Shown: piece after piece, positions 1 to 64,000 of the stretch
Position numbering within the stretch: position 1 is the first letter of the stretch
Layout: each line of letters begins with the position of its first letter
From: Thermoprotei archaeon
GTDB lineage: Archaea > Thermoproteota > Thermoprotei > Gearchaeales > WAQG01
Direction: 5' to 3'
Length of the DNA: 64,000 bases
Assembly (NCBI GenBank): GCA_038881895.1
Contig: JAVZOV010000002.1
Location: forward strand, 62,001-126,000
Translations under genes and position numbers: made by a program
Notes under the pieces: model-generated
Databases searched by the model: none
What the model was told of the DNA's origin: nothing
The model's input: only the letters and a program-made list of their open reading frames with translations

Positions 1-348
1 TCTCTGTCTTTAGACTTAACGAATGTCAATAAGAAGAAAATCATTACGTTAGATGTAGATTGTTGAGAGAGCGATACTCTTCTTGACTAAGGTCGAGAGG
101 TTCCTGCTTCTAAGAAACTTGTTGCTTTTTTAGGATCTTGCATCATTCCATCTGAGAAGTGTAGTGTGTCATGTACTGTTTTGCTTCAGGGAAGGTGAGC
201 AATACTCAAAAATCACATCCAAAACACCTATTAAGCACATCAACAATTCACTCTAAATAATAGACTTTCTTATCGAGCTCTTTGCACTCATCATTTCTAG
301 CTTTAAATAAAAACTCTTATATATTGATTTTAATACTATAATTTTAGA
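1..348. other. Intergenic, possible degraded IS605-type end
   Basis: No convincing gene is present. The reverse complement of positions 81-100 shares 13 of 14 bases (tctcgaccttagtc) with positions 9936-9949. That kind of cgac..agtc segment resembles the hairpin at the right end of IS200/IS605 elements. The match is short and no TnpB domain can be read nearby, so a mobile origin is only a suggestion. A TATA-like stretch around 317-330 probably serves the gene at 349. Confidence 0.3.
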
Positions 349-1293
349 ATGAGAAAGAAGACATCAAAAGCAATACTTATGCTTATCCTATTAATTCTTG
401 TTATTATGATTGCTTCACGGCATTATTCTTATCATGGTTATAATATTAACTCAATAGCTGAAATAAGTGCTTTTTGGAGTTCTAATTTAGTAATTATTAT
501 CAATGTGTTGTTTTTATTTTTCTCATTTTTACCATTAGTTATTGAATTAGGTCTCATTTTATTTTTAATTAAGAATAGACGTGAAATAATAGAACTCATG
601 AGGAATTGGAAAAGTGATGGAATGAGGTCTCAAAAGAAGCAGCGTAACTTATTAATGCAGATTCTTGCATGGACTTTAGTTATCGCTCTCTTAGCTTTTA
701 CTAACATTAGCAAGCGTCCATTAACAACAGGAATCCAATTATCTAATTCGACAAAATTTTCTGGTGCCAATTTAAGCATAAGCACAAATTTCTTTCCATC
801 ATATATTCAAGAATCTATGCGTAATGTATTTTCTATTATCAATAATTTCTCATTAGTTGCCTTTGGTATTTTATTGCTGATAGTTGTTACATTCGGCATT
901 TGGTCGTTTCATGGTAAGAGAGAACTTTACAGTTCGAGTAATGATTCAGATAAGCAACTTGAGAATATTATTATAAATACATTGCATGAATTAGAGAATC
1001 CTTTTATACAAAGTGATACAAAGAATATAATAATTAGGTGTTATGATGAGATGTGCAGAATTATAAAGGAGGCTGGTAAAGAACCAAAATCATACGAAAC
1101 TGTAAGAGAATTTGAAAAAGCATGTCTGCAAACTTTTCAATGGTTACCAGCTAAACCACTTCATGCCTTAACGCTATTATTCGAGGAAACTCTTTATAGT
1201 AACCATGAAATTACTGATGATAAAATTAAAATTGCGATAAGTTCTCTTGAGGAAATACGTAAAAGTATGGCTGTTAAAAATGCTAACCACTAA
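349..1293 (+). CDS. DUF4129-type multi-TM membrane protein
   Basis: A 314-residue membrane protein. I see four hydrophobic segments, at about residues 7-24, 46-77, 103-121 and 166-188. A soluble C-terminal part (about 225-305) contains the pattern YDEMCRIIKEAG...ETVREFEKAC, which resembles DUF4129. In other archaea DUF4129 proteins lie beside MoxR ATPases and DUF58 proteins in putative envelope-assembly operons, but no MoxR or DUF58 gene is visible here because the window starts just upstream. It overlaps the next gene, so the two are probably co-translated. The family assignment rests on the C-terminal pattern only, and the biochemical function is unknown. Confidence 0.6.
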   Translation: MRKKTSKAILMLILLILVIMIASRHYSYHGYNINSIAEISAFWSSNLVIIINVLFLFFSFLPLVIELGLILFLIKNRREIIELMRNWKSDGMRSQKKQRNLLMQILAWTLVIALLAFTNISKRPLTTGIQLSNSTKFSGANLSISTNFFPSYIQESMRNVFSIINNFSLVAFGILLLIVVTFGIWSFHGKRELYSSSNDSDKQLENIIINTLHELENPFIQSDTKNIIIRCYDEMCRIIKEAGKEPKSYETVREFEKACLQTFQWLPAKPLHALTLLFEETLYSNHEITDDKIKIAISSLEEIRKSMAVKNANH

Positions 1294-1768
1294 GTTCGTA
1301 ATAACGGCAACATTTGTGTATATTATATCTATGGTATCAATAATAACCTTTGCAGATTATTATTTAATTAAATATTTGATAGCTTTAGTCTCGGCGTTAT
1401 ATCTCTTTTCAATAGGTCTAAAAATTTTTAACACACAAGGCGATAAGAATCAAGAGAATATACTTATTAAAGAACCTAGGAGTAGGACGGAATATTTGCA
1501 ATCCCTAATTGATCATCTCATAAAAAACAAAGATAAAAATGCAACATTGACCATACTTACAGAGGAGATCAGGGATATTGGATCTAGAATATTAGCCGCA
1601 TATTTCAAAATCAATGTTTCGGAAGTTAGATCTCTGCCACTAGAAACGCTCCTTAGTGTTGTGAATAAGACTACAGCAAGAATTATTAAAGGCGAAGATC
1701 AACTTCATAACGAAAAAGAATTATTTAGTGTGATAAGCGATTTAAAAAGATTGCTTCAAAACTTTTAA
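1280..1768 (+). CDS. Two-TM membrane protein, partner of the DUF4129 gene
   Basis: A protein of about 162 residues with two adjacent hydrophobic segments at the N-terminus and a charged, probably cytoplasmic helical C-terminal part. I do not recognise the family. I chose the ATG at 1280, which leaves a 14-nt overlap with the DUF4129 gene. An upstream TTG at 1247 would lengthen the overlap and add a basic N-terminus. Overlap with a DUF4129 protein suggests the two work together, perhaps as accessory membrane parts of a MoxR/DUF58-type system. That role is inferred from position alone. Confidence 0.55.
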   Translation: MLTTKFVITATFVYIISMVSIITFADYYLIKYLIALVSALYLFSIGLKIFNTQGDKNQENILIKEPRSRTEYLQSLIDHLIKNKDKNATLTILTEEIRDIGSRILAAYFKINVSEVRSLPLETLLSVVNKTTARIIKGEDQLHNEKELFSVISDLKRLLQNF

Positions 1769-1853
1769 AGCTAAGATGCATGAATGATAAAATGGAAAAG
1801 TAAAAAACAAAATATACATTTAACGTGCATTCTTATTTATTTGCTATGGTCTT

Positions 1854-2072
1854 TCACTGAACAACCTCGGCTAATGCAAATCTATTTCCAACACGTGTAA
1901 TCTTCACTTTTACGTGATCGCCTTTCTTAGTGTTAGGCACAAAAATCACGAAACCTTTTATTCGTGCCACACCATCTCCACGTTGACTCACTTCTGTAAT
2001 GTCTACTTCGTGTACCTCGCCTACGCTAACTGGTTTTGGTGCGTATCGTGCTGGAAATCTTCTTTCTCCCAT
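1854..2072 (-). CDS. Small TRAM-domain protein
   Basis: A 72-residue protein that is almost entirely one TRAM domain (about residues 14-71). The OB-like barrel pattern is visible in VHEVDITEVSQRGDGVARI and the later GDHVKVKITRV. Stand-alone TRAM proteins are common in archaea. They bind RNA and in some species act as RNA chaperones, including cold-shock-like ones. A strong Shine-Dalgarno site (GGAGGTGA) lies 8-9 nt upstream of the ATG, which fixes the start. The gene stands alone, between a membrane-protein pair and CutA. Confidence 0.85.
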   Translation of the reverse strand: MGERRFPARYAPKPVSVGEVHEVDITEVSQRGDGVARIKGFVIFVPNTKKGDHVKVKITRVGNRFALAEVVQ

Positions 2073-2353
2073 TCTATTTTCACCTCCTTCCTACGTTAAC
2101 GTGATCAAGAACTGAGCACTACGTAAAAGAACGCAGTGCACAGCCCTTAACCACGCTCAGAATTAATTCCACTTGGCTATATTTAAATCTATGCACACCT
2201 TAAAATGATGCTTTTGATATGAATAGTTATTCTTGAAATCTTAAAGTTTCTATACCTCTTTAATCTTCATTACACTGTCTCAATATGCTCTTGACTGAAT
2301 TAGAAATTAAAGGAAATTTTTATTTAGCTACTTTATAGTACATCTAGTGAGAC

Positions 2354-2671
2354 ATGATGCAGCCAATAGTGGTATTTATTACGTGTCCTAATGTATTTGA
2401 AGGGCAACGCATTACTAAGATACTTATTGAAAATAAACTTGCAGCATGCATCAATTTAGTAAAAGACATAAAATCGGTTTATTGGTGGAAGGGGAATATA
2501 GAAACATCGAACGAAGTATTATTAATTGTTAAAAGTGATGCAAAAATATTGGATAAACTCATAGAAGTAGTAAAAAGTAATCACAGCTACACAGTACCTG
2601 AAATTATAGCAATACCGATCGTTGGTGGGAATCAAGATTATCTGAAATGGATCAATGAAATCATATCATGA
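2354..2671 (+). CDS. cutA: CutA1 divalent-cation tolerance protein
   Basis: A 105-residue protein of normal CutA1 length. It has the family's conserved parts: VFITCPN near the N-terminus, LAACINLV at about 31-38, the VYWWKGNIE segment at about 43-51, and HSYTVPEIIAIPI towards the end. CutA1 is a small ferredoxin-like trimer linked with tolerance to copper and other divalent cations, although its molecular job is unsettled. Two ATG codons (2354 and 2357) are possible starts. It is monocistronic, followed by a TnpB relic. Confidence 0.92.
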   Translation: MMQPIVVFITCPNVFEGQRITKILIENKLAACINLVKDIKSVYWWKGNIETSNEVLLIVKSDAKILDKLIEVVKSNHSYTVPEIIAIPIVGGNQDYLKWINEIIS

Positions 2672-2749
2672 AATTTAGCAAAGGGTTGGACAGCAGCTCC
2701 CAAATAGATAGATTTTTTATAGATGTTTAGTGTATTAAAGAATGCATGA

Positions 2750-2890
2750 ACGTGCCCGATATGTGGTGGTAAATTGGCACCGAATGGGCACGTCTAAACA
2801 TGCTCAGGATGAGGGGAGCCCCGTTGCCCCAGAAAGCCCTCTATGAAATTGAGGGGGAAGGGACGAAAGTCCATGAATCCCACAACGGTA
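2750..2890 (+). pseudogene. TnpB C-terminal relic (IS200/IS605 type)
   Basis: One reading frame gives CPICGGKLAPNGH, then a stop, then TCSG, another stop, and KPSMKLRGKGRKSMNP. This matches the C-terminal zinc-ribbon half and tail typical of TnpB proteins in archaeal IS200/IS605 elements. The zinc ribbon has one C-x2-C pair left and stop codons cut the frame. A hairpin-forming segment at 2837-2856 (ccctct...aggggg) could be the old right end. No TnpA or upstream TnpB part is readable. Confidence 0.6.
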
Positions 2891-2954
2891 GAATTCTTAG
2901 TTATAACTGAAAACCTGTTTTTAGAAATCACTAAAAAGGCTTTATGAACAAATG

Positions 2955-3602
2955 TTAATTAATTCTACTTGTTATATAATAAGAGATGATACGGTACTCG
3001 CCACGTCGTAGAATTTCAGATAGTGTTGCAGATGATAGATTAAGTTTTTTAGCTAAGGATGTTAAATTTGTTTTTCTAGGAAAATCATAATAACCAAGTT
3101 CATAAGCAATCCTAATTATACTATCTTGTTTAGGTGTTAAAATAGTCTTATTTCTAGCATAAGTTATGCTCTTTACTCTCATCTGCATACCAATCTCATG
3201 CAACTGTTTCAAGATCTTTCTTAAAATCTTATTATTTGGAATTATCAACACCAATTCACTCCAACCATCATGAAGATTTCTCATCACCGAAATGAACACA
3301 TCAAAATTAGCAAAGATCTTATAAATCTCATTAAAAACACCAACAACATTAACTAAAACCTTAGTACTATCTGAATAAAGAATTTTCACACTTAAAACGT
3401 TAGGATTCTCTTTTAATTTACTAATAATATCTGAAAGCTTATTAATTGGCACACCTAGTTCAATAGTCTCCTTAATAACATAAGGACCAAACTGTTTTAC
3501 TTTTAAGATTCTCACCGGTACTCCATTATTAATAAGCGATGAAACTAAGTAGTCAATAGGCATTCTTACATTTATTATAATCTCTTTAATACTAACCACC
3601 AC
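2955..3602 (-). CDS. Bat-type HTH regulator (HTH_10)
   Basis: A 215-residue protein with a C-terminal helix-turn-helix of the bacterio-opsin-activator type. LTPKQDSIIRIAYELGYYDF begins the domain at about residue 155 and LAKKLNLSSATLSEILRRGE follows. The N-terminal 150 residues are an alpha/beta region that probably senses a ligand. Such regulators are common archaeal one-component transcription factors. The gene lies downstream of the TRAP-TAXI operon on the same strand, 98 nt beyond its end, so it may regulate that operon. That link is inferred. The start (GTG at 3602) is uncertain, and an ATG at 3563 is possible. Confidence 0.75.
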   Translation of the reverse strand: MVVSIKEIIINVRMPIDYLVSSLINNGVPVRILKVKQFGPYVIKETIELGVPINKLSDIISKLKENPNVLSVKILYSDSTKVLVNVVGVFNEIYKIFANFDVFISVMRNLHDGWSELVLIIPNNKILRKILKQLHEIGMQMRVKSITYARNKTILTPKQDSIIRIAYELGYYDFPRKTNLTSLAKKLNLSSATLSEILRRGEYRIISYYITSRIN

Positions 3603-3700
3603 AATAAACTTAGCAGCACATACAAAAATCTTTTAACATAAAAACTGATTAGATACAATAACCTTACCCATAGAATAGAAGAATCATGGAAAAGATAGTT

Positions 3701-5791
3701 TTATTTTTTATTATAAAAGTAAAGAAGAACATATATTAATGCAAATATTGGTGTTAGCCATTCATAGGGTGTAAGATTTGCTATTCCTAATATTATCAAC
3801 ACTACTCGCTGAAGCTTACCGATCTCCTTTCCATGCCATCCTATTATTCCAGCACTTAACATTAACATGGTAAGTATTGAATTAAATAAACCATATAATA
3901 TTCTATAATAAGCATATAAATTCCATTGCTGAACAGGTATTATAAGTAAAGTAGGGTCTAGAACAAAAATGTATGGTACTAAATACCCTGCTAAAGCAAA
4001 AATGGTTGCATTTATAGCAGTTCTCCAAAATTTTGACCTTGCCAGCATAGCTCCAGCATATGATGCCAATGCGACGGGTGGTGTGACGTCAGCTAAAATA
4101 CCGAAATAAAATACAAACATGTGAGCTGTGAGGAGTGCTAGAGGCATAGATAAATTATTCCATGATGCTATAGCAAGTCCTAATGCCACACCTGAGATTG
4201 TTGAGGTTATTATATAGTTGGCCGTTGTTGGAACGCCCATTCCCAGTATTAAACTGATTATCATCGCTGATAGCATAAGTAAATATATATTACCTCCCAC
4301 AAAATCTATTAACCTGTAACCTATCAGAGTTGCCCAACCTGTTAGTGTAAGAATGCCCTGGATAATACCAGCAGATGATGCAGCCAAGAATACTGTTATG
4401 GAGCTTCTTAAGGATGCATCGAACGATTTTATAACACTTCTGAACATCTCACGACTACCTTTATGAAGAACAGCTATAATAATTGAAACAAAAAGTGACA
4501 TAACTCCTGAAAAGTATACAGAGGCACTTATAGGTATTCCTAAAAAATATGAGATCATGCCAATGATAAAAATTATAACAGCAAATAGTATCTTAACCGG
4601 TAATATTAATGATGGTTGGGCGAACCATGCTGTAATTAATGCAACTCCTAAAGAACCTATTACTGCATATTGTGGTTCTAATCCAGCGAGAAGAAGGTAA
4701 GTTATAACAGGTATGGGAAGGAGCAGGTAGCATCGGCTTATTATAGATCTGAGAGAAGGCAGTTGTTCCTTACTTAATGGATAAACTTTTAACTTTTTAG
4801 TTACTCTATCAATAAAAATGTAAACCGATGCGAAATATAATATAGCTGGTATTGCAGCAGCAATCATTATATCTCTATAAGGCCTTCCTAAAAATTCCGC
4901 CATAACGAATGCTGCAGCCCCCATTATAGGGGGCATCAGTTGACCACCTGTTGATGCAGCGGGTTCAACAGCTCCAGCGACTTCCGGAGGATAACCTGCC
5001 TTCTTCATTAAAGGTATAGTGAACGTGCCAGTAGTTAATACATTCGCTACAGAACTACCTGAAACAGTACCAACTAACGCGCTAGCGACTACAGCAGTCT
5101 TCGCTGGACCACCTGTTCTTTTCCCCACTATACCTAAAATTAAATCAGTAATGTATTTACCTATTCCCACATTCTCCAAAAACGAACCAAAAAATATAAA
5201 TGCGAAAACGTAGGATGTCATAACGTACAAAGGTATTGAAAAAATACCCTCTCTTGCATAGTACAAGTGATTTATTAACGGTCTTAAATTAAAGCCTTCA
5301 GCATACAATCCCATTAATATGAAGGCTAATGCTATTAATGGTAATGCCCATCCTAAAACCCTTCTCGTGGTCTCTAATAGAAAAAATATTGCTAATAATG
5401 GAAATATCAAATTTAGGAACGTTAGTTCCAGATAACCAGATCTTACAATTTCTGGAAAAATCAAAAAAAGATAAAAGACAGAAAAGAATGCTAACAGCCC
5501 TAATAAATAATCGTAAATTGGTATTTCTCTTATGCTCTTTCGTAAAGGATGTATTATGAACGTGGAAAAAAAGATTAACCCGAGAAGAAACGCCATACTT
5601 TGTTGTATATCAGGAGTGATTAAAATAAAAGGCAAAACAATCCCAAAACTTCTTAAAAAATTATATAGAATAAAATTAAGTCCCATCACTACGATTATTT
5701 CATACAGCGCAAAAATTATACTTACAAGCAATATTAAAAATGCAGGCAATCCTTTCCTTGCTCTTTCATATTCCGAGTATGCCTCACTCAT
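3701..5791 (-). CDS. TRAP transporter fused permease (4TM-12TM)
   Basis: A hydrophobic protein of about 696 residues with roughly 16-18 membrane segments. It corresponds to a fused small (DctQ-like) and large (DctM-like) TRAP permease as found in TAXI-type systems. Large-subunit patterns are visible, such as GTVSGSSVANVLTTGTFTIP, EPAASTGGQLMPPIMGAAAF and GMGVPTTANYI. It should import an organic acid or amino acid using an ion gradient and the TAXI binding protein encoded upstream. I chose the ATG at 5791 because it follows a GGTGAT site and overlaps the DUF1850 stop by 8 nt. The upstream ATG at 5827 has no such site. Confidence 0.92.
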   Translation of the reverse strand: MSEAYSEYERARKGLPAFLILLVSIIFALYEIIVVMGLNFILYNFLRSFGIVLPFILITPDIQQSMAFLLGLIFFSTFIIHPLRKSIREIPIYDYLLGLLAFFSVFYLFLIFPEIVRSGYLELTFLNLIFPLLAIFFLLETTRRVLGWALPLIALAFILMGLYAEGFNLRPLINHLYYAREGIFSIPLYVMTSYVFAFIFFGSFLENVGIGKYITDLILGIVGKRTGGPAKTAVVASALVGTVSGSSVANVLTTGTFTIPLMKKAGYPPEVAGAVEPAASTGGQLMPPIMGAAAFVMAEFLGRPYRDIMIAAAIPAILYFASVYIFIDRVTKKLKVYPLSKEQLPSLRSIISRCYLLLPIPVITYLLLAGLEPQYAVIGSLGVALITAWFAQPSLILPVKILFAVIIFIIGMISYFLGIPISASVYFSGVMSLFVSIIIAVLHKGSREMFRSVIKSFDASLRSSITVFLAASSAGIIQGILTLTGWATLIGYRLIDFVGGNIYLLMLSAMIISLILGMGVPTTANYIITSTISGVALGLAIASWNNLSMPLALLTAHMFVFYFGILADVTPPVALASYAGAMLARSKFWRTAINATIFALAGYLVPYIFVLDPTLLIIPVQQWNLYAYYRILYGLFNSILTMLMLSAGIIGWHGKEIGKLQRVVLIILGIANLTPYEWLTPIFALIYVLLYFYNKK

Positions 5792-6269
5792 ATATATCAC
5801 CTTTGAACTTAATGTATAGTAATTCAAATAAATTTATCTTTTCTACCTCGAGCGTTATATCTTTACCATTTATCTCCATACCGTTAACTGTTATGTTTGG
5901 ACTAATCATGAAAGCAGTATTAATGCTTATCATGCTCCCAACACTAACGTTCAAATTATCCAAAACGTATTCTCCATTTATGACCCTCATGGTACTGTTC
6001 GTTATTAAATCGTTAGTCGAAGAAGCCAGACCAGCACCATAACCAGGCCATTTTAAAGTCTTTAGATAGAACTCATTATTCTTTAAGACAAACGTCTCAT
6101 TAATTCTTAATAGTTCTACACTATGCATGTAAGAGATATTAACAACTATGCGCTGCGAAAAAATAAAGAATCTCTTACCATCAACAGATACTTTTAAAAC
6201 TGGTATAACTGGTGTAAAAATAATAATCAAAAAAATAATAGTTGTTATTATTACTATTAAGCGTTGCAT
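5784..6269 (-). CDS. DUF1850 protein of a TRAP-TAXI operon
   Basis: A protein of about 161 residues with one N-terminal membrane segment and an exposed beta-rich domain. The pattern YMHSVELLRINETF at about residues 47-60 is the mark of DUF1850, a family repeatedly found between TAXI binding proteins and fused TRAP permeases. Its role is unknown, and an accessory role in transport is likely from its constant position. The ATG at 6269 sits 1 nt after the TAXI stop codon, and an alternative ATG at 6287 would overlap it. The downstream permease start overlaps this gene's end, so the three genes are translationally coupled. Confidence 0.85.
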   Translation of the reverse strand: MQRLIVIITTIIFLIIIFTPVIPVLKVSVDGKRFFIFSQRIVVNISYMHSVELLRINETFVLKNNEFYLKTLKWPGYGAGLASSTNDLITNSTMRVINGEYVLDNLNVSVGSMISINTAFMISPNITVNGMEINGKDITLEVEKINLFELLYIKFKGDIYE

Positions 6270-6270
6270 T

Positions 6271-7284
6271 TTATGGTCTAAGCTCACTGGGAACTGTAAT
6301 TCCTTTATCTTGGTAGAATTTTACAGCACCAGGGTGTAAGGGTATACTCATACCATTCAACGCTGTATTCAAGGATATAGAAGAAGCTCTAGCATGAGCT
6401 TGCTGAAGCTCTGTCAAATGACTAAACATTACGTCCAATATTGTATAAACTGCATCATCGGGTAAATCTGAACGCACTGCTAACATAGCCATAACAGCAG
6501 CTGTTGTAACATCAGATGTCATACCGTTATAGGTATTTTTAGGCACAGTATAAGGTACAAAGAACAAGTATCCTTGACTTTTTAATTTGTTAAAGATATC
6601 ATTTGGTATATTTATCAGATTCACAGGAGTTGTTGCCGCTAATTGTGTAACCGCAGCTGTAGGTATGCCAGCTACGATAAATGCTGCATCAACCTGTCCT
6701 AATTTAAGAGCATCTGAAGCTTGCGCAAAATCCAAATTCTGTATTGTCACCTTACCCCAAAGTCCAGCTGCTTTCAAAATTAACTCACCTTCAACCGCAG
6801 TACCACTACCTGCTGCACCAATAGCAACTCTCTTATTTTCTAAATCCATCAAACTCTTAATTCCACTATCAGCCTTAACAACTATCTGAATTATTTCAGG
6901 GTATAATACGGCAACGCCTCTTATATTGCTGATAGTATTGTTAGCAAACATGTAAATACCTTTATAAGCATAATAGGCAATATCATTCTGGATAAAAACC
7001 AGTTGCGCATCTCCAGTACTCAAAGCTCTGGCATTCGTTACACTAGCACCACTAGATTGAGCAGAGGCCTGAATTTTTCCATTAGAATACTTATTTAAAA
7101 TCTCTGAGAGTGCATTACCTATAGGATAATAAACACCAGCAGTGCCTCCAGTAAAAATCTTTATCTTATACTGCTGAGGGGCTTGTTGTTGAAAATATAA
7201 AGCAACTGCTATTCCTCCTAAAATTATTATTACAGCTATCACTAAAATTAATGTTTTTTGTGCAACACCTCTCAAATTTAACAC
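6271..7284 (-). CDS. TAXI-family solute-binding protein
   Basis: A 337-residue exported binding protein. A hydrophobic segment at about residues 10-31 serves as signal or membrane anchor. The mature part starts with YKIKIFTGGTAGVYYPIGNA, the characteristic TAXI opening, and contains KRVAIGAAGSGTAVEGE and the QNLDFAQASDALKLGQVDA region. It captures the substrate outside the membrane and hands it to the TRAP permease of the same operon. The substrate cannot be told from sequence; glutamate, other dicarboxylates and related acids are known for the family. The start is GTG at 7284, with a TATA-like box at 7312-7325. Confidence 0.93.
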   Translation of the reverse strand: MLNLRGVAQKTLILVIAVIIILGGIAVALYFQQQAPQQYKIKIFTGGTAGVYYPIGNALSEILNKYSNGKIQASAQSSGASVTNARALSTGDAQLVFIQNDIAYYAYKGIYMFANNTISNIRGVAVLYPEIIQIVVKADSGIKSLMDLENKRVAIGAAGSGTAVEGELILKAAGLWGKVTIQNLDFAQASDALKLGQVDAAFIVAGIPTAAVTQLAATTPVNLINIPNDIFNKLKSQGYLFFVPYTVPKNTYNGMTSDVTTAAVMAMLAVRSDLPDDAVYTILDVMFSHLTELQQAHARASSISLNTALNGMSIPLHPGAVKFYQDKGITVPSELRP

Positions 7285-7311
7285 CTCTCAAATCAACATT
7301 CTTTATTCATG

Positions 7312-7325
7312 GTATATATATTTTT
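7312..7325 (-). promoter_or_regulatory. TATA-like box of the TRAP-TAXI operon
   Basis: The alternating TA stretch at 7312-7325 lies about 30 nt before the GTG start of the TAXI gene. It is the only AT-rich box of that type in the gap, so it probably drives the three-gene operon from a very short leader. Confidence 0.5.
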
Positions 7326-7373
7326 GCCTGCAACTATATAATAAAATTGCAGTTGTATAATAAAATTAAAGAT

Positions 7374-8756
7374 TTAATGATAAAGGAATAAGATCGCATT
7401 AGCAACTAGCATTGGTATTATCCCTCCTAATAATCCTATCCAGAACCACTTAAAGAATGTCATATGGTAATTAATTTTTTTCTCTAATAAACCTAAAGCA
7501 ACTATATTAGCGGTTGAACCAACCATTGTAATATTTCCTCCATATGTACCACCAAACAATAAAGCCCACCAAAGTGAGGAACCGCCAATATATTGTTCTA
7601 ACTCCTTGACAACAGGTATGAAAGCAGCGACAAGGACAACATTATCTAGAACGCTACTACCAAAACCGCTGACCCATAAAATTATAGAGACAGTAACAAA
7701 GAGACTATTCCCGCTGAATGTAGCCATTGCTTTAGCCATTTTATCAGTAACACCAGTGTATGCAAGGGTACCAGCCTTAGCAAACAGAAACATAAAGAAT
7801 GTAAGTGTCCACCAATCGACGCCTTTCTCAACAACCTCTCTGGCATGATCTCTCTTCCATATTAAAGCAACAAAAGCTCCTGTCATTGCAGCTACAATGA
7901 GAAAAACATTCTTTTCTAATCCTAAGAGAAGCTCTATACGATAATGCAGAGCAATAAGTAATATAGTTGAAATCATTAAAATTCCACCCCTCTTAACTCT
8001 GTTCATATTAAAATGCTCTTCTTCGTTACTTATACTTCCAACAATTTCTTGAGGAATTTTTAGATCTTTCCTATACCACAAAAGAGATATTGGTATTATA
8101 GAGATTAATGCTAATAATGCTACAGGTGTAGCATGAAAGATGAAGTCTTCAAATGTGAGCCCGGCCCTTAAGGCTATTAGTATTCCTATAGGGTTTCCCA
8201 AGAGTGTTGCTGAACTTCCTATATTAGTTGCTAGGACTGCCGGTATTACAAAGGAGACTACTGGTATTTTATATTTTTCTGTGTATCTAAATATTATTGC
8301 CGTTATGAAGAGTATTGATGTTACTTCATCCACTAATGCTGCCATTAATGTTGAGATAGACATTATAACAATTAATACCTTACGTGGATCATTCCCTGTG
8401 TATTTCATAATTTTGTATAGGAACCAATCAAAGAAACCCTCTTCTTCCGCAACTCTAACCACTATCATCATAGATATGAGAAATGTTATCACATCAATGC
8501 TCATAAATTGAATCATGTGTTCTAAATCTAATGTCCTGGTTATTAGGAGTAGTGCAATACCTAAGAATGCTATTGCTAATCTAAAACGCCAAAACATGAG
8601 AGTACCGATCACAGTTGCCATAAAAATAGTAGTAGCAATAGCCTGCGTAATGTTTTGTAAAATATAATAAAGTACAAGAAAATCAATAACATTAATAACA
8701 AAAAATATTAGGAAATCACGTTTTGATCCTACCTTTGTTACTTCAAACTCCTCCAT
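7374..8756 (-). CDS. ArsB/NhaD-type (SLC13-like) ion permease
   Basis: A 460-residue membrane protein with about 11-12 membrane segments. Family patterns are visible: ALVDEVTSILFITAI in the first half, followed by ATNIGSSATLLGNPIGI, and GSSVLDNVVLVAAFIPV with GNITMVGSTANIVALG in the second half. The two halves show the inverted-repeat hairpin layout of the ion-transporter superfamily. Members move arsenite, sodium/proton or di- and tricarboxylates, and the substrate here is not clear. It is read in the same direction as the TRAP operon, 89 nt upstream of it, but has its own promoter region. Confidence 0.85.
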   Translation of the reverse strand: MEEFEVTKVGSKRDFLIFFVINVIDFLVLYYILQNITQAIATTIFMATVIGTLMFWRFRLAIAFLGIALLLITRTLDLEHMIQFMSIDVITFLISMMIVVRVAEEEGFFDWFLYKIMKYTGNDPRKVLIVIMSISTLMAALVDEVTSILFITAIIFRYTEKYKIPVVSFVIPAVLATNIGSSATLLGNPIGILIALRAGLTFEDFIFHATPVALLALISIIPISLLWYRKDLKIPQEIVGSISNEEEHFNMNRVKRGGILMISTILLIALHYRIELLLGLEKNVFLIVAAMTGAFVALIWKRDHAREVVEKGVDWWTLTFFMFLFAKAGTLAYTGVTDKMAKAMATFSGNSLFVTVSIILWVSGFGSSVLDNVVLVAAFIPVVKELEQYIGGSSLWWALLFGGTYGGNITMVGSTANIVALGLLEKKINYHMTFFKWFWIGLLGGIIPMLVANAILFLYH

Positions 8757-9058
8757 TATTCATCGCACTTTTAAACGCTATAGAAGAATAAAAACTTTAA
8801 TAATTAAAAAAAGAGACCGTGCACATCAGCCTTTATGTTTAGAGTTAGTCTCTCGGAAATATCTGATTATTAAATGTAGAACTTGCGTGATATTTTAAAT
8901 ATAATACAGCAATCAATGCTTACGGGTTAGCATTATGTTTTGAACTTTTTCTTCAAGTTTAATTATTGGTAACATGCAAGCACATCATAGTATTTAAATA
9001 TGCACAAACCTTAATTTCTTCTAATTTAGCCAACATAATTACAGCTTAAACTCCCCTT
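8757..9058. other. Intergenic region
   Basis: I see no gene or relic. The region is AT-rich with several TATA-like stretches (for instance atatttaaatataa around 8891-8905) that could serve the minus-strand permease gene. Confidence 0.4.
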
Positions 9059-9631
9059 TTACGAAGAAGTGTAAAGAAATGCACTCTCAAGATCGTTAAT
9101 TAGTCTGATGTATTCTTGATGCTTTCTAAGTCCTATTTCCTCCATCTCTATTCTTTCAAATCTTTCTATAAGTTCTGCACTTTCATGCTCATGTAGAACC
9201 TCATTACCCATCGGGAATAATATTTCGTTTTCTTTCATTATATGCTGACTTAAAAGGTTGACATAATTCGTAATGTTGTCTATTATTTCTTGCTTTGCTT
9301 TTTTCTCTCCGCCATAATAACGTTCGACGGCATCAGTTAATGCTTTAATGTATTTTCTACCATACTCATGCTCAATAAGCATTACACCTATTGGTCCTTC
9401 CTTTTTTGGAATACCATGAGCTTCTAGCACCGGAAATAAGACGTTTTCTTCTTTAGAGTGATGACACTTATCAACAAAGTTCTTTATGAAATCCAATATA
9501 CGTGTAAAAACATTCACATCAACTATCTTATCCTCCTTTAGTCTAACTGAAATCACGTTTAAAATACGTAACATTCTTAATATAATTTCATGTTCTTCTT
9601 TTAAGACTTCTGTAGCAAGCATATATCTCAT
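9059..9631 (-). CDS. Hemerythrin-like (HHE) protein
   Basis: A 190-residue four-helix protein. Potential iron ligands lie in the expected order: H14 in KEEHEI, the CHHSKEENVLFP segment at about 56-67, IEHE at about 85-88, and HIMKENEILFP at about 128-138. HHE proteins bind a di-iron centre and take part in oxygen, nitric-oxide or iron sensing and storage. The C-terminal 45 residues form an extra helical region. A second, shorter paralogue occurs at 25610. Nothing adjacent indicates its partner. Confidence 0.87.
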   Translation of the reverse strand: MRYMLATEVLKEEHEIILRMLRILNVISVRLKEDKIVDVNVFTRILDFIKNFVDKCHHSKEENVLFPVLEAHGIPKKEGPIGVMLIEHEYGRKYIKALTDAVERYYGGEKKAKQEIIDNITNYVNLLSQHIMKENEILFPMGNEVLHEHESAELIERFERIEMEEIGLRKHQEYIRLINDLESAFLYTSS

Positions 9632-9779
9632 GGTTTAGAAGTATTTTTATTATTTAAATACTAACCCTTAATATTTAGGCATTATTTTGTTATTTATTGG
9701 GTTGATTTACAAAATATATCACCAGAAGACTCCCTGCTTTAGTGAGAATGGTATTAATAGGTTTAAATAATGATTTGGG

Positions 9780-9960
9780 CAATAGTACTATTAAGCAAGA
9801 TGCTCAAAGATAACTGAATCATGAACATATACTCAAGCGAGCTATGAAAGCAAACTCCATAGCTGGAACTGTCTTGACAGAGCCCAGAACTCAAGCATAA
9901 TAAAACCTCAGGTAAAAGAAACAGAGAATCTCCATCTCTCGACCTCAGTCGTGAATAGTG
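9780..9960 (+). repeat. Possible IS605-type right-end relic
   Basis: A gap of 480 nt between genes. Positions 9933-9954 contain ctctcgacctcagtcgtga, which resembles the cgac-loop-gtcg hairpin at the right end of IS200/IS605 elements and matches an inverted copy at 81-100. The upstream 150 nt can be read as short, stop-broken peptide pieces but without a diagnostic TnpB motif. Treat it as a weak candidate. Confidence 0.3.
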
Positions 9961-10111
9961 ATAATTTAATGTCAGCAAAGGATTAATAACTAAAGGGTTT
10001 GTTGTTTTCTTCTAATTTCCTCCTCCTAAAGTGATACTCCGTACATATTGTAAGAGAGAATGCGAGCTTATAACTTTCATTCCTACCCAAAGAGTAAGCT
10101 TTCAATTGTGA

Positions 10112-11290
10112 CTATATTTTTATATTGAATGAATTCATAACGCTAAAAAGCAGGAAAACAAGTGTTACAGTTATCACAACAGTCGGTATTATTAGTTTGT
10201 ATACTTTAGGTAGTTCAGCGTTATAATGTTGGCTTGATAAAATTAGACAGCTGTGTGCAGGGCTTAGCATAACTCCCATATATCCTCCAGTGAATGCGAA
10301 TAAGAGCCCATATCCTGAAAGCAATGGTATTAGTGGAGGAAACGTTAGTGCAACATACGTGAATTCAATTCCAGTTGCAAAACCAATAGAGAATGGTATA
10401 AGAAATGCCATAAAATTACCTATAGGTCCAAGAATAACAGCTAAAATACTTGTGATGCCACTCTCTTTGATGTATTGACTAAAAATTAGTGAAAAGATGA
10501 TGACCAATAGTATTGTAATATTTGTTGCATGTTTAAGCGCTTTTATATAATGAACTTTCTTAGGCTTATACACTAAAATAAAAATTAATACTGTTATTGC
10601 AGTAGATATGGCTACATCGATGCCTATGAGTATTGTGAGGAGACCAATTAAAATAAAAGGCCAAAGATGGATTAGACTAGAACCATTCTTTCTAACACTT
10701 ACCTGACTTTTTAATCTGGGTATAGTTAGTAGAAGCCCTACTGATGCTGCTATGATTGTTACAGGCCATGTAATTTTAATTATGTCCTGTGTTGTTGTTC
10801 CAAGTACTCCAGCAGCCAATATTACACCTTGAAAAAGAGGCCATGATGGAATCCAAACATGACGAAACCAATAATTTATGAAAGTCTCTTCATGTGGAGC
10901 AAGCCTCATTTCATCATACAGTGATTTTGTCATAACGGCAGAAACATAAGCTCCTCCTGGCATCGGGAGAAGTCCTACTACAGCAGGCGTAGAAACAGCT
11001 GCAAATTTTTCACCGAATACACTTAAACCTTCAACCATTTTAGAAGAAATATCTAAAGAACTAAATAACCCAGCCAAAAACATTGCTAAAGTGAGAGCAG
11101 CTATGACCTCAATCATGGTCAAATTAAAAGATCTCACAGTTGCACTAAGAACATCATAGCTAAGAGTAAAAACTCCATAAAATATTGTCCCAATACCTAA
11201 TGAAAATGCTATATTAGTCTTCCTAAATACGAGAACTAATACTAATATAACTGACACAAAAAACGCCAATTCAGTATTCAAATACGACAT
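10112..11290 (-). CDS. DUF401 family permease
   Basis: A hydrophobic protein of about 392 residues with 10-12 membrane segments. Features typical of the archaeal DUF401 family are visible, including VGLLPMPGGAYVSAVM at about 97-112, the RHVWIPSWPLFQG segment after it, and GFATGIEFTYVALTFPP near the end. The family is distantly related to gluconate/C4-type ion transporters, and its substrate is unknown. The ATG at 11290 follows a GGGGGT site. An in-frame ATG at 11368 would add 26 polar residues that do not look membrane-like. Confidence 0.8.
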   Translation of the reverse strand: MSYLNTELAFFVSVILVLVLVFRKTNIAFSLGIGTIFYGVFTLSYDVLSATVRSFNLTMIEVIAALTLAMFLAGLFSSLDISSKMVEGLSVFGEKFAAVSTPAVVGLLPMPGGAYVSAVMTKSLYDEMRLAPHEETFINYWFRHVWIPSWPLFQGVILAAGVLGTTTQDIIKITWPVTIIAASVGLLLTIPRLKSQVSVRKNGSSLIHLWPFILIGLLTILIGIDVAISTAITVLIFILVYKPKKVHYIKALKHATNITILLVIIFSLIFSQYIKESGITSILAVILGPIGNFMAFLIPFSIGFATGIEFTYVALTFPPLIPLLSGYGLLFAFTGGYMGVMLSPAHSCLILSSQHYNAELPKVYKLIIPTVVITVTLVFLLFSVMNSFNIKI

Positions 11291-11368
11291 ATAGATGACC
11301 CCCTTAAACTTAATTAAACAGAATTTATAAAAATTTTCAATCTCACTGCGAAGTTTAATATCATTCAT

Positions 11369-11649
11369 TTAGAGTATTTGCACTCATAATATGCATTAAA
11401 GATCGCATACCTTATAACTTGTCTTCATTAATCTTCCAATAATAAAGAAAACACTTCACATACTCCTCTCAATTATACAATTAGAAGTGACTTTCATTTA
11501 AAGAGAGATTTTACAGTTATTTCTCAGATGTGAGAGAAAAGATGATGTGAGCTCCATACCATTGAGCTCAAAATGGAAACCTCTACTAATCTCCTGTGTT
11601 CAACCTTAAATGGTAGGAATAACAATACGGAACAAACGGATGTGAGGTG
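11369..11649. other. Intergenic region
   Basis: Nothing is recognised in this 281-nt gap between the DUF401 permease and the TenA pair. No thiamine-pyrophosphate riboswitch motif is visible on either strand. Confidence 0.4.
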
Positions 11650-12303
11650 TCATATGTTCCATTTTTCCATTTTATATGACATTTCCCAGAACATGTATTC
11701 ATATTTACTAGCAATCATAAATATTTTTTCTAGGGTATCGTAATTAGTATAGGGTAAAGTATTTATGATGTCTTTTAGCATGTTTACTAGGTTTTTGTAT
11801 TCTTCGGAAAGGTATGTTCTCGCCCAATCTTTATATATATCGTTTGTGTTGTTCTTGAGCTTTTCTTTATGATGTTCTGCAATTTCTTTATATGTCCAAA
11901 AACACGGTAGTAATGCTACTAAACCTTCAATGGGCGTTCCAAGAGAACATATCCTTACAAGAAAGTTCATGTATGCAAAATTTGTAGGAGCTGGCTCAGT
12001 TTTGATAACATCATCAATCTTCAGATTAAGCTTTTCTAACAATGCTAAATAATTATCCATTTCAGTAGTCATATCCATGTAAGCTATTTGAAGTGTTTGT
12101 TTAGCAATATTAAAATCTAGTTTAACAGATATTAAAGAAAAACAACGTGATATTTCAACAAGGTAGTTATAATCCTGTATTACATAGTATTTAAATTTCT
12201 CCATCAGTAATTCTCCTTTATAAAGCTCTAATACAAAAGGATGCTCAAAAATTTTCCTCCATATTGTATCGGCCCTATTCCTCAATTTTTCTGTAAGCAT
12301 CAT
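11650..12303 (-). CDS. TenA-type aminopyrimidine hydrolase, Cys-containing
   Basis: A 217-residue TenA/THI-4 protein. Residues matching the active site of Bacillus TenA are present: D44 in IQDYNYL, C134 in LLPCFWTYKEI, and a Glu at about 207 in MFWEMSY. Such enzymes salvage thiamine breakdown products by hydrolysing aminopyrimidines to HMP. The start ATG overlaps the stop of the upstream TenA paralogue by 4 nt (ATGA), so the two are translated together and may form a mixed oligomer. No other thiamine gene is close by. Confidence 0.87.
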   Translation of the reverse strand: MMLTEKLRNRADTIWRKIFEHPFVLELYKGELLMEKFKYYVIQDYNYLVEISRCFSLISVKLDFNIAKQTLQIAYMDMTTEMDNYLALLEKLNLKIDDVIKTEPAPTNFAYMNFLVRICSLGTPIEGLVALLPCFWTYKEIAEHHKEKLKNNTNDIYKDWARTYLSEEYKNLVNMLKDIINTLPYTNYDTLEKIFMIASKYEYMFWEMSYKMEKWNI

Positions 12304-12950
12304 AAATACGCCTCCTTGTAAATTGCATCCCAGAACATGAGTTCATATTTTTGAATAATTCGACTAACATTTTTTAAGTCTTCAACATCATCCAAATACC
12401 TCTCAATAATTTTAGCCCCCTTAGTTTCTGACTCACCATATGGTTGCGCAAAAAGATCTAGAAACCCAGTTTCATTAATACCGTACTTATTTTTAAGTGC
12501 ATTAGAAAGTTTTTTACAGTTACTACCCCAAACCGGTAAATTAATTATTAATGCTATAGCTTGCATTCCTGGATTTCCATAAAGTGCTAACCATGCCAAA
12601 TAATGAGTGTATGCGACAGCCTCTGGTATAACTTTTACGTTTTTAAGAGACAAAACGTCTAGCCCAAGTGATTTTCCCATTTTCTCTAATAATTTTAATG
12701 CATCACCATCACTCTTGGATAATTCTAAGAAAAATTCAAACTCATCATAATACCTTGCGCCTGATGCCATTAATGCAAGACTACGAGCATCATGATACAC
12801 AATGTAATATTCTTGAGAAACAAATGTTTTGAATGCAGCTAATGGTAACTCACCGTTTTCAGCATCAATTATAAATTTATGATTCAATATTAATTGATTA
12901 ACACTTTTTAATTCATCCCGAATAATTTGGATTAAATCCTCTGCTTTCAC
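12300..12950 (-). CDS. TenA paralogue with altered active site
   Basis: A 216-residue TenA-fold protein, first gene of the pair. Compared with its neighbour and with canonical TenA_C enzymes, the three catalytic positions are changed: Asp to Glu (SQEYYIV, about residue 47), Cys to Val (NLPVWG, about 140), and Glu to Asp (MFWDAIY, about 206). It could be a TenA_E-type enzyme, a regulatory subunit, or an enzyme with another substrate. The start is GTG at 12950, preceded by GGAGGT about 10 nt upstream. It is cotranscribed with the Cys-containing paralogue. Confidence 0.8.
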   Translation of the reverse strand: MKAEDLIQIIRDELKSVNQLILNHKFIIDAENGELPLAAFKTFVSQEYYIVYHDARSLALMASGARYYDEFEFFLELSKSDGDALKLLEKMGKSLGLDVLSLKNVKVIPEAVAYTHYLAWLALYGNPGMQAIALIINLPVWGSNCKKLSNALKNKYGINETGFLDLFAQPYGESETKGAKIIERYLDDVEDLKNVSRIIQKYELMFWDAIYKEAYL

Positions 12951-13311
12951 CTTACAAGACCTCCTTTCTGTTTCGAAGGACGAAATCTCCTGAAGACTCC
13001 AAGATTCATACTCATTTTATAGGCACTGCTGTTATGCATTTTACTATGCTCATTGAGTTTAACTACCAAGTGGTTTAATGCTAAAAGACTCATCATCACT
13101 ATAACACTAGAAACATCAAGCATATAGGCTTTTCTGTTTTAAGATGAGATTTATCATTCATGTTGTTACTATAACTGTCTGAGAGAAAAATTATTCTCCA
13201 AAAAGAAAGTAAAAAATAACACCGCTGACTATAGCGAATTGCTGGAAGTCATTTTTTCTTATAATTCCTTTATTCTTCACCTGTCATGGTTAAGCAATGC
13301 TAAATCCAAAA
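12951..13311. other. Intergenic region upstream of the TenA operon
   Basis: About 360 nt with no gene seen. I looked for a thiamine-pyrophosphate riboswitch on the minus strand and found neither of its conserved segments. A Shine-Dalgarno site for the first TenA gene lies at about 12964-12969. Confidence 0.4.
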
Positions 13312-14430
13312 CTAATGAACTATAGATTTTTCTTTATAAAATTCTTTTTCAAATTCTTGCTTCATTAATTCTATATCGTTCTCGGTTAGTTTTCCAAAAC
13401 TTATTCTAAATTGATTATGATTGCCGCCAAAAAGTTCTCCAGGTATAATACCTATACATACTGATCTGTTCGATGATAATAGCGCTTTACTTAATTCGGT
13501 GCTGTTTTTAATTTTTGGGTGTTTAGGAAAAGCATAAAATGCTCCTTTAGGCGCGGGGTATTCAAAATCTAGTTCATCAAGCATTTGTATCAATGCGTCA
13601 CGTTTAACTTTATAATATGATCTCACATAATCCAAATATGTTTTGGTGACTGATTTTAGCACACGTAATGCGATTCTCTGTGAGAAATCACTTGCACCGG
13701 CAGTTGTTAAGTATACTAATCTTCCCACATGTTCTATGTTTTTTGTATTCCAATAAATATAACCAATTCTTAGCCCAGGCAGTGAAAAGGTCTTCGAGAA
13801 CGAATCTATGAGTATATCACCTGGAAAGTATGGCCTTTCATCAAAATAAATTTCATGATAAACAACGTCGTTTATTAATATTATGTCTCTGGATCTTAGC
13901 TCATCCTCTAGTTCTTTTAACTGTTCTGATGGTGGATAGTATCCAGTTGGATTATGTGGATAGTTTATGAGAACTGCCTTTGTATCATCATCTAATTTGC
14001 TGACGATCTCTGATGTTATGTCATATGCTGTAGGATTATAAAAGGTGTATTTAACTCCTGTTATCTCTGATTGTTCGAAATAATGCGGAAAATATGGTTT
14101 TGGAAGAAGCATCTTAAATCCAGAAAACATTTTAAATGTTACATATAATGCGTGTACAGCACTAGATGTAACTATTACTTTAGAAGACTCTGCAGTCTCA
14201 TTTCGCCACATCTCTATAAAATGTGCTACCGCATCTCTTAGCTCACTAATACCGACGAACGGAAGATATTCGCGACCTCCATCACCTAAATCACTTAAAA
14301 CCTCCTTTATTAGAACTGGAGGTTCATGAGACGGAGCACCAATATGAGCATCAACAACAGAGAATCCAAGTTTTCGAAGCCTACTACACTCATCAGAAAT
14401 TGTTCTAATAGTAACCTTCTCAAATGGCAT
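13312..14430 (-). CDS. Class I/II PLP-dependent aminotransferase
   Basis: A fold-type I aminotransferase of about 372 residues. Visible features are HIGAPSHEPP near the N-terminus, INYPHNPTGYY, DVVYHEIYF, and the PLP-lysine motif DSFSKTFSLPGLRIGY. A C-terminal RISFGK holds the carboxylate-binding Arg. It should transfer amino groups between an amino acid and a 2-oxo acid; the substrate cannot be assigned. I chose the ATG at 14430 because a TATA-like box (14461-14470) lies upstream of it and inside the longer frame that begins at 14475. Confidence 0.9.
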   Translation of the reverse strand: MPFEKVTIRTISDECSRLRKLGFSVVDAHIGAPSHEPPVLIKEVLSDLGDGGREYLPFVGISELRDAVAHFIEMWRNETAESSKVIVTSSAVHALYVTFKMFSGFKMLLPKPYFPHYFEQSEITGVKYTFYNPTAYDITSEIVSKLDDDTKAVLINYPHNPTGYYPPSEQLKELEDELRSRDIILINDVVYHEIYFDERPYFPGDILIDSFSKTFSLPGLRIGYIYWNTKNIEHVGRLVYLTTAGASDFSQRIALRVLKSVTKTYLDYVRSYYKVKRDALIQMLDELDFEYPAPKGAFYAFPKHPKIKNSTELSKALLSSNRSVCIGIIPGELFGGNHNQFRISFGKLTENDIELMKQEFEKEFYKEKSIVH

Positions 14431-14460
14431 AATCCTCGTGACTCTAAAAATAATCTGAAA

Positions 14461-14470
14461 TATAAATATT
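14461..14470 (-). promoter_or_regulatory. TATA-like box of the aminotransferase gene
   Basis: On the minus strand the sequence reads AATATTTATA, centred about 35 nt before the ATG at 14430. Its position inside the longer open frame argues for the shorter protein. Confidence 0.45.
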
Positions 14471-14596
14471 GTCAAGATATGTAATCTTAGAATTATTTTT
14501 GTTATATATATTAACTACAAACCTGCACATCATCAATTAAGAATTCAAATTACTTGGCAACTATGAAAAGAGAACTTTTCCTTCAGATCATACACC

Positions 14597-14738
14597 GTAT
14601 CTAACAATTTCAGAGTGGATAGAGACGTATTCTCGGCTTAAAATAAGAGAGAGATGACGAACCATCGATGAACGCAAGAAGTTGATGAGTCTGATGATAA
14701 CCAAGGTCCACACATACAAATGCAGACCAGAATCTTAG
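14597..14738 (+). pseudogene. TnpB C-terminal relic
   Basis: The frame at 14606 reads NFRVDRDVFSA, the DRD region (RuvC-III) of TnpB. A shifted frame then gives LMSLMITKVHTYKCRPES followed by a stop. The same tail (MAAKVHTCKYRPEH) ends the TnpB relic at 21079, so both come from one TnpB family. At least one frameshift and several stops disable it. The relic fills the gap between the aminotransferase and CofE genes. Confidence 0.6.
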
Positions 14739-14878
14739 CAAGGCTAGACTAGAATTAGAGAAAAATAAAGAGTTATTGTAAAAAGCTTAATTATTTAATT
14801 GCATGCGATTTACCAAATTTTTAATCGAATCCTTTATATCATAGCGAACAGTTATTTTGATGTTGAGGACTAAGAGCA

Positions 14879-15784
14879 ATGAAGATAGAAATTTATGGAT
14901 TGAAGATAAACGTGGATATTAGTCCTGGGATTGACCTTGCGAAGTTAATAGTTGATGAGGCTGAAAAGCAGGCTTATGGAGTAAAAGAGGATGATGTGAT
15001 TGTCGTAACTTCGAAGATAGTCTCTAAGGCTGAAGGAAGGATATATAGGTTTGCAGACGTGCAGCCATCGAGGAGAGCTAAAGCTCTATCGAGAATTTAC
15101 CACAAGGATGCAAGAGAAATAGAGCTAATCCTTCGCAATAGTGATAGCATAAGCTTTATCATACCAATCTATAAGTTTATGAAAATTTATGGAAAATTTT
15201 TCAAAGATTATGCTAGAGATGAAAGGACTGCAGCAGAAATTATTAGGAAAGACCCTTACATCTTCATGACAAGTGTGAAAGGAATGCTACTTACCGATGC
15301 CGGATTAGATTTTTCAAATTCTCCAGAAGGTTACTGCACTCTACCACCTAAAGACCCAGATGAATCAGCCAAAAGAATGAGAGAGAGGATAAGAGAACTG
15401 ACGAATAAGGAAGTAGCCATCGTCATTACGGATACGGAGTGGAAGCTTGATAAATTCGGATCTATTGACATAGCTATAGGATCTTCAGGTATACAACCAG
15501 TTTCAAGAAATTTCGCAAGTAAAGATTTGTATGGTAAGCCCAAATTTGGAGGCGTTGACAACCTAACGGACTTGGTTTCAGCCACAGCTAATCTACTTTT
15601 CGGCCAAACAAATGAGGCAATACCAGTAGTAATAATAAGAGGCTTAAAATATGAGAGAAGCGAGAAAGGAATAAAGGATGTTATATATGGCAAAGCGTTA
15701 AGAAGAGCCTTCAGGATGGCAATATGGGAAAACGTCAAGTTTAAACTACTCCTACTATTGCTCTCATTACTTAACATTAAATAA
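14879..15784 (+). CDS. cofE: Coenzyme F420-0:L-glutamate ligase (CofE)
   Basis: A 301-residue protein matching CofE/FbiB-N. It has the N-terminal DDVIVVTSKIVSKAEGRI, the central TDAGLDFSNSPEGY and LPPKDPDESAKRMRERI, and the IVITDTEW...GSIDIAIGSSGI segment. CofE adds glutamate residues to F420-0 with GTP. The C-terminal 40 residues, with a short hydrophobic end, extend past the conserved core. No other F420 gene (cofC, cofD, cofG/H) is in the window. The start ATG has a TATA-like box about 40 nt upstream. Confidence 0.92.
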   Translation: MKIEIYGLKINVDISPGIDLAKLIVDEAEKQAYGVKEDDVIVVTSKIVSKAEGRIYRFADVQPSRRAKALSRIYHKDAREIELILRNSDSISFIIPIYKFMKIYGKFFKDYARDERTAAEIIRKDPYIFMTSVKGMLLTDAGLDFSNSPEGYCTLPPKDPDESAKRMRERIRELTNKEVAIVITDTEWKLDKFGSIDIAIGSSGIQPVSRNFASKDLYGKPKFGGVDNLTDLVSATANLLFGQTNEAIPVVIIRGLKYERSEKGIKDVIYGKALRRAFRMAIWENVKFKLLLLLLSLLNIK

Positions 15785-15924
15785 GCAATCCTAGCAAACA
15801 CACTATGCAGAAATTTGCTGCAATATCACAGTTTTAAAATTATTCTAACTGATATAGAATCTAAAGAGACTTGAACTCATTTGGCATGGGGCCAGCTCAC
15901 TTAAAAATTTGGGAGTTTTTATGA

Positions 15925-16155
15925 ATACGCTAGGCCTTTGTTTTGCATTGCGCTTTGCATGGTTTGGTTGTTTGGGAAATTGTTGTAGAGTCGTTTTGTT
16001 CTGGCTTTAAATGTATCGAACCACCTTTCTATACGATTTCAGCCCATATTATGTTTTTTAGCCGTAGAACTTTGCATTCTAAGACCTTCTTTAATTTCTC
16101 TGCCACAGCCCCAGAGCATATGATTCCCCGCCATTCAGCTTGAGCTTTGTTTCAC
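15925..16155 (-). pseudogene. DDE transposase relic (IS6/ISC735-like)
   Basis: Read on the minus strand, this 230-nt stretch gives MAGNHMLWGCGREIKEGLRM, then a stop, then NRIERWFDTFKARTKRLYNN and FPNNQTMQSAMQNKG. The segment RIERWFDTFKARTKRLYNNF is the C-terminal pattern of IS6-like DDE transposases, in which the Glu is the last catalytic acid. Stops and missing ends show the gene is dead. It separates CofE from the Cgi121-NAC-PUA operon. Confidence 0.6.
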
Positions 16156-16205
16156 TTACAGAGCTACTATTCTCTTAGATTAACGTGTTTATTAAAGTAA
16201 TTAAA

Positions 16206-16733
16206 CTAAAAACCTATTTCTATTAATGATGTTTTAAAAAGCACATATTTTATTAGATCTTCAGTAGGAATATTATATGATAGATTATAAATTTTAATTA
16301 ATTTTTCTCTCTTTTCCTTATTAAGGTAAAGAACATCGTCTCTTAAATCACCATTAATCATTTTAAGGATTGTTTCAAAGTATGGGCATTTCGTTTTTCC
16401 ATAACATATGAGTATAATATTAACGGAATCCGGTTTTACGCCGGCAATTTTTATTGCATCAGAAATTTGATGTGTGCCGCATAATCGTAAAAGCAATTCC
16501 ACATGTCTCTTATGCGAGATGTTTCTTTTTGAACTAAAAGAACGCTCTGTCCTAATTACTGCAGCGATTAAATGATGGAGAGAAGCGACAACGTCTGCAT
16601 CAATCAACTGTACGACACAATCGTTACTGTTTGCTTTATCAAGAATTTCTTTAAGTGAGTCAATATTGATTGGTGAACGAACCATCATTCCCTGAATTAG
16701 TATCATTAGATCGTTAACATGCACTGTTAACAA
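16206..16733 (-). CDS. cgi121: KEOPS complex subunit Cgi121
   Basis: A 175-residue protein with the Cgi121/TPRKB pattern ERSFSSKRNISHKRHVELLL followed by RLCGTHQISDAIKIAGVKP in its middle part. Cgi121 is the KEOPS subunit that binds the CCA end of tRNA and activates Bud32 during synthesis of t6A37. It is the last gene of a three-gene operon after NAC. The start is TTG at 16733, 5 nt beyond the NAC stop and preceded by GAGGT. A Sua5 gene, which makes the threonylcarbamoyl-AMP substrate, is elsewhere in the window. Confidence 0.85.
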   Translation of the reverse strand: MLTVHVNDLMILIQGMMVRSPINIDSLKEILDKANSNDCVVQLIDADVVASLHHLIAAVIRTERSFSSKRNISHKRHVELLLRLCGTHQISDAIKIAGVKPDSVNIILICYGKTKCPYFETILKMINGDLRDDVLYLNKEKREKLIKIYNLSYNIPTEDLIKYVLFKTSLIEIGF

Positions 16734-16738
16734 ATGAT

Positions 16739-17119
16739 CTACCTCTTTGATTTTAACATGAGTATCGCGGCTGCTATATCTCCGTTAGTTTGTACTAGTA
16801 CTTGCTTTGCTTTTTCCTTTGAAACACCAGTCTGCTCTGCAACTAATATCACATCCTCCTCTGGAATAGTTAATGGTTGTTCTTCTATAGGTTTTGATGG
16901 TGGTATTTGAAGAGCTTGCTTCTCCTCAACTATTTTTTCAGCAACTATTTGATATATATCTTGTCCACCAGCTTTTGTAACCATTACTGATGGGTTGACA
17001 AGCTTCAGAATCTTATCATCAAATATTAAATGAACCTCTCTAACACCGTTAAGCGGCTCTACGCTAATGCCCATACGCTGTAGAGTCCGCATCATATTTC
17101 TGTTCATAATTCTACTCAA
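16739..17119 (-). CDS. nac: Nascent polypeptide-associated complex protein (aNAC)
   Basis: A 126-residue archaeal NAC. The NAC domain spans about residues 15-65 (VREVHLIFDDKILKLVNPSV), and a C-terminal UBA domain lies at about 88-126 (EEDVILVAEQTGVSKEKAKQ, ending NGDIAAAILMLKSK). It binds nascent chains at the ribosome exit as a homodimer. The start is probably TTG at 17119, overlapping the PUA gene stop by 4 nt (TTGA), with GAGGTG 6 nt upstream. An ATG at 17107 is the alternative. Confidence 0.93.
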   Translation of the reverse strand: MSRIMNRNMMRTLQRMGISVEPLNGVREVHLIFDDKILKLVNPSVMVTKAGGQDIYQIVAEKIVEEKQALQIPPSKPIEEQPLTIPEEDVILVAEQTGVSKEKAKQVLVQTNGDIAAAILMLKSKR

Positions 17120-17571
17120 TCCTCAACACCTCTCCTAACTTTAATAGCTAACCCAGATTTTAAATTTAACATCTCTTCACCATTTAAAATAGCTCTTCCA
17201 ACAGCTATTAATTCTTTCCTTTTATTAACTATGATAACTTCTTCACCTGCTTTTAATTCCCTAGACGCATTCTCAATAAATTTTACAAACACATTGCGTC
17301 CATTTTTTACAAAAGGCACAGCATCCTCAGATATTATCACAATATTTTTCTCTGCTAAATTATTCCCCAACAATATTCTTGCTCCATCCAATGTAAGTGC
17401 AATATATCCATCACGCGCACGTATAGTAGCTATCAGCCTATCGTTCAAATAAATTCTTCTCGGTCTCCCTTGTTTTGAAAGCTCAATACTAACATGCTCA
17501 GGAAACAATACCTTACCAACCCCTAAACCAAACTGATAGTCCGCTATTCTCCTAATTTGTGATAATGCCAT
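17116..17571 (-). CDS. PUA-domain RNA-binding protein
   Basis: A protein of about 151 residues with a C-terminal PUA domain (KNIVIISEDAVPFVKNGRNV, then AGEEVIIVNKRKELIAVGRA). It resembles the archaeal stand-alone PUA proteins encoded beside NAC and ribosome genes, which probably bind RNA. It is the first gene of the PUA-NAC-Cgi121 operon. I chose the ATG at 17571, which fits a leaderless transcript from the TATA-like stretch around 17598-17612. A GTG at 17589 is possible. It is divergent from the MBF1 operon. Confidence 0.85.
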   Translation of the reverse strand: MALSQIRRIADYQFGLGVGKVLFPEHVSIELSKQGRPRRIYLNDRLIATIRARDGYIALTLDGARILLGNNLAEKNIVIISEDAVPFVKNGRNVFVKFIENASRELKAGEEVIIVNKRKELIAVGRAILNGEEMLNLKSGLAIKVRRGVED

Positions 17572-17640
17572 GCTCAGAAGAACCACCACAAGACGATTAA
17601 ATATATTTTACCTTAAATACTTATATAAATGGTGTAAGCT

Positions 17641-18168
17641 TTGCTTACATGCGAAATATGCGGCAAACCTATTAAGGGTCAACCCATCACTATTTTGATA
17701 GGAGGAGCAAAATTAACAGTCTGCAATGAATGTTCACGATATGGTACACCAATAAAGACCAGACAAATTTCACAAACCCAAATGACACCAGCACAACCTA
17801 GAATACAGTCAAAACCGAGTAGCAAAACAACTCAAAGAAAATTCGAAAAGGATATTTTTAATGAGAATATAAAAGTTATTGATGAATACCCATTACTAAT
17901 AAAATCCGCCAGAGAAAGATTAGGATGGACCCAAGACTTTTTAGCCAGTCAACTAGGTGAAAAGGTTTCTGTAATAAAAAAGATTGAAACAGGTTCCATT
18001 GTTCCTAGCATTCAACTAGCAAGAAAAATAGAAAAAGTACTGGGCATCCCTCTCATCGAGAATATTCCTCCCGTTACGAATCTAAGCCAAAATTCTGTGC
18101 CAGCAGATTTAACATTAGGTGATATAGCAAAACTTAAAACGCCTAAAAAGACTAATGAATCAAAATGA
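17641..18168 (+). CDS. mbf1: Multiprotein bridging factor 1 (MBF1)
   Basis: A 175-residue archaeal MBF1. A zinc ribbon opens the protein (CEICGKPI, then CNECSRYG at about 28-35), followed by a polar linker and a Cro/C1-type HTH at about 80-137 (ARERLGWTQDFLASQLGEK, then IKKIETGSIVPSIQLARKIE). Archaeal MBF1 associates with ribosomes and the transcription machinery. The start is TTG at 17641, preceded by GGTGTAA. Its stop overlaps the Trm56 start by 4 nt. Confidence 0.92.
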   Translation: MLTCEICGKPIKGQPITILIGGAKLTVCNECSRYGTPIKTRQISQTQMTPAQPRIQSKPSSKTTQRKFEKDIFNENIKVIDEYPLLIKSARERLGWTQDFLASQLGEKVSVIKKIETGSIVPSIQLARKIEKVLGIPLIENIPPVTNLSQNSVPADLTLGDIAKLKTPKKTNESK

Positions 18169-18701
18169 AAATTTTCGTGTTCAGATTAGGGCATAGACAC
18201 GAGCGGGACAAAAGAATAAGTACACATTGCGCATTAGTAGCAAGAGCGTTTGGTGCAGATGGTATTATATTCGATACTGTCGATGAAAAAATAGAAAAGA
18301 AAATCCATGATGTAGTAAACAGATTTGGTGGTCCATTCACATTAGAAATGGGCGTTTCATGGAAGAACTTCATTAAGAAATGGATTGAGAACGGAAATGA
18401 AGTAATACACCTTACAATGTACGGCCTTCCACTACCATCCGTAATAGATAAGATAAAAACTAGCAATAAGGATAAATTAATAATAATTGGGGCATCAAAA
18501 GTACCTAGAGAAATTTATGAAATGGCAACATATAATGTTTCAGTGACAAACCAGCCTCATAGTGAAATAGCAGCCCTCGCAGTATTTCTCGATCACCTAT
18601 TTGAAGGCAAAGAGTTTTACAAAACTTTCACCAACGCTAAAATCCAAATCATACCATCAGAACGTAGAAAAAAGATAATTAATATGAAAACTAAAAAGTA
18701 A
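18165..18701 (+). CDS. trm56: tRNA (cytidine(56)-2'-O)-methyltransferase
   Basis: A 178-residue SPOUT-class methyltransferase. The start MKIFVFRLGHRHERDKRIST is typical of aTrm56, as are the FGGPFTLEMGVSW region, the LTMYGLP motif, and IIGASKVPREIYEMATYNVS with NQPHSEIAALAVFLD, which form the knotted SAM site. The enzyme 2'-O-methylates C56 in the T-loop of archaeal tRNAs. It overlaps MBF1 by 4 nt (ATGA) and precedes TFE. Confidence 0.93.
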   Translation: MKIFVFRLGHRHERDKRISTHCALVARAFGADGIIFDTVDEKIEKKIHDVVNRFGGPFTLEMGVSWKNFIKKWIENGNEVIHLTMYGLPLPSVIDKIKTSNKDKLIIIGASKVPREIYEMATYNVSVTNQPHSEIAALAVFLDHLFEGKEFYKTFTNAKIQIIPSERRKKIINMKTKK

Positions 18702-18736
18702 CATTTGTTGAACCTAACTAACATACTACATTAAAA

Positions 18737-18749
18737 GTTAAATATTTTA
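18737..18749 (+). promoter_or_regulatory. TATA-like box of the TFE gene
   Basis: gttaaatatttta is centred about 30 nt before the ATG at 18773. This gives a leaderless message and supports that ATG over the TTG at 18764. Confidence 0.5.
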
Positions 18750-18772
18750 GATTAAATAGTAAATTGAGCAAA

Positions 18773-19321
18773 ATGTCAAGATCAGAAAATCAAGCGAGAT
18801 TCAAATCATACATATCAAAACTAGCTAGAACATTTGTAGGACCAGTAGCAGAACCAGTAATCCTAGCACTATCAGAAAGAAGAGAAACCACAGAAGAATG
18901 GTTAATAAAAAGAACTGGACTCAAACTCAGCGTAATAAGAAAAGTACTCTACGAACTCTTCGACGTAGGCATTGTAAAATATCGAAGAGAAAAAGAACCA
19001 GACACAGGATGGTTCACATATTATTGGAGCCTAGACTATGAAAACCTAGCTAATGTGATACACAGACGAAAAAAATTCGTCCTCGAAAAACTCAAAAACA
19101 GACTAGAATACGAAAAACAAAACACATTCTTCATATGCCCAAATCACCCCGAAAAAAGATACACATTCGATGAAGCATACGATCACAGCTTCAAATGCCC
19201 AGAATGCGACACAGTCCTAGAAACCCAAGACAACTCCGCAATCATTAAATTTATAGAAAACCTAATGAAAAAAATAGAAACTGAAAGCCAAACAACAACA
19301 ATCTCAATAGATGACCCATAA
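18773..19321 (+). CDS. tfe: Transcription factor E (TFE alpha)
   Basis: A protein of about 182 residues with the TFE layout: an N-terminal winged helix (about 10-95, ETTEEWLIKRTGLKLSVIRK) and a C-terminal zinc-ribbon region. TFE helps open promoter DNA with TBP, TFB and RNA polymerase. The ribbon is unusual, because the first ligand pair reads CPNH (Cys-x2-His) and the second CPEC. The acidic end follows. It is probably leaderless from the TATA box at 18737, and no Shine-Dalgarno site is seen. It closes the MBF1-Trm56-TFE group. Confidence 0.92.
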   Translation: MSRSENQARFKSYISKLARTFVGPVAEPVILALSERRETTEEWLIKRTGLKLSVIRKVLYELFDVGIVKYRREKEPDTGWFTYYWSLDYENLANVIHRRKKFVLEKLKNRLEYEKQNTFFICPNHPEKRYTFDEAYDHSFKCPECDTVLETQDNSAIIKFIENLMKKIETESQTTTISIDDP

Positions 19322-19392
19322 GCCTACACACACTCCAATTATAAAAACAATGACGATACACTTAAAAATCTCGTTCTACTCACATTAAGAGA

Positions 19393-19467
19393 GGGCCGGT
19401 CGTCTAGACTGGTTAGGATGCTGCCCTTACGAGGCGGTGGTCGCCGGTTCAAATCCGGCCCGGCCCA
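19393..19467 (+). tRNA. tRNA-Val (anticodon TAC)
   Basis: A complete 75-nt cloverleaf. The acceptor stem ggg-ccgg pairs with ccgg-ccc, the T arm is gccgg/ccggc around ttcaaat, and the anticodon loop is cttacga with TAC at positions 34-36. The discriminator base is A, CCA is not encoded, and no intron is present. GC content is about 67% by my count, far above the surroundings. Its 3' end borders an integrase pseudogene, so it served as an integration site. Confidence 0.95.
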
Positions 19468-19483
19468 CTTAAATTTTTAAGTG
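19466..19483 (+). terminator. Palindrome overlapping the tRNA-Val 3' end
   Basis: cacttaaatttttaagtg forms a perfect 8-bp inverted repeat with a 2-nt loop and a central T run, starting on the last two bases of the tRNA. It could be the transcription stop or part of the old integrase attachment site. Confidence 0.45.
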
Positions 19484-19526
19484 AATCCTTAAATATCGAA
19501 ACATACCTTCCCATAATTGATGGAGT

Positions 19527-20145
19527 ATGGGGTCAAAGTACGCACATCTGCTTGAGGATGCGGATGTAAAGCGTTAGTTTGAAAATTTGGCAGCCAAATC
19601 CATTGTGACAGCCACTGTGTATCTTAGAACGTTGGGATTTTACTGTGATATGAATAAAACTAACCCTATGGCTATTCTTAAGGTTACTAAATCTAAGGCT
19701 TTCAGGGTGACTTTACAGACTTTATCCGCAGAATGGAGAAAGAGGGCAAGGCTGGCTTCTATTTGTCCAGGTTTAAGAAGGTTTTTAACAGCTGGCTTTC
19801 CTATAATGGCGTTAACGTTAAGCTTAAAGTCAACATTAGAGGTGAGTCTGATGCACCACGAATAGCTGATGAGCGAGTGCCAAACAAAGAAGAGTTGGAC
19901 AGAATCCTCAGGATTGTGACACCAAGAGGAAGAGTTTCAATAGCCAATGGCTTTCAGCGGGTTGAGACCGGAGTCCATTGGAAACTGTGATGGAAGCGAC
20001 GGCTTGAAGCTTGGAGACTTTGTTGAAGCTGAAATCCACGAGGATGACATAGAATTCGCCAAAATTCCATCCATGCTCGTAATAAGGAAAAAGCCTCAGC
20101 AAGGCTAGACACCAATACTTCACATTTATTCCCAAACAAACGATA
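19527..20145 (+). pseudogene. Tyrosine recombinase (integrase) pseudogene at tRNA-Val
   Basis: A broken site-specific recombinase of the archaeal tRNA-targeting kind. Frame 1 starts MGSKYAHLLEDADVKR, then a stop replaces the expected Trp, and FENLAAKSIVTATVYLRTLG continues. A shift leads to GKAGFYLSRFKKVFNSWLSY and DERVPNKEELDRIL. A further shift gives MAFSGLRPESIGNCDG, which holds the first catalytic Arg (SGLRPE). The end, ARHQYFTFIPKQ, is in yet another frame, and the C-terminal His-Arg-Tyr half is missing. It begins 60 nt after tRNA-Val on the same strand. Confidence 0.8.
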
Positions 20146-20209
20146 AATTTAAATATCTTAATATATAATCCTAGCTGAAGATGAAATAGACGATTATGGA
20201 GGAATAGGC

Positions 20210-20602
20210 ATGGCAACTCAGGTCAAAATTCTTCCGTTATGCTATAAGGTTGCTGAACATGAAAATGTGATTTGGGTCTGTGATGGAGCAGCTAACGTCG
20301 GACAGATAGGGCATGCTGTAGGCGTTCTGCTCACTAACTTGGATAAGGGTAGGATGTGCTGCATAACAGCTGTTGCGGCTGGTTCAAAGCCGCACTTGGA
20401 AATTGCGGAGAAAGCAAAAAGGAATATTATCATAAACGGGTGTGGAAACAGATGCGCCTCAAAAGTCTTAGAGAGAGCTGGAAAAAGAATAGATTATGAG
20501 ATTGACATATCAAAATATTTGAAGAAGGTGCCAACTCTCGACATTTATGAGGCGGACGTGAAGAAAATAGCAGAAGTGGTAATTAAGGAAGCAAAACTGT
20601 GA
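20210..20602 (+). CDS. Putative zinc-binding DGC-domain protein
   Basis: A 130-residue protein resembling the DGC/putative zinc-binding family (PF08859). Features are the VCDGAANVGQIGHAVGVLL segment, then RMCCITAVAAGS and INGCGNRCASKVLERAG. The conserved Cys residues suggest metal or redox chemistry; the role is not known. ATG at 20210 with GGAGGA 7-8 nt upstream and a TATA-like stretch about 50-60 nt upstream. It sits inside the integration scar, between the integrase and TnpB relics, so it may be cargo of the lost element. Confidence 0.7.
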   Translation: MATQVKILPLCYKVAEHENVIWVCDGAANVGQIGHAVGVLLTNLDKGRMCCITAVAAGSKPHLEIAEKAKRNIIINGCGNRCASKVLERAGKRIDYEIDISKYLKKVPTLDIYEADVKKIAEVVIKEAKL

Positions 20603-20757
20603 CTGGGATTACGGCCTATGAAATTAGCATTACAAAAAGACCCCGTGTGCGCAGGAAATCATAAAGGAAAAGTTAAATGAGCAATGGAAACTTTGTAGAG
20701 CTTTTATTTCCTGAATTTTTTTAGTTAAGACAATTGAGATTAATGAGACTTCGCCTT

Positions 20758-21079
20758 GCACAAATTTGAAAAACTGAGTAAAAGAGGGATGTTCAACAAA
20801 TCTAGAAAACATAATCGAGATGTAGCAAAGAGTGATTGAAAAATGATATAATCATTCGTTGTTTATAGATCTGGTGTTGTACTCCTCAATCCAAAGAACT
20901 CTACGTGCTCCAGGTGTGGGGTGGTGATTGCCTCGAAAGGAGCAGACATTTAAGAAGAGTCACATAAATGACTCTAACCGGGGTTTAGAGAGTGATGACA
21001 AACCATTGATAAACCCTAGAGGTGATTGAGCCTGATGGCGGCCAAGGTTCACACATGCAAATACAGACCAGAACACTAA
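20758..21079 (+). pseudogene. TnpB pseudogene, C-terminal half
   Basis: One frame reads KFEKLSKRGMFNKSRKHNRD and VAKSD, then a stop at the expected Trp, KMI, another stop, SFVVYRSGVVLLNPKNSTCS and RCGVVIASKGADI. This is TnpB up to the first half of its zinc ribbon (C-x2-C). After a disrupted stretch the shared tail MAAKVHTCKYRPEH closes it. The second C-x2-C and DRD motifs are lost. The tail is homologous to that of the relic at 14597-14738. Confidence 0.75.
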
Positions 21080-21103
21080 AAGAGAATTCCTTCTAGGAAG
21101 AGG

Positions 21104-21607
21104 TTAGACATTAGGAGGATGCTGGTTTTCTTGAGTAGTTAATGGTTGTTCTGCTCGTGGCTTAACGCTAAACCTTTTATAGAGAATTCCTAAAAAACCA
21201 CCACACATTAGTGCTACTATTAATCCTGATATCACATAATAGTCGCCTGAAAAAAGATACGTAACCCTTGATATATTTGTTATTAGCCATACTACCAAAC
21301 TGATCAACACTCCCTTAATCATGTACGACTGTAACGGAATCTTATCATAAAAAACGCCAAAGATTATGCCCATTACAAGTCCTCCAAACAGTCCTAGGGT
21401 CATATTCATGACAGGCCCAAGAAACAATATAGTATTATAGAATTGAACTGCGGACATCGTAGAATTCTGAGGAAGAGTTGCATTAATTTCACTTATTATA
21501 GCAGCCTTGTACATTATAAAGAATACATAAGTTATTGCCGCGTTTAATAAACCATAAAGTATACCTGAAAGAAAACCAGATTTCAAACTTGCCTTAAAAT
21601 CTATCAC
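21104..21607 (-). CDS. Four-TM membrane protein, unknown
   Basis: A 167-residue protein with four predicted membrane segments (about 10-30, 60-85, 96-115, 122-145) and a proline-rich, glutamine-rich tail. Glycine-rich helices (LGLFGGLVMGIIFGV, LMCGGFLGILY) resemble small archaeal DUF-type membrane proteins, but I do not recognise a family. It lies in the scar between the TnpB relic and the dolichol-kinase-like gene. Its origin, host or element, is unclear. Confidence 0.6.
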   Translation of the reverse strand: MIDFKASLKSGFLSGILYGLLNAAITYVFFIMYKAAIISEINATLPQNSTMSAVQFYNTILFLGPVMNMTLGLFGGLVMGIIFGVFYDKIPLQSYMIKGVLISLVVWLITNISRVTYLFSGDYYVISGLIVALMCGGFLGILYKRFSVKPRAEQPLTTQENQHPPNV

Positions 21608-21741
21608 TAATACTCAATAAATATTATAAAAAGAAAGTATTAAATGTATTCTTAGTAACACATATCAAATTTTTAATAAAATGTGAGAAACCTATCTTCC
21701 ATAAAAATAATAACGCTCTCACTTGTAGAATGTCAGATCAA

Positions 21742-22389
21742 CTAGATTTGTAGAGTGGATAATATAAAGTATATGGCTGTTGCTGATATTGGTACTGTGA
21801 TGTTATCCTCTATACCATAAAGTTCTGCAATCGTGGCCGTAAGCGTGATTATCAGGGCGTTTACTGGTTTCGTGAGGAATAACAAAACAAGAAGATACGA
21901 CAAAGCACCTGACAACGTTCCTTCCACCGTTCCGTGGGAGTATGGTATTCTTACTTTACCGAAAGTGATGCCTGCTATGGCTGCAACTCCATCAAGAACT
22001 GTGAGCGCTAAAATACCGATCACAAAGAGATCGTTAAATAGAATATAGGAAACGCTTATACCTATAGCACCAGCTAAAAGCCCTATCCAACCAGCTCTTT
22101 TTTCATATTCACGTTCTATATCACTGATCGTTTGCTCAACAGAACTTATAGCTTTCTCGATAATCTTAAATTGTTCACTAGCATCTCTCATTTTTTTCAC
22201 TATTTCATCTAGGCTAATTCCTGGCGGAGGACCTTTCACTTTTAACGCGTAAATCCATGTGGCTAAAGCTATAATAAACCCATAAAACTGTATAGGATTA
22301 ATATTAATAATACGCGCAATAGGAATAGGAAGATACATAATAATGGAAAAAAGCATGTGAATAAATTTCCTTAATATTTCTGGTCTCAT
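21742..22389 (-). CDS. Dolichol-kinase-like membrane CTP kinase
   Basis: A protein of about 215 residues in the Sec59/phytol-kinase group. The start RPEILRKFIHMLFSI matches the N-terminal helix of that family. A central charged coiled segment (about 52-95) precedes the conserved core: LTVLDGVAAIAGITFGK, then PYSHGTVEGTLSGALSYLLV. Members phosphorylate polyprenols with CTP, giving lipid carriers for sugars. I chose the ATG at 22389 since the longer frame (to 22455) adds an unrelated hydrophobic extension. Confidence 0.75.
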   Translation of the reverse strand: MRPEILRKFIHMLFSIIMYLPIPIARIININPIQFYGFIIALATWIYALKVKGPPPGISLDEIVKKMRDASEQFKIIEKAISSVEQTISDIEREYEKRAGWIGLLAGAIGISVSYILFNDLFVIGILALTVLDGVAAIAGITFGKVRIPYSHGTVEGTLSGALSYLLVLLFLTKPVNALIITLTATIAELYGIEDNITVPISATAIYFILSTLQI

Positions 22390-22455
22390 ATTTTCATCAT
22401 TAATAAGTAACAAAACGCTAATATAAAAGGAAATCGATTCTATACAATAAAACAC

Positions 22456-23141
22456 GAACTCTTATTTTGTTATATGAATATAGAGATCATCTAATAAAAA
22501 TGGGATGCCTGCATAAATTATATGAAAATTTCATGCTTTTATGTTCATCAAGATAAGAATAGTACTTGTAGTATTTGTATACGCATAACTAGATAAAGGA
22601 CAAGCCAGAAGAGATATACCTTAAACCAATGATAGTTATGGAGGATGCTCTTCAAGACAAGAAAGATATCAAGGAAATATTCATTATACCTTGCTGATGT
22701 AATAGTGCTCAATATATTATAGTGATAATAAACTAAAAACTATTGGTAAAGTGTATGCTTTATAAGTTTCTAGATGCACGATTGTTTAAAACCTACCTTG
22801 ATGACAGTTACATGTTCAGCAGTAAAGATAATCAAGAAAGTTCAAAGTAATTGATGCAAATAACTGTTTACAAATTGTTTAAGAAACATAACAATATTAA
22901 TTAAATATTATGTTTTAAGTTTTGTATTATTTAAGATATATTCTAATGGTTTATTAAATATTTTATGAATATTCTATGAAAAAGCTGGATAATTTATTTA
23001 AATAGTTCATGATGAATTTATATACTACTACTAATATATTAAATTTGAGAAAAAATGAGCTATAGTATTAATAACAGAATTATACGCTTTATACTATTTA
23101 TTTGTCATTATGCTCTAATCCTTCAATAAGGGTGATGATAA
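22456..23141. other. Long intergenic region upstream of TFB
   Basis: 686 nt, very AT-rich near the TFB gene, with many TATA-like boxes (for instance around 22898-22912 and 23017-23041). Positions 22652-22727 read MLFKTRKISRKYSLYLADVI before a stop, which loosely resembles the N-terminus of an IS4/IS1634-type transposase, but the stretch is too short to be sure. No zinc-ribbon coding sequence for TFB is present upstream. Confidence 0.35.
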
Positions 23142-23861
23142 ATGAAAATGAGACAGAATAAAGAATTTGAACACGTGAAATTATTACCTAACTCAACTTC
23201 ATTGCAGGATGCAAGAACAAAAGTAATTACAGATGAACAGAAAGAAAGTATTAGGATTGCAAATAAAGCCGCTTTTAAAAGAAATTTAATGTGGGCAAAG
23301 GATGAGATTGAAAAGGTAGCAGGTAAACTAGGATTAATACAACTGATAAAAGATGAGGCGCTTTTAATTTATAAAGAAGCTGCTGAATATAAGCTTACGC
23401 ATGGTAGATCCATACCTGTTGTTGCTGCAGCATCTCTTTATGCTGCGTGTAGGAGAAGAGGTTTGCCGATAACACTTGATGAGATAGCTGAATATAGTGA
23501 AAATAGTCGAAAAGAAATAGCGAGTTGTTATCGAGTGATTATAAGAAGTGTCAAGATAAGGCCTGACATTCCGAACCCAGTAATCTATGTTGAAAAAATA
23601 GTAAAAACACTAAATCTTAACCCTGAAGTACAAAAAGATGCATTGGACATAGTAACTAAGGCTAAAGAAAAGGGATTAATTGCAGGTAAAGATCCAGCAG
23701 GGTTCGCAGGTGCCGCAGTTTACATAGCATGCTTACAACACAGACAAGAAATAGTACAGAAGGAAATTGCCATTGCAGCACAAGTTACTGAAGTTACAAT
23801 AAGAAGCAGGTATAAAGAATTAATGAAGAAGCTTGGAATAGTGATACAGAATCCATTATAA
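23142..23861 (+). CDS. TFB paralogue without zinc ribbon
   Basis: A 239-residue protein with two cyclin folds of TFB/TFIIB. The first runs from about 50 (AKDEIEKVAGKLGL, AAASLYAACRRRGLPITLDE, SENSRKEIASCYR). The second starts about 145 and ends in EVTIRSRYKELMKKLGI, the BRE-reading HTH. Usual TFBs are about 300 residues and start with a Cys4 zinc ribbon that docks to RNA polymerase; here the first 45 residues hold no Cys at all. It could compete with the main TFB or act at special promoters. ATG with GGGTGATG upstream. Confidence 0.88.
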   Translation: MKMRQNKEFEHVKLLPNSTSLQDARTKVITDEQKESIRIANKAAFKRNLMWAKDEIEKVAGKLGLIQLIKDEALLIYKEAAEYKLTHGRSIPVVAAASLYAACRRRGLPITLDEIAEYSENSRKEIASCYRVIIRSVKIRPDIPNPVIYVEKIVKTLNLNPEVQKDALDIVTKAKEKGLIAGKDPAGFAGAAVYIACLQHRQEIVQKEIAIAAQVTEVTIRSRYKELMKKLGIVIQNPL

Positions 23862-23942
23862 GAATCTACAGCGAAAAAGTAAGCAAACAAGGATATGCTA
23901 ACTTTATTTATTTTTAACACTACTTAAGTATTGGTGTTAATC

Positions 23943-25241
23943 TTGAACAGATTTGACCTGCCCCCGGATGATATGCCAAAGTATTGGTATAATATTTTAC
24001 CGGACCTTCCGGAACGACTTCCACCTCCTAAAAATCCTGACAATGATCCGTCAAGATTGGATTTCATTAAGAGCGTTATGATTAAAGAATGTTTAAGACA
24101 GGATTCTTTAGATGATCGTTGGGTACCGATTCCAAATGAATTAAGAGAACTTTATATTCAAGCTGGACGACCAAGACCCTTATATAGAGCTTTACGACTT
24201 GAGAAAAAATTGGGTCTCAAAAACGTTAAAATATATTATAAAAGAGAAGACTTATCTCCCACAGGCTCTCACAAAGTAAATACAGCTTTAGCACAGGCCT
24301 ATTATGCATCGAAACAAGGTCTCAAGACACTTGTTACTGAAACAGGAGCGGGACAGTGGGGAACAGCCCTCTCTTATGCTTCTAGACTTAATGATCTTGA
24401 TTCTGTAATTTTCTGGGTTCGTTCTGTTTATGAGTGGAAAAAAGATAGGAGAACATTCATGAAACTCTATGGTGCAAAGGTTCATGCATCACCAAGCAAG
24501 ATTACTAATGCTGGTAAAAATGCATTAATGCAAAATCCGAATCACCCTGGTTCTTTAGGATTAGCAATATCTGAAGGTTTAGAATATGCTTCAAATCATG
24601 AAGGAACAGCTTATGCTTTAGGTTCTGTTTTAAATCATGTTCTTTTACACCAAACTATAATTGGGCTTGAAGCTATGAGACAGTTTGAATTAGCGGACGA
24701 TTATCCTGATTTGATTGTTGCATGCCTTGGTGGTGGTAGTAATTTTGGAGGCATTGCATTGCCTTTCATAGGTGAAGCATTAAAGAGTAAAAAAGATATG
24801 AGATTCTTAGCAGCCCAATCAGAGGCGGCTCCTAACTTGATAAAAGGTGAGTATAAATATGATTATGGAGATGTTGCGGAATACACACCACTTATGAAAA
24901 TGTATACGTTAGGTCATAAGGTTGAAATGATACCTATAAAAGCGGACGGTTTACGATACCATGCATCAGCACCAATTATAAGTTTACTTCGAAAACACGG
25001 AATAATAGATGCTGTAGCATATCCAGCAGATGAAAAAGCTGTATTTGAGGCGGCAAGATTTTTCATTGAGAGTGAAGGATGGTTACCAGCGCCAGAATCA
25101 AGTTACGCAATAAGGGCCGCCATAGATAGTGCGTTAGAGTATGAAAAAAGAGGCGAGAAAAAGGTTATTCTAATGAACATAAGTGGACACGGATTTTTAG
25201 ATCTTCCCGCATATAAAGAAATAATATTTAAAGGAAAATAA
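23943..25241 (+). CDS. trpB2: Tryptophan synthase beta chain, TrpB2 type
   Basis: A protein of about 432 residues, longer than TrpB1. The PLP-lysine lies in SPTGSHKVNTALAQAY, the phosphate-binding GGGSNFGG is present, and ISGHGFLDLPAY closes the core. The long N-terminal part (PPDDMPKYWYNILPDLP) is typical of TrpB2, which condenses serine and indole without a partner TrpA. It is not in a trp operon. The start is probably TTG at 23943, with GGTGTT just upstream. TTG 23931 is an alternative. Confidence 0.93.
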   Translation: MNRFDLPPDDMPKYWYNILPDLPERLPPPKNPDNDPSRLDFIKSVMIKECLRQDSLDDRWVPIPNELRELYIQAGRPRPLYRALRLEKKLGLKNVKIYYKREDLSPTGSHKVNTALAQAYYASKQGLKTLVTETGAGQWGTALSYASRLNDLDSVIFWVRSVYEWKKDRRTFMKLYGAKVHASPSKITNAGKNALMQNPNHPGSLGLAISEGLEYASNHEGTAYALGSVLNHVLLHQTIIGLEAMRQFELADDYPDLIVACLGGGSNFGGIALPFIGEALKSKKDMRFLAAQSEAAPNLIKGEYKYDYGDVAEYTPLMKMYTLGHKVEMIPIKADGLRYHASAPIISLLRKHGIIDAVAYPADEKAVFEAARFFIESEGWLPAPESSYAIRAAIDSALEYEKRGEKKVILMNISGHGFLDLPAYKEIIFKGK

Positions 25242-25265
25242 ATCATAATCAAAAACTAAAATCAT

Positions 25266-25478
25266 TTATTTAGCACTTTTAATTTCTTCGAGTATTTCTT
25301 TAAATATTGAAACCATGTCATCAAGAATATCCAAGAGATCCTCATAATGTCCAGTTGTAATATAACCGTTTTTAAAAAGTTCTTCAACGTTATTCTCGAT
25401 ATTTTCCAAATCATCCAGCATTGATCTTACTTTTTGAATGACATCTTCTTTAGATGTTTTTTCATTACGTTTCATCAA
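25266..25478 (-). CDS. Small helical protein, unknown
   Basis: A 70-residue, charged protein that should be wholly alpha-helical (VRSMLDDLENIENNVEELF, then HYEDLLDILDDMVSIFKEIL). No family is recognised. It is convergent with trpB2 (25 nt apart) and divergent from the hemerythrin at 25610. Composition and codon use look like the neighbours, which supports a real gene. Confidence 0.55.
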   Translation of the reverse strand: MMKRNEKTSKEDVIQKVRSMLDDLENIENNVEELFKNGYITTGHYEDLLDILDDMVSIFKEILEEIKSAK

Positions 25479-25609
25479 ATCACCAAAAATAAGTCATGCA
25501 GGATGAATATAAGCTTTTTCCAAGAACTAACATTATAGAAATAATGAAAAGCCTTAACACTACAGCGTAATAGTTATATTCTCTATAGACATAAACACAG
25601 TGACTAACA

Positions 25610-26059
25610 ATGGTTAGGCCAAGACAGTACGAATTAGAAGAGCTCATTAGTGTGCTCTTAAAAGAACATAAGATGATAATGAATGATATCACTGAACTTA
25701 AAAATGCCATAAATGAGAAAAACCATGAAAAAATCAATGAGATATTTACCAGATTCGACTCATATCTTAATCAACATGTAATTGATGAAGAAGCTCGATT
25801 GTTAAAAATTCTCCTCGACAGTTATGGTCGGGGGGGATCAAAAGAGGCAATAAAAGTATTCCAGCAACATTTAAAAATTCATCAATTGATAAATAATATA
25901 AAGACATTAGTGAATACATCATTGGAATCATTAAATGCAGAAGAGTTAAATGCAAAAGAAATCGAATTGAATGAAATGTTTAAACTACACTTTGAAAAAG
26001 AAGAAAAAGAAATATTTCCATGGGTCATAGAAACTTACAAAAAAGTCATTAAAAAGTAA
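25610..26059 (+). CDS. Hemerythrin-like (HHE) protein, short form
   Basis: A 149-residue four-helix protein of the hemerythrin superfamily. Likely metal ligands: KEHKMI at about 19-24, LNQHVIDEEARLL at about 50-62, the QQHLKIHQLI helix, and HFEKEEKEIFPW near the end. It probably binds a di-iron centre and responds to oxygen, NO or iron. It is a shorter cousin of the protein at 9059-9631. A TATA-like box sits about 30 nt before the ATG. Confidence 0.83.
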   Translation: MVRPRQYELEELISVLLKEHKMIMNDITELKNAINEKNHEKINEIFTRFDSYLNQHVIDEEARLLKILLDSYGRGGSKEAIKVFQQHLKIHQLINNIKTLVNTSLESLNAEELNAKEIELNEMFKLHFEKEEKEIFPWVIETYKKVIKK

Positions 26060-26093
26060 TTTGTTACGTAAAAAGAAAAAGTTCGGATCTTCA

Positions 26094-26309
26094 TTACTGT
26101 ACTACGCCGAGAGATTTCAAAAACTCAATCTCTTTTGTTTCATTAGACTTTTCAATCTTTTTGTACCATGTTTTGTTATCAGGATTAAACTTGTACCCAT
26201 TAGCTTTAAGATAATCTTTAATGTAATATGCATTGTACACTACTATTGTACCACTTTCTACCACAAACCTCGCTTTCTTAAACTGTCTACTCCCCATCTT
26301 ACTCATCAT
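26094..26309 (-). CDS. Small basic protein, unknown
   Basis: A 71-residue protein, basic, with an alpha/beta pattern: KKARFVVESGTIVVYNAYYI, then LKANGYKFNPDNKTWYKKIE. The GYKFNPDNKTWYK motif suggests a small fold with an aromatic surface, maybe nucleic-acid binding, but I cannot assign a family. A TATA-like stretch at about 26325-26335 suits a leaderless ATG at 26309. It is convergent with the hemerythrin gene. Confidence 0.55.
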   Translation of the reverse strand: MMSKMGSRQFKKARFVVESGTIVVYNAYYIKDYLKANGYKFNPDNKTWYKKIEKSNETKEIEFLKSLGVVQ

Positions 26310-26394
26310 TTATACATAAATGAAGCTAAATATAAACATTCGTAAAGATTACAAAACAAAAAATAAATTTTAAATTAAAAAATTAAGGAATCAT

Positions 26395-27642
26395 TCACCA
26401 TTTCTTTAAACCAATTAACCTTGTTATTAACACTGTACATGCATTATCTCCACTAACATTGATAGCAGTTCTAATAGCATCAGCAATTGGATCAATAACC
26501 AACATTATACCTATACCTTCAAGCGGAAGCCCTATCACAGAAAGTACATAAGCAAGCATTATAGTTCCTCCCCCAGGAATAGCTGCCGTGGCCACCGAAC
26601 CAATTACAGCAGATATAATTATTAAACTATACTGATAAGATTGAAGTGGTATCCCAAATAATTGTGCTACAAACACAGCGCTTAATGCTTGATACAGTGC
26701 AGTACCATCCATGTTCACTGTGGCTCCAATAGGTAAAGTGACACCAAATACCTCATCAGGTACACCAATTTTCTTTGCGGCATCCATATTATAAGGAAGT
26801 GTTACTGCGCTTGATCGTGTTGTAAATGCTACTAAAAACGGAGTTAATTGGGCCTTAAAGTATTGAGTCGGATTCAAACCCCCTAATAATACCAGTATTG
26901 AATATATTATGAAGAAATGCATCAAAGTAAAGGCATACTGACTCATCAAAAATTTACCGTAAGCTCCCAACATTGCTGGACCATAAGTAGCCATTAACCA
27001 AACCGCATACCCAAATATTGCAATTGGTGCATAATACATAATCAATGTCACAAATGATATCGTTATTTTTGATCCTAGAGATAAATAGTTAGCTACTTTT
27101 CTTCCCTCATCACCTAATAACAAAACAGAGACTCCAAGCAGTATAGCAAATATTATCATCGTCATCGAACCTCCAACAGTAAGTAAGTTGCTGAAATCTA
27201 ACTGGAAAAAGCTCATCAAAATATCCACACCACTTGGAGGTGTTGGCGGCTTATAGTCCTTAGGTGGTTGTAAACCAACACCGACACCAGGGTTAAAAAT
27301 GCTTCCTGAAAGAAGACCCCAGAATGCTGCTAAAGCTGATGTGCCAATGTATAAAATTAGTATCCATAATAGTAGTGTTCCTAGTTTTCTTCCGCTGGTT
27401 ATGGATGATGTTGCGCTTGCTATGGTGAATAGTATTAGGACTGGTATGATAATCCTGACTAACCTTACAAATATATCGCCCAACACTTTGAACCATGCTA
27501 CAATGTTAGCTCGCGCAGCAGAATCTGGAACAGCAAAACTCAACACATAGCCAAGAACTATCCCAACAACGAATGCTATCGCGATCGCCAACAACAAAAC
27601 CGTTGTCCTCCTAGGTTTAGGATTAGACGTGCACACCACCAC
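26395..27642 (-). CDS. Glutamate/aspartate:cation symporter (DAACS family)
   Basis: A 415-residue transporter of the Glt(Ph)/GltP family. The first re-entrant hairpin serine stretch is seen as TRSSAVTLPYN, followed by the NMDGTALYQ motif of TM7, the second hairpin ATAAIPGGGTIMLAYVL, and TM8 with DAIRTAINVSGDNACTVL. That TM8 carries the Asp, Arg, Thr, Asn and Asp that bind acidic amino acids and sodium in Glt(Ph). It should import aspartate or glutamate with sodium or protons. GTG start, monocistronic. Confidence 0.93.
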   Translation of the reverse strand: MVVCTSNPKPRRTTVLLLAIAIAFVVGIVLGYVLSFAVPDSAARANIVAWFKVLGDIFVRLVRIIIPVLILFTIASATSSITSGRKLGTLLLWILILYIGTSALAAFWGLLSGSIFNPGVGVGLQPPKDYKPPTPPSGVDILMSFFQLDFSNLLTVGGSMTMIIFAILLGVSVLLLGDEGRKVANYLSLGSKITISFVTLIMYYAPIAIFGYAVWLMATYGPAMLGAYGKFLMSQYAFTLMHFFIIYSILVLLGGLNPTQYFKAQLTPFLVAFTTRSSAVTLPYNMDAAKKIGVPDEVFGVTLPIGATVNMDGTALYQALSAVFVAQLFGIPLQSYQYSLIIISAVIGSVATAAIPGGGTIMLAYVLSVIGLPLEGIGIMLVIDPIADAIRTAINVSGDNACTVLITRLIGLKKW

Positions 27643-27759
27643 ATTAATACCACATGCAACATTTAAAAACCTTTCTACATAAAAATGCGCCGATGCCCTC
27701 TTCGCTTTGAAGAACAGGACTTTCGGGTTCTGAGTTAAATAGAGATAGATAGTGTTTCA

Positions 27760-27813
27760 TTACAATGCACTAAATGCAGGTTCACAGGCGATAGAGATGT
27801 AAATCTTTTTATA
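27760..27813 (+). pseudogene. TnpB zinc-ribbon scrap
   Basis: Eighteen codons read LQCTKCRFTGDRDVNLFI, which is the second C-x2-C pair and the DRD motif of TnpB. No further TnpB sequence is readable except a weak upstream stretch. Its last codons (ctttttata) coincide with the TATA-like box of the MoaD-like gene. Confidence 0.6.
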
Positions 27814-27814
27814 G
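27803..27814 (+). promoter_or_regulatory. TATA-like box of the MoaD-like gene
   Basis: atctttttatag lies about 28 nt before the ATG at 27839 and overlaps the end of the TnpB scrap. This suits a leaderless transcript. Confidence 0.5.
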
Positions 27815-27838
27815 TGAAATTAAGATAATAGACATAGC

Positions 27839-28123
27839 ATGGTTAGGGTTAAAGTTGTTTTTTATGCAACGTTTAGAGAGAAATTTAAGGTTAATGAGAT
27901 AGACTTGGACATTGATGGTACGCTTAAAAGTCTTATAGACTCGCTTGTGAACAATCTAGGTGAAGAAGTTAGAAAAGAGCTTTATGATGATAATGCAAAA
28001 TACATTAAAGGAGATGTTATAATGCTAGTAAATGGTAGATCAATAGAATATTTGGGGGGACCTAATGCAAGGTTTAACGATGGAGATAAGGTTGCAATAT
28101 TCCCACCAGTGGCAGGCGGATAA
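27839..28123 (+). CDS. MoaD/SAMP-type ubiquitin-like sulfur carrier
   Basis: A 94-residue beta-grasp protein. The opening MVRVKVVFYATFREKF and the end GDKVAIFPPVAGG with terminal Gly-Gly are the hallmarks of MoaD and archaeal SAMP proteins. The C-terminal glycine is adenylated by an E1-like enzyme and used as thiocarboxylate in molybdopterin synthesis or joined to proteins. No moaE or moeB lies near it. It has its own promoter and is not in an operon. Confidence 0.9.
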   Translation: MVRVKVVFYATFREKFKVNEIDLDIDGTLKSLIDSLVNNLGEEVRKELYDDNAKYIKGDVIMLVNGRSIEYLGGPNARFNDGDKVAIFPPVAGG

Positions 28124-28180
28124 AAAGATTATCTACATTGGATTTAAATATAATTAATCAATTTATAATCGGTGATTGCT

Positions 28181-29131
28181 GTGGTCTCTGAATTATTACT
28201 CATAGCTCTCGGTGGCAATGCATTGATAAAAAAAGGTGAAAAAGGAAGTTTCGAGGAGCAATACAAAAACGTGCAGAGGGTCGCAAAATTATTAATTCAA
28301 TTAGTAGAGGCGGGCTACAAATTAGTAATAACGCATGGCAATGGTCCTCAAGTTGGAGCAACATTACTTAGGCATGATGCTGGCAGTAAGCTTTTTAATA
28401 TTCCAATCTTTCCCATGGACTCATGTACTGCCGAAACCCAAGGATTTATTGGTTATATAATACAGCAGGCATTACAGAATGAAATAAGATTAAGGAGAAT
28501 AAACAAAGAGGTTGTAACAGTAATAACAAGAGTTATTGTAGATAAAAATGATCCGGCCTTTAAAAATCCAACGAAACCTGTTGGACCGTTTTACAACAAA
28601 GAAGAAGTTAAAACACTTCTTCAAGAATATCCAGATTGGAAGATAATAGAAGATTCCGGAAGAGGTTATAGAAGAGTAGTGCCTTCTCCGGATCCTAAAA
28701 GCATTGTGGAATTTAAAGCAATTAAAACCCTCATTGAAAATGACTTCATCGTAATAGCATGCGGCGGTGGAGGAATACCGGTAATAGAGGAAAATAACGA
28801 ATTAAAGGGGGTGGAGGCAGTAGTGGATAAAGATCTAGCTAGTGAACGTTTAGCAACACTAATAAAAGCTGATCGATTTGTCATATTAACAGACGTCGAT
28901 GCTGCATACATAAATTACGGAACACCAAATCAACATAAAATAGGAAATATAAATGTAGAGCAATTAAAAAAGTATTATACCAAGGGACATTTCAAACCAG
29001 GCAGTATGGGACCTAAAATATTAGCATCAATAAGATTTATAGAAAATGGTGGAAAAGAAGCTATAATTGCGCATCTTGATAAGTTGGTGGAAGCTGTAAA
29101 AGGAATCGAAGGAACACACATATTTCAATAA
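28181..29131 (+). CDS. arcC: Carbamate kinase
   Basis: A carbamate kinase of about 316 residues. The start LLLIALGGNALIKKGEKGSF, the THGNGPQVGATLL motif and the VIACGGGGIPV and VVDKDLASERLA segments are characteristic of the amino-acid kinase fold in this family. It interconverts carbamoyl phosphate and ATP. No arginine-deiminase genes are nearby. I chose GTG at 28181 since GGTGAT lies at 28171-28176. The GTG at 28172 would overlap this site. Confidence 0.92.
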   Translation: MVSELLLIALGGNALIKKGEKGSFEEQYKNVQRVAKLLIQLVEAGYKLVITHGNGPQVGATLLRHDAGSKLFNIPIFPMDSCTAETQGFIGYIIQQALQNEIRLRRINKEVVTVITRVIVDKNDPAFKNPTKPVGPFYNKEEVKTLLQEYPDWKIIEDSGRGYRRVVPSPDPKSIVEFKAIKTLIENDFIVIACGGGGIPVIEENNELKGVEAVVDKDLASERLATLIKADRFVILTDVDAAYINYGTPNQHKIGNINVEQLKKYYTKGHFKPGSMGPKILASIRFIENGGKEAIIAHLDKLVEAVKGIEGTHIFQ

Positions 29132-29309
29132 AAACTATGATCTTCTTGCTTCTTCAAAGCAAAGCTTTTCGGGATCTTAGTACCTCTTTACAAGTGCAAC
29201 TATTAATGTGAACATCTGTTCATGACATTCTCTATCATACCAAATCTTTTCGTATCTTGATGTCAATAATATATAGGACAACGTTGTAAATAATATAGGC
29301 ATTGTGAAA

Positions 29310-30368
29310 ATGTTAAATACGGTTATACTTAAGATTGACCCAAAAAACCCTGAAGTAGAAAAAATTAGGCTTGCAGCAAATGTGATAAAAAATGGAGGGC
29401 TTGTTGCATTTCCTACAGAAACAGTTTATGGTTTAGGTGCGAATGCGTTGGATGAAAAAGCAGTACAAAAAATATTTACAGTAAAAAATAGGCCAGCTGA
29501 CAATCCAATCATAGTTCATATTGCAGATGTCAATGATTTATACATTCTCGTAGAGGAAGTGCCTAATGAGGTATTAGAGTTAGCATCAAAGTTTTGGCCA
29601 GGACCACTTACATTATTGCTTAAAAAATCTGAGTTAGTTCCAGATATAACTACAGCTGGACTTGACACTGTCGCTATAAGAATGCCTAATCACCCAATAG
29701 CATTGATGTTAATAAAAGAATCTGAAGTGCCTATAGCAGCACCCAGTGCAAACATTTCAGGGAAACCTAGTCCAACAACAGCAGAACATGTAATCAAAGA
29801 CCTTAACAAAAGAATTGATGTGATAATAGATGGAGGCGATGTAACTTACGGAGTAGAGTCTACAGTCCTCGATTTGACATCAAAACCACCGTACATATTA
29901 CGACCAGGCCCAATAACTCTCGAAGAAATTAAAAGTATAATTAAAAATGTTGAAGTACATCCAGCGGCAAAAGCTGAAAAACCAGTTGAAACGATAATAG
30001 CGAAATCACCAGGTATGAAATATAGACACTATGCACCATCAGCAGAGTTAATACTCATTGAAGGAGATCAAAGAAAAATACCACTAAAAGTACAAGAGAC
30101 AGCTAATAAATATATTAAATTAGGTAAAAAAGTTAGCATAATAGCAACAGAAGAGAACGCTACCCTTTATAATGTACCATACATAAAAATTATCGGAAAA
30201 AGAAATGAACCAAAAACAATAGCAAAGAATCTTTTCAAAACACTTAGAGAATTAGATAATGAAAATGTAGACATAATAATAGCAGAAGGCATTGAACCCA
30301 CAGGAATTGGCTTGGCTATAATGAATAGATTAAGAAAAGCTGCAGGATACAATATAATATGCACATAA
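29310..30368 (+). CDS. sua5: Threonylcarbamoyl-AMP synthase (Sua5)
   Basis: A protein of about 352 residues with an N-terminal YrdC domain (about 10-205; GGLVAFPTETVYGLGANALD, KNRPADNPIIVHI, APSANISGKPSPT) and a C-terminal Sua5 domain (about 230-352; after the linker SPGMKYRHYAPS). It makes threonylcarbamoyl-AMP from threonine, bicarbonate and ATP for t6A formation by KEOPS, one subunit of which (Cgi121) is also encoded here. The start may be ATG 29310 or GTG 29304. Confidence 0.94.
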   Translation: MLNTVILKIDPKNPEVEKIRLAANVIKNGGLVAFPTETVYGLGANALDEKAVQKIFTVKNRPADNPIIVHIADVNDLYILVEEVPNEVLELASKFWPGPLTLLLKKSELVPDITTAGLDTVAIRMPNHPIALMLIKESEVPIAAPSANISGKPSPTTAEHVIKDLNKRIDVIIDGGDVTYGVESTVLDLTSKPPYILRPGPITLEEIKSIIKNVEVHPAAKAEKPVETIIAKSPGMKYRHYAPSAELILIEGDQRKIPLKVQETANKYIKLGKKVSIIATEENATLYNVPYIKIIGKRNEPKTIAKNLFKTLRELDNENVDIIIAEGIEPTGIGLAIMNRLRKAAGYNIICT

Positions 30369-30450
30369 CAAAGAATTTTAGATTATCAAGAATACTATTG
30401 CTAACTAAAAGTTTACCTTTACAACAAAATAAATATAAAATAAATGCTCT

Positions 30451-31260
30451 CTAAGTGACAGACAATGATCTTGTCTTTATCTCAAATTCACAGTATTCAT
30501 CACCTATTGATATGCACTTGGTCTCGGATGCTTGACACTCTATATTAAAGTGCTTAGTAAAAAATCCAGCAAACATACCCCTAATAAAATGACTTCCAAC
30601 TTTTTCATCAATTCCTTTTAATTGGCATTCCCAATTATCCCATATTCTAATTTTTGCATAGTTATTTATAGGGCTATATTCAACGATTTCATAGCGACTC
30701 CACCATCCCAATGCCATAATATTTTTTAACATTAATTCTACAAGATCTCTCACAATAGATTTTCGCTGTTCATGATAAAGATCCCACATTTCTTTGCCAG
30801 AATAATATCCCATATGCCATAATACGATAGAAGAAACTTCCTCGCCAAGTTGTCTATCGAGACCATGAATGATGCCTTTCAACATAGATTTATCGGTAAT
30901 TATTGCTCTCGATCCACCTATAGTAAGTGGGAAATGAGTATTATCAATAATAAAATTAGCAAATGGTTCTACAATATCAACAGATATTATACCACTTATT
31001 TTAGAAAGTTCATTTTTCAAGACTTCTGGAGAAAACGTACTATCTGTTAAATCTGCTACAAGAAAAAGATGAGCATTACCTCCTACAACTTCAGCTGAGA
31101 CTATTATATTAACAATGTTTATCAATGCGTCAGCACAAGTTTTCCCTATATTAGCAAGTATCCCAGGAACGTTTTTTGCAATAATGCTAAACCCGTAAAT
31201 TTTACGACCTAAAGTATTAATACTTCTTGATACATCGATAGGATGTAGTTCATGCGTCAC
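30451..31260 (-). CDS. ACT-V4R sensor protein
   Basis: A 269-residue protein. An N-terminal ACT-like domain (about 18-95; YGFSIIAKNVPGILANIGK) precedes a V4R (4-vinyl-reductase) domain at about 125-262 with GWWSRYEIVEYSP and a C-terminal Cys-containing segment (HFNIECQASETKCISIGDEYCEFEI). V4R domains bind small molecules or metal through conserved Cys. There is no HTH, so it may act through a partner. It is convergent with sua5 and stands upstream of a TnpB relic. Confidence 0.82.
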   Translation of the reverse strand: MTHELHPIDVSRSINTLGRKIYGFSIIAKNVPGILANIGKTCADALINIVNIIVSAEVVGGNAHLFLVADLTDSTFSPEVLKNELSKISGIISVDIVEPFANFIIDNTHFPLTIGGSRAIITDKSMLKGIIHGLDRQLGEEVSSIVLWHMGYYSGKEMWDLYHEQRKSIVRDLVELMLKNIMALGWWSRYEIVEYSPINNYAKIRIWDNWECQLKGIDEKVGSHFIRGMFAGFFTKHFNIECQASETKCISIGDEYCEFEIKTRSLSVT

Positions 31261-31500
31261 GTATGTTTTTAATTTTCACATAAATATAAATTTATCTATT
31301 TCTCATTAAAACTAATTAAAATTATTTTTTATCAATATAAGCATTTTTCTTAAAATTATTCTAAATTAATTATGCAAAAGTTCATATATTTTATATTGTT
31401 ATAGTTTTATTTATTTTTATTATACAAAAAAGAAGTTTCAAGCATGTATTCCAAGTACTTATCTGAATATTAGTATTTTGTTGTTATATTTATCACAACT

Positions 31501-31745
31501 TGCAAGAAGACCCCATCCGCAAGGGTGGGGATGAATTGCGTTAAACTTAAATAACTCAGAGTAGCACTTAAGTTTAGGAATGTTTCCTAACCGAGATTTG
31601 AACAGGGCTATAAACATAGCCCATGCCTTAATGAGAGGCATGGGATGGCGGAGCTGTGAGCCCCGCAAACCAGCAGATGCGACTGGAAGCGTAAAGCTCC
31701 AGGCAAACGCTGGAAGCCCCTTGCGATAGCGAGGGGTAGTTCACG
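31501..31745 (+). mobile_element. IS200/IS605-type element remnant with both ends
   Basis: A 245-nt deletion derivative. The left hairpin ccccatccgcaagggtgggg is at 31511-31530. The TnpB tail in frame 31589-31729 reads NRDLNRAINIAHALMRGMGW and ends at a stop (TAG). The right hairpin ccccttgcgatagcgagggg is at 31717-31736, followed by tagttcac. The last two parts match the scaffold end of TnpB omegaRNAs in archaeal IS605 elements. The core of TnpB and all of TnpA are missing, so it cannot move by itself; a related relic is at 47825. Confidence 0.75.
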
Positions 31746-31747
31746 TC

Positions 31748-33058
31748 CTAATACTTTTTTCGTTTGAATGCAAGTTTAGCTGTTAGTAGTTTTTCTGTTG
31801 TGAAACTTTTTGATGCGATATAGAGCATTATTAATGAAAATGCTATCATATAGGTTATTCCGATGATTACTGGAATATAGTTTCCATCGATTAATTTTGT
31901 AATTCCAGTGAATGCGTGCGTGAATGGTATTATGTACAGGATGGTTTTTTCTATGGGGGGTAGTTGATCTATATTTACTCCCATTACTATGAATGCTGGT
32001 AGTCCAAATAAGAGTGTTACATATGAGACTAATGCTTGTGCACTTCGTACATCTTCAGCGTAGACTGAGAGTGAGACTGCGATAGAAATTGCTGTGAGTA
32101 GTGTTATAAACATGAGTATTGCTACACCTCCTATTATTTGGGGACTGTTAACTAGTTGTGATACTTTATTTATTATTTGCGGGGGGATTTGCGATGATGA
32201 TAATCCTAATATTGTATTCATATATATGGTGAAACCTCCTACGTATGATAGTACTGAAAGTATTGCGATGACCATTGAACTGGTTATTTTACCTGCTAAT
32301 ATGCTTACTCTTGATATTGGTGTTGATAGTAGGATTTCAAGTGTTTTGGATTCCTTCTCTGATGCTATTGCTGCTGCGACTATTTGTGACGATGTTATGA
32401 TTATTATAAACACGCTTAATGGTAATGTCCAACTTTGTGATGCTAGTAAGCTGTGTACTATCTCTGGTGGTGATGGTATTTTTTCCTCCCTTACTATTGA
32501 AATGTAATTTATGTTTATTGGATTAATGATAGTGTTTGGATTTACATTAGGAGCTATTTGTTTTATTTTCCAATTGATAGTGTTTCTAATATAGCTTTGA
32601 AGGATCGGATCTAGTGTTTTGATTGCTATACCACCAGTAGCTGATATATAGGAATATAATTCTAACTGAGCCGTTGTGTTAGGATTGTATATTGTTTCTG
32701 TAAAATTACTTGGTATTACTAGGAGTTCGTTAATACCCTGGTTTTCATAGAGTTCTCTTGAGAGTTGTGTAAGATTTTTGTTAGCATTATCATTTACTAT
32801 TATTAGGTTAATATTATTGAATTGTTTTATAAATGATGTTAAGTTGTTTCCCATATTAATGCCATTATATCCGTTATCTAAGTTAAGTATTGCTACGTTG
32901 AGTGTTTGTTGAGCTGTGGTTTCAGCACCGGCTTTGAACGCAAATCCTATTATTGGAAAGAAAATTAATGGGATTATTATCATGGTAAATAATGTTGTTC
33001 TGTCTCTGAGGAGGTCTTTAAGTTCCTTAATTATTATTGCCACTAATTTATTTGGCAA
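31748..33058 (-). CDS. ABC-2 type permease (NatB-like)
   Basis: A 436-residue ABC-2 permease. An N-terminal membrane segment is followed by a large extracytoplasmic domain (about 50-225) and five to six C-terminal segments (LPLSVFIIIITSSQIVAAAI, EKESKTLEILLSTPISR, EDVRSAQALVSY). It resembles sodium/drug-exporting NatB. The gene overlaps the ATPase gene by 11 nt, so the two proteins form one exporter. Confidence 0.88.
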   Translation of the reverse strand: MPNKLVAIIIKELKDLLRDRTTLFTMIIIPLIFFPIIGFAFKAGAETTAQQTLNVAILNLDNGYNGINMGNNLTSFIKQFNNINLIIVNDNANKNLTQLSRELYENQGINELLVIPSNFTETIYNPNTTAQLELYSYISATGGIAIKTLDPILQSYIRNTINWKIKQIAPNVNPNTIINPININYISIVREEKIPSPPEIVHSLLASQSWTLPLSVFIIIITSSQIVAAAIASEKESKTLEILLSTPISRVSILAGKITSSMVIAILSVLSYVGGFTIYMNTILGLSSSQIPPQIINKVSQLVNSPQIIGGVAILMFITLLTAISIAVSLSVYAEDVRSAQALVSYVTLLFGLPAFIVMGVNIDQLPPIEKTILYIIPFTHAFTGITKLIDGNYIPVIIGITYMIAFSLIMLYIASKSFTTEKLLTAKLAFKRKKY

Positions 33059-33779
33059 TATTGTTCACCGCCCTTAAGAAGGCGTCCTCAAGGTTTTCTG
33101 CATTATAGTTCTCCTTTAGCTCTCTAGGTGTTCCAATATTTATTATGAGACCATCGTTAATAAACGCAACTCTATCACAAAGATATTCAACCTCTAACAT
33201 ATTATGACTGGAGAGTATTATGGTTATTCCGTATTTTTCACGGTAATTCTTTATGGTTTGCCTTATTTGGACCGCATGTTGTACGTCGAGTCCTGATGTT
33301 GGTTCATCAAGTAATGCTAACTTTGGTAGATTCATCAGTGAGCGTGCTAACAAAAGTCTTCGTCTCATACCCTTGGAGTATTCCTTTGTTTTATCTTTTA
33401 ATCGTTCACTAAGACCTGAAATTTCGATGCCTCTTTTTATGGTCTCATTAACATTACTTTCTGAAATTTCTGCAAAGAATTTGAGAAACTCAATACCTGT
33501 TAATCTTTCATAAACACCAGCTTCTTCAGGCAGATAGCTTATAATTCCTCTAATTACCTTTGCGTTCTTAGTAACACTCATGTTTTCTATGATTACATCG
33601 CCATTTGTAGGTTTAAGAAGAGTTGCTATTATTCGCAGTGTTGTGGTTTTTCCTGCTCCATTGGGACCTATTAATCCAAAAATCTCACCTTTTCTCACAT
33701 CAAAGGAGATGCCCTTAAGCACCCTTCTTTTGCCAAAATCTTTTACTAAATCCTTAACACTTACAAAATACTCACTCAT
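33048..33779 (-). CDS. ABC transporter ATPase (NatA-like)
   Basis: A 243-residue ATPase. Walker A is GPNGAGKTTTLRII (about 37-50), the signature YSKGMRRRLLLARSL, and Walker B LALLDEPTSGLD followed by the H-loop SSHNM. The signature reads SKGM rather than SGGQ, which is normal in the NatA/drug-exporter subgroup. It powers the ABC-2 permease encoded next to it, most probably for export. ATG at 33779. Confidence 0.93.
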   Translation of the reverse strand: MSEYFVSVKDLVKDFGKRRVLKGISFDVRKGEIFGLIGPNGAGKTTTLRIIATLLKPTNGDVIIENMSVTKNAKVIRGIISYLPEEAGVYERLTGIEFLKFFAEISESNVNETIKRGIEISGLSERLKDKTKEYSKGMRRRLLLARSLMNLPKLALLDEPTSGLDVQHAVQIRQTIKNYREKYGITIILSSHNMLEVEYLCDRVAFINDGLIINIGTPRELKENYNAENLEDAFLRAVNNIAK

Positions 33780-33960
33780 ACATTACTGTATCTCATTTTA
33801 ATATTTAAACTCGTTTATGAACTGATTCAATAATTTTATCAATGCCACCCTATACTGTCTCTCATTACTCTAATATTTATAAGGAAACAGAAGTTCACAA
33901 TTTACTATGAGGAAGAATACACATGAATCTTTAATTATAACTTTATGATTTATGAGAGTT

Positions 33961-34797
33961 TCATCTTATTACTTCCTCTACTTCACGGTACCATGGTTTG
34001 TTTATACCAATTTTTGCACGTTTCTCCCAATTCTTTGTTTTTGGATAATTGTCAATGATTTTACGAAGAGTGTCCATTCTTTCTGTGATTATTTTAATCT
34101 GTTCTTCTGTTAGCTTTCCAGATTCTAAAAATGTTTTCGCTAATGATTTGGCTTTATCAAGATTTATTATGGCGTCATACCAAAAACCCCAATCATCAGA
34201 TAGCACTTTTGCAATATATCCTCCATCAATTGTATCTTTGTTGCTGCTATTGCTTACATCGTGGCCCATGAATAATACTATCAGATCAATTAAATCTTTA
34301 GTGTTGATAAAATGTATTTGAAGCTTTTCAAGCACTATATCGGCTAGAGTGATTGTAGGATGATCTAGTTCTAATCTTCCAGAACCTGGCTTCTCACCAA
34401 ATAACACATCATGACTAAATTCAAGTTTATTAAGAAATACATCAACGTGGTATTTGTTTTGTGGATGATAGAAAATTAATCTTTTATCGCCAAATAAAAC
34501 GTTAATCATACGATCTGGTTGAAAACGCATTTCTTCAAATAGTTTTGTGATCTCTTTTTTTTGCTTACTATATCCTATTAAATCCAGATCTGTAAAAAGT
34601 GGTTTCCCTTCACCAAATCTACCTAATGATCTAAATGCATTTATGCAAACTGGTTTGTCGAGTGAATGTATATATACTGCCAACGCTCCAAGAATTCTGA
34701 GATAAATACCACGCGATTGAGATTTTTCAATGATCTCTAATGCTTCCTTTAGGAATTCTTCTTCACTTATTTCTACAAAATGGGATGGACCACTCAT
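33961..34797 (-). CDS. Nucleotidyltransferase-fold protein
   Basis: A 278-residue protein. The core LRILGALAVYIHSLD, FTDLDLIGYSKQKKEI and YHVDVFLNKLEF suggests a polymerase-beta-like nucleotidyltransferase of the AbiEii/COG2253 kind, with Asp residues in TDLDL and HVDVF as metal ligands. The usual G-S motif is replaced by LGALAVY. The C-terminal part is helical. It is encoded 13 nt downstream of a metallophosphoesterase, so the two may work on the same substrate. The function remains unknown, and no toxin-antitoxin partner is seen. Confidence 0.6.
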   Translation of the reverse strand: MSGPSHFVEISEEEFLKEALEIIEKSQSRGIYLRILGALAVYIHSLDKPVCINAFRSLGRFGEGKPLFTDLDLIGYSKQKKEITKLFEEMRFQPDRMINVLFGDKRLIFYHPQNKYHVDVFLNKLEFSHDVLFGEKPGSGRLELDHPTITLADIVLEKLQIHFINTKDLIDLIVLFMGHDVSNSSNKDTIDGGYIAKVLSDDWGFWYDAIINLDKAKSLAKTFLESGKLTEEQIKIITERMDTLRKIIDNYPKTKNWEKRAKIGINKPWYREVEEVIR

Positions 34798-34810
34798 TCT
34801 ATTTCACTTA

Positions 34811-35764
34811 TTAACCTTCAACTTTCCAGTAATTCTTTAATCCATTTTCATCGAGCTCAACTATGAATCCTCTTAATATTCCTTCAGTGTATTCACTACC
34901 AGGATTGACAATTACTGTTCTACCAATCTTATCGCTTGCGTAACTCTCGTGTATGTGTCCATGTAATCCTAGTAATGGCTGATATTTTTCTATCATTTTG
35001 CGTACAGCGGTGCTTCCTACATGTACCATCATTGGTTTCCCTCCTACGTATACAATTTTCATGTTTTTATCTAACTTGGGTGCGAGGTCTAATTTTGTAT
35101 TATATGGTGGAGGGTGGAAATTAAATATAGCTCTTTCCATATTGTGTACTTTCTTTATTTTCTCCTCAAGCATTTTTTCTAACTTCTTTTCATCAACTTC
35201 TCTAGGTGTTTTCCATGGTGTCGGATTTACATAATCGTTACTTACAATCTCATAACCATATGGAAGCTCTACAATTTTATCCAAAGGATATATTATGCCC
35301 CTATCAGAATATTCTTTTATGACTTCATCGATCCAAAACTCATCATCATTCCCAGGCATCGCCATAGCTATTACTTCTCTGATGTTTACTTTCTCAATCA
35401 AAAGATTCATCCATTTTCTTATACGCTCAGTAATAAGTTCTTTAAACAAGTTCTCAAGCTTCTTTTCATTAGAAGCTATCTCTTGGGCTTCTTGCACTGT
35501 CATTACTTTGTAATAATACCCTATACCTTCAATTTGTTCTTGGAGCTTCTTCAATTCTTCAATACTATTTATAGTATACTTTTTTCCTAGGAACTCAGTT
35601 TCATAATGCCCACCTTTATCATATATTGGTACTATGGCTTTTCCAGTAAGATCGCCTGAAAGTATCAACACATTGGCTTTATATACATTTACTGCATTAA
35701 TCCATTTACGCCACACAACAGTATTACCATGCACATCAACTGAGAAATAGCACCTTAATACCAT
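34811..35764 (-). CDS. Calcineurin-like metallophosphoesterase
   Basis: A 317-residue phosphoesterase. The metal motifs are DVHG (about 10-13), GDLTG, PGNDDEF (the usual GNHD His is Asp), FNFHPPP and HGHIHES. An insertion of about 90 helical residues separates the second and third motifs. The replaced His could alter catalysis or substrate. It is upstream of the nucleotidyltransferase on the same strand and probably cotranscribed. The substrate is not known. Confidence 0.85.
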   Translation of the reverse strand: MVLRCYFSVDVHGNTVVWRKWINAVNVYKANVLILSGDLTGKAIVPIYDKGGHYETEFLGKKYTINSIEELKKLQEQIEGIGYYYKVMTVQEAQEIASNEKKLENLFKELITERIRKWMNLLIEKVNIREVIAMAMPGNDDEFWIDEVIKEYSDRGIIYPLDKIVELPYGYEIVSNDYVNPTPWKTPREVDEKKLEKMLEEKIKKVHNMERAIFNFHPPPYNTKLDLAPKLDKNMKIVYVGGKPMMVHVGSTAVRKMIEKYQPLLGLHGHIHESYASDKIGRTVIVNPGSEYTEGILRGFIVELDENGLKNYWKVEG

Positions 35765-35863
35765 TCATTTCCGCACCACAAAATCTTTGTTAAAACAAGT
35801 AAATATATTTTACTAAAACAATAATAATCTATCAAATAAAAAACATAAACCACAATTATTCAC

Positions 35864-36631
35864 TTAGATGACCTTTTGAAGTCTAATCTCTTGAGGTTCA
35901 ATAATTATTTCTTGCCTATCATTAAACTCATTAGGAATCTCAGCATAAATTTCACTTTTCACACCTATTATTTTATCGTCCACTTTTGTTTCAAATGTGT
36001 AAGGATAAAATACATAGCGATCATCACGTAGAGTCTCATCAGGTGGTAATTTTAAAATAAAATCTCCACTTTTATTATTGATAACCTTAATATCTGCAGA
36101 AGAAAATTGGTACGCATAGGAATAAACTCGCTCATCAGATTTTAAATATTCAGTAACACGTAGTTCTATAATAGCATCCTTTACATTGCCTTGGTCTATG
36201 TTTAATGTACCACGAATAATATCGCCCGGTTTATAAAAAAGTCTATCAATAATGATTGTTTCTGATCTAGACGGAGGCATCATTTTTTGAGGATATACCC
36301 TAAACCTCATTTCTTTACGCGGAAAAAGGATCTTGCCGCCCAATCTTGGTATTCCACTAACTAACGACCATTTAATTGCAAATGTTTTTAATCCAAGACT
36401 TGGCGGAAGCCATGATGGATAGGTAAGAAGTTGTTCACCTTTTTTAATTTTCCATTTAATTGATTTATTAAAAATCGTTCTAAAGAATTTATTTTTCTTT
36501 TCTATATCAAAAAGTAGTGTAATTCCTGAGACATATAAATGTACTTCCATGTTTTCATTAGAAAGAGTATTGAAGATAACCTTTATAGGTTCCCCAACAG
36601 TAAGAACATTCTTCTCAATTAGTAATTGCAA
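35864..36631 (-). CDS. Arrestin-like beta-sandwich protein
   Basis: A 255-residue soluble protein with a beta-rich pattern. KNVLTVGEPIKVIFNTL opens a first beta-sandwich, and IIIDRLFYKPGDIIRGTLNI starts a second one. The KPGDIIRG repeat resembles arrestin-domain and Spo0M-type proteins, which have two such sandwiches. No signal peptide or membrane segment is seen. It begins 2 nt after the membrane protein gene ends, so it is probably a cytoplasmic partner of it. The assignment rests on fold-like patterns only. Confidence 0.55.
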   Translation of the reverse strand: MQLLIEKNVLTVGEPIKVIFNTLSNENMEVHLYVSGITLLFDIEKKNKFFRTIFNKSIKWKIKKGEQLLTYPSWLPPSLGLKTFAIKWSLVSGIPRLGGKILFPRKEMRFRVYPQKMMPPSRSETIIIDRLFYKPGDIIRGTLNIDQGNVKDAIIELRVTEYLKSDERVYSYAYQFSSADIKVINNKSGDFILKLPPDETLRDDRYVFYPYTFETKVDDKIIGVKSEIYAEIPNEFNDRQEIIIEPQEIRLQKVI

Positions 36632-36633
36632 TT

Positions 36634-37257
36634 CTAATCCCCCACAATCACTTCACAGAGATAATAATCCCTAAGCCATCCTGGTTTTCTTAGAATTTTT
36701 ATCCCATCATAATCAGTATTGAACAGATGCAAACGATATTTTTTAGGTGGGATTTTCTCCCTCTTCAAGTATTCGATGAAATTCCTAACCAATGAGTTCA
36801 CAGTCAATTTGAGTTGTTCGACCTTACCATGCTGATTTGAGATTGCCTTTTCATAATACATAAACATCCTATCTAGTGTGTACCATCTAAGTATTAGCAA
36901 GAAATACAGCATTCCTAATGAAGCATAAATTAATAACATTCCAGAATCGGGCCATCTGATTAATACTAAAAAGCTAAATAACAATAACAAATACACAATT
37001 CTTAAACCGAATTTAACAAGAACATAGACGTTCGCAAATTTCTTAGCGTCGGGATCTCTAAGTGCTAAGTTAATTAATGTATCGATATCTCGTTGAAGAC
37101 TGAGCCATTTTCTAGGTAATGAATCCTCGATTTCGCGCCATTGTCTTATTTTCGCATCAACTCTTTTTGGATTAGTATTTCTTCCTACTCTATAACCATC
37201 AAACGCCTCTATAACAAAAGCAAAATCAGATAACATTTTACTGATATCCTTTGTCAT
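36634..37257 (-). CDS. Two-TM protein paired with an arrestin-like protein
   Basis: A 207-residue protein. About 85 mainly helical residues precede two hydrophobic segments (LRIVYLLLLFSFLVLIRW, then LLIYASLGMLYFLLILR), and a basic helical C-terminal domain of about 65 residues follows. I do not recognise the family. It is the first gene of a two-gene operon with 2 nt spacing to the arrestin-like gene. The layout suggests a membrane anchor or receptor with cytoplasmic ends. Confidence 0.55.
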   Translation of the reverse strand: MTKDISKMLSDFAFVIEAFDGYRVGRNTNPKRVDAKIRQWREIEDSLPRKWLSLQRDIDTLINLALRDPDAKKFANVYVLVKFGLRIVYLLLLFSFLVLIRWPDSGMLLIYASLGMLYFLLILRWYTLDRMFMYYEKAISNQHGKVEQLKLTVNSLVRNFIEYLKREKIPPKKYRLHLFNTDYDGIKILRKPGWLRDYYLCEVIVGD

Positions 37258-37451
37258 TCAACCCACGATATATTAAAGTGTAAAAGCTACTTTATTTTCT
37301 TTTCTAATTAGCAAACATGATATTTATGTTGGCAAGATTACACATAACCATGATAATTTGTGACTCTACTTCATTAATAGTATTTAAACTTATCGTGTAT
37401 TATTACAAAAGATTTATAAATTCTTAATGCACAAAATATATTTGATCTGCT

Positions 37452-39176
37452 ATGGGAGAAGCCGCACCACCTACAGTTTTTGTTAGAAGAGCTTCTGGAT
37501 TAGTAAGGACGATAGGACCATTTACTGCCTTCATGCTAGTATTCAGTCATACTGTGGGAGGAGGCATACATAAACTTTCAGTAATTGCAGCTTATAATAA
37601 TCCAGGTGCTGACATAGCTTTATCTTTTCTTATCCTAGGATTAATAGCAGCAATCCCAACAGCACTAGTTTACACACTGTTAGGTTCATTAATGCCAAGA
37701 ACAGGTGGAGACTACATCTTCATAACACGAGGCCTTAACCCAGCAATAGGTTTTCTTGCTTCTTGGGGCTTCTGGTTCACAGAAGTACTCTCCTATGGTA
37801 TAATAGCATGGTACTCAATTGATTTCTTTGCGACAGCTTTCACTTCCGCAGGCATAGCGCTAAATGATCCTGGTTATATTTATACTGCCAAATGGTTAGC
37901 GTCCATGGAAGGGCATTGGGTTATTGGATTGCTTCTAGTGTTCGGCTTTGGTATTTTAGCATTATTAGGAATGAGAATATACGGTCTAATAGTAAGTGTG
38001 CTAGGAACAATAGCAGTAATAGGAGTCTTATCAAATGTTGCAATTCTAGCTGGAAAAACGCCGGAGGCCGCTGCAGCAGGATGGGACGCTGTATTTGGTG
38101 CAGGAACTTACGATGCAATAATCAAAGCAGCATTTAATCTGGCAGGAAAACCAACAATACCATATGTGGTCACTCCATTTAATATGACGTCAACAATTAA
38201 TGCTGGAGTTGCAGCTATATGGGCATATATAGGCATCACGGCTGCAGTTTATGCTGGAGGAGAACTAAAAAGTCCTAGCAGAACATTAATAATAGCACAA
38301 GTGCTTGGTACATTACTGATAATCGCATATTATATAACATTACCATACCTTGTATATAGCATTTGGACGGTACCTAAAAGTAAGCTCGATGAACTAGGCG
38401 TTACAAAATTATTATCAGATGCTGGGATTCCACCTGATCAGGTGAAATTTAATACACTCTATCAATATGTTTATAATAATTTAGCAGGAGGCAATGCTGC
38501 AAAATTGCCAGGACTCGGTATTAACTTCCACGTTATTGGAGGTGAAATAGCTGCGCCACCTCCCGGGCTTGTAACACCATATGTAATAAGTTTAGTGCCT
38601 GGCTCTGCGCCAATCCAAATATTTAATGCTGTGACCGTCGGTATAGTTCTTTTAAAAGATATCCCGGCATTTTTCGTAGTTAGTTCAAGAATGGTCTTCG
38701 CCTGGGCTTTTGATAGATTCTTCCCGGAGTTGTTTGCTGCTGTTAACGAAATGTTCCATAGTCCACACTGGGCTGTAATACTGACTATGTTCGGTGGATT
38801 CGCTGGGGTTGTACTTAACATACTTAGTGGTGAGTGGCTGGCATCAGTTGACACTACAATGTTATATCAAGTCGCAGTGATGTTCGCAAGCTTAGCAGCG
38901 ATCTTATTACCATGGGTTCGCAGAGATCTTTATGAAAAGGGTGCACGCTGGGAAATTGCTGGTGTTCCAATACTTACGATCGTTGGATTAATAGCATTTC
39001 CTGTTAACTTTTACTTCCTAATTGTTGCTGGAGCTTGGTTAAATATATTAAGAGACTTAGTTCTTCAATCAACATGGATGGGTTTTGGAGCTCTCATATT
39101 CATTGGTTTCATGGTTTATAACTATAAACGCGGAATCGACGTAAGAACCATATACACAGAAATACCACCCGCATAA
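37452..39176 (+). CDS. APC-superfamily amino-acid permease
   Basis: A 574-residue membrane protein with about 12 segments. The first helix contains FMLVFSHTVGGGIHKLS, a form of the unwound glycine motif of APC transporters. PRTGGDYIFITRGLNPAIGF (TM2-3) and AGGELKSPSRTLIIAQV (after TM6) are typical. An extracytoplasmic insertion of about 90 residues lies between the middle segments. It probably imports amino acids or amines. It has a TATA-like box about 35 nt upstream of the ATG. Confidence 0.88.
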   Translation: MGEAAPPTVFVRRASGLVRTIGPFTAFMLVFSHTVGGGIHKLSVIAAYNNPGADIALSFLILGLIAAIPTALVYTLLGSLMPRTGGDYIFITRGLNPAIGFLASWGFWFTEVLSYGIIAWYSIDFFATAFTSAGIALNDPGYIYTAKWLASMEGHWVIGLLLVFGFGILALLGMRIYGLIVSVLGTIAVIGVLSNVAILAGKTPEAAAAGWDAVFGAGTYDAIIKAAFNLAGKPTIPYVVTPFNMTSTINAGVAAIWAYIGITAAVYAGGELKSPSRTLIIAQVLGTLLIIAYYITLPYLVYSIWTVPKSKLDELGVTKLLSDAGIPPDQVKFNTLYQYVYNNLAGGNAAKLPGLGINFHVIGGEIAAPPPGLVTPYVISLVPGSAPIQIFNAVTVGIVLLKDIPAFFVVSSRMVFAWAFDRFFPELFAAVNEMFHSPHWAVILTMFGGFAGVVLNILSGEWLASVDTTMLYQVAVMFASLAAILLPWVRRDLYEKGARWEIAGVPILTIVGLIAFPVNFYFLIVAGAWLNILRDLVLQSTWMGFGALIFIGFMVYNYKRGIDVRTIYTEIPPA

Positions 39177-39195
39177 AAACCAAATAAACTATTTT

Positions 39196-40017
39196 TTATT
39201 CTAACTTACTTATTGCTCTAGTTATATCAGTTTTTGTTATTATACCAACTAGCTTATCTTCACTGTTTACTACTGGAAGTCCACTTATATTATACGTTAC
39301 CATTGCTTGGGCTGCTTCTGCTAGGTCAGCATTTTCTCTTATCACTATTAAATCTCTACTCATTATTGTTGATACCATTATTGATTTTAAAAGTAATGGT
39401 CTTAATATTTTTGAAATTCTCATTGATTTTAATTTTGTAAAAGAGATTTCAGGGAGGCTTCTTACAATATCAGCCAATGTTATTATACCAATAGGTTTAT
39501 TGTTTGCGTCAGCAACAACAATACGACTGATATTATTGTTAACCATTAAGTCTATAACTCTAAAGACTGTATCGAATGAACTTACTGATATAACATGTTT
39601 TGTCATATAATCTCTAACTAGCCATCTACCTTTCATTGTACTACAAAACTTAACTATATCAAATTTTGTTACAATACCCTTCAATTTTGAATCTTCTACA
39701 ATAACAAGTGAACTGATATTATGCTCAAGCATTTTTCTCGCAGCACTTTGAACCGTATCATTAGGTGATGCTGTTATCAAAGGATGTGACATAACTTCAG
39801 AAACTTTAATCTGATTAATTGGTTTTGTGATGTTTGTTAAATAACGTGTTATGTCTTTTTCAGTTACTATACCTATCGGCGTATCATTCTTAACAACTAC
39901 TAACCGTGAAATGCCATAGAAAAACATTTTTTCGCTAGCTTTATCTAGTGTCTCATCAGGATCAATTGTTATAACAGTTTGTGTGTATATATTTCTAATA
40001 AACAAATAAATCACCAT
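39196..40017 (-). CDS. Four-CBS-domain regulatory protein
   Basis: A 273-residue protein made of four CBS repeats (two Bateman modules). Each repeat shows the pattern of the sort PIGIVTEKDI, LKGIVTKFDIV, PIGIITLADIV and LVGIITKTDIT at about residues 50, 110, 180 and 262. CBS pairs bind AMP, ATP or SAM, so the protein probably senses energy or a ligand and acts on a partner not encoded beside it. It is convergent with the APC permease gene. Confidence 0.9.
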   Translation of the reverse strand: MVIYLFIRNIYTQTVITIDPDETLDKASEKMFFYGISRLVVVKNDTPIGIVTEKDITRYLTNITKPINQIKVSEVMSHPLITASPNDTVQSAARKMLEHNISSLVIVEDSKLKGIVTKFDIVKFCSTMKGRWLVRDYMTKHVISVSSFDTVFRVIDLMVNNNISRIVVADANNKPIGIITLADIVRSLPEISFTKLKSMRISKILRPLLLKSIMVSTIMSRDLIVIRENADLAEAAQAMVTYNISGLPVVNSEDKLVGIITKTDITRAISKLE

Positions 40018-40310
40018 ATAATACCCTCTTGCTACCTATATTAATACTTATTTACTAATTCTATGCAAATTCTTGCATAATACGTATGATTTATTTGAGT
40101 TATTGTTATGAGATCAATTACAGTATCGTAAAAGCTCCGGTTCTTAGGGTATTATTTTATTCATAAAATAACATTCATGTTGAAAAATCAAGCAGACGTT
40201 TTCTGATGTTTTTTGTCTTAAAGGATGGAGTTTATCATAGTTATGCAATCTTATGCGATTGCTTGTTTTCTACATAAAAGATAAATATTTTGTGTTATCT
40301 TAATTGTGCT
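40018..40310. other. Intergenic region with the GlcD promoter
   Basis: A TATA-like box, aaagataaatatttt (40277-40291), is centred about 27 nt before the ATG at 40311. Nothing else is recognised in the 293-nt gap. Confidence 0.5.
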
Positions 40311-41723
40311 ATGGTAGATAATGATGAGTTCATTAATGAATTGAAGTACAGACTTGGTGAAAAGGTGAGTAGTGATAGTGTTGATTTATTGCTTCATAAT
40401 AGGGATGCTACTCTGATTGAGGGGACTGCGATAGCTGTTGTCATGCCTACTTCTGTTTATGAGGTGTCAGAGGTTATGAAAATTTGTTATAAATATGCAG
40501 TTCCTGTTTGTCCTCAAGGTTCTTTAACTTCATTGACTGGTGCGTCTGTGCCTCAAGGTGGTATAGCTTTAGATCTTTCTAAAATGAATAAGATTATTGA
40601 AGTGCATCCTTTAGATGGTTATGTTGTAGTGGAAGCTGGTGTTAAGATTGAAGAGTTGAATGAATATTTAAAAAGTTATGGCATGTTCTTTCCTATTGAT
40701 CCGGCCTCTGCTAAATCAGCTACTGTAGGTGGTGCGATAGCTACTAATGCTGGTGGTATGAGAGGGTTTAGGTTTGGGACTATGGCTAACTGGGTGCTTG
40801 GTTTAGAGGTTGTTTTATCTGATGGAAAGATTATTAGGATTGGTGGTAAGACTCTAAAACGTCGACAGGGATATAATCTTGTTGGTCTTTTCATAGGGAG
40901 CGAAGGAACTCTTGGAATTATAACAAAAGCCATATTAAAAATCACAAAATTACCAGAGGGCATAGTTAGAATAATTGCTACTTTTCCGTCTTATAAAGAA
41001 GTTTCAAAAGCAGCTTTGGAGTTACGTAAAAATTTTAATCCACTTATAATAGAATTCATTGACAGTGAACTTGCCTCCATTATATCACAATACACCGACG
41101 TAAAGATACCAATAAAACCAGGTTTTATAATGATTGTTGATATTGACGGGCCGCCTGATTCATTGCCTCAAAAAGCTAACGAAGTAGTAGAGCTCTTTAA
41201 GAATTTAGGTGCTGTTGATGTTAAATGGAGTATGGATCCTAAAGAAATGGAGAAGTTCTATGAGCTGAGACGTGCGCTGTACTCTGCTGAATTAAATCTA
41301 AGATCGATATATTCATTAAATATGATACTAGAGGATTTGATAGTGCCACCGACAAGGGTTTCTGAATTTATTGAAAAGATACATGAGCTTTCGAAAAGTA
41401 TGGGTCTTAAAGTGGCACTTGGAGGTCATTTAGGTGACGGTAATATACATCCCTCCATATATTATAGTAATTCAGAGAAAGCAAAAATTAAAGAGTTTCA
41501 CGAAGAAGTTTGCAAGCTTGCGATAGAACTAGGTGGAGGAATCAGTGCTGAACATGGAATAGGATTAACTAAAATTGATGCATTGAAATTTGAACTCGAA
41601 ATGTTAGGGTCAGAATACGCCCTTGATATAATGAGAAACATCAAAAAACTTTTTGACCCCAGAAACATTTTGAATCCTAGAAAGATGATTATTTTAAAAG
41701 AGGCAGTAAACAGTGATGAGTAA
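40311..41723 (+). CDS. FAD-linked lactate/glycolate oxidase subunit (GlcD-like)
   Basis: A protein of about 470 residues of the GlcD/D-lactate-dehydrogenase family. The FAD-binding PCMH domain has VCPQGSLTSLTGASVPQGG, GGAIATNAGGMRGFRFGTM and the IGSEGTLGIITKAILK segment. The C-terminal domain includes KVALGGHLGDGNIHPSIYY and GISAEHGIGLTK, with the conserved HGDGN-type loop. It should oxidise lactate or glycolate and pass electrons to the Fe-S proteins encoded next. I chose the ATG at 40311 since a TATA box lies about 27 nt upstream; the stop overlaps the next start by 8 nt. Confidence 0.92.
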   Translation: MVDNDEFINELKYRLGEKVSSDSVDLLLHNRDATLIEGTAIAVVMPTSVYEVSEVMKICYKYAVPVCPQGSLTSLTGASVPQGGIALDLSKMNKIIEVHPLDGYVVVEAGVKIEELNEYLKSYGMFFPIDPASAKSATVGGAIATNAGGMRGFRFGTMANWVLGLEVVLSDGKIIRIGGKTLKRRQGYNLVGLFIGSEGTLGIITKAILKITKLPEGIVRIIATFPSYKEVSKAALELRKNFNPLIIEFIDSELASIISQYTDVKIPIKPGFIMIVDIDGPPDSLPQKANEVVELFKNLGAVDVKWSMDPKEMEKFYELRRALYSAELNLRSIYSLNMILEDLIVPPTRVSEFIEKIHELSKSMGLKVALGGHLGDGNIHPSIYYSNSEKAKIKEFHEEVCKLAIELGGGISAEHGIGLTKIDALKFELEMLGSEYALDIMRNIKKLFDPRNILNPRKMIILKEAVNSDE

Positions 41724-42102
41724 AATTATTAATATCTTTGATGAAAATCAGGCATTAAACATAGCTAAGAGATGCTCATGGTGTGGTTTTTGTGAGTCGA
41801 TATGTCCTACATTTCTTTTAACTCGTGATAAAGCTTTAGGACCAAGAGGAAGAGTTTGGCTGTTTATAGCACTAATGACAGATCAGCTTAGTTTTAATGA
41901 TCCAACAGGGAATACAATTAAGTCAATTTATAATTGTCTAACGTGCAAAGCATGTACAAATGCTTGTCCAGCACGCATAGATGTGCCCATCTTAATGATA
42001 ATAGCGAGAAGATTAATGGTTAGGAAAGATTTTTACCACAAATCTTTTTATGTGCAATCAATTTTAGAAAAGACTAGAAATCCACTCAAAGAGGAAAAGT
42101 GA
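41716..42102 (+). CDS. Fe-S subunit, N-terminal half (GlcF/HdrD-like)
   Basis: A 128-residue protein with two [4Fe-4S] motifs, CSWCGFCESICP and CLTCKACTNACP, separated by GPRGRVWLF. It matches the first domain of GlcF, the electron-accepting partner of GlcD. Normal GlcF continues with two cysteine-rich CCG domains; here a TGA stops the frame at 42100, and the same frame resumes with a decayed CCG sequence (next feature). The short protein may still be used with the CCG protein encoded at 43302. Confidence 0.85.
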   Translation: MSKIINIFDENQALNIAKRCSWCGFCESICPTFLLTRDKALGPRGRVWLFIALMTDQLSFNDPTGNTIKSIYNCLTCKACTNACPARIDVPILMIIARRLMVRKDFYHKSFYVQSILEKTRNPLKEEK

Positions 42103-42432
42103 ATCATCAAAATGGATCAAGGATTTAAACATAACTAGAAAAAGTTAAAAAATATTGCTTGTTTTGCACGTCATGATTCATGTTGTTATAGGCGTTCAAA
42201 CAAAGGAATTAGTACACGATAAACTGAGTATGCGTGCAATTGGGGATTAGATTGGTACATCAAAACTTGAGAATGAGATTACAAAAATAGAATAAAAAAG
42301 TTGGCTAATATTGGAGTGAGTATTATTGTAGCACAGTGCACAACATGTATATTAATGATTAAAGGAGGATTGCGATCATTAAATGCTAATAAAAAAGTTT
42401 TAGGTCCAAAGAATTGGTATATAAGCTGGTAG
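42103..42432 (+). pseudogene. Decayed CCG-domain tail of the GlcF-like gene
   Basis: In the same frame as the Fe-S gene, interrupted by TGA and other stops, I read IACFARHDSCCYRRSNKGI and KKLANIGVSIIVAQCTTCIL followed by MIKGGL. These match the ..HDPC.. and ..GA.ivvt.CP.C..ml. segments of a CCG (DUF224) domain. The middle CCG motif has gone and the first CCG domain is absent. The gene has thus lost most of its second half. Confidence 0.6.
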
Positions 42433-42447
42433 TTGCAAGTGAGTAAT

Positions 42448-43215
42448 ATGATGGATCTTAAAAAAAGCGTTGATGTTGTGAAGCCTATTTCAGGGGTGCC
42501 TGCGGTAACTATTAGAAGAATTAATCTAACGGTAATCTCGGACATTCATATAGGATATGAAGAAGAATTGGCGAAAAGTGGTATATTTCTTCCAAGATCT
42601 CAATTAACATCACTTCTTGAGAGAGTCAATGATCTTTATAATGCATCAAAAACAAAACGTATTGTGGTAAACGGAGATTTGAAACATAGTTTTGCTCGGC
42701 CAAGTAAACGCATCTCCATGGAAATATCAACATTTCTCAGCGCACTGTTGTCATACTATGAGGACGTTGTGATTGTGAAAGGTAACCATGATAATTATGT
42801 AGCAAATATAGCTAAAAAACATAATATTGATGTAGTTGATTACTTTTTTGAGAAAAACATATTGATAATCCATGGTCATAAAGATCCAGGTAAAGAGTAT
42901 CTGGAGGGAAATGAGTATATCATAATTGGGCATGAACACCCATCAATAGGTATTAGAGACGATATTGGGCATTTAAATAAATTTATAGTAATACTTTATG
43001 TCCCGACAGTAATGAATAATGTGATAGTAGTTCTTCCCCCATTTTCGTTATTATCAGCAGGAACATTAATATCAACAAAATCGCGGAGTTCACTATTATC
43101 ACCAATACTTAAAAATTACGGAATATTAGAAGATGCAATACCATTCATAATAGAAAAAGAGTTAGGTCTCATAGAACTGCCTAAATTACAATTATTAGAG
43201 AATACGATACTGTGA
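42448..43215 (+). CDS. SbcD-related archaeal metallophosphoesterase
   Basis: A protein of about 255 residues. The calcineurin-type motifs are ISDIHIGYEEE, VNGDLKHSF, KGNHDNY, IIHGHKDPG and IIGHEHPS. It corresponds to the archaeal SbcD-related phosphoesterase family. The substrate is unknown. It sits between the Fe-S genes of the lactate cluster, directly after the decayed tail. I chose the ATG at 42448, preceded by GTGAG. TTG at 42433 is possible. Confidence 0.87.
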   Translation: MMDLKKSVDVVKPISGVPAVTIRRINLTVISDIHIGYEEELAKSGIFLPRSQLTSLLERVNDLYNASKTKRIVVNGDLKHSFARPSKRISMEISTFLSALLSYYEDVVIVKGNHDNYVANIAKKHNIDVVDYFFEKNILIIHGHKDPGKEYLEGNEYIIIGHEHPSIGIRDDIGHLNKFIVILYVPTVMNNVIVVLPPFSLLSAGTLISTKSRSSLLSPILKNYGILEDAIPFIIEKELGLIELPKLQLLENTIL

Positions 43216-43301
43216 GAACGTGAACGTTAACTTTATTTAAATAAATTTAATTTAAACAATGGTGATTAATTATTGAGGCGATCTCAGAATCGTGGATAGT
43301 C

Positions 43302-44192
43302 ATGCTTAAAAATATTATAAAAAGAAGTTTACAGGAAAACATGTTACCACTTCCAATATCAAAATCTGTTTGTCACAAATGGGCTTCCGGTTTAAACTTA
43401 AAAAAAGACAGTGACACAATACTGTACACTTCATGTTTATATCAGCTAATTCCCTATATCAACTCTTTTACAGAATACATGGAAAAATTTAATGTGAGTA
43501 GAGGTCATTTTTCTTCGCTGATTCCAATTCTCTCAAAGTTTTCATTTCTACTTAAGCCAAAAAAAGAGCTTACCGAAAAATCTGAAAAAATTCTAAGAAA
43601 CATAGTCAATGAACTTTCTATAACGATAAATTTTGGTTATTTATATGATGAGGAGCCCTATTCTGGAGCATTACTGTATGAACTGGGATTCGAAGATGAG
43701 TTCAGGGAGTATGTTAAAAAAGTAGTAGAAATTTTTAAATCAAATAACATAAAAAAGATCATCACAATTGATCCACATACTCATTATATATTGAAAGTTG
43801 TTTACCCTAAAGTTGTAAACTTTAACATTGAAGTCGTTAATTATTTAGAACTTATAAGGCCTATGAAGAAAGCAAACCTAAGTGTTGTGATACACGATTC
43901 TTGTCTATATTCAAGATTTCTTGATATGCATGATACTTACAGAAAAATTTTAGATAATATGAGCATAGAACGAAAAGAGCATCAAGTATTCACAGCGAAG
44001 GATGTTGGTGGGTGTTGTGGTGGACCAATAGAATCTTTAGCTCCAGAAATATCAAGAAGAATAGCGGAAATACGTGTAAATGAACTATCAAAACTTTCAA
44101 AGAATATAGTAGTAGTATGTCCAATATGTCTTGCAAACCTAAGTAGAGTACCCAGTAACGTAAATATTATTGACTTGGCCGAACTATTTTAA
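43302..44192 (+). CDS. LldE/LutA-like CCG-domain protein
   Basis: A 296-residue protein with two cysteine-rich CCG-type regions. The first is near LYTSCLYQLIPYINSF (about 41-56). The second has VVIHDSCLYSRFLDMHDTYR, KDVGGCCGGPIESLAPEI and VVCPICLANLS, a complete set HDSC/CCGG/CPIC. Such domains bind Fe-S and redox cofactors and serve lactate oxidation (LldE, LutA) and heterodisulfide reductase. It lies 12 nt upstream of the LutB-like gene and has its own TATA-like stretch at 43228-43255. Confidence 0.82.
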   Translation: MLKNIIKRSLQENMLPLPISKSVCHKWASGLNLKKDSDTILYTSCLYQLIPYINSFTEYMEKFNVSRGHFSSLIPILSKFSFLLKPKKELTEKSEKILRNIVNELSITINFGYLYDEEPYSGALLYELGFEDEFREYVKKVVEIFKSNNIKKIITIDPHTHYILKVVYPKVVNFNIEVVNYLELIRPMKKANLSVVIHDSCLYSRFLDMHDTYRKILDNMSIERKEHQVFTAKDVGGCCGGPIESLAPEISRRIAEIRVNELSKLSKNIVVVCPICLANLSRVPSNVNIIDLAELF

Positions 44193-44204
44193 AGGTGGGT
44201 AACA

Positions 44205-45368
44205 TTGAATGATGTTAAATCGTGGAATGAAGCAATAAACAGAGTTCTTGAACCAACCATAATAAAGACAAAAAATATTCTCGATAATTACAAATATTTA
44301 TATGATATTGCAGACAAGCTTAGAAAAGCTAAAGAGGAAGTGATTAAAAATCTTGGATATTATATAGATAAAACTATGAAGTCTGTTGAAATGGTTGGTG
44401 GAACATCATATTTAGCACGTGATAGCGAAGAGGCAAGAAAAATTATCGGCGAATTAGTGGGAACAAATAAAAAAATTGTAATGGGCAAATCAATGGTAGC
44501 ATACGAAGTAGGTATCAGGCAGTATTTGATAAATATGGGAAATGAAGTGTGGGAAACAGACTTGGGAGAATTTCTTATACAGTTAGCTGATGAATATCCA
44601 TCTCACATAATAGCACCAGCAATACATATGACAAAAGAAAGAGCAGCTCAGCTTTTAAAAGAAAAAATAGATCCGAACATTGATGAAAGTAGAAGCCCTG
44701 AAGACCTTGTGAAATCAGTGAGAAAATTCCTTAGAGCAAAATTCTTAAACGCCGATATAGGGATCAGCGGAGCTAACGCCGTAGCAGCAGATACAGGAGC
44801 AGTATTAATGATAGAGAATGAGGGAAATATAAGGATGACTTCCGTCCTTCCACCAACACATATAGTAATTACAGGTATAGAAAAAATCGTTCCAACGTTA
44901 GAATATGGATTTTATGAAGTTATGGTGCAATCAGCATTCGGAAGCTTATATCCACCAACATATGTAAACCTAACAGCAGGACCTAGTTCAACTGCAGACA
45001 TAGAACATAATAGAGTTAGACCAGCACAAGGACCTAAAGAATTTCACCTTATTTTAGTTGATAATGGAAGAAGCAAAGCAGCACGTGATCCAGTGCTTTG
45101 GGAAGCATTATTGTGCATCAGGTGCGGGCGCTGTTACTTTCATTGTCCAATATATAAGACAATAGGCCCTTCATGGGGAATACCACCATATAATGGTCCA
45201 ACAGGTGTCATGTGGAATGCAGTCATACGTGGACTTAATAACAAAAATGTCGGAGAAACTGCAATGTTATGTGTTCATGCTGGTGGATGCAAAGAATCAT
45301 GCCCAATGAAGATCAACATACCTGAAGTTATACATTACATAAAAACATTATACCTAAGGTCACTATAA
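44205..45368 (+). CDS. LutB/LldF-like Fe-S protein
   Basis: A 387-residue protein with an N-terminal LUD domain ([40 protein letters not shown]) and a C-terminal ferredoxin part. The first cluster motif, [12 protein letters not shown], is complete. The second reads [12 protein letters not shown], in which the second Cys of CxxCxxCxxxCP is Ala. The start is TTG at 44205 with GGTGGG upstream. Together with the GlcD and CCG proteins it forms a lactate-utilisation module. Confidence 0.86.
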
Positions 45369-45436
45369 CCATAGAACGTCAATTTATAAAGAATTAAAGT
45401 AATCTTTATAAATATCATGATACTTTGAGAAATATT

Positions 45437-46267
45437 ATGATAGACCCAATACCTGCATTAGGCACAGCCGTAATCTGGGCTATTTCACCGATATATTATA
45501 GGGATTATTTAGTCATAAATGACGTTGTCAGAATTAATTTTTATAGGCTGTTCTATGCATCATTAGGTCTCTTTCTACCGTTCATTATATTTGGATTTAA
45601 TGACGCAATAATTTATGGTTCATTAAGCGGGCTATTAACGCTAGCAGTAGGTGATACACTATATCTCTTTTCAATTAGAGAGGTTGGCGCTTCGATAGCA
45701 GCACCAGTAGCATACACTTATGTATTACTAATACAGTTTACTGCAGTATTTCTTGGTGAACAGCTCACTATTAATAGAGTTGTGAGTTCAATGATAATAA
45801 TACTAGGCATTTATATGCTTTCTGATAGTAAAGGATCAGCACGGAGAAAGGGAATTGTTATGGCGTTGCTCACTGCACTGTTATGGACTGTTGGTCAATC
45901 CTCAATAAAACTTGCTACTATGGGGTATATTAATCCATTATCGATAGCATTTGCAAGAACTACTACAGCTATGTCCGCACTAGGACTTTACATGTTAATT
46001 AACAGAAAAAATAGATTCAACGCAAAAATTGATAAAAAACATCACATATTGTTAGCTACAATCTCAATATCTGATTTGGGACTTGGATCAGCCCTCTATA
46101 TTTATTCTATAGGGATAATAGGACTCACTATCACAATTATATTAACAAGTGTATCACCATTATTAACGCAGATTGTATCAAAAATACTTGGAAAAGAGAA
46201 CCCATCCACCAGGGATGTAATTGCTGGTTTTCTCATAGTAACCGCATTAATAATTGCTGTAATTTAA
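45437..46267 (+). CDS. EamA/DMT-superfamily transporter
   Basis: A protein of about 276 residues with ten membrane segments, two EamA halves (REVGASIAAPVAYTYVLL in the first, LYIYSIGIIGLTITIILTSV in the second). It is a likely metabolite exporter. The ATG at 45437 fits a TATA-like box at about 45405-45416 (leaderless), whereas TTG at 45425 lies within the expected start region. It is not obviously tied to the lactate genes. Confidence 0.86.
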   Translation: MIDPIPALGTAVIWAISPIYYRDYLVINDVVRINFYRLFYASLGLFLPFIIFGFNDAIIYGSLSGLLTLAVGDTLYLFSIREVGASIAAPVAYTYVLLIQFTAVFLGEQLTINRVVSSMIIILGIYMLSDSKGSARRKGIVMALLTALLWTVGQSSIKLATMGYINPLSIAFARTTTAMSALGLYMLINRKNRFNAKIDKKHHILLATISISDLGLGSALYIYSIGIIGLTITIILTSVSPLLTQIVSKILGKENPSTRDVIAGFLIVTALIIAVI

Positions 46268-46275
46268 AAACATTT

Positions 46276-46995
46276 TCATTGTTTTGAAAGTCTTAGTAAT
46301 TCTTCTGCTAATCGGTTAACCACTGAATTAACGATTATTTCTCCGTGTTCTTTTAATGCTTTTTCTGGGTGTCCCATGGAACCTGTGGAAGTGTATTTTT
46401 TCATTCTTTTTACTGTATATAATGCGGTCTCTTCTCCATAATTCCCAGAACCCTTCATAAGCTCTTTTACAACTCTTTGATTTAGGGCATATGCTACTGC
46501 AGTTTCACTTTCATCAGCATGTGTTATTGGAGTACCATATATTGATTTAATAACATCTGAAACAAGATCCCACCAATTTAATGTATACACATTTAAGCCA
46601 TATTCTAAATTGAGCTCTTGAATAGCGGCTCTTATAGCAGCAGTATTGCCGCCGTGTCCATTAAGTATCAAAATTTTTTTAAAACCATGTCTTGAAAGAC
46701 TTATACAGATATCTTTAATAACGTTGATAAGAGTCTCATTTTTTAAGGTTATAGTTCCTGGAAAATCCATATGATGTTCACTCATGCCATATGGTATTGG
46801 TGGTGCTATGAGAATTTTTAATTTTTCTTTAAGTGTCTCAGTAACGAGCTTAGAAATCTCTAATGCGGTATATGCATCATTATCCAATGGCAAGTGTTCT
46901 CCATGTTGTTCTGTTGAACCAATTGGTACGATTACAAAATCCACATTATTTACAATATCAGACACCTCACTCCATGTTAATTTCCCTAATAACAT
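46276..46995 (-). CDS. Creatininase-family amidohydrolase
   Basis: A 239-residue protein. Metal-binding motifs GSTEQHGEHLPLDNDAYTA (about 27-45), NGHGGN, and HADESETA are typical of the creatininase/ArfB family. Archaeal relatives include the formamide hydrolase ArfB in riboflavin and F420 synthesis; others act on creatinine-like substrates. ArfB would match the CofE gene found here, but the present data do not prove this. It is convergent with EamA. Confidence 0.85.
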   Translation of the reverse strand: MLLGKLTWSEVSDIVNNVDFVIVPIGSTEQHGEHLPLDNDAYTALEISKLVTETLKEKLKILIAPPIPYGMSEHHMDFPGTITLKNETLINVIKDICISLSRHGFKKILILNGHGGNTAAIRAAIQELNLEYGLNVYTLNWWDLVSDVIKSIYGTPITHADESETAVAYALNQRVVKELMKGSGNYGEETALYTVKRMKKYTSTGSMGHPEKALKEHGEIIVNSVVNRLAEELLRLSKQ

Positions 46996-47062
46996 GTTAA
47001 ATCACACTTTAACAAAACTCTAAAAATATAAAGGTGACCCTTAATAATGTGTTTTCATGAAT

Positions 47063-47755
47063 TTAGAGATTGGTTATTACATAAAGTATATCATCAAATT
47101 TCTTAACTATTATATCAGGTTTTATAGTTTCTATTTTTATACCGAGAACATCAGCATAAGTTTTTATTGATGGTTTAAAACCTCTGTCGATTAATATAGT
47201 TTTTAATCCAAACCTCTTTGGATAGTATACATCAAATACTGGATGATCACCTACCATGATTTTAACGGAATTGTAATTAGGCAATCTATAAAATTTTTCA
47301 CATGTTTTAATACATCCAACCTTATCAGATGTTATTATCATGTCAAAATAGTCTTTTAACCTAAATGTTTCAATAATCCATCTTTGATACTTATAAAGTC
47401 CATTCGTAGCTAAGATCAGAGTATGTTTTTCCTTAAGATTCATAAGGACATCAATCGCATTATCTAGTATTATTGCGTCACTTATATGCTTTTTAATTAA
47501 ATCTTTAATGCTAATATTGTTTTTGCATCTAAATTTATGAGCTATCAAATTTACAATGAAATCCCAATCAAATGCTCGCACATCATTATTTCTTATGAAT
47601 TCTAAATGAATGCTCATCGCTTCTTGTTTTATTAAATCAAGGTTAACATTCGTAATCGAACTTATTTTTTTATATGCCTCAGAGAGAGCAGTAGATACTG
47701 CATTATTTTTTATAATCGTATCATCAAGATCAATGTAAATGATTTTATCTTTCAT
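47063..47755 (-). CDS. HAD-family hydrolase
   Basis: A protein of about 230 residues. Motif I is IYIDLDDTII, motif II ATNGLY, and motif IV MVGDHPVFDVYYPKRFGLKT. A helical cap lies between motifs I and II. It is a phosphatase-like HAD protein of unknown substrate. I chose the ATG at 47755, which puts motif I near the N-terminus; the frame extends to a TTG at 47779. Confidence 0.85.
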   Translation of the reverse strand: MKDKIIYIDLDDTIIKNNAVSTALSEAYKKISSITNVNLDLIKQEAMSIHLEFIRNNDVRAFDWDFIVNLIAHKFRCKNNISIKDLIKKHISDAIILDNAIDVLMNLKEKHTLILATNGLYKYQRWIIETFRLKDYFDMIITSDKVGCIKTCEKFYRLPNYNSVKIMVGDHPVFDVYYPKRFGLKTILIDRGFKPSIKTYADVLGIKIETIKPDIIVKKFDDILYVITNL

Positions 47756-47824
47756 TGTTTTAATACAGAAAAAGCCCAAAATAAAGGTTACGCTAGTGAA
47801 ACTTTTTACAAAGAATCTTATCTA

Positions 47825-47935
47825 TTAAAGCTTTTACTCATATCTTCTGGTTTTGAGGGCCAATTCCTCCATCTCATAGAGCTCATAGGATTATGAGCTA
47901 TGTTTATAGTTCCATTTAGGTCTTGATTGAAATTA
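47825..47935 (-). pseudogene. TnpB C-terminal relic
   Basis: On the minus strand the frame reads FNQDLNGTINIAHNPMSSM and RWRNWPSKPED. It matches TnpB tails of the type (A)DRDLN.A.NIAH.LM..MGW, and is close to NRDLNRAINIAHALMRGMGW of the remnant at 31501. The first Asp of DRD is Gln. Upstream sequence up to 48005 reads LINKIIILEELANDFFEKII without clear homology. Confidence 0.65.
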
Positions 47936-48148
47936 TATCTATGATTTTCTCAAAGAAATCATTTGCCAATTCTTCAAGAATAATTATTTTGTTAATAAGT
48001 TTCTTTATCTTATTTAAGAGTTCTACAGAGTGCAGTGTGATTAATGTAATGTCTTATTTCATAAACCTAATAATTTTCGCTGTATAAAAATTCATAAAGT
48101 AGAATTTTTATATTAGAATCTCTTTTAAAACAAAGGAGGTTATAATGA

Positions 48149-48844
48149 ATGATAAAATTAATAAGCTTTGATGTATGGGGCACATTACTTAACTTACATA
48201 TATTTTATAATGAAGTTGCAAAAGAATTCTCGCTTCTTACTAAAAATGATAATGTTAGTACATTAAATATAATTGAAAATGCGTATGATAAAGCTAAAAA
48301 TCTAAGGCGAGCAGGTAAATTCAGTGAGCATAATATATATGAAGAAAGTTCTAAATTTTTGGCTTCTAAACTCAATAGTTCTCCAAACATAGTTAAACGT
48401 GCATTTCATAGAGCCGCATTGACCGTTAATGTAGACGAGTTAGTTATGGATGATGCAAGGAATGTTCTCGAAGAAATAAGAAAGTTGGACATAAAAATTG
48501 TAACGTTAGGAAATACACTTTTCTGGCCAAGCTCTATAACGAGGATACTCTTAGAACGAACACAACTAACTAATTACATAGATGATGAATTCTATTCTGA
48601 TGAAATTGGCTTTTTCAAGCCAAAATTTGAAGCATTTAACACAATGCTTACTACAATGAACGTCCCGGCATCACAAGCACTACATGTAGGAGATAGTTTG
48701 CATGAGGATTTCATTGGTTCAATTAACTCTGGTTTAAGAGGTGTCCTTATTGATCCTTCAGTGAGCGGTATTATAAAAGTATCTAAGTACGGTTTTATAA
48801 TCCCTCAACTAAAATATGTTCTAAAACTTATATACGATGTCTAA
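48149..48844 (+). CDS. HAD-superfamily hydrolase
   Basis: A 231-residue HAD protein. Motif I LISFDVWGTLLNL, motif II LGNTLFW, the Lys motif DEIGFFKPKFEAF and motif IV VGDSLHEDFIGSINSG are in order, with a helical cap. It belongs with haloacid-dehalogenase-like phosphatases. ATG at 48149 has GGAGG upstream. It is divergent from another HAD gene, with a TnpB relic in between. Confidence 0.87.
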   Translation: MIKLISFDVWGTLLNLHIFYNEVAKEFSLLTKNDNVSTLNIIENAYDKAKNLRRAGKFSEHNIYEESSKFLASKLNSSPNIVKRAFHRAALTVNVDELVMDDARNVLEEIRKLDIKIVTLGNTLFWPSSITRILLERTQLTNYIDDEFYSDEIGFFKPKFEAFNTMLTTMNVPASQALHVGDSLHEDFIGSINSGLRGVLIDPSVSGIIKVSKYGFIIPQLKYVLKLIYDV

Positions 48845-49012
48845 TTATTATCTAATATTTCAGCTTTTTGCAACTAAAATCCTGTCCTTTCAACATGAAG
48901 AAGAACGTTAAATAAATGCATGTCACGAGATGATCTGCTCTAAAGAATAGATGATTCATTATGAAGTACTGAGATAAAAAATATATAGTGATTAATTTTA
49001 AATGAAATTGCC

Positions 49013-49606
49013 ATGACAACGATACACAAAGCAATTGGGAAAGTAATCTTTTATTTTATAGCAACCGCAATAATATTGTCATTAGTAAGCCCAATCTTAG
49101 GTTATGTAAAACCATTTTTAATAAATTACTTTGATATAACAACATATGCTCCATACATTAACTCGATAATAATAGTTGTATTTGGTTATTTAATTGTGAA
49201 TAATATAGCTGGTTTATTTTATGAGACATCAAAAGATAAAATAGGAGTGCATAATGCAAATCTCATTAAAACTCTAATTAAGATATCAGGTATGGCCATT
49301 ATTTTATCTATTTTGACTTCGGTGTTTAATGTCAGTGCATCAGCAGCTCTTACAATGGGTTCCTTTACTGGTCTAGTAGTAGGATTTGCCACGCAACAGG
49401 TTCTAGGACAGGCAATTGCAGGTATATTTCTACTATTTGCAAGACCATTTAAACCTGGTGATAGAATAAGAGTAGCAGGGCAGAATGGAATTGTACAAGA
49501 GATTGATATAATGTATACTGTAATTCTTAGCGAAGATGGAAAAAATCAGATACTAATACCGAACGGAAGTGTAATAGGACAAGTAATAATTAAGAATATT
49601 CAATAA
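49013..49606 (+). CDS. Minimal MscS-type mechanosensitive channel
   Basis: A 197-residue channel. Three hydrophobic segments are followed by the pore-lining helix and beta domain (FTGLVVGFATQQVLGQAIAG, then RPFKPGDRIRVAGQNGIVQE). It stops at LIPNGSVIGQVIIKNI, right after the beta domain, so the C-terminal alpha/beta cage of MscS (about 100 residues) is absent. It opens under membrane tension in response to osmotic down-shock. ATG with a TATA-like box upstream. Confidence 0.88.
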   Translation: MTTIHKAIGKVIFYFIATAIILSLVSPILGYVKPFLINYFDITTYAPYINSIIIVVFGYLIVNNIAGLFYETSKDKIGVHNANLIKTLIKISGMAIILSILTSVFNVSASAALTMGSFTGLVVGFATQQVLGQAIAGIFLLFARPFKPGDRIRVAGQNGIVQEIDIMYTVILSEDGKNQILIPNGSVIGQVIIKNIQ

Positions 49607-49875
49607 CTTAATAATTAGAGTTCTCACAATGTTCTTAAGTTTAAAATTTATACATTATTTTTGTGCAGAGTCTTGTATCATTCATTAAAGCCAGGAAAAA
49701 GAAAAAATAATATAAAAAGATGATAATTATTCTTCAAAATGTTATGAAACTTTTGTTATTAAAAATTTCATACTTTTCTGTTACTAAAGGAATTATTATC
49801 TTTTTAATGGTAATGTTTTTATATTGTTCGTAAGGTTCAATAAAGTATTTAAGCAACAATGTAAAATAATTATGC
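49607..49875. other. Intergenic region
   Basis: Very AT-rich; no gene or relic is seen. A TATA-like stretch before 49876 probably serves the PAP2 gene. Confidence 0.4.
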
Positions 49876-50532
49876 ATGGCAAAATCGGCATTATCATTAT
49901 TAGCATTTGTTTTTTATTTAATGTTTTCATTTTATGTAAAAATAGTAAATGAACCTAATATACCAGAAAATTTAGTTGTTTTTCAGTTTATTATCAGTAA
50001 TAGGCTACAATATTTAAATGATTTCATGATACTATTAAGTAAGTATGGAAGAGAGTATTTTTGGACATTTGTGGTGATTTTATTATGGGTCTTTGGAAAA
50101 GAAAAAGAAAAGAAATCGAGCATATTAATGGCTTTGGGATTTATTATTGCGATCATTTTTGGTGAATTCTCTAAAATGCTTATTATGCAACCAAGACCTA
50201 GTGTATTATTTTACTTAATTCCTGAAAAATTAAATGATTATAGTTATCCGTCGGGACATGCACTGATAGTTGCTACTGGTGCAATTATAGCCTTATTAAT
50301 GTTACCGTTATTCGTTTCAATTCCTCTTCTTATTGAAGCAATAGCTGTCAGTTATTCGAGAATATATATTGGAGTGCATTGGCCTATTGATATACTTGGA
50401 GGCTGGATTTTAGGAATTGCTATAGCATTATTTGCAGTATCGATGTATGAAAAAATAGATCCGGTTTATAACTTATTAATAAAAACTTGGAATAAAATAG
50501 TAAAATTTATTCATTGGTCTATTTTTTCTTAA
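49876..50532 (+). CDS. PAP2-family membrane phosphatase
   Basis: A 218-residue membrane protein with about six segments. The three PAP2 motifs are seen: KMLIMQPRPS (about 98-107), YPSGHA (about 122-127) and SRIYIGVHWPIDILGG (about 159-174). Members dephosphorylate phospholipids or polyprenyl diphosphates, which would suit recycling of lipid carriers. It is convergent, with a 14-nt overlap, with the small gene on the other strand. Confidence 0.9.
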   Translation: MAKSALSLLAFVFYLMFSFYVKIVNEPNIPENLVVFQFIISNRLQYLNDFMILLSKYGREYFWTFVVILLWVFGKEKEKKSSILMALGFIIAIIFGEFSKMLIMQPRPSVLFYLIPEKLNDYSYPSGHALIVATGAIIALLMLPLFVSIPLLIEAIAVSYSRIYIGVHWPIDILGGWILGIAIALFAVSMYEKIDPVYNLLIKTWNKIVKFIHWSIFS

Positions 50533-50749
50533 CAACATCTAATATGTCATCCAACCATTTTTTCCTGACCATTTCTTCATAAATTTTCCAAATGCGTTTA
50601 ACTGTTAATAAACCAATATAAAAACCCTTGTCCTCAAGTTTTTTATAAACGTGTTCAGGAAAATCATCAGGATGCTCTATGATATCTTTCGACAATACTT
50701 CAATAATCGCGTTTCTGACATCTGAGTTTCTGGGATACGATTTTTTCAT
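50519..50749 (-). CDS. Small basic helical protein, unknown
   Basis: A 76-residue protein: MKKSYPRNSDVRNAIIEVL, DDFPEHVYKKLEDKGFYIGL and LTVKRIWKIYEEMVRKKW. The helix-turn pattern suggests a small winged-helix or HTH-like domain, similar to those small proteins found in several thermoacidophilic archaea. No certain family is known to me. The C-terminus overlaps the PAP2 gene by 14 nt tail-to-tail. Confidence 0.6.
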   Translation of the reverse strand: MKKSYPRNSDVRNAIIEVLSKDIIEHPDDFPEHVYKKLEDKGFYIGLLTVKRIWKIYEEMVRKKWLDDILDVVKKK

Positions 50750-50923
50750 GAATAATTAATATGATTCCACAATTTAAATGTTATCTTTTAAAACAATTAA
50801 AAAATAAACAGGAAGCTCTTAATCCAAGATTCGCAGAATTTAATAATGAAATATTAACATTAAAAATTGTTTTTCTCTTAAATATTCTGATAAAAAATAT
50901 ATATCTTTGAATCGATTGAATAC

Positions 50924-52642
50924 TTGGTGTCTGAGTTGTCAGAATTTGATGTTATAAATTTTGTGCTATCTAAACCATGGGTTAAAAATTATGATCCTGA
51001 TGTACCATCAGAGATTGATATACCAGAAAAACCTCTTTACTCATTGGTTGATGAGGCGGCAGAATTACATCCAGAAAGAATAGCAATAATATTTTTTGGC
51101 AAGAAAATCACTTACAAGCAACTTAGAAACATGATTGATAGTTTTGCACATGCATTGCAAGAACACGGTGTGAAGAAAGGTGATGTAGTGGCTTTATTAC
51201 TCCCTAATACACCACAATTTGTAATATCATATTATGCTATACTGAAAATTGGTGCCGTTGTTACACCTATAAATCCTCTTTATAAATCAGCAGAAATAAA
51301 AAGACAACTACTTGATAGTGGAGCAGAGACGATAATACTACTTGATATGCTCTATCATGAATTCGAGACTATTAGGCATGAGGTAAAAGTAAAAAGAATT
51401 ATAATAACCAGCATAAAAGACTTTCTACCATTCTTTCTAAAACTGTTATACCCACTAAAGTATAAAACACCTAAGATAAAATTTGATCAATACATTTATC
51501 ATTTTTTGGATTTTCTTAAGTATGCACCTGAGCACAAAGCCGTTGAAATAAACCCTAAAGAAGATATTGCAGCATTAATGTATACTGGTGGTACGACGGG
51601 AGTGCCAAAGGGTGCTATGTTAACACATTACAATCTATTATCTAATGCGCTTCAGATCAAATACTGGTATAAGCCTAAAATTGAACCAATGGTAGTGCTT
51701 TCGCTTCTTCCATTTTTCCACATCTATGGTCAGACAGCAGCTATGAATTATGTCTTTGTACATAGAGGTACCATGGTTATTCTTCCGAGATTTGATATTA
51801 CTGATGTATTCAAAAGCATCAGCAAATACCATGTAACGATTTTTCCTGGCGTTCCGACATTATACATACAAATTATAAACTCTCCATTAGTAAAGAAATA
51901 CAAACTAAGTACAATCGAATCATGTATTAGTGGAGCCGCACCATTACCTATCGAAGTTCAAAAAAAGTTTGAGGAGCTTACTGGAGGGAAATTAAGAGAA
52001 GGTTACGGTCTTACTGAGACAAGCCCTGTAACTCATGTAAACCCAATAATGGGTAAATTTAAAGTTGGTTCTATAGGTTTACCGTTACCTAATACCTTCG
52101 CAGCGATAGCGGATGTTGATGCTAATAAGCTATTACCTCCAGACGCCGTAGGTGAATTAGTAATTTCAGGTCCTCAGGTTATGAAAGGTTATTATAATTT
52201 GCCGGAAGAGAATGCTAAAGTGTTTTTTGAATTAGGTGGAATTAGATGGTTCAGAACTGGTGACATAGCGAAGATGGATGCAGAAGGATATTTCTATATT
52301 GTTGAACGTAAAAAAGACTTAATAAAATATAAAGGTTATTCAGTTTATCCAAGAGAGGTTGAAGAGGTTTTATATCAACATCCTGCAGTTAAAGAGGCCG
52401 CTGTAATAGGTGTTCCAGATCCTGAAGTTGGTGAGCAAATTAAAGCGTTTGTAGTGTTAAAGGATGATTTTAAAGATAAAGTGAAAGAAGAGGAAATCAT
52501 AAAATTTATGAAGGATCGCATTGCACCTTACAAATATCCAAGAATTATTGAATTTAGGGATTCATTGCCTAAGAGCGTAGTTGGTAAGATATTAAGAAGA
52601 GAACTTAGGGAGGAAGAAATAAAAAAGGTTAAAGAGAAATAA
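50924..52642 (+). CDS. Long-chain acyl-CoA synthetase (AMP-forming)
   Basis: A 572-residue adenylate-forming enzyme. The P-loop-like YTGGTTGVPKGAMLTH, the EGYGLTETSP motif, RTGDIAKMDAEGYFYIVER and KDLIKYKGYSVYPREVEEVL are conserved, and the catalytic Lys is in KSVVGKILRREL. It should activate fatty acids or aromatic acids with ATP and CoA. The start is TTG at 50924 or GTG at 50927. A TATA-like box lies around 50891-50902. Confidence 0.93.
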   Translation: MVSELSEFDVINFVLSKPWVKNYDPDVPSEIDIPEKPLYSLVDEAAELHPERIAIIFFGKKITYKQLRNMIDSFAHALQEHGVKKGDVVALLLPNTPQFVISYYAILKIGAVVTPINPLYKSAEIKRQLLDSGAETIILLDMLYHEFETIRHEVKVKRIIITSIKDFLPFFLKLLYPLKYKTPKIKFDQYIYHFLDFLKYAPEHKAVEINPKEDIAALMYTGGTTGVPKGAMLTHYNLLSNALQIKYWYKPKIEPMVVLSLLPFFHIYGQTAAMNYVFVHRGTMVILPRFDITDVFKSISKYHVTIFPGVPTLYIQIINSPLVKKYKLSTIESCISGAAPLPIEVQKKFEELTGGKLREGYGLTETSPVTHVNPIMGKFKVGSIGLPLPNTFAAIADVDANKLLPPDAVGELVISGPQVMKGYYNLPEENAKVFFELGGIRWFRTGDIAKMDAEGYFYIVERKKDLIKYKGYSVYPREVEEVLYQHPAVKEAAVIGVPDPEVGEQIKAFVVLKDDFKDKVKEEEIIKFMKDRIAPYKYPRIIEFRDSLPKSVVGKILRRELREEEIKKVKEK

Positions 52643-52669
52643 ATAACATTAGGGAGTTAGTTTCCATAG

Positions 52670-52945
52670 TTATTGTGCTTTTTTCCAAGTTTCAATATTC
52701 AATGTTTCATATTTCCATTGTACTTCTCCATTAAGGACTTCGTAGTCTATTTTTATCCTAACTACATCACCTTTATCTATCTTTCGTTTTATGATCTCAT
52801 CTAATAATTTTTGATTTAATATTGCTGCACCTCTAATTGCTGCTGCTACATCTAATCCGACACTTTTAGCCTGTGCTGCCATTACATTTCTAACTTGCTT
52901 GGCGTACGCACCTGCTATTACAAGGCCTGTATTCATTGTAGGCAT
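52670..52945 (-). CDS. DUF2258-like archaeal protein
   Basis: A 91-residue protein that starts with NTGLVIAGAYAKQVRNVMAA, a pattern I associate with DUF2258 of Thermoproteota, and ends with a beta-rich half (DKGDVVRIKIDYEVLNGEVQ). The function is unknown. It has GGAGGGTGG upstream of its ATG, a strong Shine-Dalgarno site that suggests good expression. It is convergent with the acyl-CoA synthetase. Confidence 0.65.
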   Translation of the reverse strand: MPTMNTGLVIAGAYAKQVRNVMAAQAKSVGLDVAAAIRGAAILNQKLLDEIIKRKIDKGDVVRIKIDYEVLNGEVQWKYETLNIETWKKAQ

Positions 52946-53153
52946 TTTACCACCCTCCTAATTTTAAATTGAAAGTTATTGATAAACATGTCGTCTTTTA
53001 TTAATTACTTTTTAATTTTTCTAGAACAATAAACATTCTATGTGGTTATGTAGAATATACTGTGACATGTCGCAGTATAATTCCTATATATAAAACTAAC
53101 TTAGACTTTTTATGTAAGTAAAAAGAAATATACTTAGAGACTGGTGAAATCCA

Positions 53154-53729
53154 TTGTCTGACGTAGATCTAAAAGATAAAATTCACGAAGTAAGTCAAGT
53201 GCTTCGCTCACAAATTAGAAAACTTGATGAAAACTTCAAAAAATTAAAAGAGAGACGTAGTAAAATGTTTAATAATGTTGTAGATGCTGTACTGAAAAAT
53301 GATATTGAAAGAGCAAGAATCTACGCGAATGAAGTAGTAACTATAGAACGTTTTAACAAACTAGTTGAGCAAAGCAAAATTGCATTAGAGTCAGTGGTCA
53401 CTAGATTAGAGACAATTAGTGATATTAATGATTTCATGTCAGTAATACAACCCATAACAAGTGTAATCAGGGGTATACGTGATAAATTGAGCAATATAGT
53501 TCCAGAGATAAGCAGAAATATTGATGATGCATTGGGAGCACTTAACAACATTTACACAGAACTATCAGTAAAGACAAATATAACGATGGGCGACTTCCAA
53601 GATGTAGCAGCTGAAGAAATTATGAAAGAGGCTAAAAGCTTTGTGGAGGAAAGATCAAAGAAGACAACGGAGCCTCAAAAGGAGAAAAAGAAAAAAGAAT
53701 CTTCATTAGAGGGAGAATCACAACATTAA
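53154..53729 (+). CDS. CdvB/ESCRT-III-like protein
   Basis: A 191-residue helical protein of the Snf7/CdvB family. A basic N-terminal helix pair (VSQVLRSQIRKLDENFKKLK, ERRSKMFNNVVDAVLKND) and IERARIYANEVVTIERFNKL are typical, followed by an acidic helix (QDVAAEEIMKEAKSFVEER) and a Lys/Glu-rich tail. There is no C-terminal winged helix as in CdvB proper, so it is a CdvB1/B2-like paralogue. It should form membrane-remodelling filaments in division or budding. TTG start after GGTGA. It lies 55 nt before mevalonate kinase. Confidence 0.85.
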   Translation: MSDVDLKDKIHEVSQVLRSQIRKLDENFKKLKERRSKMFNNVVDAVLKNDIERARIYANEVVTIERFNKLVEQSKIALESVVTRLETISDINDFMSVIQPITSVIRGIRDKLSNIVPEISRNIDDALGALNNIYTELSVKTNITMGDFQDVAAEEIMKEAKSFVEERSKKTTEPQKEKKKKESSLEGESQH

Positions 53730-53784
53730 AAATTAATTAAAGAAAATAATTCATATCAAATAAAAATCATCTGGAGGTAGAAAA

Positions 53785-54777
53785 ATGGTTATTGCATCAG
53801 CACCAGGTAAAGTAACTTTATTTGGGGAACATGCGGTTGTTTATGGTGAACCGGCTATAGTAATGGCAATAAATAAACGCACTTACGTAGAAATGAAAGC
53901 AAGGGAAGATTCTAAAATCCGTATTAATGCACCAGATATCATAATAAGGGGTATCACATTAACGTTTGATAATAACACATTCTCAATAGAAAGTGATTCA
54001 GCAAAAATACTTTCAGAATTGAGTTATGTAACAAAGGCCATTGAACTTGTAGTAAAAAAGACTAACACTTTCAAAGGAGTTGACATAAAAGTATGGTCTG
54101 AAATGCCAGTTGGAGCAGGATTAGGTACGTCAGCATCAATAGCGGTTGCTACAATCAAAGCCTATAGTGAGATCCTAGGTTTAGAATTAAATGAAAAGGA
54201 TATAGCATTCTTAGGCTGGCAAACTGAACTAGCAATACAAGGAATAGCAAGCCCCATGGATGCTACTATCACAACTTATGGAGGCATAATTCAAGTACAG
54301 CTAATAGACAATAACATTGCCATAGAAAAAATACGCACATCAACTAAACTACCAATAGTAATTGGATATATACCAAGAGAATATAAAACAAAAGACATGG
54401 TTATTAAAGTTAAATCATTAAAAGAAAAATATAACAATGTGATAACCCCCATCATTACAACTATAGGTAACATAACCAGAAAAGCAAAGCAGGCCCTTGA
54501 ATATGGAAACCTAGATGAAATTGGAGATCTCATGAACATCAATCATGGTCTACTTGAGGCTTTGGGAGTATCAACAAAACAATTAAATGACATGGTATAT
54601 GCGGCTAGAAAAGCAGGAGCGCTAGGATCAAAACTAACAGGTGCTGGTGGAGGAGGATGCATAATAGCATTGGCATCAAAACAAATCGAAAATGTTACTT
54701 CGGCGATAAGATCAGCAGGAGGACAAACTTTAGAATCAGGCACATCAGAAAAAGGCATCATAATAACTAACGAATAA
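53785..54777 (+). CDS. mvk: Mevalonate kinase
   Basis: A 330-residue GHMP kinase. PGKVTLFGEHAVVYGEPAIV at the N-terminus, the ATP loop MPVGAGLGTSASIAVA, the PMDATITTYGG segment and the C-terminal KLTGAGGGGCIIAL are diagnostic of mevalonate kinase. It phosphorylates mevalonate in the isoprenoid pathway that feeds archaeal lipids, and the UbiA-family lipid enzyme is nearby. ATG at 53785 with GGAGG upstream, probably read with the CdvB-like gene. Confidence 0.94.
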   Translation: MVIASAPGKVTLFGEHAVVYGEPAIVMAINKRTYVEMKAREDSKIRINAPDIIIRGITLTFDNNTFSIESDSAKILSELSYVTKAIELVVKKTNTFKGVDIKVWSEMPVGAGLGTSASIAVATIKAYSEILGLELNEKDIAFLGWQTELAIQGIASPMDATITTYGGIIQVQLIDNNIAIEKIRTSTKLPIVIGYIPREYKTKDMVIKVKSLKEKYNNVITPIITTIGNITRKAKQALEYGNLDEIGDLMNINHGLLEALGVSTKQLNDMVYAARKAGALGSKLTGAGGGGCIIALASKQIENVTSAIRSAGGQTLESGTSEKGIIITNE

Positions 54778-54816
54778 ATTATAGTCACTAAGTAATATGT
54801 ACATAATTAGATACTT

Positions 54817-55116
54817 TTATTGTTTTAATTTATCCTTAAGCTCTTTAATACTTCTCAATATCTCTTCTTTCCCTTTTGTTTCATAAAGTATGTAATCTAT
54901 AGGAAAAGCATGAATTATATCTTCTGGTCGTTTTAGACCAAAAGCTTTAAACCAGTCAACACGACGCCCAGACATTTTCTCTATAGGAAAGATTAAATCG
55001 TGAATAACAATACCATAACGCTGACCTTTGAAGAAAATAGTTACCTTTATACCTTTATTCTTAATAAGCTTTTGAAGATCAACTAAACTAAAAGACACAT
55101 TAAATAGAACAAACAC
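54817..55116 (-). CDS. Small protein, unknown
   Basis: A 99-residue protein, alpha/beta in pattern (IKVTIFFKGQRYGIVIHDLI, then FPIEKMSGRRVDWFKAFGLK and a C-terminal charged helix). No family is recognised. It is convergent with mevalonate kinase and lies downstream of hisS. Its composition resembles the neighbours. Confidence 0.55.
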   Translation of the reverse strand: MFVLFNVSFSLVDLQKLIKNKGIKVTIFFKGQRYGIVIHDLIFPIEKMSGRRVDWFKAFGLKRPEDIIHAFPIDYILYETKGKEEILRSIKELKDKLKQ

Positions 55117-55270
55117 TCTAATATATTTCTATTTTTTATCAATACCTTCCTTATACTCCTTTCTATAATTTTTCAAGATAAGTTCCAAGCTATCTTACCA
55201 CACTTTATGAACCGATTGTATGCTAGAAATATAACCACAAAATTTTGTAAAATAGAAAAATCTTCACAAT

Positions 55271-56560
55271 TTAGAGCGCACTTGGTTTTAATTGAGTAAT
55301 AGGGATCATGACCTGTTTTCCTGTTAGTAGATTTTTTACGGTTATAGCGTTTTGTGATAATTCTTTTTCACCTATGATTATGATATGTGTGAAATTTTGT
55401 GATGATGCGTATGAGAGAGTTCTTTTAAGCCCTTTTCCAGAAACATCGATTGTTACTGGTATTCCAAAGCCTCTTAGTTTTAATGATAATTTATTCATCA
55501 TTTTTAATGTTTCTGGGCTTATTACGAGACTTGTTACCATTATCTTTTTTGCGTTCTTTTTAATGTCGGTTTTAAGTATTTCTTTACATGCTAATTCTAC
55601 TCTATCGAGCCCTATAGCGAAACCTGATGCTGGTGTTGGATTACCACCGAATAGCTGTATAAGGTTATCATATCTTCCACCACCACCTAAAGCAATGTCG
55701 AGTCCTGGAGCATAAATCTCAAATATTACACCAGTGTAGTAAGCTAATCCTCGAGCAAATCCTAGGTCAATTAAGATATTTCTTTTATTTACTCCAAAAT
55801 ATATGATGTGATTAATTATTTCTTCTAAGTTTTTAAGACCGTTTTTTGCTTGTTCAAAATCTTTTAGTATTTCATGCGCTTTCTTAAAAATATCTTTTTT
55901 TGGCGTGCTTCTTATTTCTGATAGTTGTTTGAGCGTATTAATTTTTATCTCGTCAATTTTATTTTCTTTTAAAAGATTATAGGCTTCATTGGATTTGTTA
56001 CGATCTATGAGTCCTGCAACTTCATCCTGTAATGATTCATCAATGTTGCTTAATACTCCTCTTAATATACCCATATGTCCGATTTTGAGGTTGTAGTTTT
56101 TAAATCCTGATTTCACAATGAAGTTAACTAACATTGAAATGAGCTCAGCATCTGCTAACGGTGAGTTTGTTCCTATGAGCTCATACCCTGCTTGCCAGAA
56201 TTCTCTGTATCTGCCTTTTTGTGGTTCATCATACCTAAAAGCGTTAATTATGTAGAAAAGTCTTAAGGGTTTAGGTTCGGATGATAATTTAGTGGCAACG
56301 ATCCTTGCGATTGAGGCTGTAGCTTCCGGTCTTAAAACTACTTTTCTACCACTTAAATCATTGAAAACGTACATTCTCTCTTTAATTTCTCCTCCGGATT
56401 TTGCAGCAAAAAGTTCATAACTTTCTATTGTTGGTAATATTACTTCGTCATAACCATAAAGTTTTGCTAACTTGCGAGCTCTATCCATTAATGATACTAA
56501 CATTTGCGATTCGTTAGGAAGTATATCTCTCATCCCGCGTACTGTTTGGAACTCAGGCAT
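55271..56560 (-). CDS. hisS: Histidyl-tRNA synthetase
   Basis: A 429-residue class II synthetase. Motif 2 is FRYDEPQKGRYREFWQAGYE, the histidine-specific loop ARGLAYYTG is present, and motif 3 shows GGGGRYDNLI with GFAIGLDRVEL. The anticodon-binding domain follows from about 340. It charges tRNA-His. The start ATG lies 1 nt downstream of the UbiA gene's stop, so the two are in an operon of EndA, UbiA and HisS on the minus strand. Confidence 0.95.
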   Translation of the reverse strand: MPEFQTVRGMRDILPNESQMLVSLMDRARKLAKLYGYDEVILPTIESYELFAAKSGGEIKERMYVFNDLSGRKVVLRPEATASIARIVATKLSSEPKPLRLFYIINAFRYDEPQKGRYREFWQAGYELIGTNSPLADAELISMLVNFIVKSGFKNYNLKIGHMGILRGVLSNIDESLQDEVAGLIDRNKSNEAYNLLKENKIDEIKINTLKQLSEIRSTPKKDIFKKAHEILKDFEQAKNGLKNLEEIINHIIYFGVNKRNILIDLGFARGLAYYTGVIFEIYAPGLDIALGGGGRYDNLIQLFGGNPTPASGFAIGLDRVELACKEILKTDIKKNAKKIMVTSLVISPETLKMMNKLSLKLRGFGIPVTIDVSGKGLKRTLSYASSQNFTHIIIIGEKELSQNAITVKNLLTGKQVMIPITQLKPSAL

Positions 56561-57484
56561 TTAGATCACTCTTCCAATAACAAAAGCGATCAAGGATAAA
56601 AGCATTGCTTTCAAAAGACCATTTTTCACAATGTATGCATTTTTAGGATCAAGATTTCTTAATAATTTAATCATATAATAAATAAAAATGATGTCTGCGA
56701 ACATAACAATGATAATATATGAGATACCAAGCAAACCAAAAACATATGGAAGAGGACTTAATGCTATAGCGCTCAGAATGAACGCAGTTGCAGCTCTACC
56801 AGCAGTTTTACTACCATAAACTATAGCGATTGTCTTTATGCCTGCTATTCTATCACCTGATATATCAGCAATGCCTTTTACAATTTCACGTCCAACATTA
56901 GATAAAAACGCAAGAATACTAAGAAGTATTGGAGTGACCCAAATACTATCGTATAGGTTTATTATATAATTGATACTTACATAAATTTGTGAATTACTTA
57001 TGAAACCAGTTAAAACCCATGCAACAGAACCGCCAAAAATAAAGGGAATGGCTGTGTCGAACGCAACCATAAGATTACCTATGAATCCCATTCTCTTACC
57101 CCATATATTATATATTAATGAAACGATTAAGGCTATGGCTGCTATTATTAATGGTAGAAGACCTAAGTATAATGATAAAAAGATACCAATGCTTATCAGC
57201 ACAGCCGCTAAAGATAAAGCTTCATCAGGTTTTACAATACCTTTTACTAATGGTCTATCAGGTCTATTGATCAAATCTATAGGTCGATCAACATAATCAT
57301 TTACTATCATAGAGGCACCGTTAAGTGCGAAACCAATAATAAAAATAATAAGTATTGTTCTAATATCAATAAAGAAACCCATTACCACAAAGGCACCAAT
57401 AAACGCCGCAATCCCCATCATGAGCCCATTAAGAGGTCTGGTCATTTTTATTAGATCAATAATTTTCTCGATAGTCCCCATCAC
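56561..57484 (-). CDS. UbiA prenyltransferase (DGGGP synthase-like)
   Basis: A 307-residue membrane protein with about eight segments. The first Asp-rich motif reads NDYVDRPIDLINRPDRPLVK and the second DISGDRIAGIKTIAIVYG. These match digeranylgeranylglyceryl phosphate synthase, which adds the second geranylgeranyl chain in archaeal lipid synthesis. It overlaps endA by 4 nt. It may be functionally tied to mevalonate kinase nearby. Confidence 0.9.
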   Translation of the reverse strand: MMGTIEKIIDLIKMTRPLNGLMMGIAAFIGAFVVMGFFIDIRTILIIFIIGFALNGASMIVNDYVDRPIDLINRPDRPLVKGIVKPDEALSLAAVLISIGIFLSLYLGLLPLIIAAIALIVSLIYNIWGKRMGFIGNLMVAFDTAIPFIFGGSVAWVLTGFISNSQIYVSINYIINLYDSIWVTPILLSILAFLSNVGREIVKGIADISGDRIAGIKTIAIVYGSKTAGRAATAFILSAIALSPLPYVFGLLGISYIIIVMFADIIFIYYMIKLLRNLDPKNAYIVKNGLLKAMLLSLIAFVIGRVI

Positions 57485-58008
57485 ACATGCACCTCACTTA
57501 CCTCATAATAAGCAATGTCACCTTGCGCATCTATAATAGCTATTACCAAATCTTTCCTAGAGTCTCTAGCATTCTTAACCATGTCCATTAATTTTTTCAT
57601 AAAAATTGGTTCACCCTCAACAAGGACCCTAACTAAATACTTCGCTGGTTCTTTGCCAGGCTTAGCATCCCTTTCATAAACCCTAAACTCAATATCATCA
57701 TGTGCAAAACCAGATTTAACTATATACCCCCTATTCCTTAAATCACTATAAATTGTGTACTTTATCCATAGTTTCTGATCAATCTTAGAAAGGCGATCAA
57801 TAGATTCTTCAGGAGTTAAGACACGATCGTTGTCAATAAGAATGATATTTCCTTTTTCAATTAAGTATAATGCCTCAAAAGTCTCTAATTTTAATTGATG
57901 ATTAACGATGACACCATAACCTGAATCATAAAGTTCTTTAATCATCTTCGGATCATCAATTATTATCTCATTATCCTTAATCTTCGTCTGGCCCTTTTGC
58001 TCTACCAC
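57481..58008 (-). CDS. endA: tRNA-splicing endonuclease subunit (EndA)
   Basis: A 175-residue EndA-family protein. The core KYTIYSDLRNRGYIVKSGF and EFRVYERD holds the expected catalytic Tyr. The stretch KPGKEPAKYLVRVLVEG has Pro-Ala where the catalytic His normally stands (HSxYxV), while a Lys remains in NARDSRKDLVIAIID. It may therefore be the structural subunit of a heteromeric endonuclease, or have a relocated His. First gene of the EndA-UbiA-HisS operon; divergent from rtcB. Confidence 0.85.
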   Translation of the reverse strand: MVEQKGQTKIKDNEIIIDDPKMIKELYDSGYGVIVNHQLKLETFEALYLIEKGNIILIDNDRVLTPEESIDRLSKIDQKLWIKYTIYSDLRNRGYIVKSGFAHDDIEFRVYERDAKPGKEPAKYLVRVLVEGEPIFMKKLMDMVKNARDSRKDLVIAIIDAQGDIAYYEVSEVHV

Positions 58009-58214
58009 ACTTATACTTCAAAAATATTCCTTAAAAACTTAAACTCATTGATGTTGGTACTACCACATACTTCTAAATAATTTCATTGTGAGAAAAGGAT
58101 TTAAAATTCGACATACCAGGCTAAAGAAATCCAAAAGAATGATGTTCATCAGTAAGAAATAATAAAGCGTAGTTTTATATTTAAGAGTATTAACTATAAT
58201 TCGGTGTCTGTGCG

Positions 58215-59660
58215 GTGAATGTTCCTCTCGTTAAAGTGTCTGAGAATATTTGGGAAATACCTATGAATTATAGTCCAGACATGAGAGTGCCTGTTAGAGT
58301 TTATGCTAGTGAGGAATTATTAGGCAAGATGAGGAGTGATAGAACATTATGGCAGGCTAGTAATGTAGCAAAATTACCAGGTATACAGAAATTTGCAGTT
58401 GTTATGCCAGACGGTCATGAGGGTTATGGTTTTCCGGTAGGTGGAGTGGCTGCATTTGATTATGAAGAGGGCATAGTCAGTCCGGGTGGAATAGGTTATG
58501 ATATTAACTGTGGTGTCAGGCTCATTCGAACAAGTTTGACAAAAAAAGATGTAATACCAAAATTAAAACAATTAGTTGATTTATTGTATGAAAATATACC
58601 GTCCGGAGTAGGTAGTGAAGGAAAAATAAAGGCCAGTATGCAACAATTAGACGAAATACTTTTGGGAGGAGCTCAACGTGTTATTGAAATGGGATACGGC
58701 TGGAGTGAGGATAAATACAGAATTGAAGAGTATGGGAAGCTTCCCTACGCAGATCCAAGCAAAGTTTCCATAACAGCTAAACGACGTGGTGCACCAGAAA
58801 CTGGAACTCTAGGTAGCGGAAACCATTTTCTTGAGGTTGATATAGTAAGGGAAGTTTATGATGAAGAAGCAGCAAAAGCATTCGGACTTTTTGAAGGACA
58901 AATCACTGTATTAGTACATTGTGGTTCTAGAGGGCTCGGTCATCAAGTATGCAGTGACTATTTAAAAATACTAGAAGGTTATGCTCGACAAAAAAACATT
59001 AAACTGCCTGATAGAGAACTTGCATATGCATTTCTTAAGGATAGAGCAGCTCAAGATTATATAGGTGCTATGGCTTCCGCAGCAAACTTTGCATTTGCAA
59101 ACAGACAATTCATAACATACTGGGTCAGAGAAACGTTTGAAAAAATATTTAGACAAACTGCAGAAAGCCTTGAGATGCATCTTGTATACGATGTAGCTCA
59201 TAACATATTAAAAATCGAGGAACATGATGTTAATGGGAAACGTTTGAAACTAGCAGTCCACCGAAAAGGCGCTACACGAAGTTTCCCCAAAGACCATCCA
59301 GAACTCATACCACAGTATAAGCCTGTAGGACAGCCTGTGCTTATTCCTGGTTCGATGGGGACAGCAAGCTGGGTTTTGGTCGGTAATGAGCAAGCTATGC
59401 AGATGTCTTTTGGAAGCACAGCGCATGGAGCTGGTAGAACAATGAGCCGAGCAGCTGCGACGAGGACACATAATTATCGCAAACTACTTGAAGAACTAAA
59501 CACACGTGGTATATATATAAGAGCTGAAAACGTTGGGACAGTAGTGGAAGAAGCACCAGATGCGTACAAAAATGTAGATGAGGTAGTAGAGGTTACAAGT
59601 AATGTAGGAATTGCGAGAAAAGTTGCCAAACTCACACCAATAGGAGTTGTAAAAGGCTAG
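58215..59660 (+). CDS. rtcB: RNA-splicing ligase RtcB
   Basis: A 481-residue RtcB without intein. Metal-binding GYDINCGVRLI, the GTLGSGNHFLEV segment, VHCGSRGLGHQ, SMGTASWVLVG and the GMP-linked His motif HGAGRTMSR are all present, and VEEAPDAYKNVDEVV closes the core. It joins tRNA halves after splicing, using GTP. It starts 206 nt from endA on the opposite strand, so the cutting and joining enzymes share a promoter region. The ATG at 58215 may be replaced by a near GTG. Confidence 0.95.
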   Translation: MNVPLVKVSENIWEIPMNYSPDMRVPVRVYASEELLGKMRSDRTLWQASNVAKLPGIQKFAVVMPDGHEGYGFPVGGVAAFDYEEGIVSPGGIGYDINCGVRLIRTSLTKKDVIPKLKQLVDLLYENIPSGVGSEGKIKASMQQLDEILLGGAQRVIEMGYGWSEDKYRIEEYGKLPYADPSKVSITAKRRGAPETGTLGSGNHFLEVDIVREVYDEEAAKAFGLFEGQITVLVHCGSRGLGHQVCSDYLKILEGYARQKNIKLPDRELAYAFLKDRAAQDYIGAMASAANFAFANRQFITYWVRETFEKIFRQTAESLEMHLVYDVAHNILKIEEHDVNGKRLKLAVHRKGATRSFPKDHPELIPQYKPVGQPVLIPGSMGTASWVLVGNEQAMQMSFGSTAHGAGRTMSRAAATRTHNYRKLLEELNTRGIYIRAENVGTVVEEAPDAYKNVDEVVEVTSNVGIARKVAKLTPIGVVKG

Positions 59661-59700
59661 GAAACATAAAACACGATAAATGTTTTTGAATTTAAAAACA

Positions 59701-60999
59701 TTAGATTACTATTGGTTCGATATTTTTGAATTTACAAAACTCTAATAAATTATCTACATGATAACCATACACCAAAATCTGATGGTTACCTAATGCGTTT
59801 GAGATAAACTTTTCTATATCACCATTAAGTTTGATCTCTACCTGTGTTCTACAAAGGTTCTTATCATTAAGATCATTTTTAACAATCTTTCCAGTAGTTA
59901 CAGTCATTTTATTCAAATTTTTTCCTCCTAATCGCACGAGAGTTATGTCGGATTTCTTTAATAAACCTTGAATACTAACACTTTTACCTGACTCAAAATG
60001 GCTTCTCAAAAAACTTTTCTTTAAATCATCTAGCATCTTTGTAGCTACAGTACAGTGCGCTAAGGTTATAGTGTTATCTTTTGGATTAATCCTAACAACA
60101 TTCGCCATCCAGACAGGTTCTTTAGTTAATTCATGAACAATCATCATAGTAAGAACGGAATCTAAGTCAGACTCACAACCAGCAACTATTCCGTCATCGT
60201 TACTCAAACTAACACCGATACAAGCTGTTACATTATAAGCAATAAGATCAAAACATCTAACAGTGATACCAGAAGCATTATATTGAGACGTCAAATTTTT
60301 TATTGCAAAATAAAATTCAGCAGCTTTAACCAAATCCTCCATGTTAGGTTCAATAATTCCTCCAAATTTATTTTTTAATTCATTTACAATATTTTTAGCA
60401 TCATCCTCACGAACATTTTTAGCATTTTCAATTAAATCAGATACCTCTAATTTGATCACATCAATTCCAAACCTACTTTTTATGATCTCTGGATTTTTAC
60501 TAGTTAGTATCCATGGTGATGGCAAACCTATTTGAATAAGTTTACTATTCTCAATGTTGTATATGACTTTGCATATATCAATGAATTTTCTTATATCATG
60601 CAAAATATCTCGATCAAGATTGGAATAGATCAATTTTACAGGAAGACCTTCATCATGTAATACTGCATATGCTTCTATTGACGATGCCAGTGAATTATTA
60701 CTTGGATGAGCAACTAAGAGTACCGGTTTTTCAAGAGATCGCGCAATTGACTTAATAATCCTCTCAGTACCACCAGTAGCAACAACAATAATTGCACCAG
60801 CTAAAATAGACTTTAGTCTTTCAACAATTTGATCAGCTGCTATAACATTGGTCACGATGCCAGCATTTTCTAAACCAACATTTTCTAAATCCTCTTTCAA
60901 CGCACTAACTTTTTTAAAAACATCTTGGGCTATCTCACTCTGATACCCCATCATAGATGAAACCACTATTAACAATATTTTAGATTGTTTCATATACAC
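59701..60999 (-). CDS. L-fucose/arabinose isomerase-like protein
   Basis: A 432-residue protein of the FucI/AraA-like family. The N-terminal half has a Rossmann-type pattern (ILAGAIIVVATGGTERIIKS, EKPVLLVAHPSNNSLASSIE). The C-terminal half has GIVAGCESDLDSVLTMMIVH, VNPKD-like RINPKDNTITLAHCT and a metal-binding Glu. It may be a sugar isomerase, but several archaeal relatives have no proven substrate. It is convergent with rtcB (40 nt). Confidence 0.75.
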   Translation of the reverse strand: MYMKQSKILLIVVSSMMGYQSEIAQDVFKKVSALKEDLENVGLENAGIVTNVIAADQIVERLKSILAGAIIVVATGGTERIIKSIARSLEKPVLLVAHPSNNSLASSIEAYAVLHDEGLPVKLIYSNLDRDILHDIRKFIDICKVIYNIENSKLIQIGLPSPWILTSKNPEIIKSRFGIDVIKLEVSDLIENAKNVREDDAKNIVNELKNKFGGIIEPNMEDLVKAAEFYFAIKNLTSQYNASGITVRCFDLIAYNVTACIGVSLSNDDGIVAGCESDLDSVLTMMIVHELTKEPVWMANVVRINPKDNTITLAHCTVATKMLDDLKKSFLRSHFESGKSVSIQGLLKKSDITLVRLGGKNLNKMTVTTGKIVKNDLNDKNLCRTQVEIKLNGDIEKFISNALGNHQILVYGYHVDNLLEFCKFKNIEPIVI

Positions 61000-61135
61000 A
61001 CGTATAATTTATAAAAACAGCTTAAATAACTTTTGTATTTAAAAAAGTAAATCTTACTTAAAAACTTGGCAAAAAGAGTCTCCTTCACGTTGAAGGCCAG
61101 GCTTTCGGTTGTACAGGAAAAGATATACAATGATT
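61000..61135. other. Intergenic region with short hairpin
   Basis: cctccttcacgttgaaggc-like hairpin around 61079-61096 resembles an IS605 right-end stem or a simple terminator for the minus-strand Lhr gene. Nothing else is seen. Confidence 0.3.
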
Positions 61136-63793
61136 TCATGAAATAGTGGTTGTTTGATTTAATTTTTCCATTAGTCTTCTATGCAAGTTTTGTAGTATTT
61201 TTCTTCTGTCTTCCATGAGTACTACATCACTATACCCTTGTGTAACTATTGAATGGGAGAATGGTGATGGTACTTCATTGGCTATGAAGAATTTTATTTC
61301 TATGTCATCATTTTTCATTTGTTTAAGGATTTGTTTTGCATTTTCGATGTCCATTTTATCCTCTAATATTTCTCTGTATGCCTCCTTAAGTATCGGGAAG
61401 TTGTTTATTTCTGTAATAAGACTTAGAAGGCTTTGTGCACTTAGTTGTAGTTTGTTCACACTTTTTTCGGTTCCCATGTATCGTTTTAGTATCATGAAAG
61501 ATCTAACTGCACAGTGACGAAATATTCTTGTGAGCATTTCTGTTCTTGATAGCGCTTTGTTAAGTAAGGGTTTGATGTTTTCTGGTGTAACACTTCTTAC
61601 TAACCATTCCAGATCTGGGTTTATGTATAGTGGTATTGTTAGCATGAATCCATTGTCTGTTACTGTTATTCTTACGTTGGTATTGTATTCTTGTGAGAGT
61701 TGGTATGCATAGGCTTTACTGAGAGCTTGGTTGCATCTTCTTCCGAATAATGTATGAAATATTATATTTCTCACTGGTTTTTCTTCAAACGTTTCTATCA
61801 GAATGAGTTTGTCGGAAGGTACTAATCCGTTTGTAAACGTTAATTGTTCCCATATGTATTCATATATTGTTTCTGCAGCGTATCGTGATAAGTTATATTC
61901 TTTTTCGAGCCATGTTATTACACTATTTCTACTACGTGATTTGATCAATTCCACAACTTTTCTCCTGAAAGCTCCTATTAATAACGCTGAGTCGAAACTT
62001 AATGGTAACATTTCGCTAAACCAGCTAGGTACTGTTGGTCGTTGTCCTTCAGCTGGCTTTACTATAGCTTTTGAACCTCTACTTTTTAGGAACTCATAAG
62101 TTTTTCCTCCTAATACAAATATGTCTCCTGGTTCGAGTATTTCTAAGAATTCTTCTTCAAGAACTCCTATAAATTTACCATCTGTAGTGTGCACTTCGAT
62201 CTGAGCTTCATCAGGTATTGTGCCACTGTTTAAGTAATATATCATGCGTGTTTTTCCACCGCCTTTTCTTCCAAATATTCCTTCTTCCTCATCAAGCCAG
62301 ATTTTTGCGTATACTTTCATGTCCTTGAGTTGCTCATAATGCCCAGCTAGATATCTTAATGTTGAGATGAAATCTTCATATGGTAATTCATGATAATTAT
62401 AGCTTCGTTTAATTAACTTATATGCCTCATCTGTCCTCCATTTATTTTCAATCGCCATCCCTACTAAATGCTGAGCTAATACATCTAAACAGTTCTTTGG
62501 TATTTTTACATTATCAATCAATCTTTCTTCTGCAGCTTTTCCTAGGACTGTTGACTCAACTAAATCATCCCTATCTACAGCAATTATTCTACCTTTACTT
62601 ATTCGTTGTGTATTATGACCGGAACGTCCCACTCTTTGTAATAATCTGCTTACACTTTTTGGACTGCTGAGAAGTGCCACCATGTCAATTGATCCTATGT
62701 CTATTCCTAATTCAAGACTTGTTGAGCATACTACTGCTTTCAGTTGTCCTTTTTTCAATTTTTCTTCAACATCTAATCTTATCCCTCTGCTTAGACTTGA
62801 ATGATGTGCCTCTATTGAATCAGCATCTATTACACTATTCCCATCTAGTTTCATTTTCTTTAATTTATATACTACTCTTTCTGTTGCACTTCGCGTGTTA
62901 GTAAAGATTAAGGTCGTTCTGTTTTCAGAAATTAGTTTGCCTAATTCTCTGTAAATTGAACTGTTTAATTTTTCTGTTGATTCATAAATTATATCTCTCA
63001 CGGGCATTAGCACTCTGATCTCGAATGGTTTTGAAAAACGCGCATCAACAATTTTGCATTCTCTAGGAGTCCCGTCGTCATCATAACCGGCTAAGTACAG
63101 TGCAACTTCTTCAAGTGGTGAAATTGTGGCGCTCATTCCAATTCTAATGATTTTGTTGCCCGCAAGGTTTTCTAAACGTTCTAATGAAAGACTTAAATGT
63201 ACCCCTCTCTTATTGTTACAAAGTTCATGTATTTCATCGACTACAACCCAACGAACGGATTTTAGTCGTTCTCTAAACTTAGGAGCAACCAAGATTATTG
63301 CTAAGCTCTCGGGCGTAGTAATTAGTATATGAGGAGGTTTTCTTAACATTTTTTGTCTTTCATTTTGTGTCGTATCACCAGTCCTAATAGCAACTCTTAT
63401 TTCAGGAACTTTAATGTTCATTTCTGATGCTACCTGTGCTATTTCAGTTATTGGAACTAACAGATTTCTTTTCATATCATTATCTAAAGCTCTCAGTGGG
63501 CTTATGTAAAGTATATAAATTTGGTCACCAAGCTCACCTTTTTCAGCTAATCCATAAAGTTCATCCAATAATCCAAGAAAAACTGCAAGAGTTTTGCCAG
63601 TACCAGTAGGAGACGATATGAGCACATTATGACCTTTTTTAATCTCCGGAATAGCCATTCTCTGCGGTATCGTAAAACTGCTAAATTTCCTTCTAAACCA
63701 TTCTGAGACATAGGGTTTTAACATGGAATAAACCTCATCATCTCTGACGTAATTTTCAACCCACATTATTCTTTTTGATTCCTCTATCTCCAC
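61136..63793 (-). CDS. Lhr-type superfamily 2 helicase
   Basis: An 885-residue helicase of the archaeal Lhr family. Walker A is SSPTGTGKTLAVFLG (about 59-73), motif II VVDEIHEL, motif III MSATI, motif VI LQRVGRSGHN, and a long Lhr-specific C-terminal region with a winged helix and extra beta domain follows (about 440-885). It unwinds DNA or RNA:DNA hybrids with ATP and takes part in repair. ATG at 63793. An apparent Shine-Dalgarno site is not seen. Confidence 0.92.
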   Translation of the reverse strand: MEIEESKRIMWVENYVRDDEVYSMLKPYVSEWFRRKFSSFTIPQRMAIPEIKKGHNVLISSPTGTGKTLAVFLGLLDELYGLAEKGELGDQIYILYISPLRALDNDMKRNLLVPITEIAQVASEMNIKVPEIRVAIRTGDTTQNERQKMLRKPPHILITTPESLAIILVAPKFRERLKSVRWVVVDEIHELCNNKRGVHLSLSLERLENLAGNKIIRIGMSATISPLEEVALYLAGYDDDGTPRECKIVDARFSKPFEIRVLMPVRDIIYESTEKLNSSIYRELGKLISENRTTLIFTNTRSATERVVYKLKKMKLDGNSVIDADSIEAHHSSLSRGIRLDVEEKLKKGQLKAVVCSTSLELGIDIGSIDMVALLSSPKSVSRLLQRVGRSGHNTQRISKGRIIAVDRDDLVESTVLGKAAEERLIDNVKIPKNCLDVLAQHLVGMAIENKWRTDEAYKLIKRSYNYHELPYEDFISTLRYLAGHYEQLKDMKVYAKIWLDEEEGIFGRKGGGKTRMIYYLNSGTIPDEAQIEVHTTDGKFIGVLEEEFLEILEPGDIFVLGGKTYEFLKSRGSKAIVKPAEGQRPTVPSWFSEMLPLSFDSALLIGAFRRKVVELIKSRSRNSVITWLEKEYNLSRYAAETIYEYIWEQLTFTNGLVPSDKLILIETFEEKPVRNIIFHTLFGRRCNQALSKAYAYQLSQEYNTNVRITVTDNGFMLTIPLYINPDLEWLVRSVTPENIKPLLNKALSRTEMLTRIFRHCAVRSFMILKRYMGTEKSVNKLQLSAQSLLSLITEINNFPILKEAYREILEDKMDIENAKQILKQMKNDDIEIKFFIANEVPSPFSHSIVTQGYSDVVLMEDRRKILQNLHRRLMEKLNQTTTIS

Positions 63794-63898
63794 TTCATAG
63801 TCTTATGTGAAAAAGGGAAATTTATAGTTTTCCAAAAACACAAAATAATAAAATAAATTTCATTAAAACATCAATCTATGACACCTAAATGTTAATAT

Positions 63899-63906
63899 CT
63901 TATAAG
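63899..63906 (+). promoter_or_regulatory. TATA-like box of the right-edge gene
   Basis: cttataag lies about 27 nt before the ATG at 63929, consistent with a leaderless start. Confidence 0.45.
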
Positions 63907-63928
63907 AAACTATTGAACTGTGTTAACA

Positions 63929-64000
63929 ATGCCCAATCAACTACCCATTGGAAAGCTTGATCCCAGACTTTTAGAAAATATCGTATTTAAATATCTTGGT
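63929..64000 (+). CDS. AIR synthase/HypE-like protein, N-terminal part
   Basis: The first 24 codons (PNQLPIGKLDPRLLENIVFK) of a gene cut by the window end. The opening LPIGKLDPRLLENIV resembles N-termini of archaeal AIR-synthase-related or HypE-like proteins (LP.GK.pPelL..lv). A TATA-like box precedes it. The call rests on a few residues and is tentative. Confidence 0.45.
   Translation, partial: MPNQLPIGKLDPRLLENIVFKYLG

Follow-up and report, generated by a model that had tools for sequence, protein, structure and literature searches.

We identified a 239-aa TFB paralogue without a zinc ribbon in the genome of a Thermoprotei archaeon, at positions 23142-23861 (+) of the window, the whole 64,000-nucleotide stretch of DNA that was analysed. 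The reading that we find best supported, and to which we give about an even chance, is that this ribbonless TFB is a duplicate of the classical TFB1 of the same genome that is deficient in recruitment, occupies TBP-promoter complexes and competes with TFB1. We infer all three parts of this reading, namely the binding, the failure of recruitment and the competition.

The gene was defined from the ORF list, Pfam, NCBIfam and codon analysis. An earlier note on this DNA had described a complete gene with a good Shine-Dalgarno site, and both parts of that description hold: the reading frame is intact from an ATG start, and a Shine-Dalgarno-like GGGTGA occupies 23130-23135 (+), and 6 nt separate it from the ATG. 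The codon immediately 5' of the ATG is an in-frame TAA. Codon scoring gives the gene's own frame 0.354 per codon and both other forward frames about -1.05, and at the three codon positions the gene differs from TFB1 by 0.377/0.305/0.564, as purifying selection on the protein would produce; on these two grounds we take this to be a real gene. It sits on a 438 kb contig of an assembly (G000) of 1.75 Mb that is 97% complete.

Both cyclin folds, and the lack of Cys in residues 1-45, are as the earlier note had read them from the translation. The Pfam TFIIB repeat (PF00382) matches two stretches of the protein (E 5e-40), Pfam gave no match to the zinc ribbon (PF08271, Zn_Ribbon_TF), and the first Cys is residue 103. 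A missing Cys4 motif does not by itself mean a missing ribbon domain, because the TFB1 ribbons at L119, L139, L144-L147 and other Sulfolobales/Desulfurococcales loci have only one Cys per pair (CPPDK...CTETGEV). The NCBIfam PRK00423 alignment begins only at profile position 107 of 312, and the reader and linker motifs GPEWRAF, IDW..KDA.GK and RLRKW were absent from the protein in TFB alignments; the B-linker is either lost or unrecognisable. Residues 1-26 (23142-23219) have no recognisable ribbon, reader or linker homology and are predicted by AlphaFold to be disordered (pLDDT < 50). An extended first helix and the first cyclin repeat follow at residues 31-137 (23232-23552) and the second cyclin repeat at residues 145-231 (23574-23834), including the BRE-recognition helix EVTIRSRYKELMKKL at residues 217-231 (23790-23834). 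The AlphaFold model has a confident two-cyclin core with pLDDT mostly above 90. Among solved structures, archaeal and human TFB/TFIIB cores are nearest, and by fold the PDB entry that matches best is 1d3u (TM 0.85 by target), the core of P. woesei TFB in its complex with TBP and BRE/TATA DNA.

Contact positions were read from a gapless phmmer alignment to full-length human TFIIB, in which the TFIIB number equals the query number plus 65, and both the TBP- and the BRE-contact positions are kept. The equivalents of G153 and R154 in the first repeat and of V283 and R286 in the recognition helix, which we take to be the BRE contacts of human TFIIB, are all retained. At the TBP-contact positions R169 and K189 are kept and K188 is conservatively replaced by R. 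The mutations R169E and R169E/K188E reduce TFIIB-TBP binding and so define a TBP-binding surface (PMC6004067). Of 76 near-invariant TFB1 columns, 56 are kept. The core changes include R128S (TFIIB position 193) and, in the recognition helix next to the R286 equivalent, N222S; with these and similar changes the affinity for TBP or BRE may be altered.

The zinc ribbon of archaeal TFB docks on RNA polymerase and recruits it (PMC7289017; PMC2246294), in agreement with the earlier note, and through the BRE the second cyclin repeat determines orientation (PMC7289017). Because the TBP and BRE contact positions are kept, binding to TBP-BRE with competition is the best-supported reading. The core would most likely still bind TBP on TATA DNA and read the BRE, and without ribbon, reader and linker it would not dock on RNA polymerase. 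BRE and TBP function without ribbon function would be expected to give an unproductive TBP-TFB complex, with which the ribbonless TFB would occupy promoters in competition with TFB1. The effect would be to damp transcription, either in general or at a subset of promoters set by the altered BRE helix and by the paralogue's own expression level. The core of a TFB also touches RNA polymerase, so recruitment might not be abolished. TFS4 of Saccharolobus offers a precedent for a basal-factor paralogue that became an inhibitor (PMC5715097), as an analogy of working only, since TFS4 has an unrelated fold and target and acts on RNA polymerase.

In favour of competition, the genome offers two full TFBs to compete with and one TBP to compete for. 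A search for full-length TFBs found two with Cys4 ribbons (PF08271), the classical TFB1 (321 aa, C5:109k) and a divergent TFB2 (306 aa, C2:293k); together with one TBP and one TFE-alpha, these make the ribbonless gene an extra TFB, the third in the genome, and not the sole TFB that the earlier note had considered it might be. No free-standing TFB ribbon was found in the genome above the Pfam cut-off, which leaves no candidate partner for a split TFB at that level; one short sub-threshold match looks ribosomal and eS27-like by eye. TFB1 is directly followed by an NMNAT-like gene and lies on a different contig from the ribbonless TFB. After TFB2 come a 138-aa gene that looks TFE-beta/RPC34-like by eye, though Pfam gave no match, and then an RlmE-like gene, an order present in both genomes of the family (L045:2246-3581 (+), L037). 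In most crenarchaea RPC34 is co-transcribed with a TFB paralogue (PMC2770514), and this neighbourhood is reminiscent of that.

In the best tree of cyclin cores the ribbonless TFB is sister to its own TFB1, with a support of only 81/57. The two are 59% identical over the core, and their branch lengths are 0.98 and 0.056, so that the ribbonless branch is about 17 times longer. This grouping with TFB1 on a long branch fits a lineage-specific duplicate of TFB1 that would have lost its N-terminal part and then changed fast under constraint. Also against the preferred reading of an unproductive TFB1 competitor, conservation of the gene in a second genome was not seen, and the support of 81/57 for descent from TFB1 is modest. 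A viral or plasmid origin was considered and set aside: neither phage records nor viral contigs yielded a relative of the protein. A family alignment brought up viral TFBs, all bearing ribbons save one cut by a contig end, and plasmid matches stayed below 60% identity; the listed ones were TFBs of haloarchaea or Thermococcus.

We sampled about 125 Thermoproteota genomes, comprising 61 genomes (our own plus 60 relatives, most of them from its class) and 64 spread over the phylum, with short frames as the criterion, which misses any ribbonless TFB whose N-terminus is long and unrelated. Every other short TFB checked in the set of 61 has a ribbon, save in the order of our archaeon. The set of 64 gave about 210 TFB matches, with up to eleven TFBs in one genome, and among its short frames the sole complete ribbonless one outside the order is a weak match in G219, a 230-aa weakly TFB-like protein (L164:1221-1913 (-)) in a single-contig genome of another family. 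Ribbons were present in the other short TFB frames examined (G010, G015, G022, G025, G026, G033, G075 and G119), and those of G170 and G221 were at contig edges or broken. In the one same-family relative, G001, the short TFB was rejected as a relative, being cut by a contig end and lying in the TFB2 neighbourhood; this assembly is 86% complete and is without even TFB1, so the absence of the ribbonless gene there is uninformative.

With the ribbonless protein alone as query, no related loci were found. Of the five genomes of the order, four carry ribbonless TFB-like cores, which are of three kinds. Besides the gene described here, one kind consists of tandem genes directly downstream of TFB1, a 214-aa protein in G002 (Centralia_MAG_457, L038:2249-2893 (-)) and a 210-aa protein in G003 (CPBay_Spr30G08_23, L039:2776-3408 (+)), and these two were the only cases of an adjoining ribbonless TFB among 80 named archaeal TFB loci. 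Each adjoins the end of TFB1 to within a few bases and precedes an NMN-adenylyltransferase-like gene, a location that the ribbonless TFB described here does not share. They are likewise two-cyclin cores without a ribbon, about half identical to each other and more diverged, with 43% and 32% identity to ours; K/F replaces the G153/R154 pair in them, and the N-terminal extension is missing altogether. The best tree separates them from our gene, but uniting them with it in one clade gave a p-AU of 0.096 and was not rejected, which also counts against the preferred reading. A third, very divergent ribbonless TFIIB-repeat kind, of 198 and 208 aa, is found in G002 and G004 (L040:222-818 (+), L082:78-704 (+)).

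The divergent intergenic region upstream of the gene (22456-23141) is 686 nt long with 25% GC, against 34% for the window, which bears out the long AT-rich upstream region of the earlier note; by an approximate gene list it is the longest divergent gap and the third longest of all gaps in the window. The special regulation that the earlier note suggested on this ground would be a conjecture. A TATA-like TTTATACT at 23088-23095 (+), close to the gene, is a plausible candidate archaeal promoter, with transcription predicted to start about 25 nt downstream. A sigma-70 promoter scan was discarded, since it is not applicable to archaea and its result matched shuffles. A zinc ribbon is missing from all six reading frames of these 686 nt. 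A tblastn comparison of TFB N-termini with the surrounding 2.7 kb gave only short, weak matches at chance level, the best of which (20903-20959) has a CxxC reminiscent of the end of a TnpB transposase remnant. The short stretch at 20888-20953 (+) reads NPKNSTCSRCGVVIASKGADI before a stop and resembles the zinc-ribbon tail of a TnpB/OrfB transposase remnant. Its intact relatives may be three ribbon-bearing frames of about 410 aa at other sites in the genome (C1:164k, C1:419k, C3:372k). Further upstream, 17641-19321 holds a cluster of an aMBF1-like HTH protein with a Cys4 N-terminus, aTrm56 and TFE-alpha, so that two basal-transcription proteins sit a few kb from the ribbonless TFB. Two adjoining TenA/THI-4-like genes (by eye) overlap by a few bases at 11650-12950 (-).

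The ribbonless TFB could instead be a gene-specific repressor or platform that binds TBP-BRE at few promoters with an altered BRE preference, or a DNA- or TBP-binding adaptor for another regulator. The N222S change in the recognition helix and the other core changes, the separate locus with its long AT-rich divergent upstream region, and the promoter selectivity of many archaeal TFB paralogues (PMC7289017) are in keeping with such a role, but the main BRE and TBP contacts are unchanged and give no clear sign of a new specificity, and we consider it unlikely. We are somewhat more sceptical of a positive co-factor that stimulates TFB1-dependent initiation or recruits polymerase otherwise, through TFE or core-RNAP contacts. 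The TFE-alpha gene (18764-19321) lies 3.8 kb upstream of the ribbonless TFB, and the truncated TFB3 of Sulfolobus activates transcription in trans with TFB1 (PMC7289017). That protein is the reverse case, with a ribbon and without the helix-turn-helix (PMC2246294), so the analogy offers no route to RNA polymerase, and TFB1 and the ribbonless TFB would need the same face of TBP. A decaying duplicate without present function, for which presence in one genome only and the long branch (0.98 against 0.056) might speak, has a small chance: the 239 codons have stayed free of stops through roughly one amino-acid change per site, second positions have diverged about half as much as third positions, and the key contacts, the good Shine-Dalgarno site and the coding score are all in place. 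That a full TFB was truncated by an error in assembly or sequencing is scarcely credible, since beyond the lack of a sighting in a second genome nothing speaks for it, whereas the coding-frame score, the lack of any ribbon remnant upstream and the merely chance-level tblastn matches make an error or frameshift unlikely, the in-frame stop adjoining the ATG, the Shine-Dalgarno site and the 438 kb contig count against it, and the N-terminal residues match no TFB linker.

Compared with canonical archaeal TFB (the P. woesei core in 1d3u and 1ais, and TFB1 of this genome), the ribbonless TFB has in common the two cyclin repeats, the BRE-reading helix-turn-helix and the TBP-contact residues, but it lacks the zinc ribbon, the B-reader and a recognisable B-linker and evolves far faster. 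The TFB3 proteins of Sulfolobus (sso0280) and Thermoproteus are likewise shortened extra TFBs beside full-length ones in Thermoproteota. Sulfolobus TFB3 has kept the ribbon, with an abbreviated core and no BRE helix-turn-helix (PMC2246294; PMC3189178), whereas the ribbonless TFB has the reverse set. The earlier note's statement that some archaea keep truncated TFB paralogues is thus borne out for this opposite truncation; for the ribbonless kind, a search of the open-access literature, with most subscription journals outside it, found no report in archaea. Among eukaryotes, Arabidopsis AtBRF5 is a natural member of the TFIIB family that is also without the N-terminal zinc domain; it differs in having a linker and a single cyclin repeat and in belonging to the Brf family (PMC7865254).

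Conservation of the zinc ribbon has been reported for every TFB, archaeal or eukaryotic (PMC2246294). Ribbonless TFB cores may recur in this order (three kinds, five genomes) as a dedicated class of anti-initiation factors that occupy promoters, and be the first natural TFBs that bind TBP-BRE without recruiting polymerase, a wider proposal that we make tentatively and with more doubt than belief. If a natural TFB that only binds promoters does exist, archaea could switch promoters off through the basal machinery itself. The ribbonless TFB would offer a simple test of TFB paralogues as repressors, beside their role as alternative initiators.
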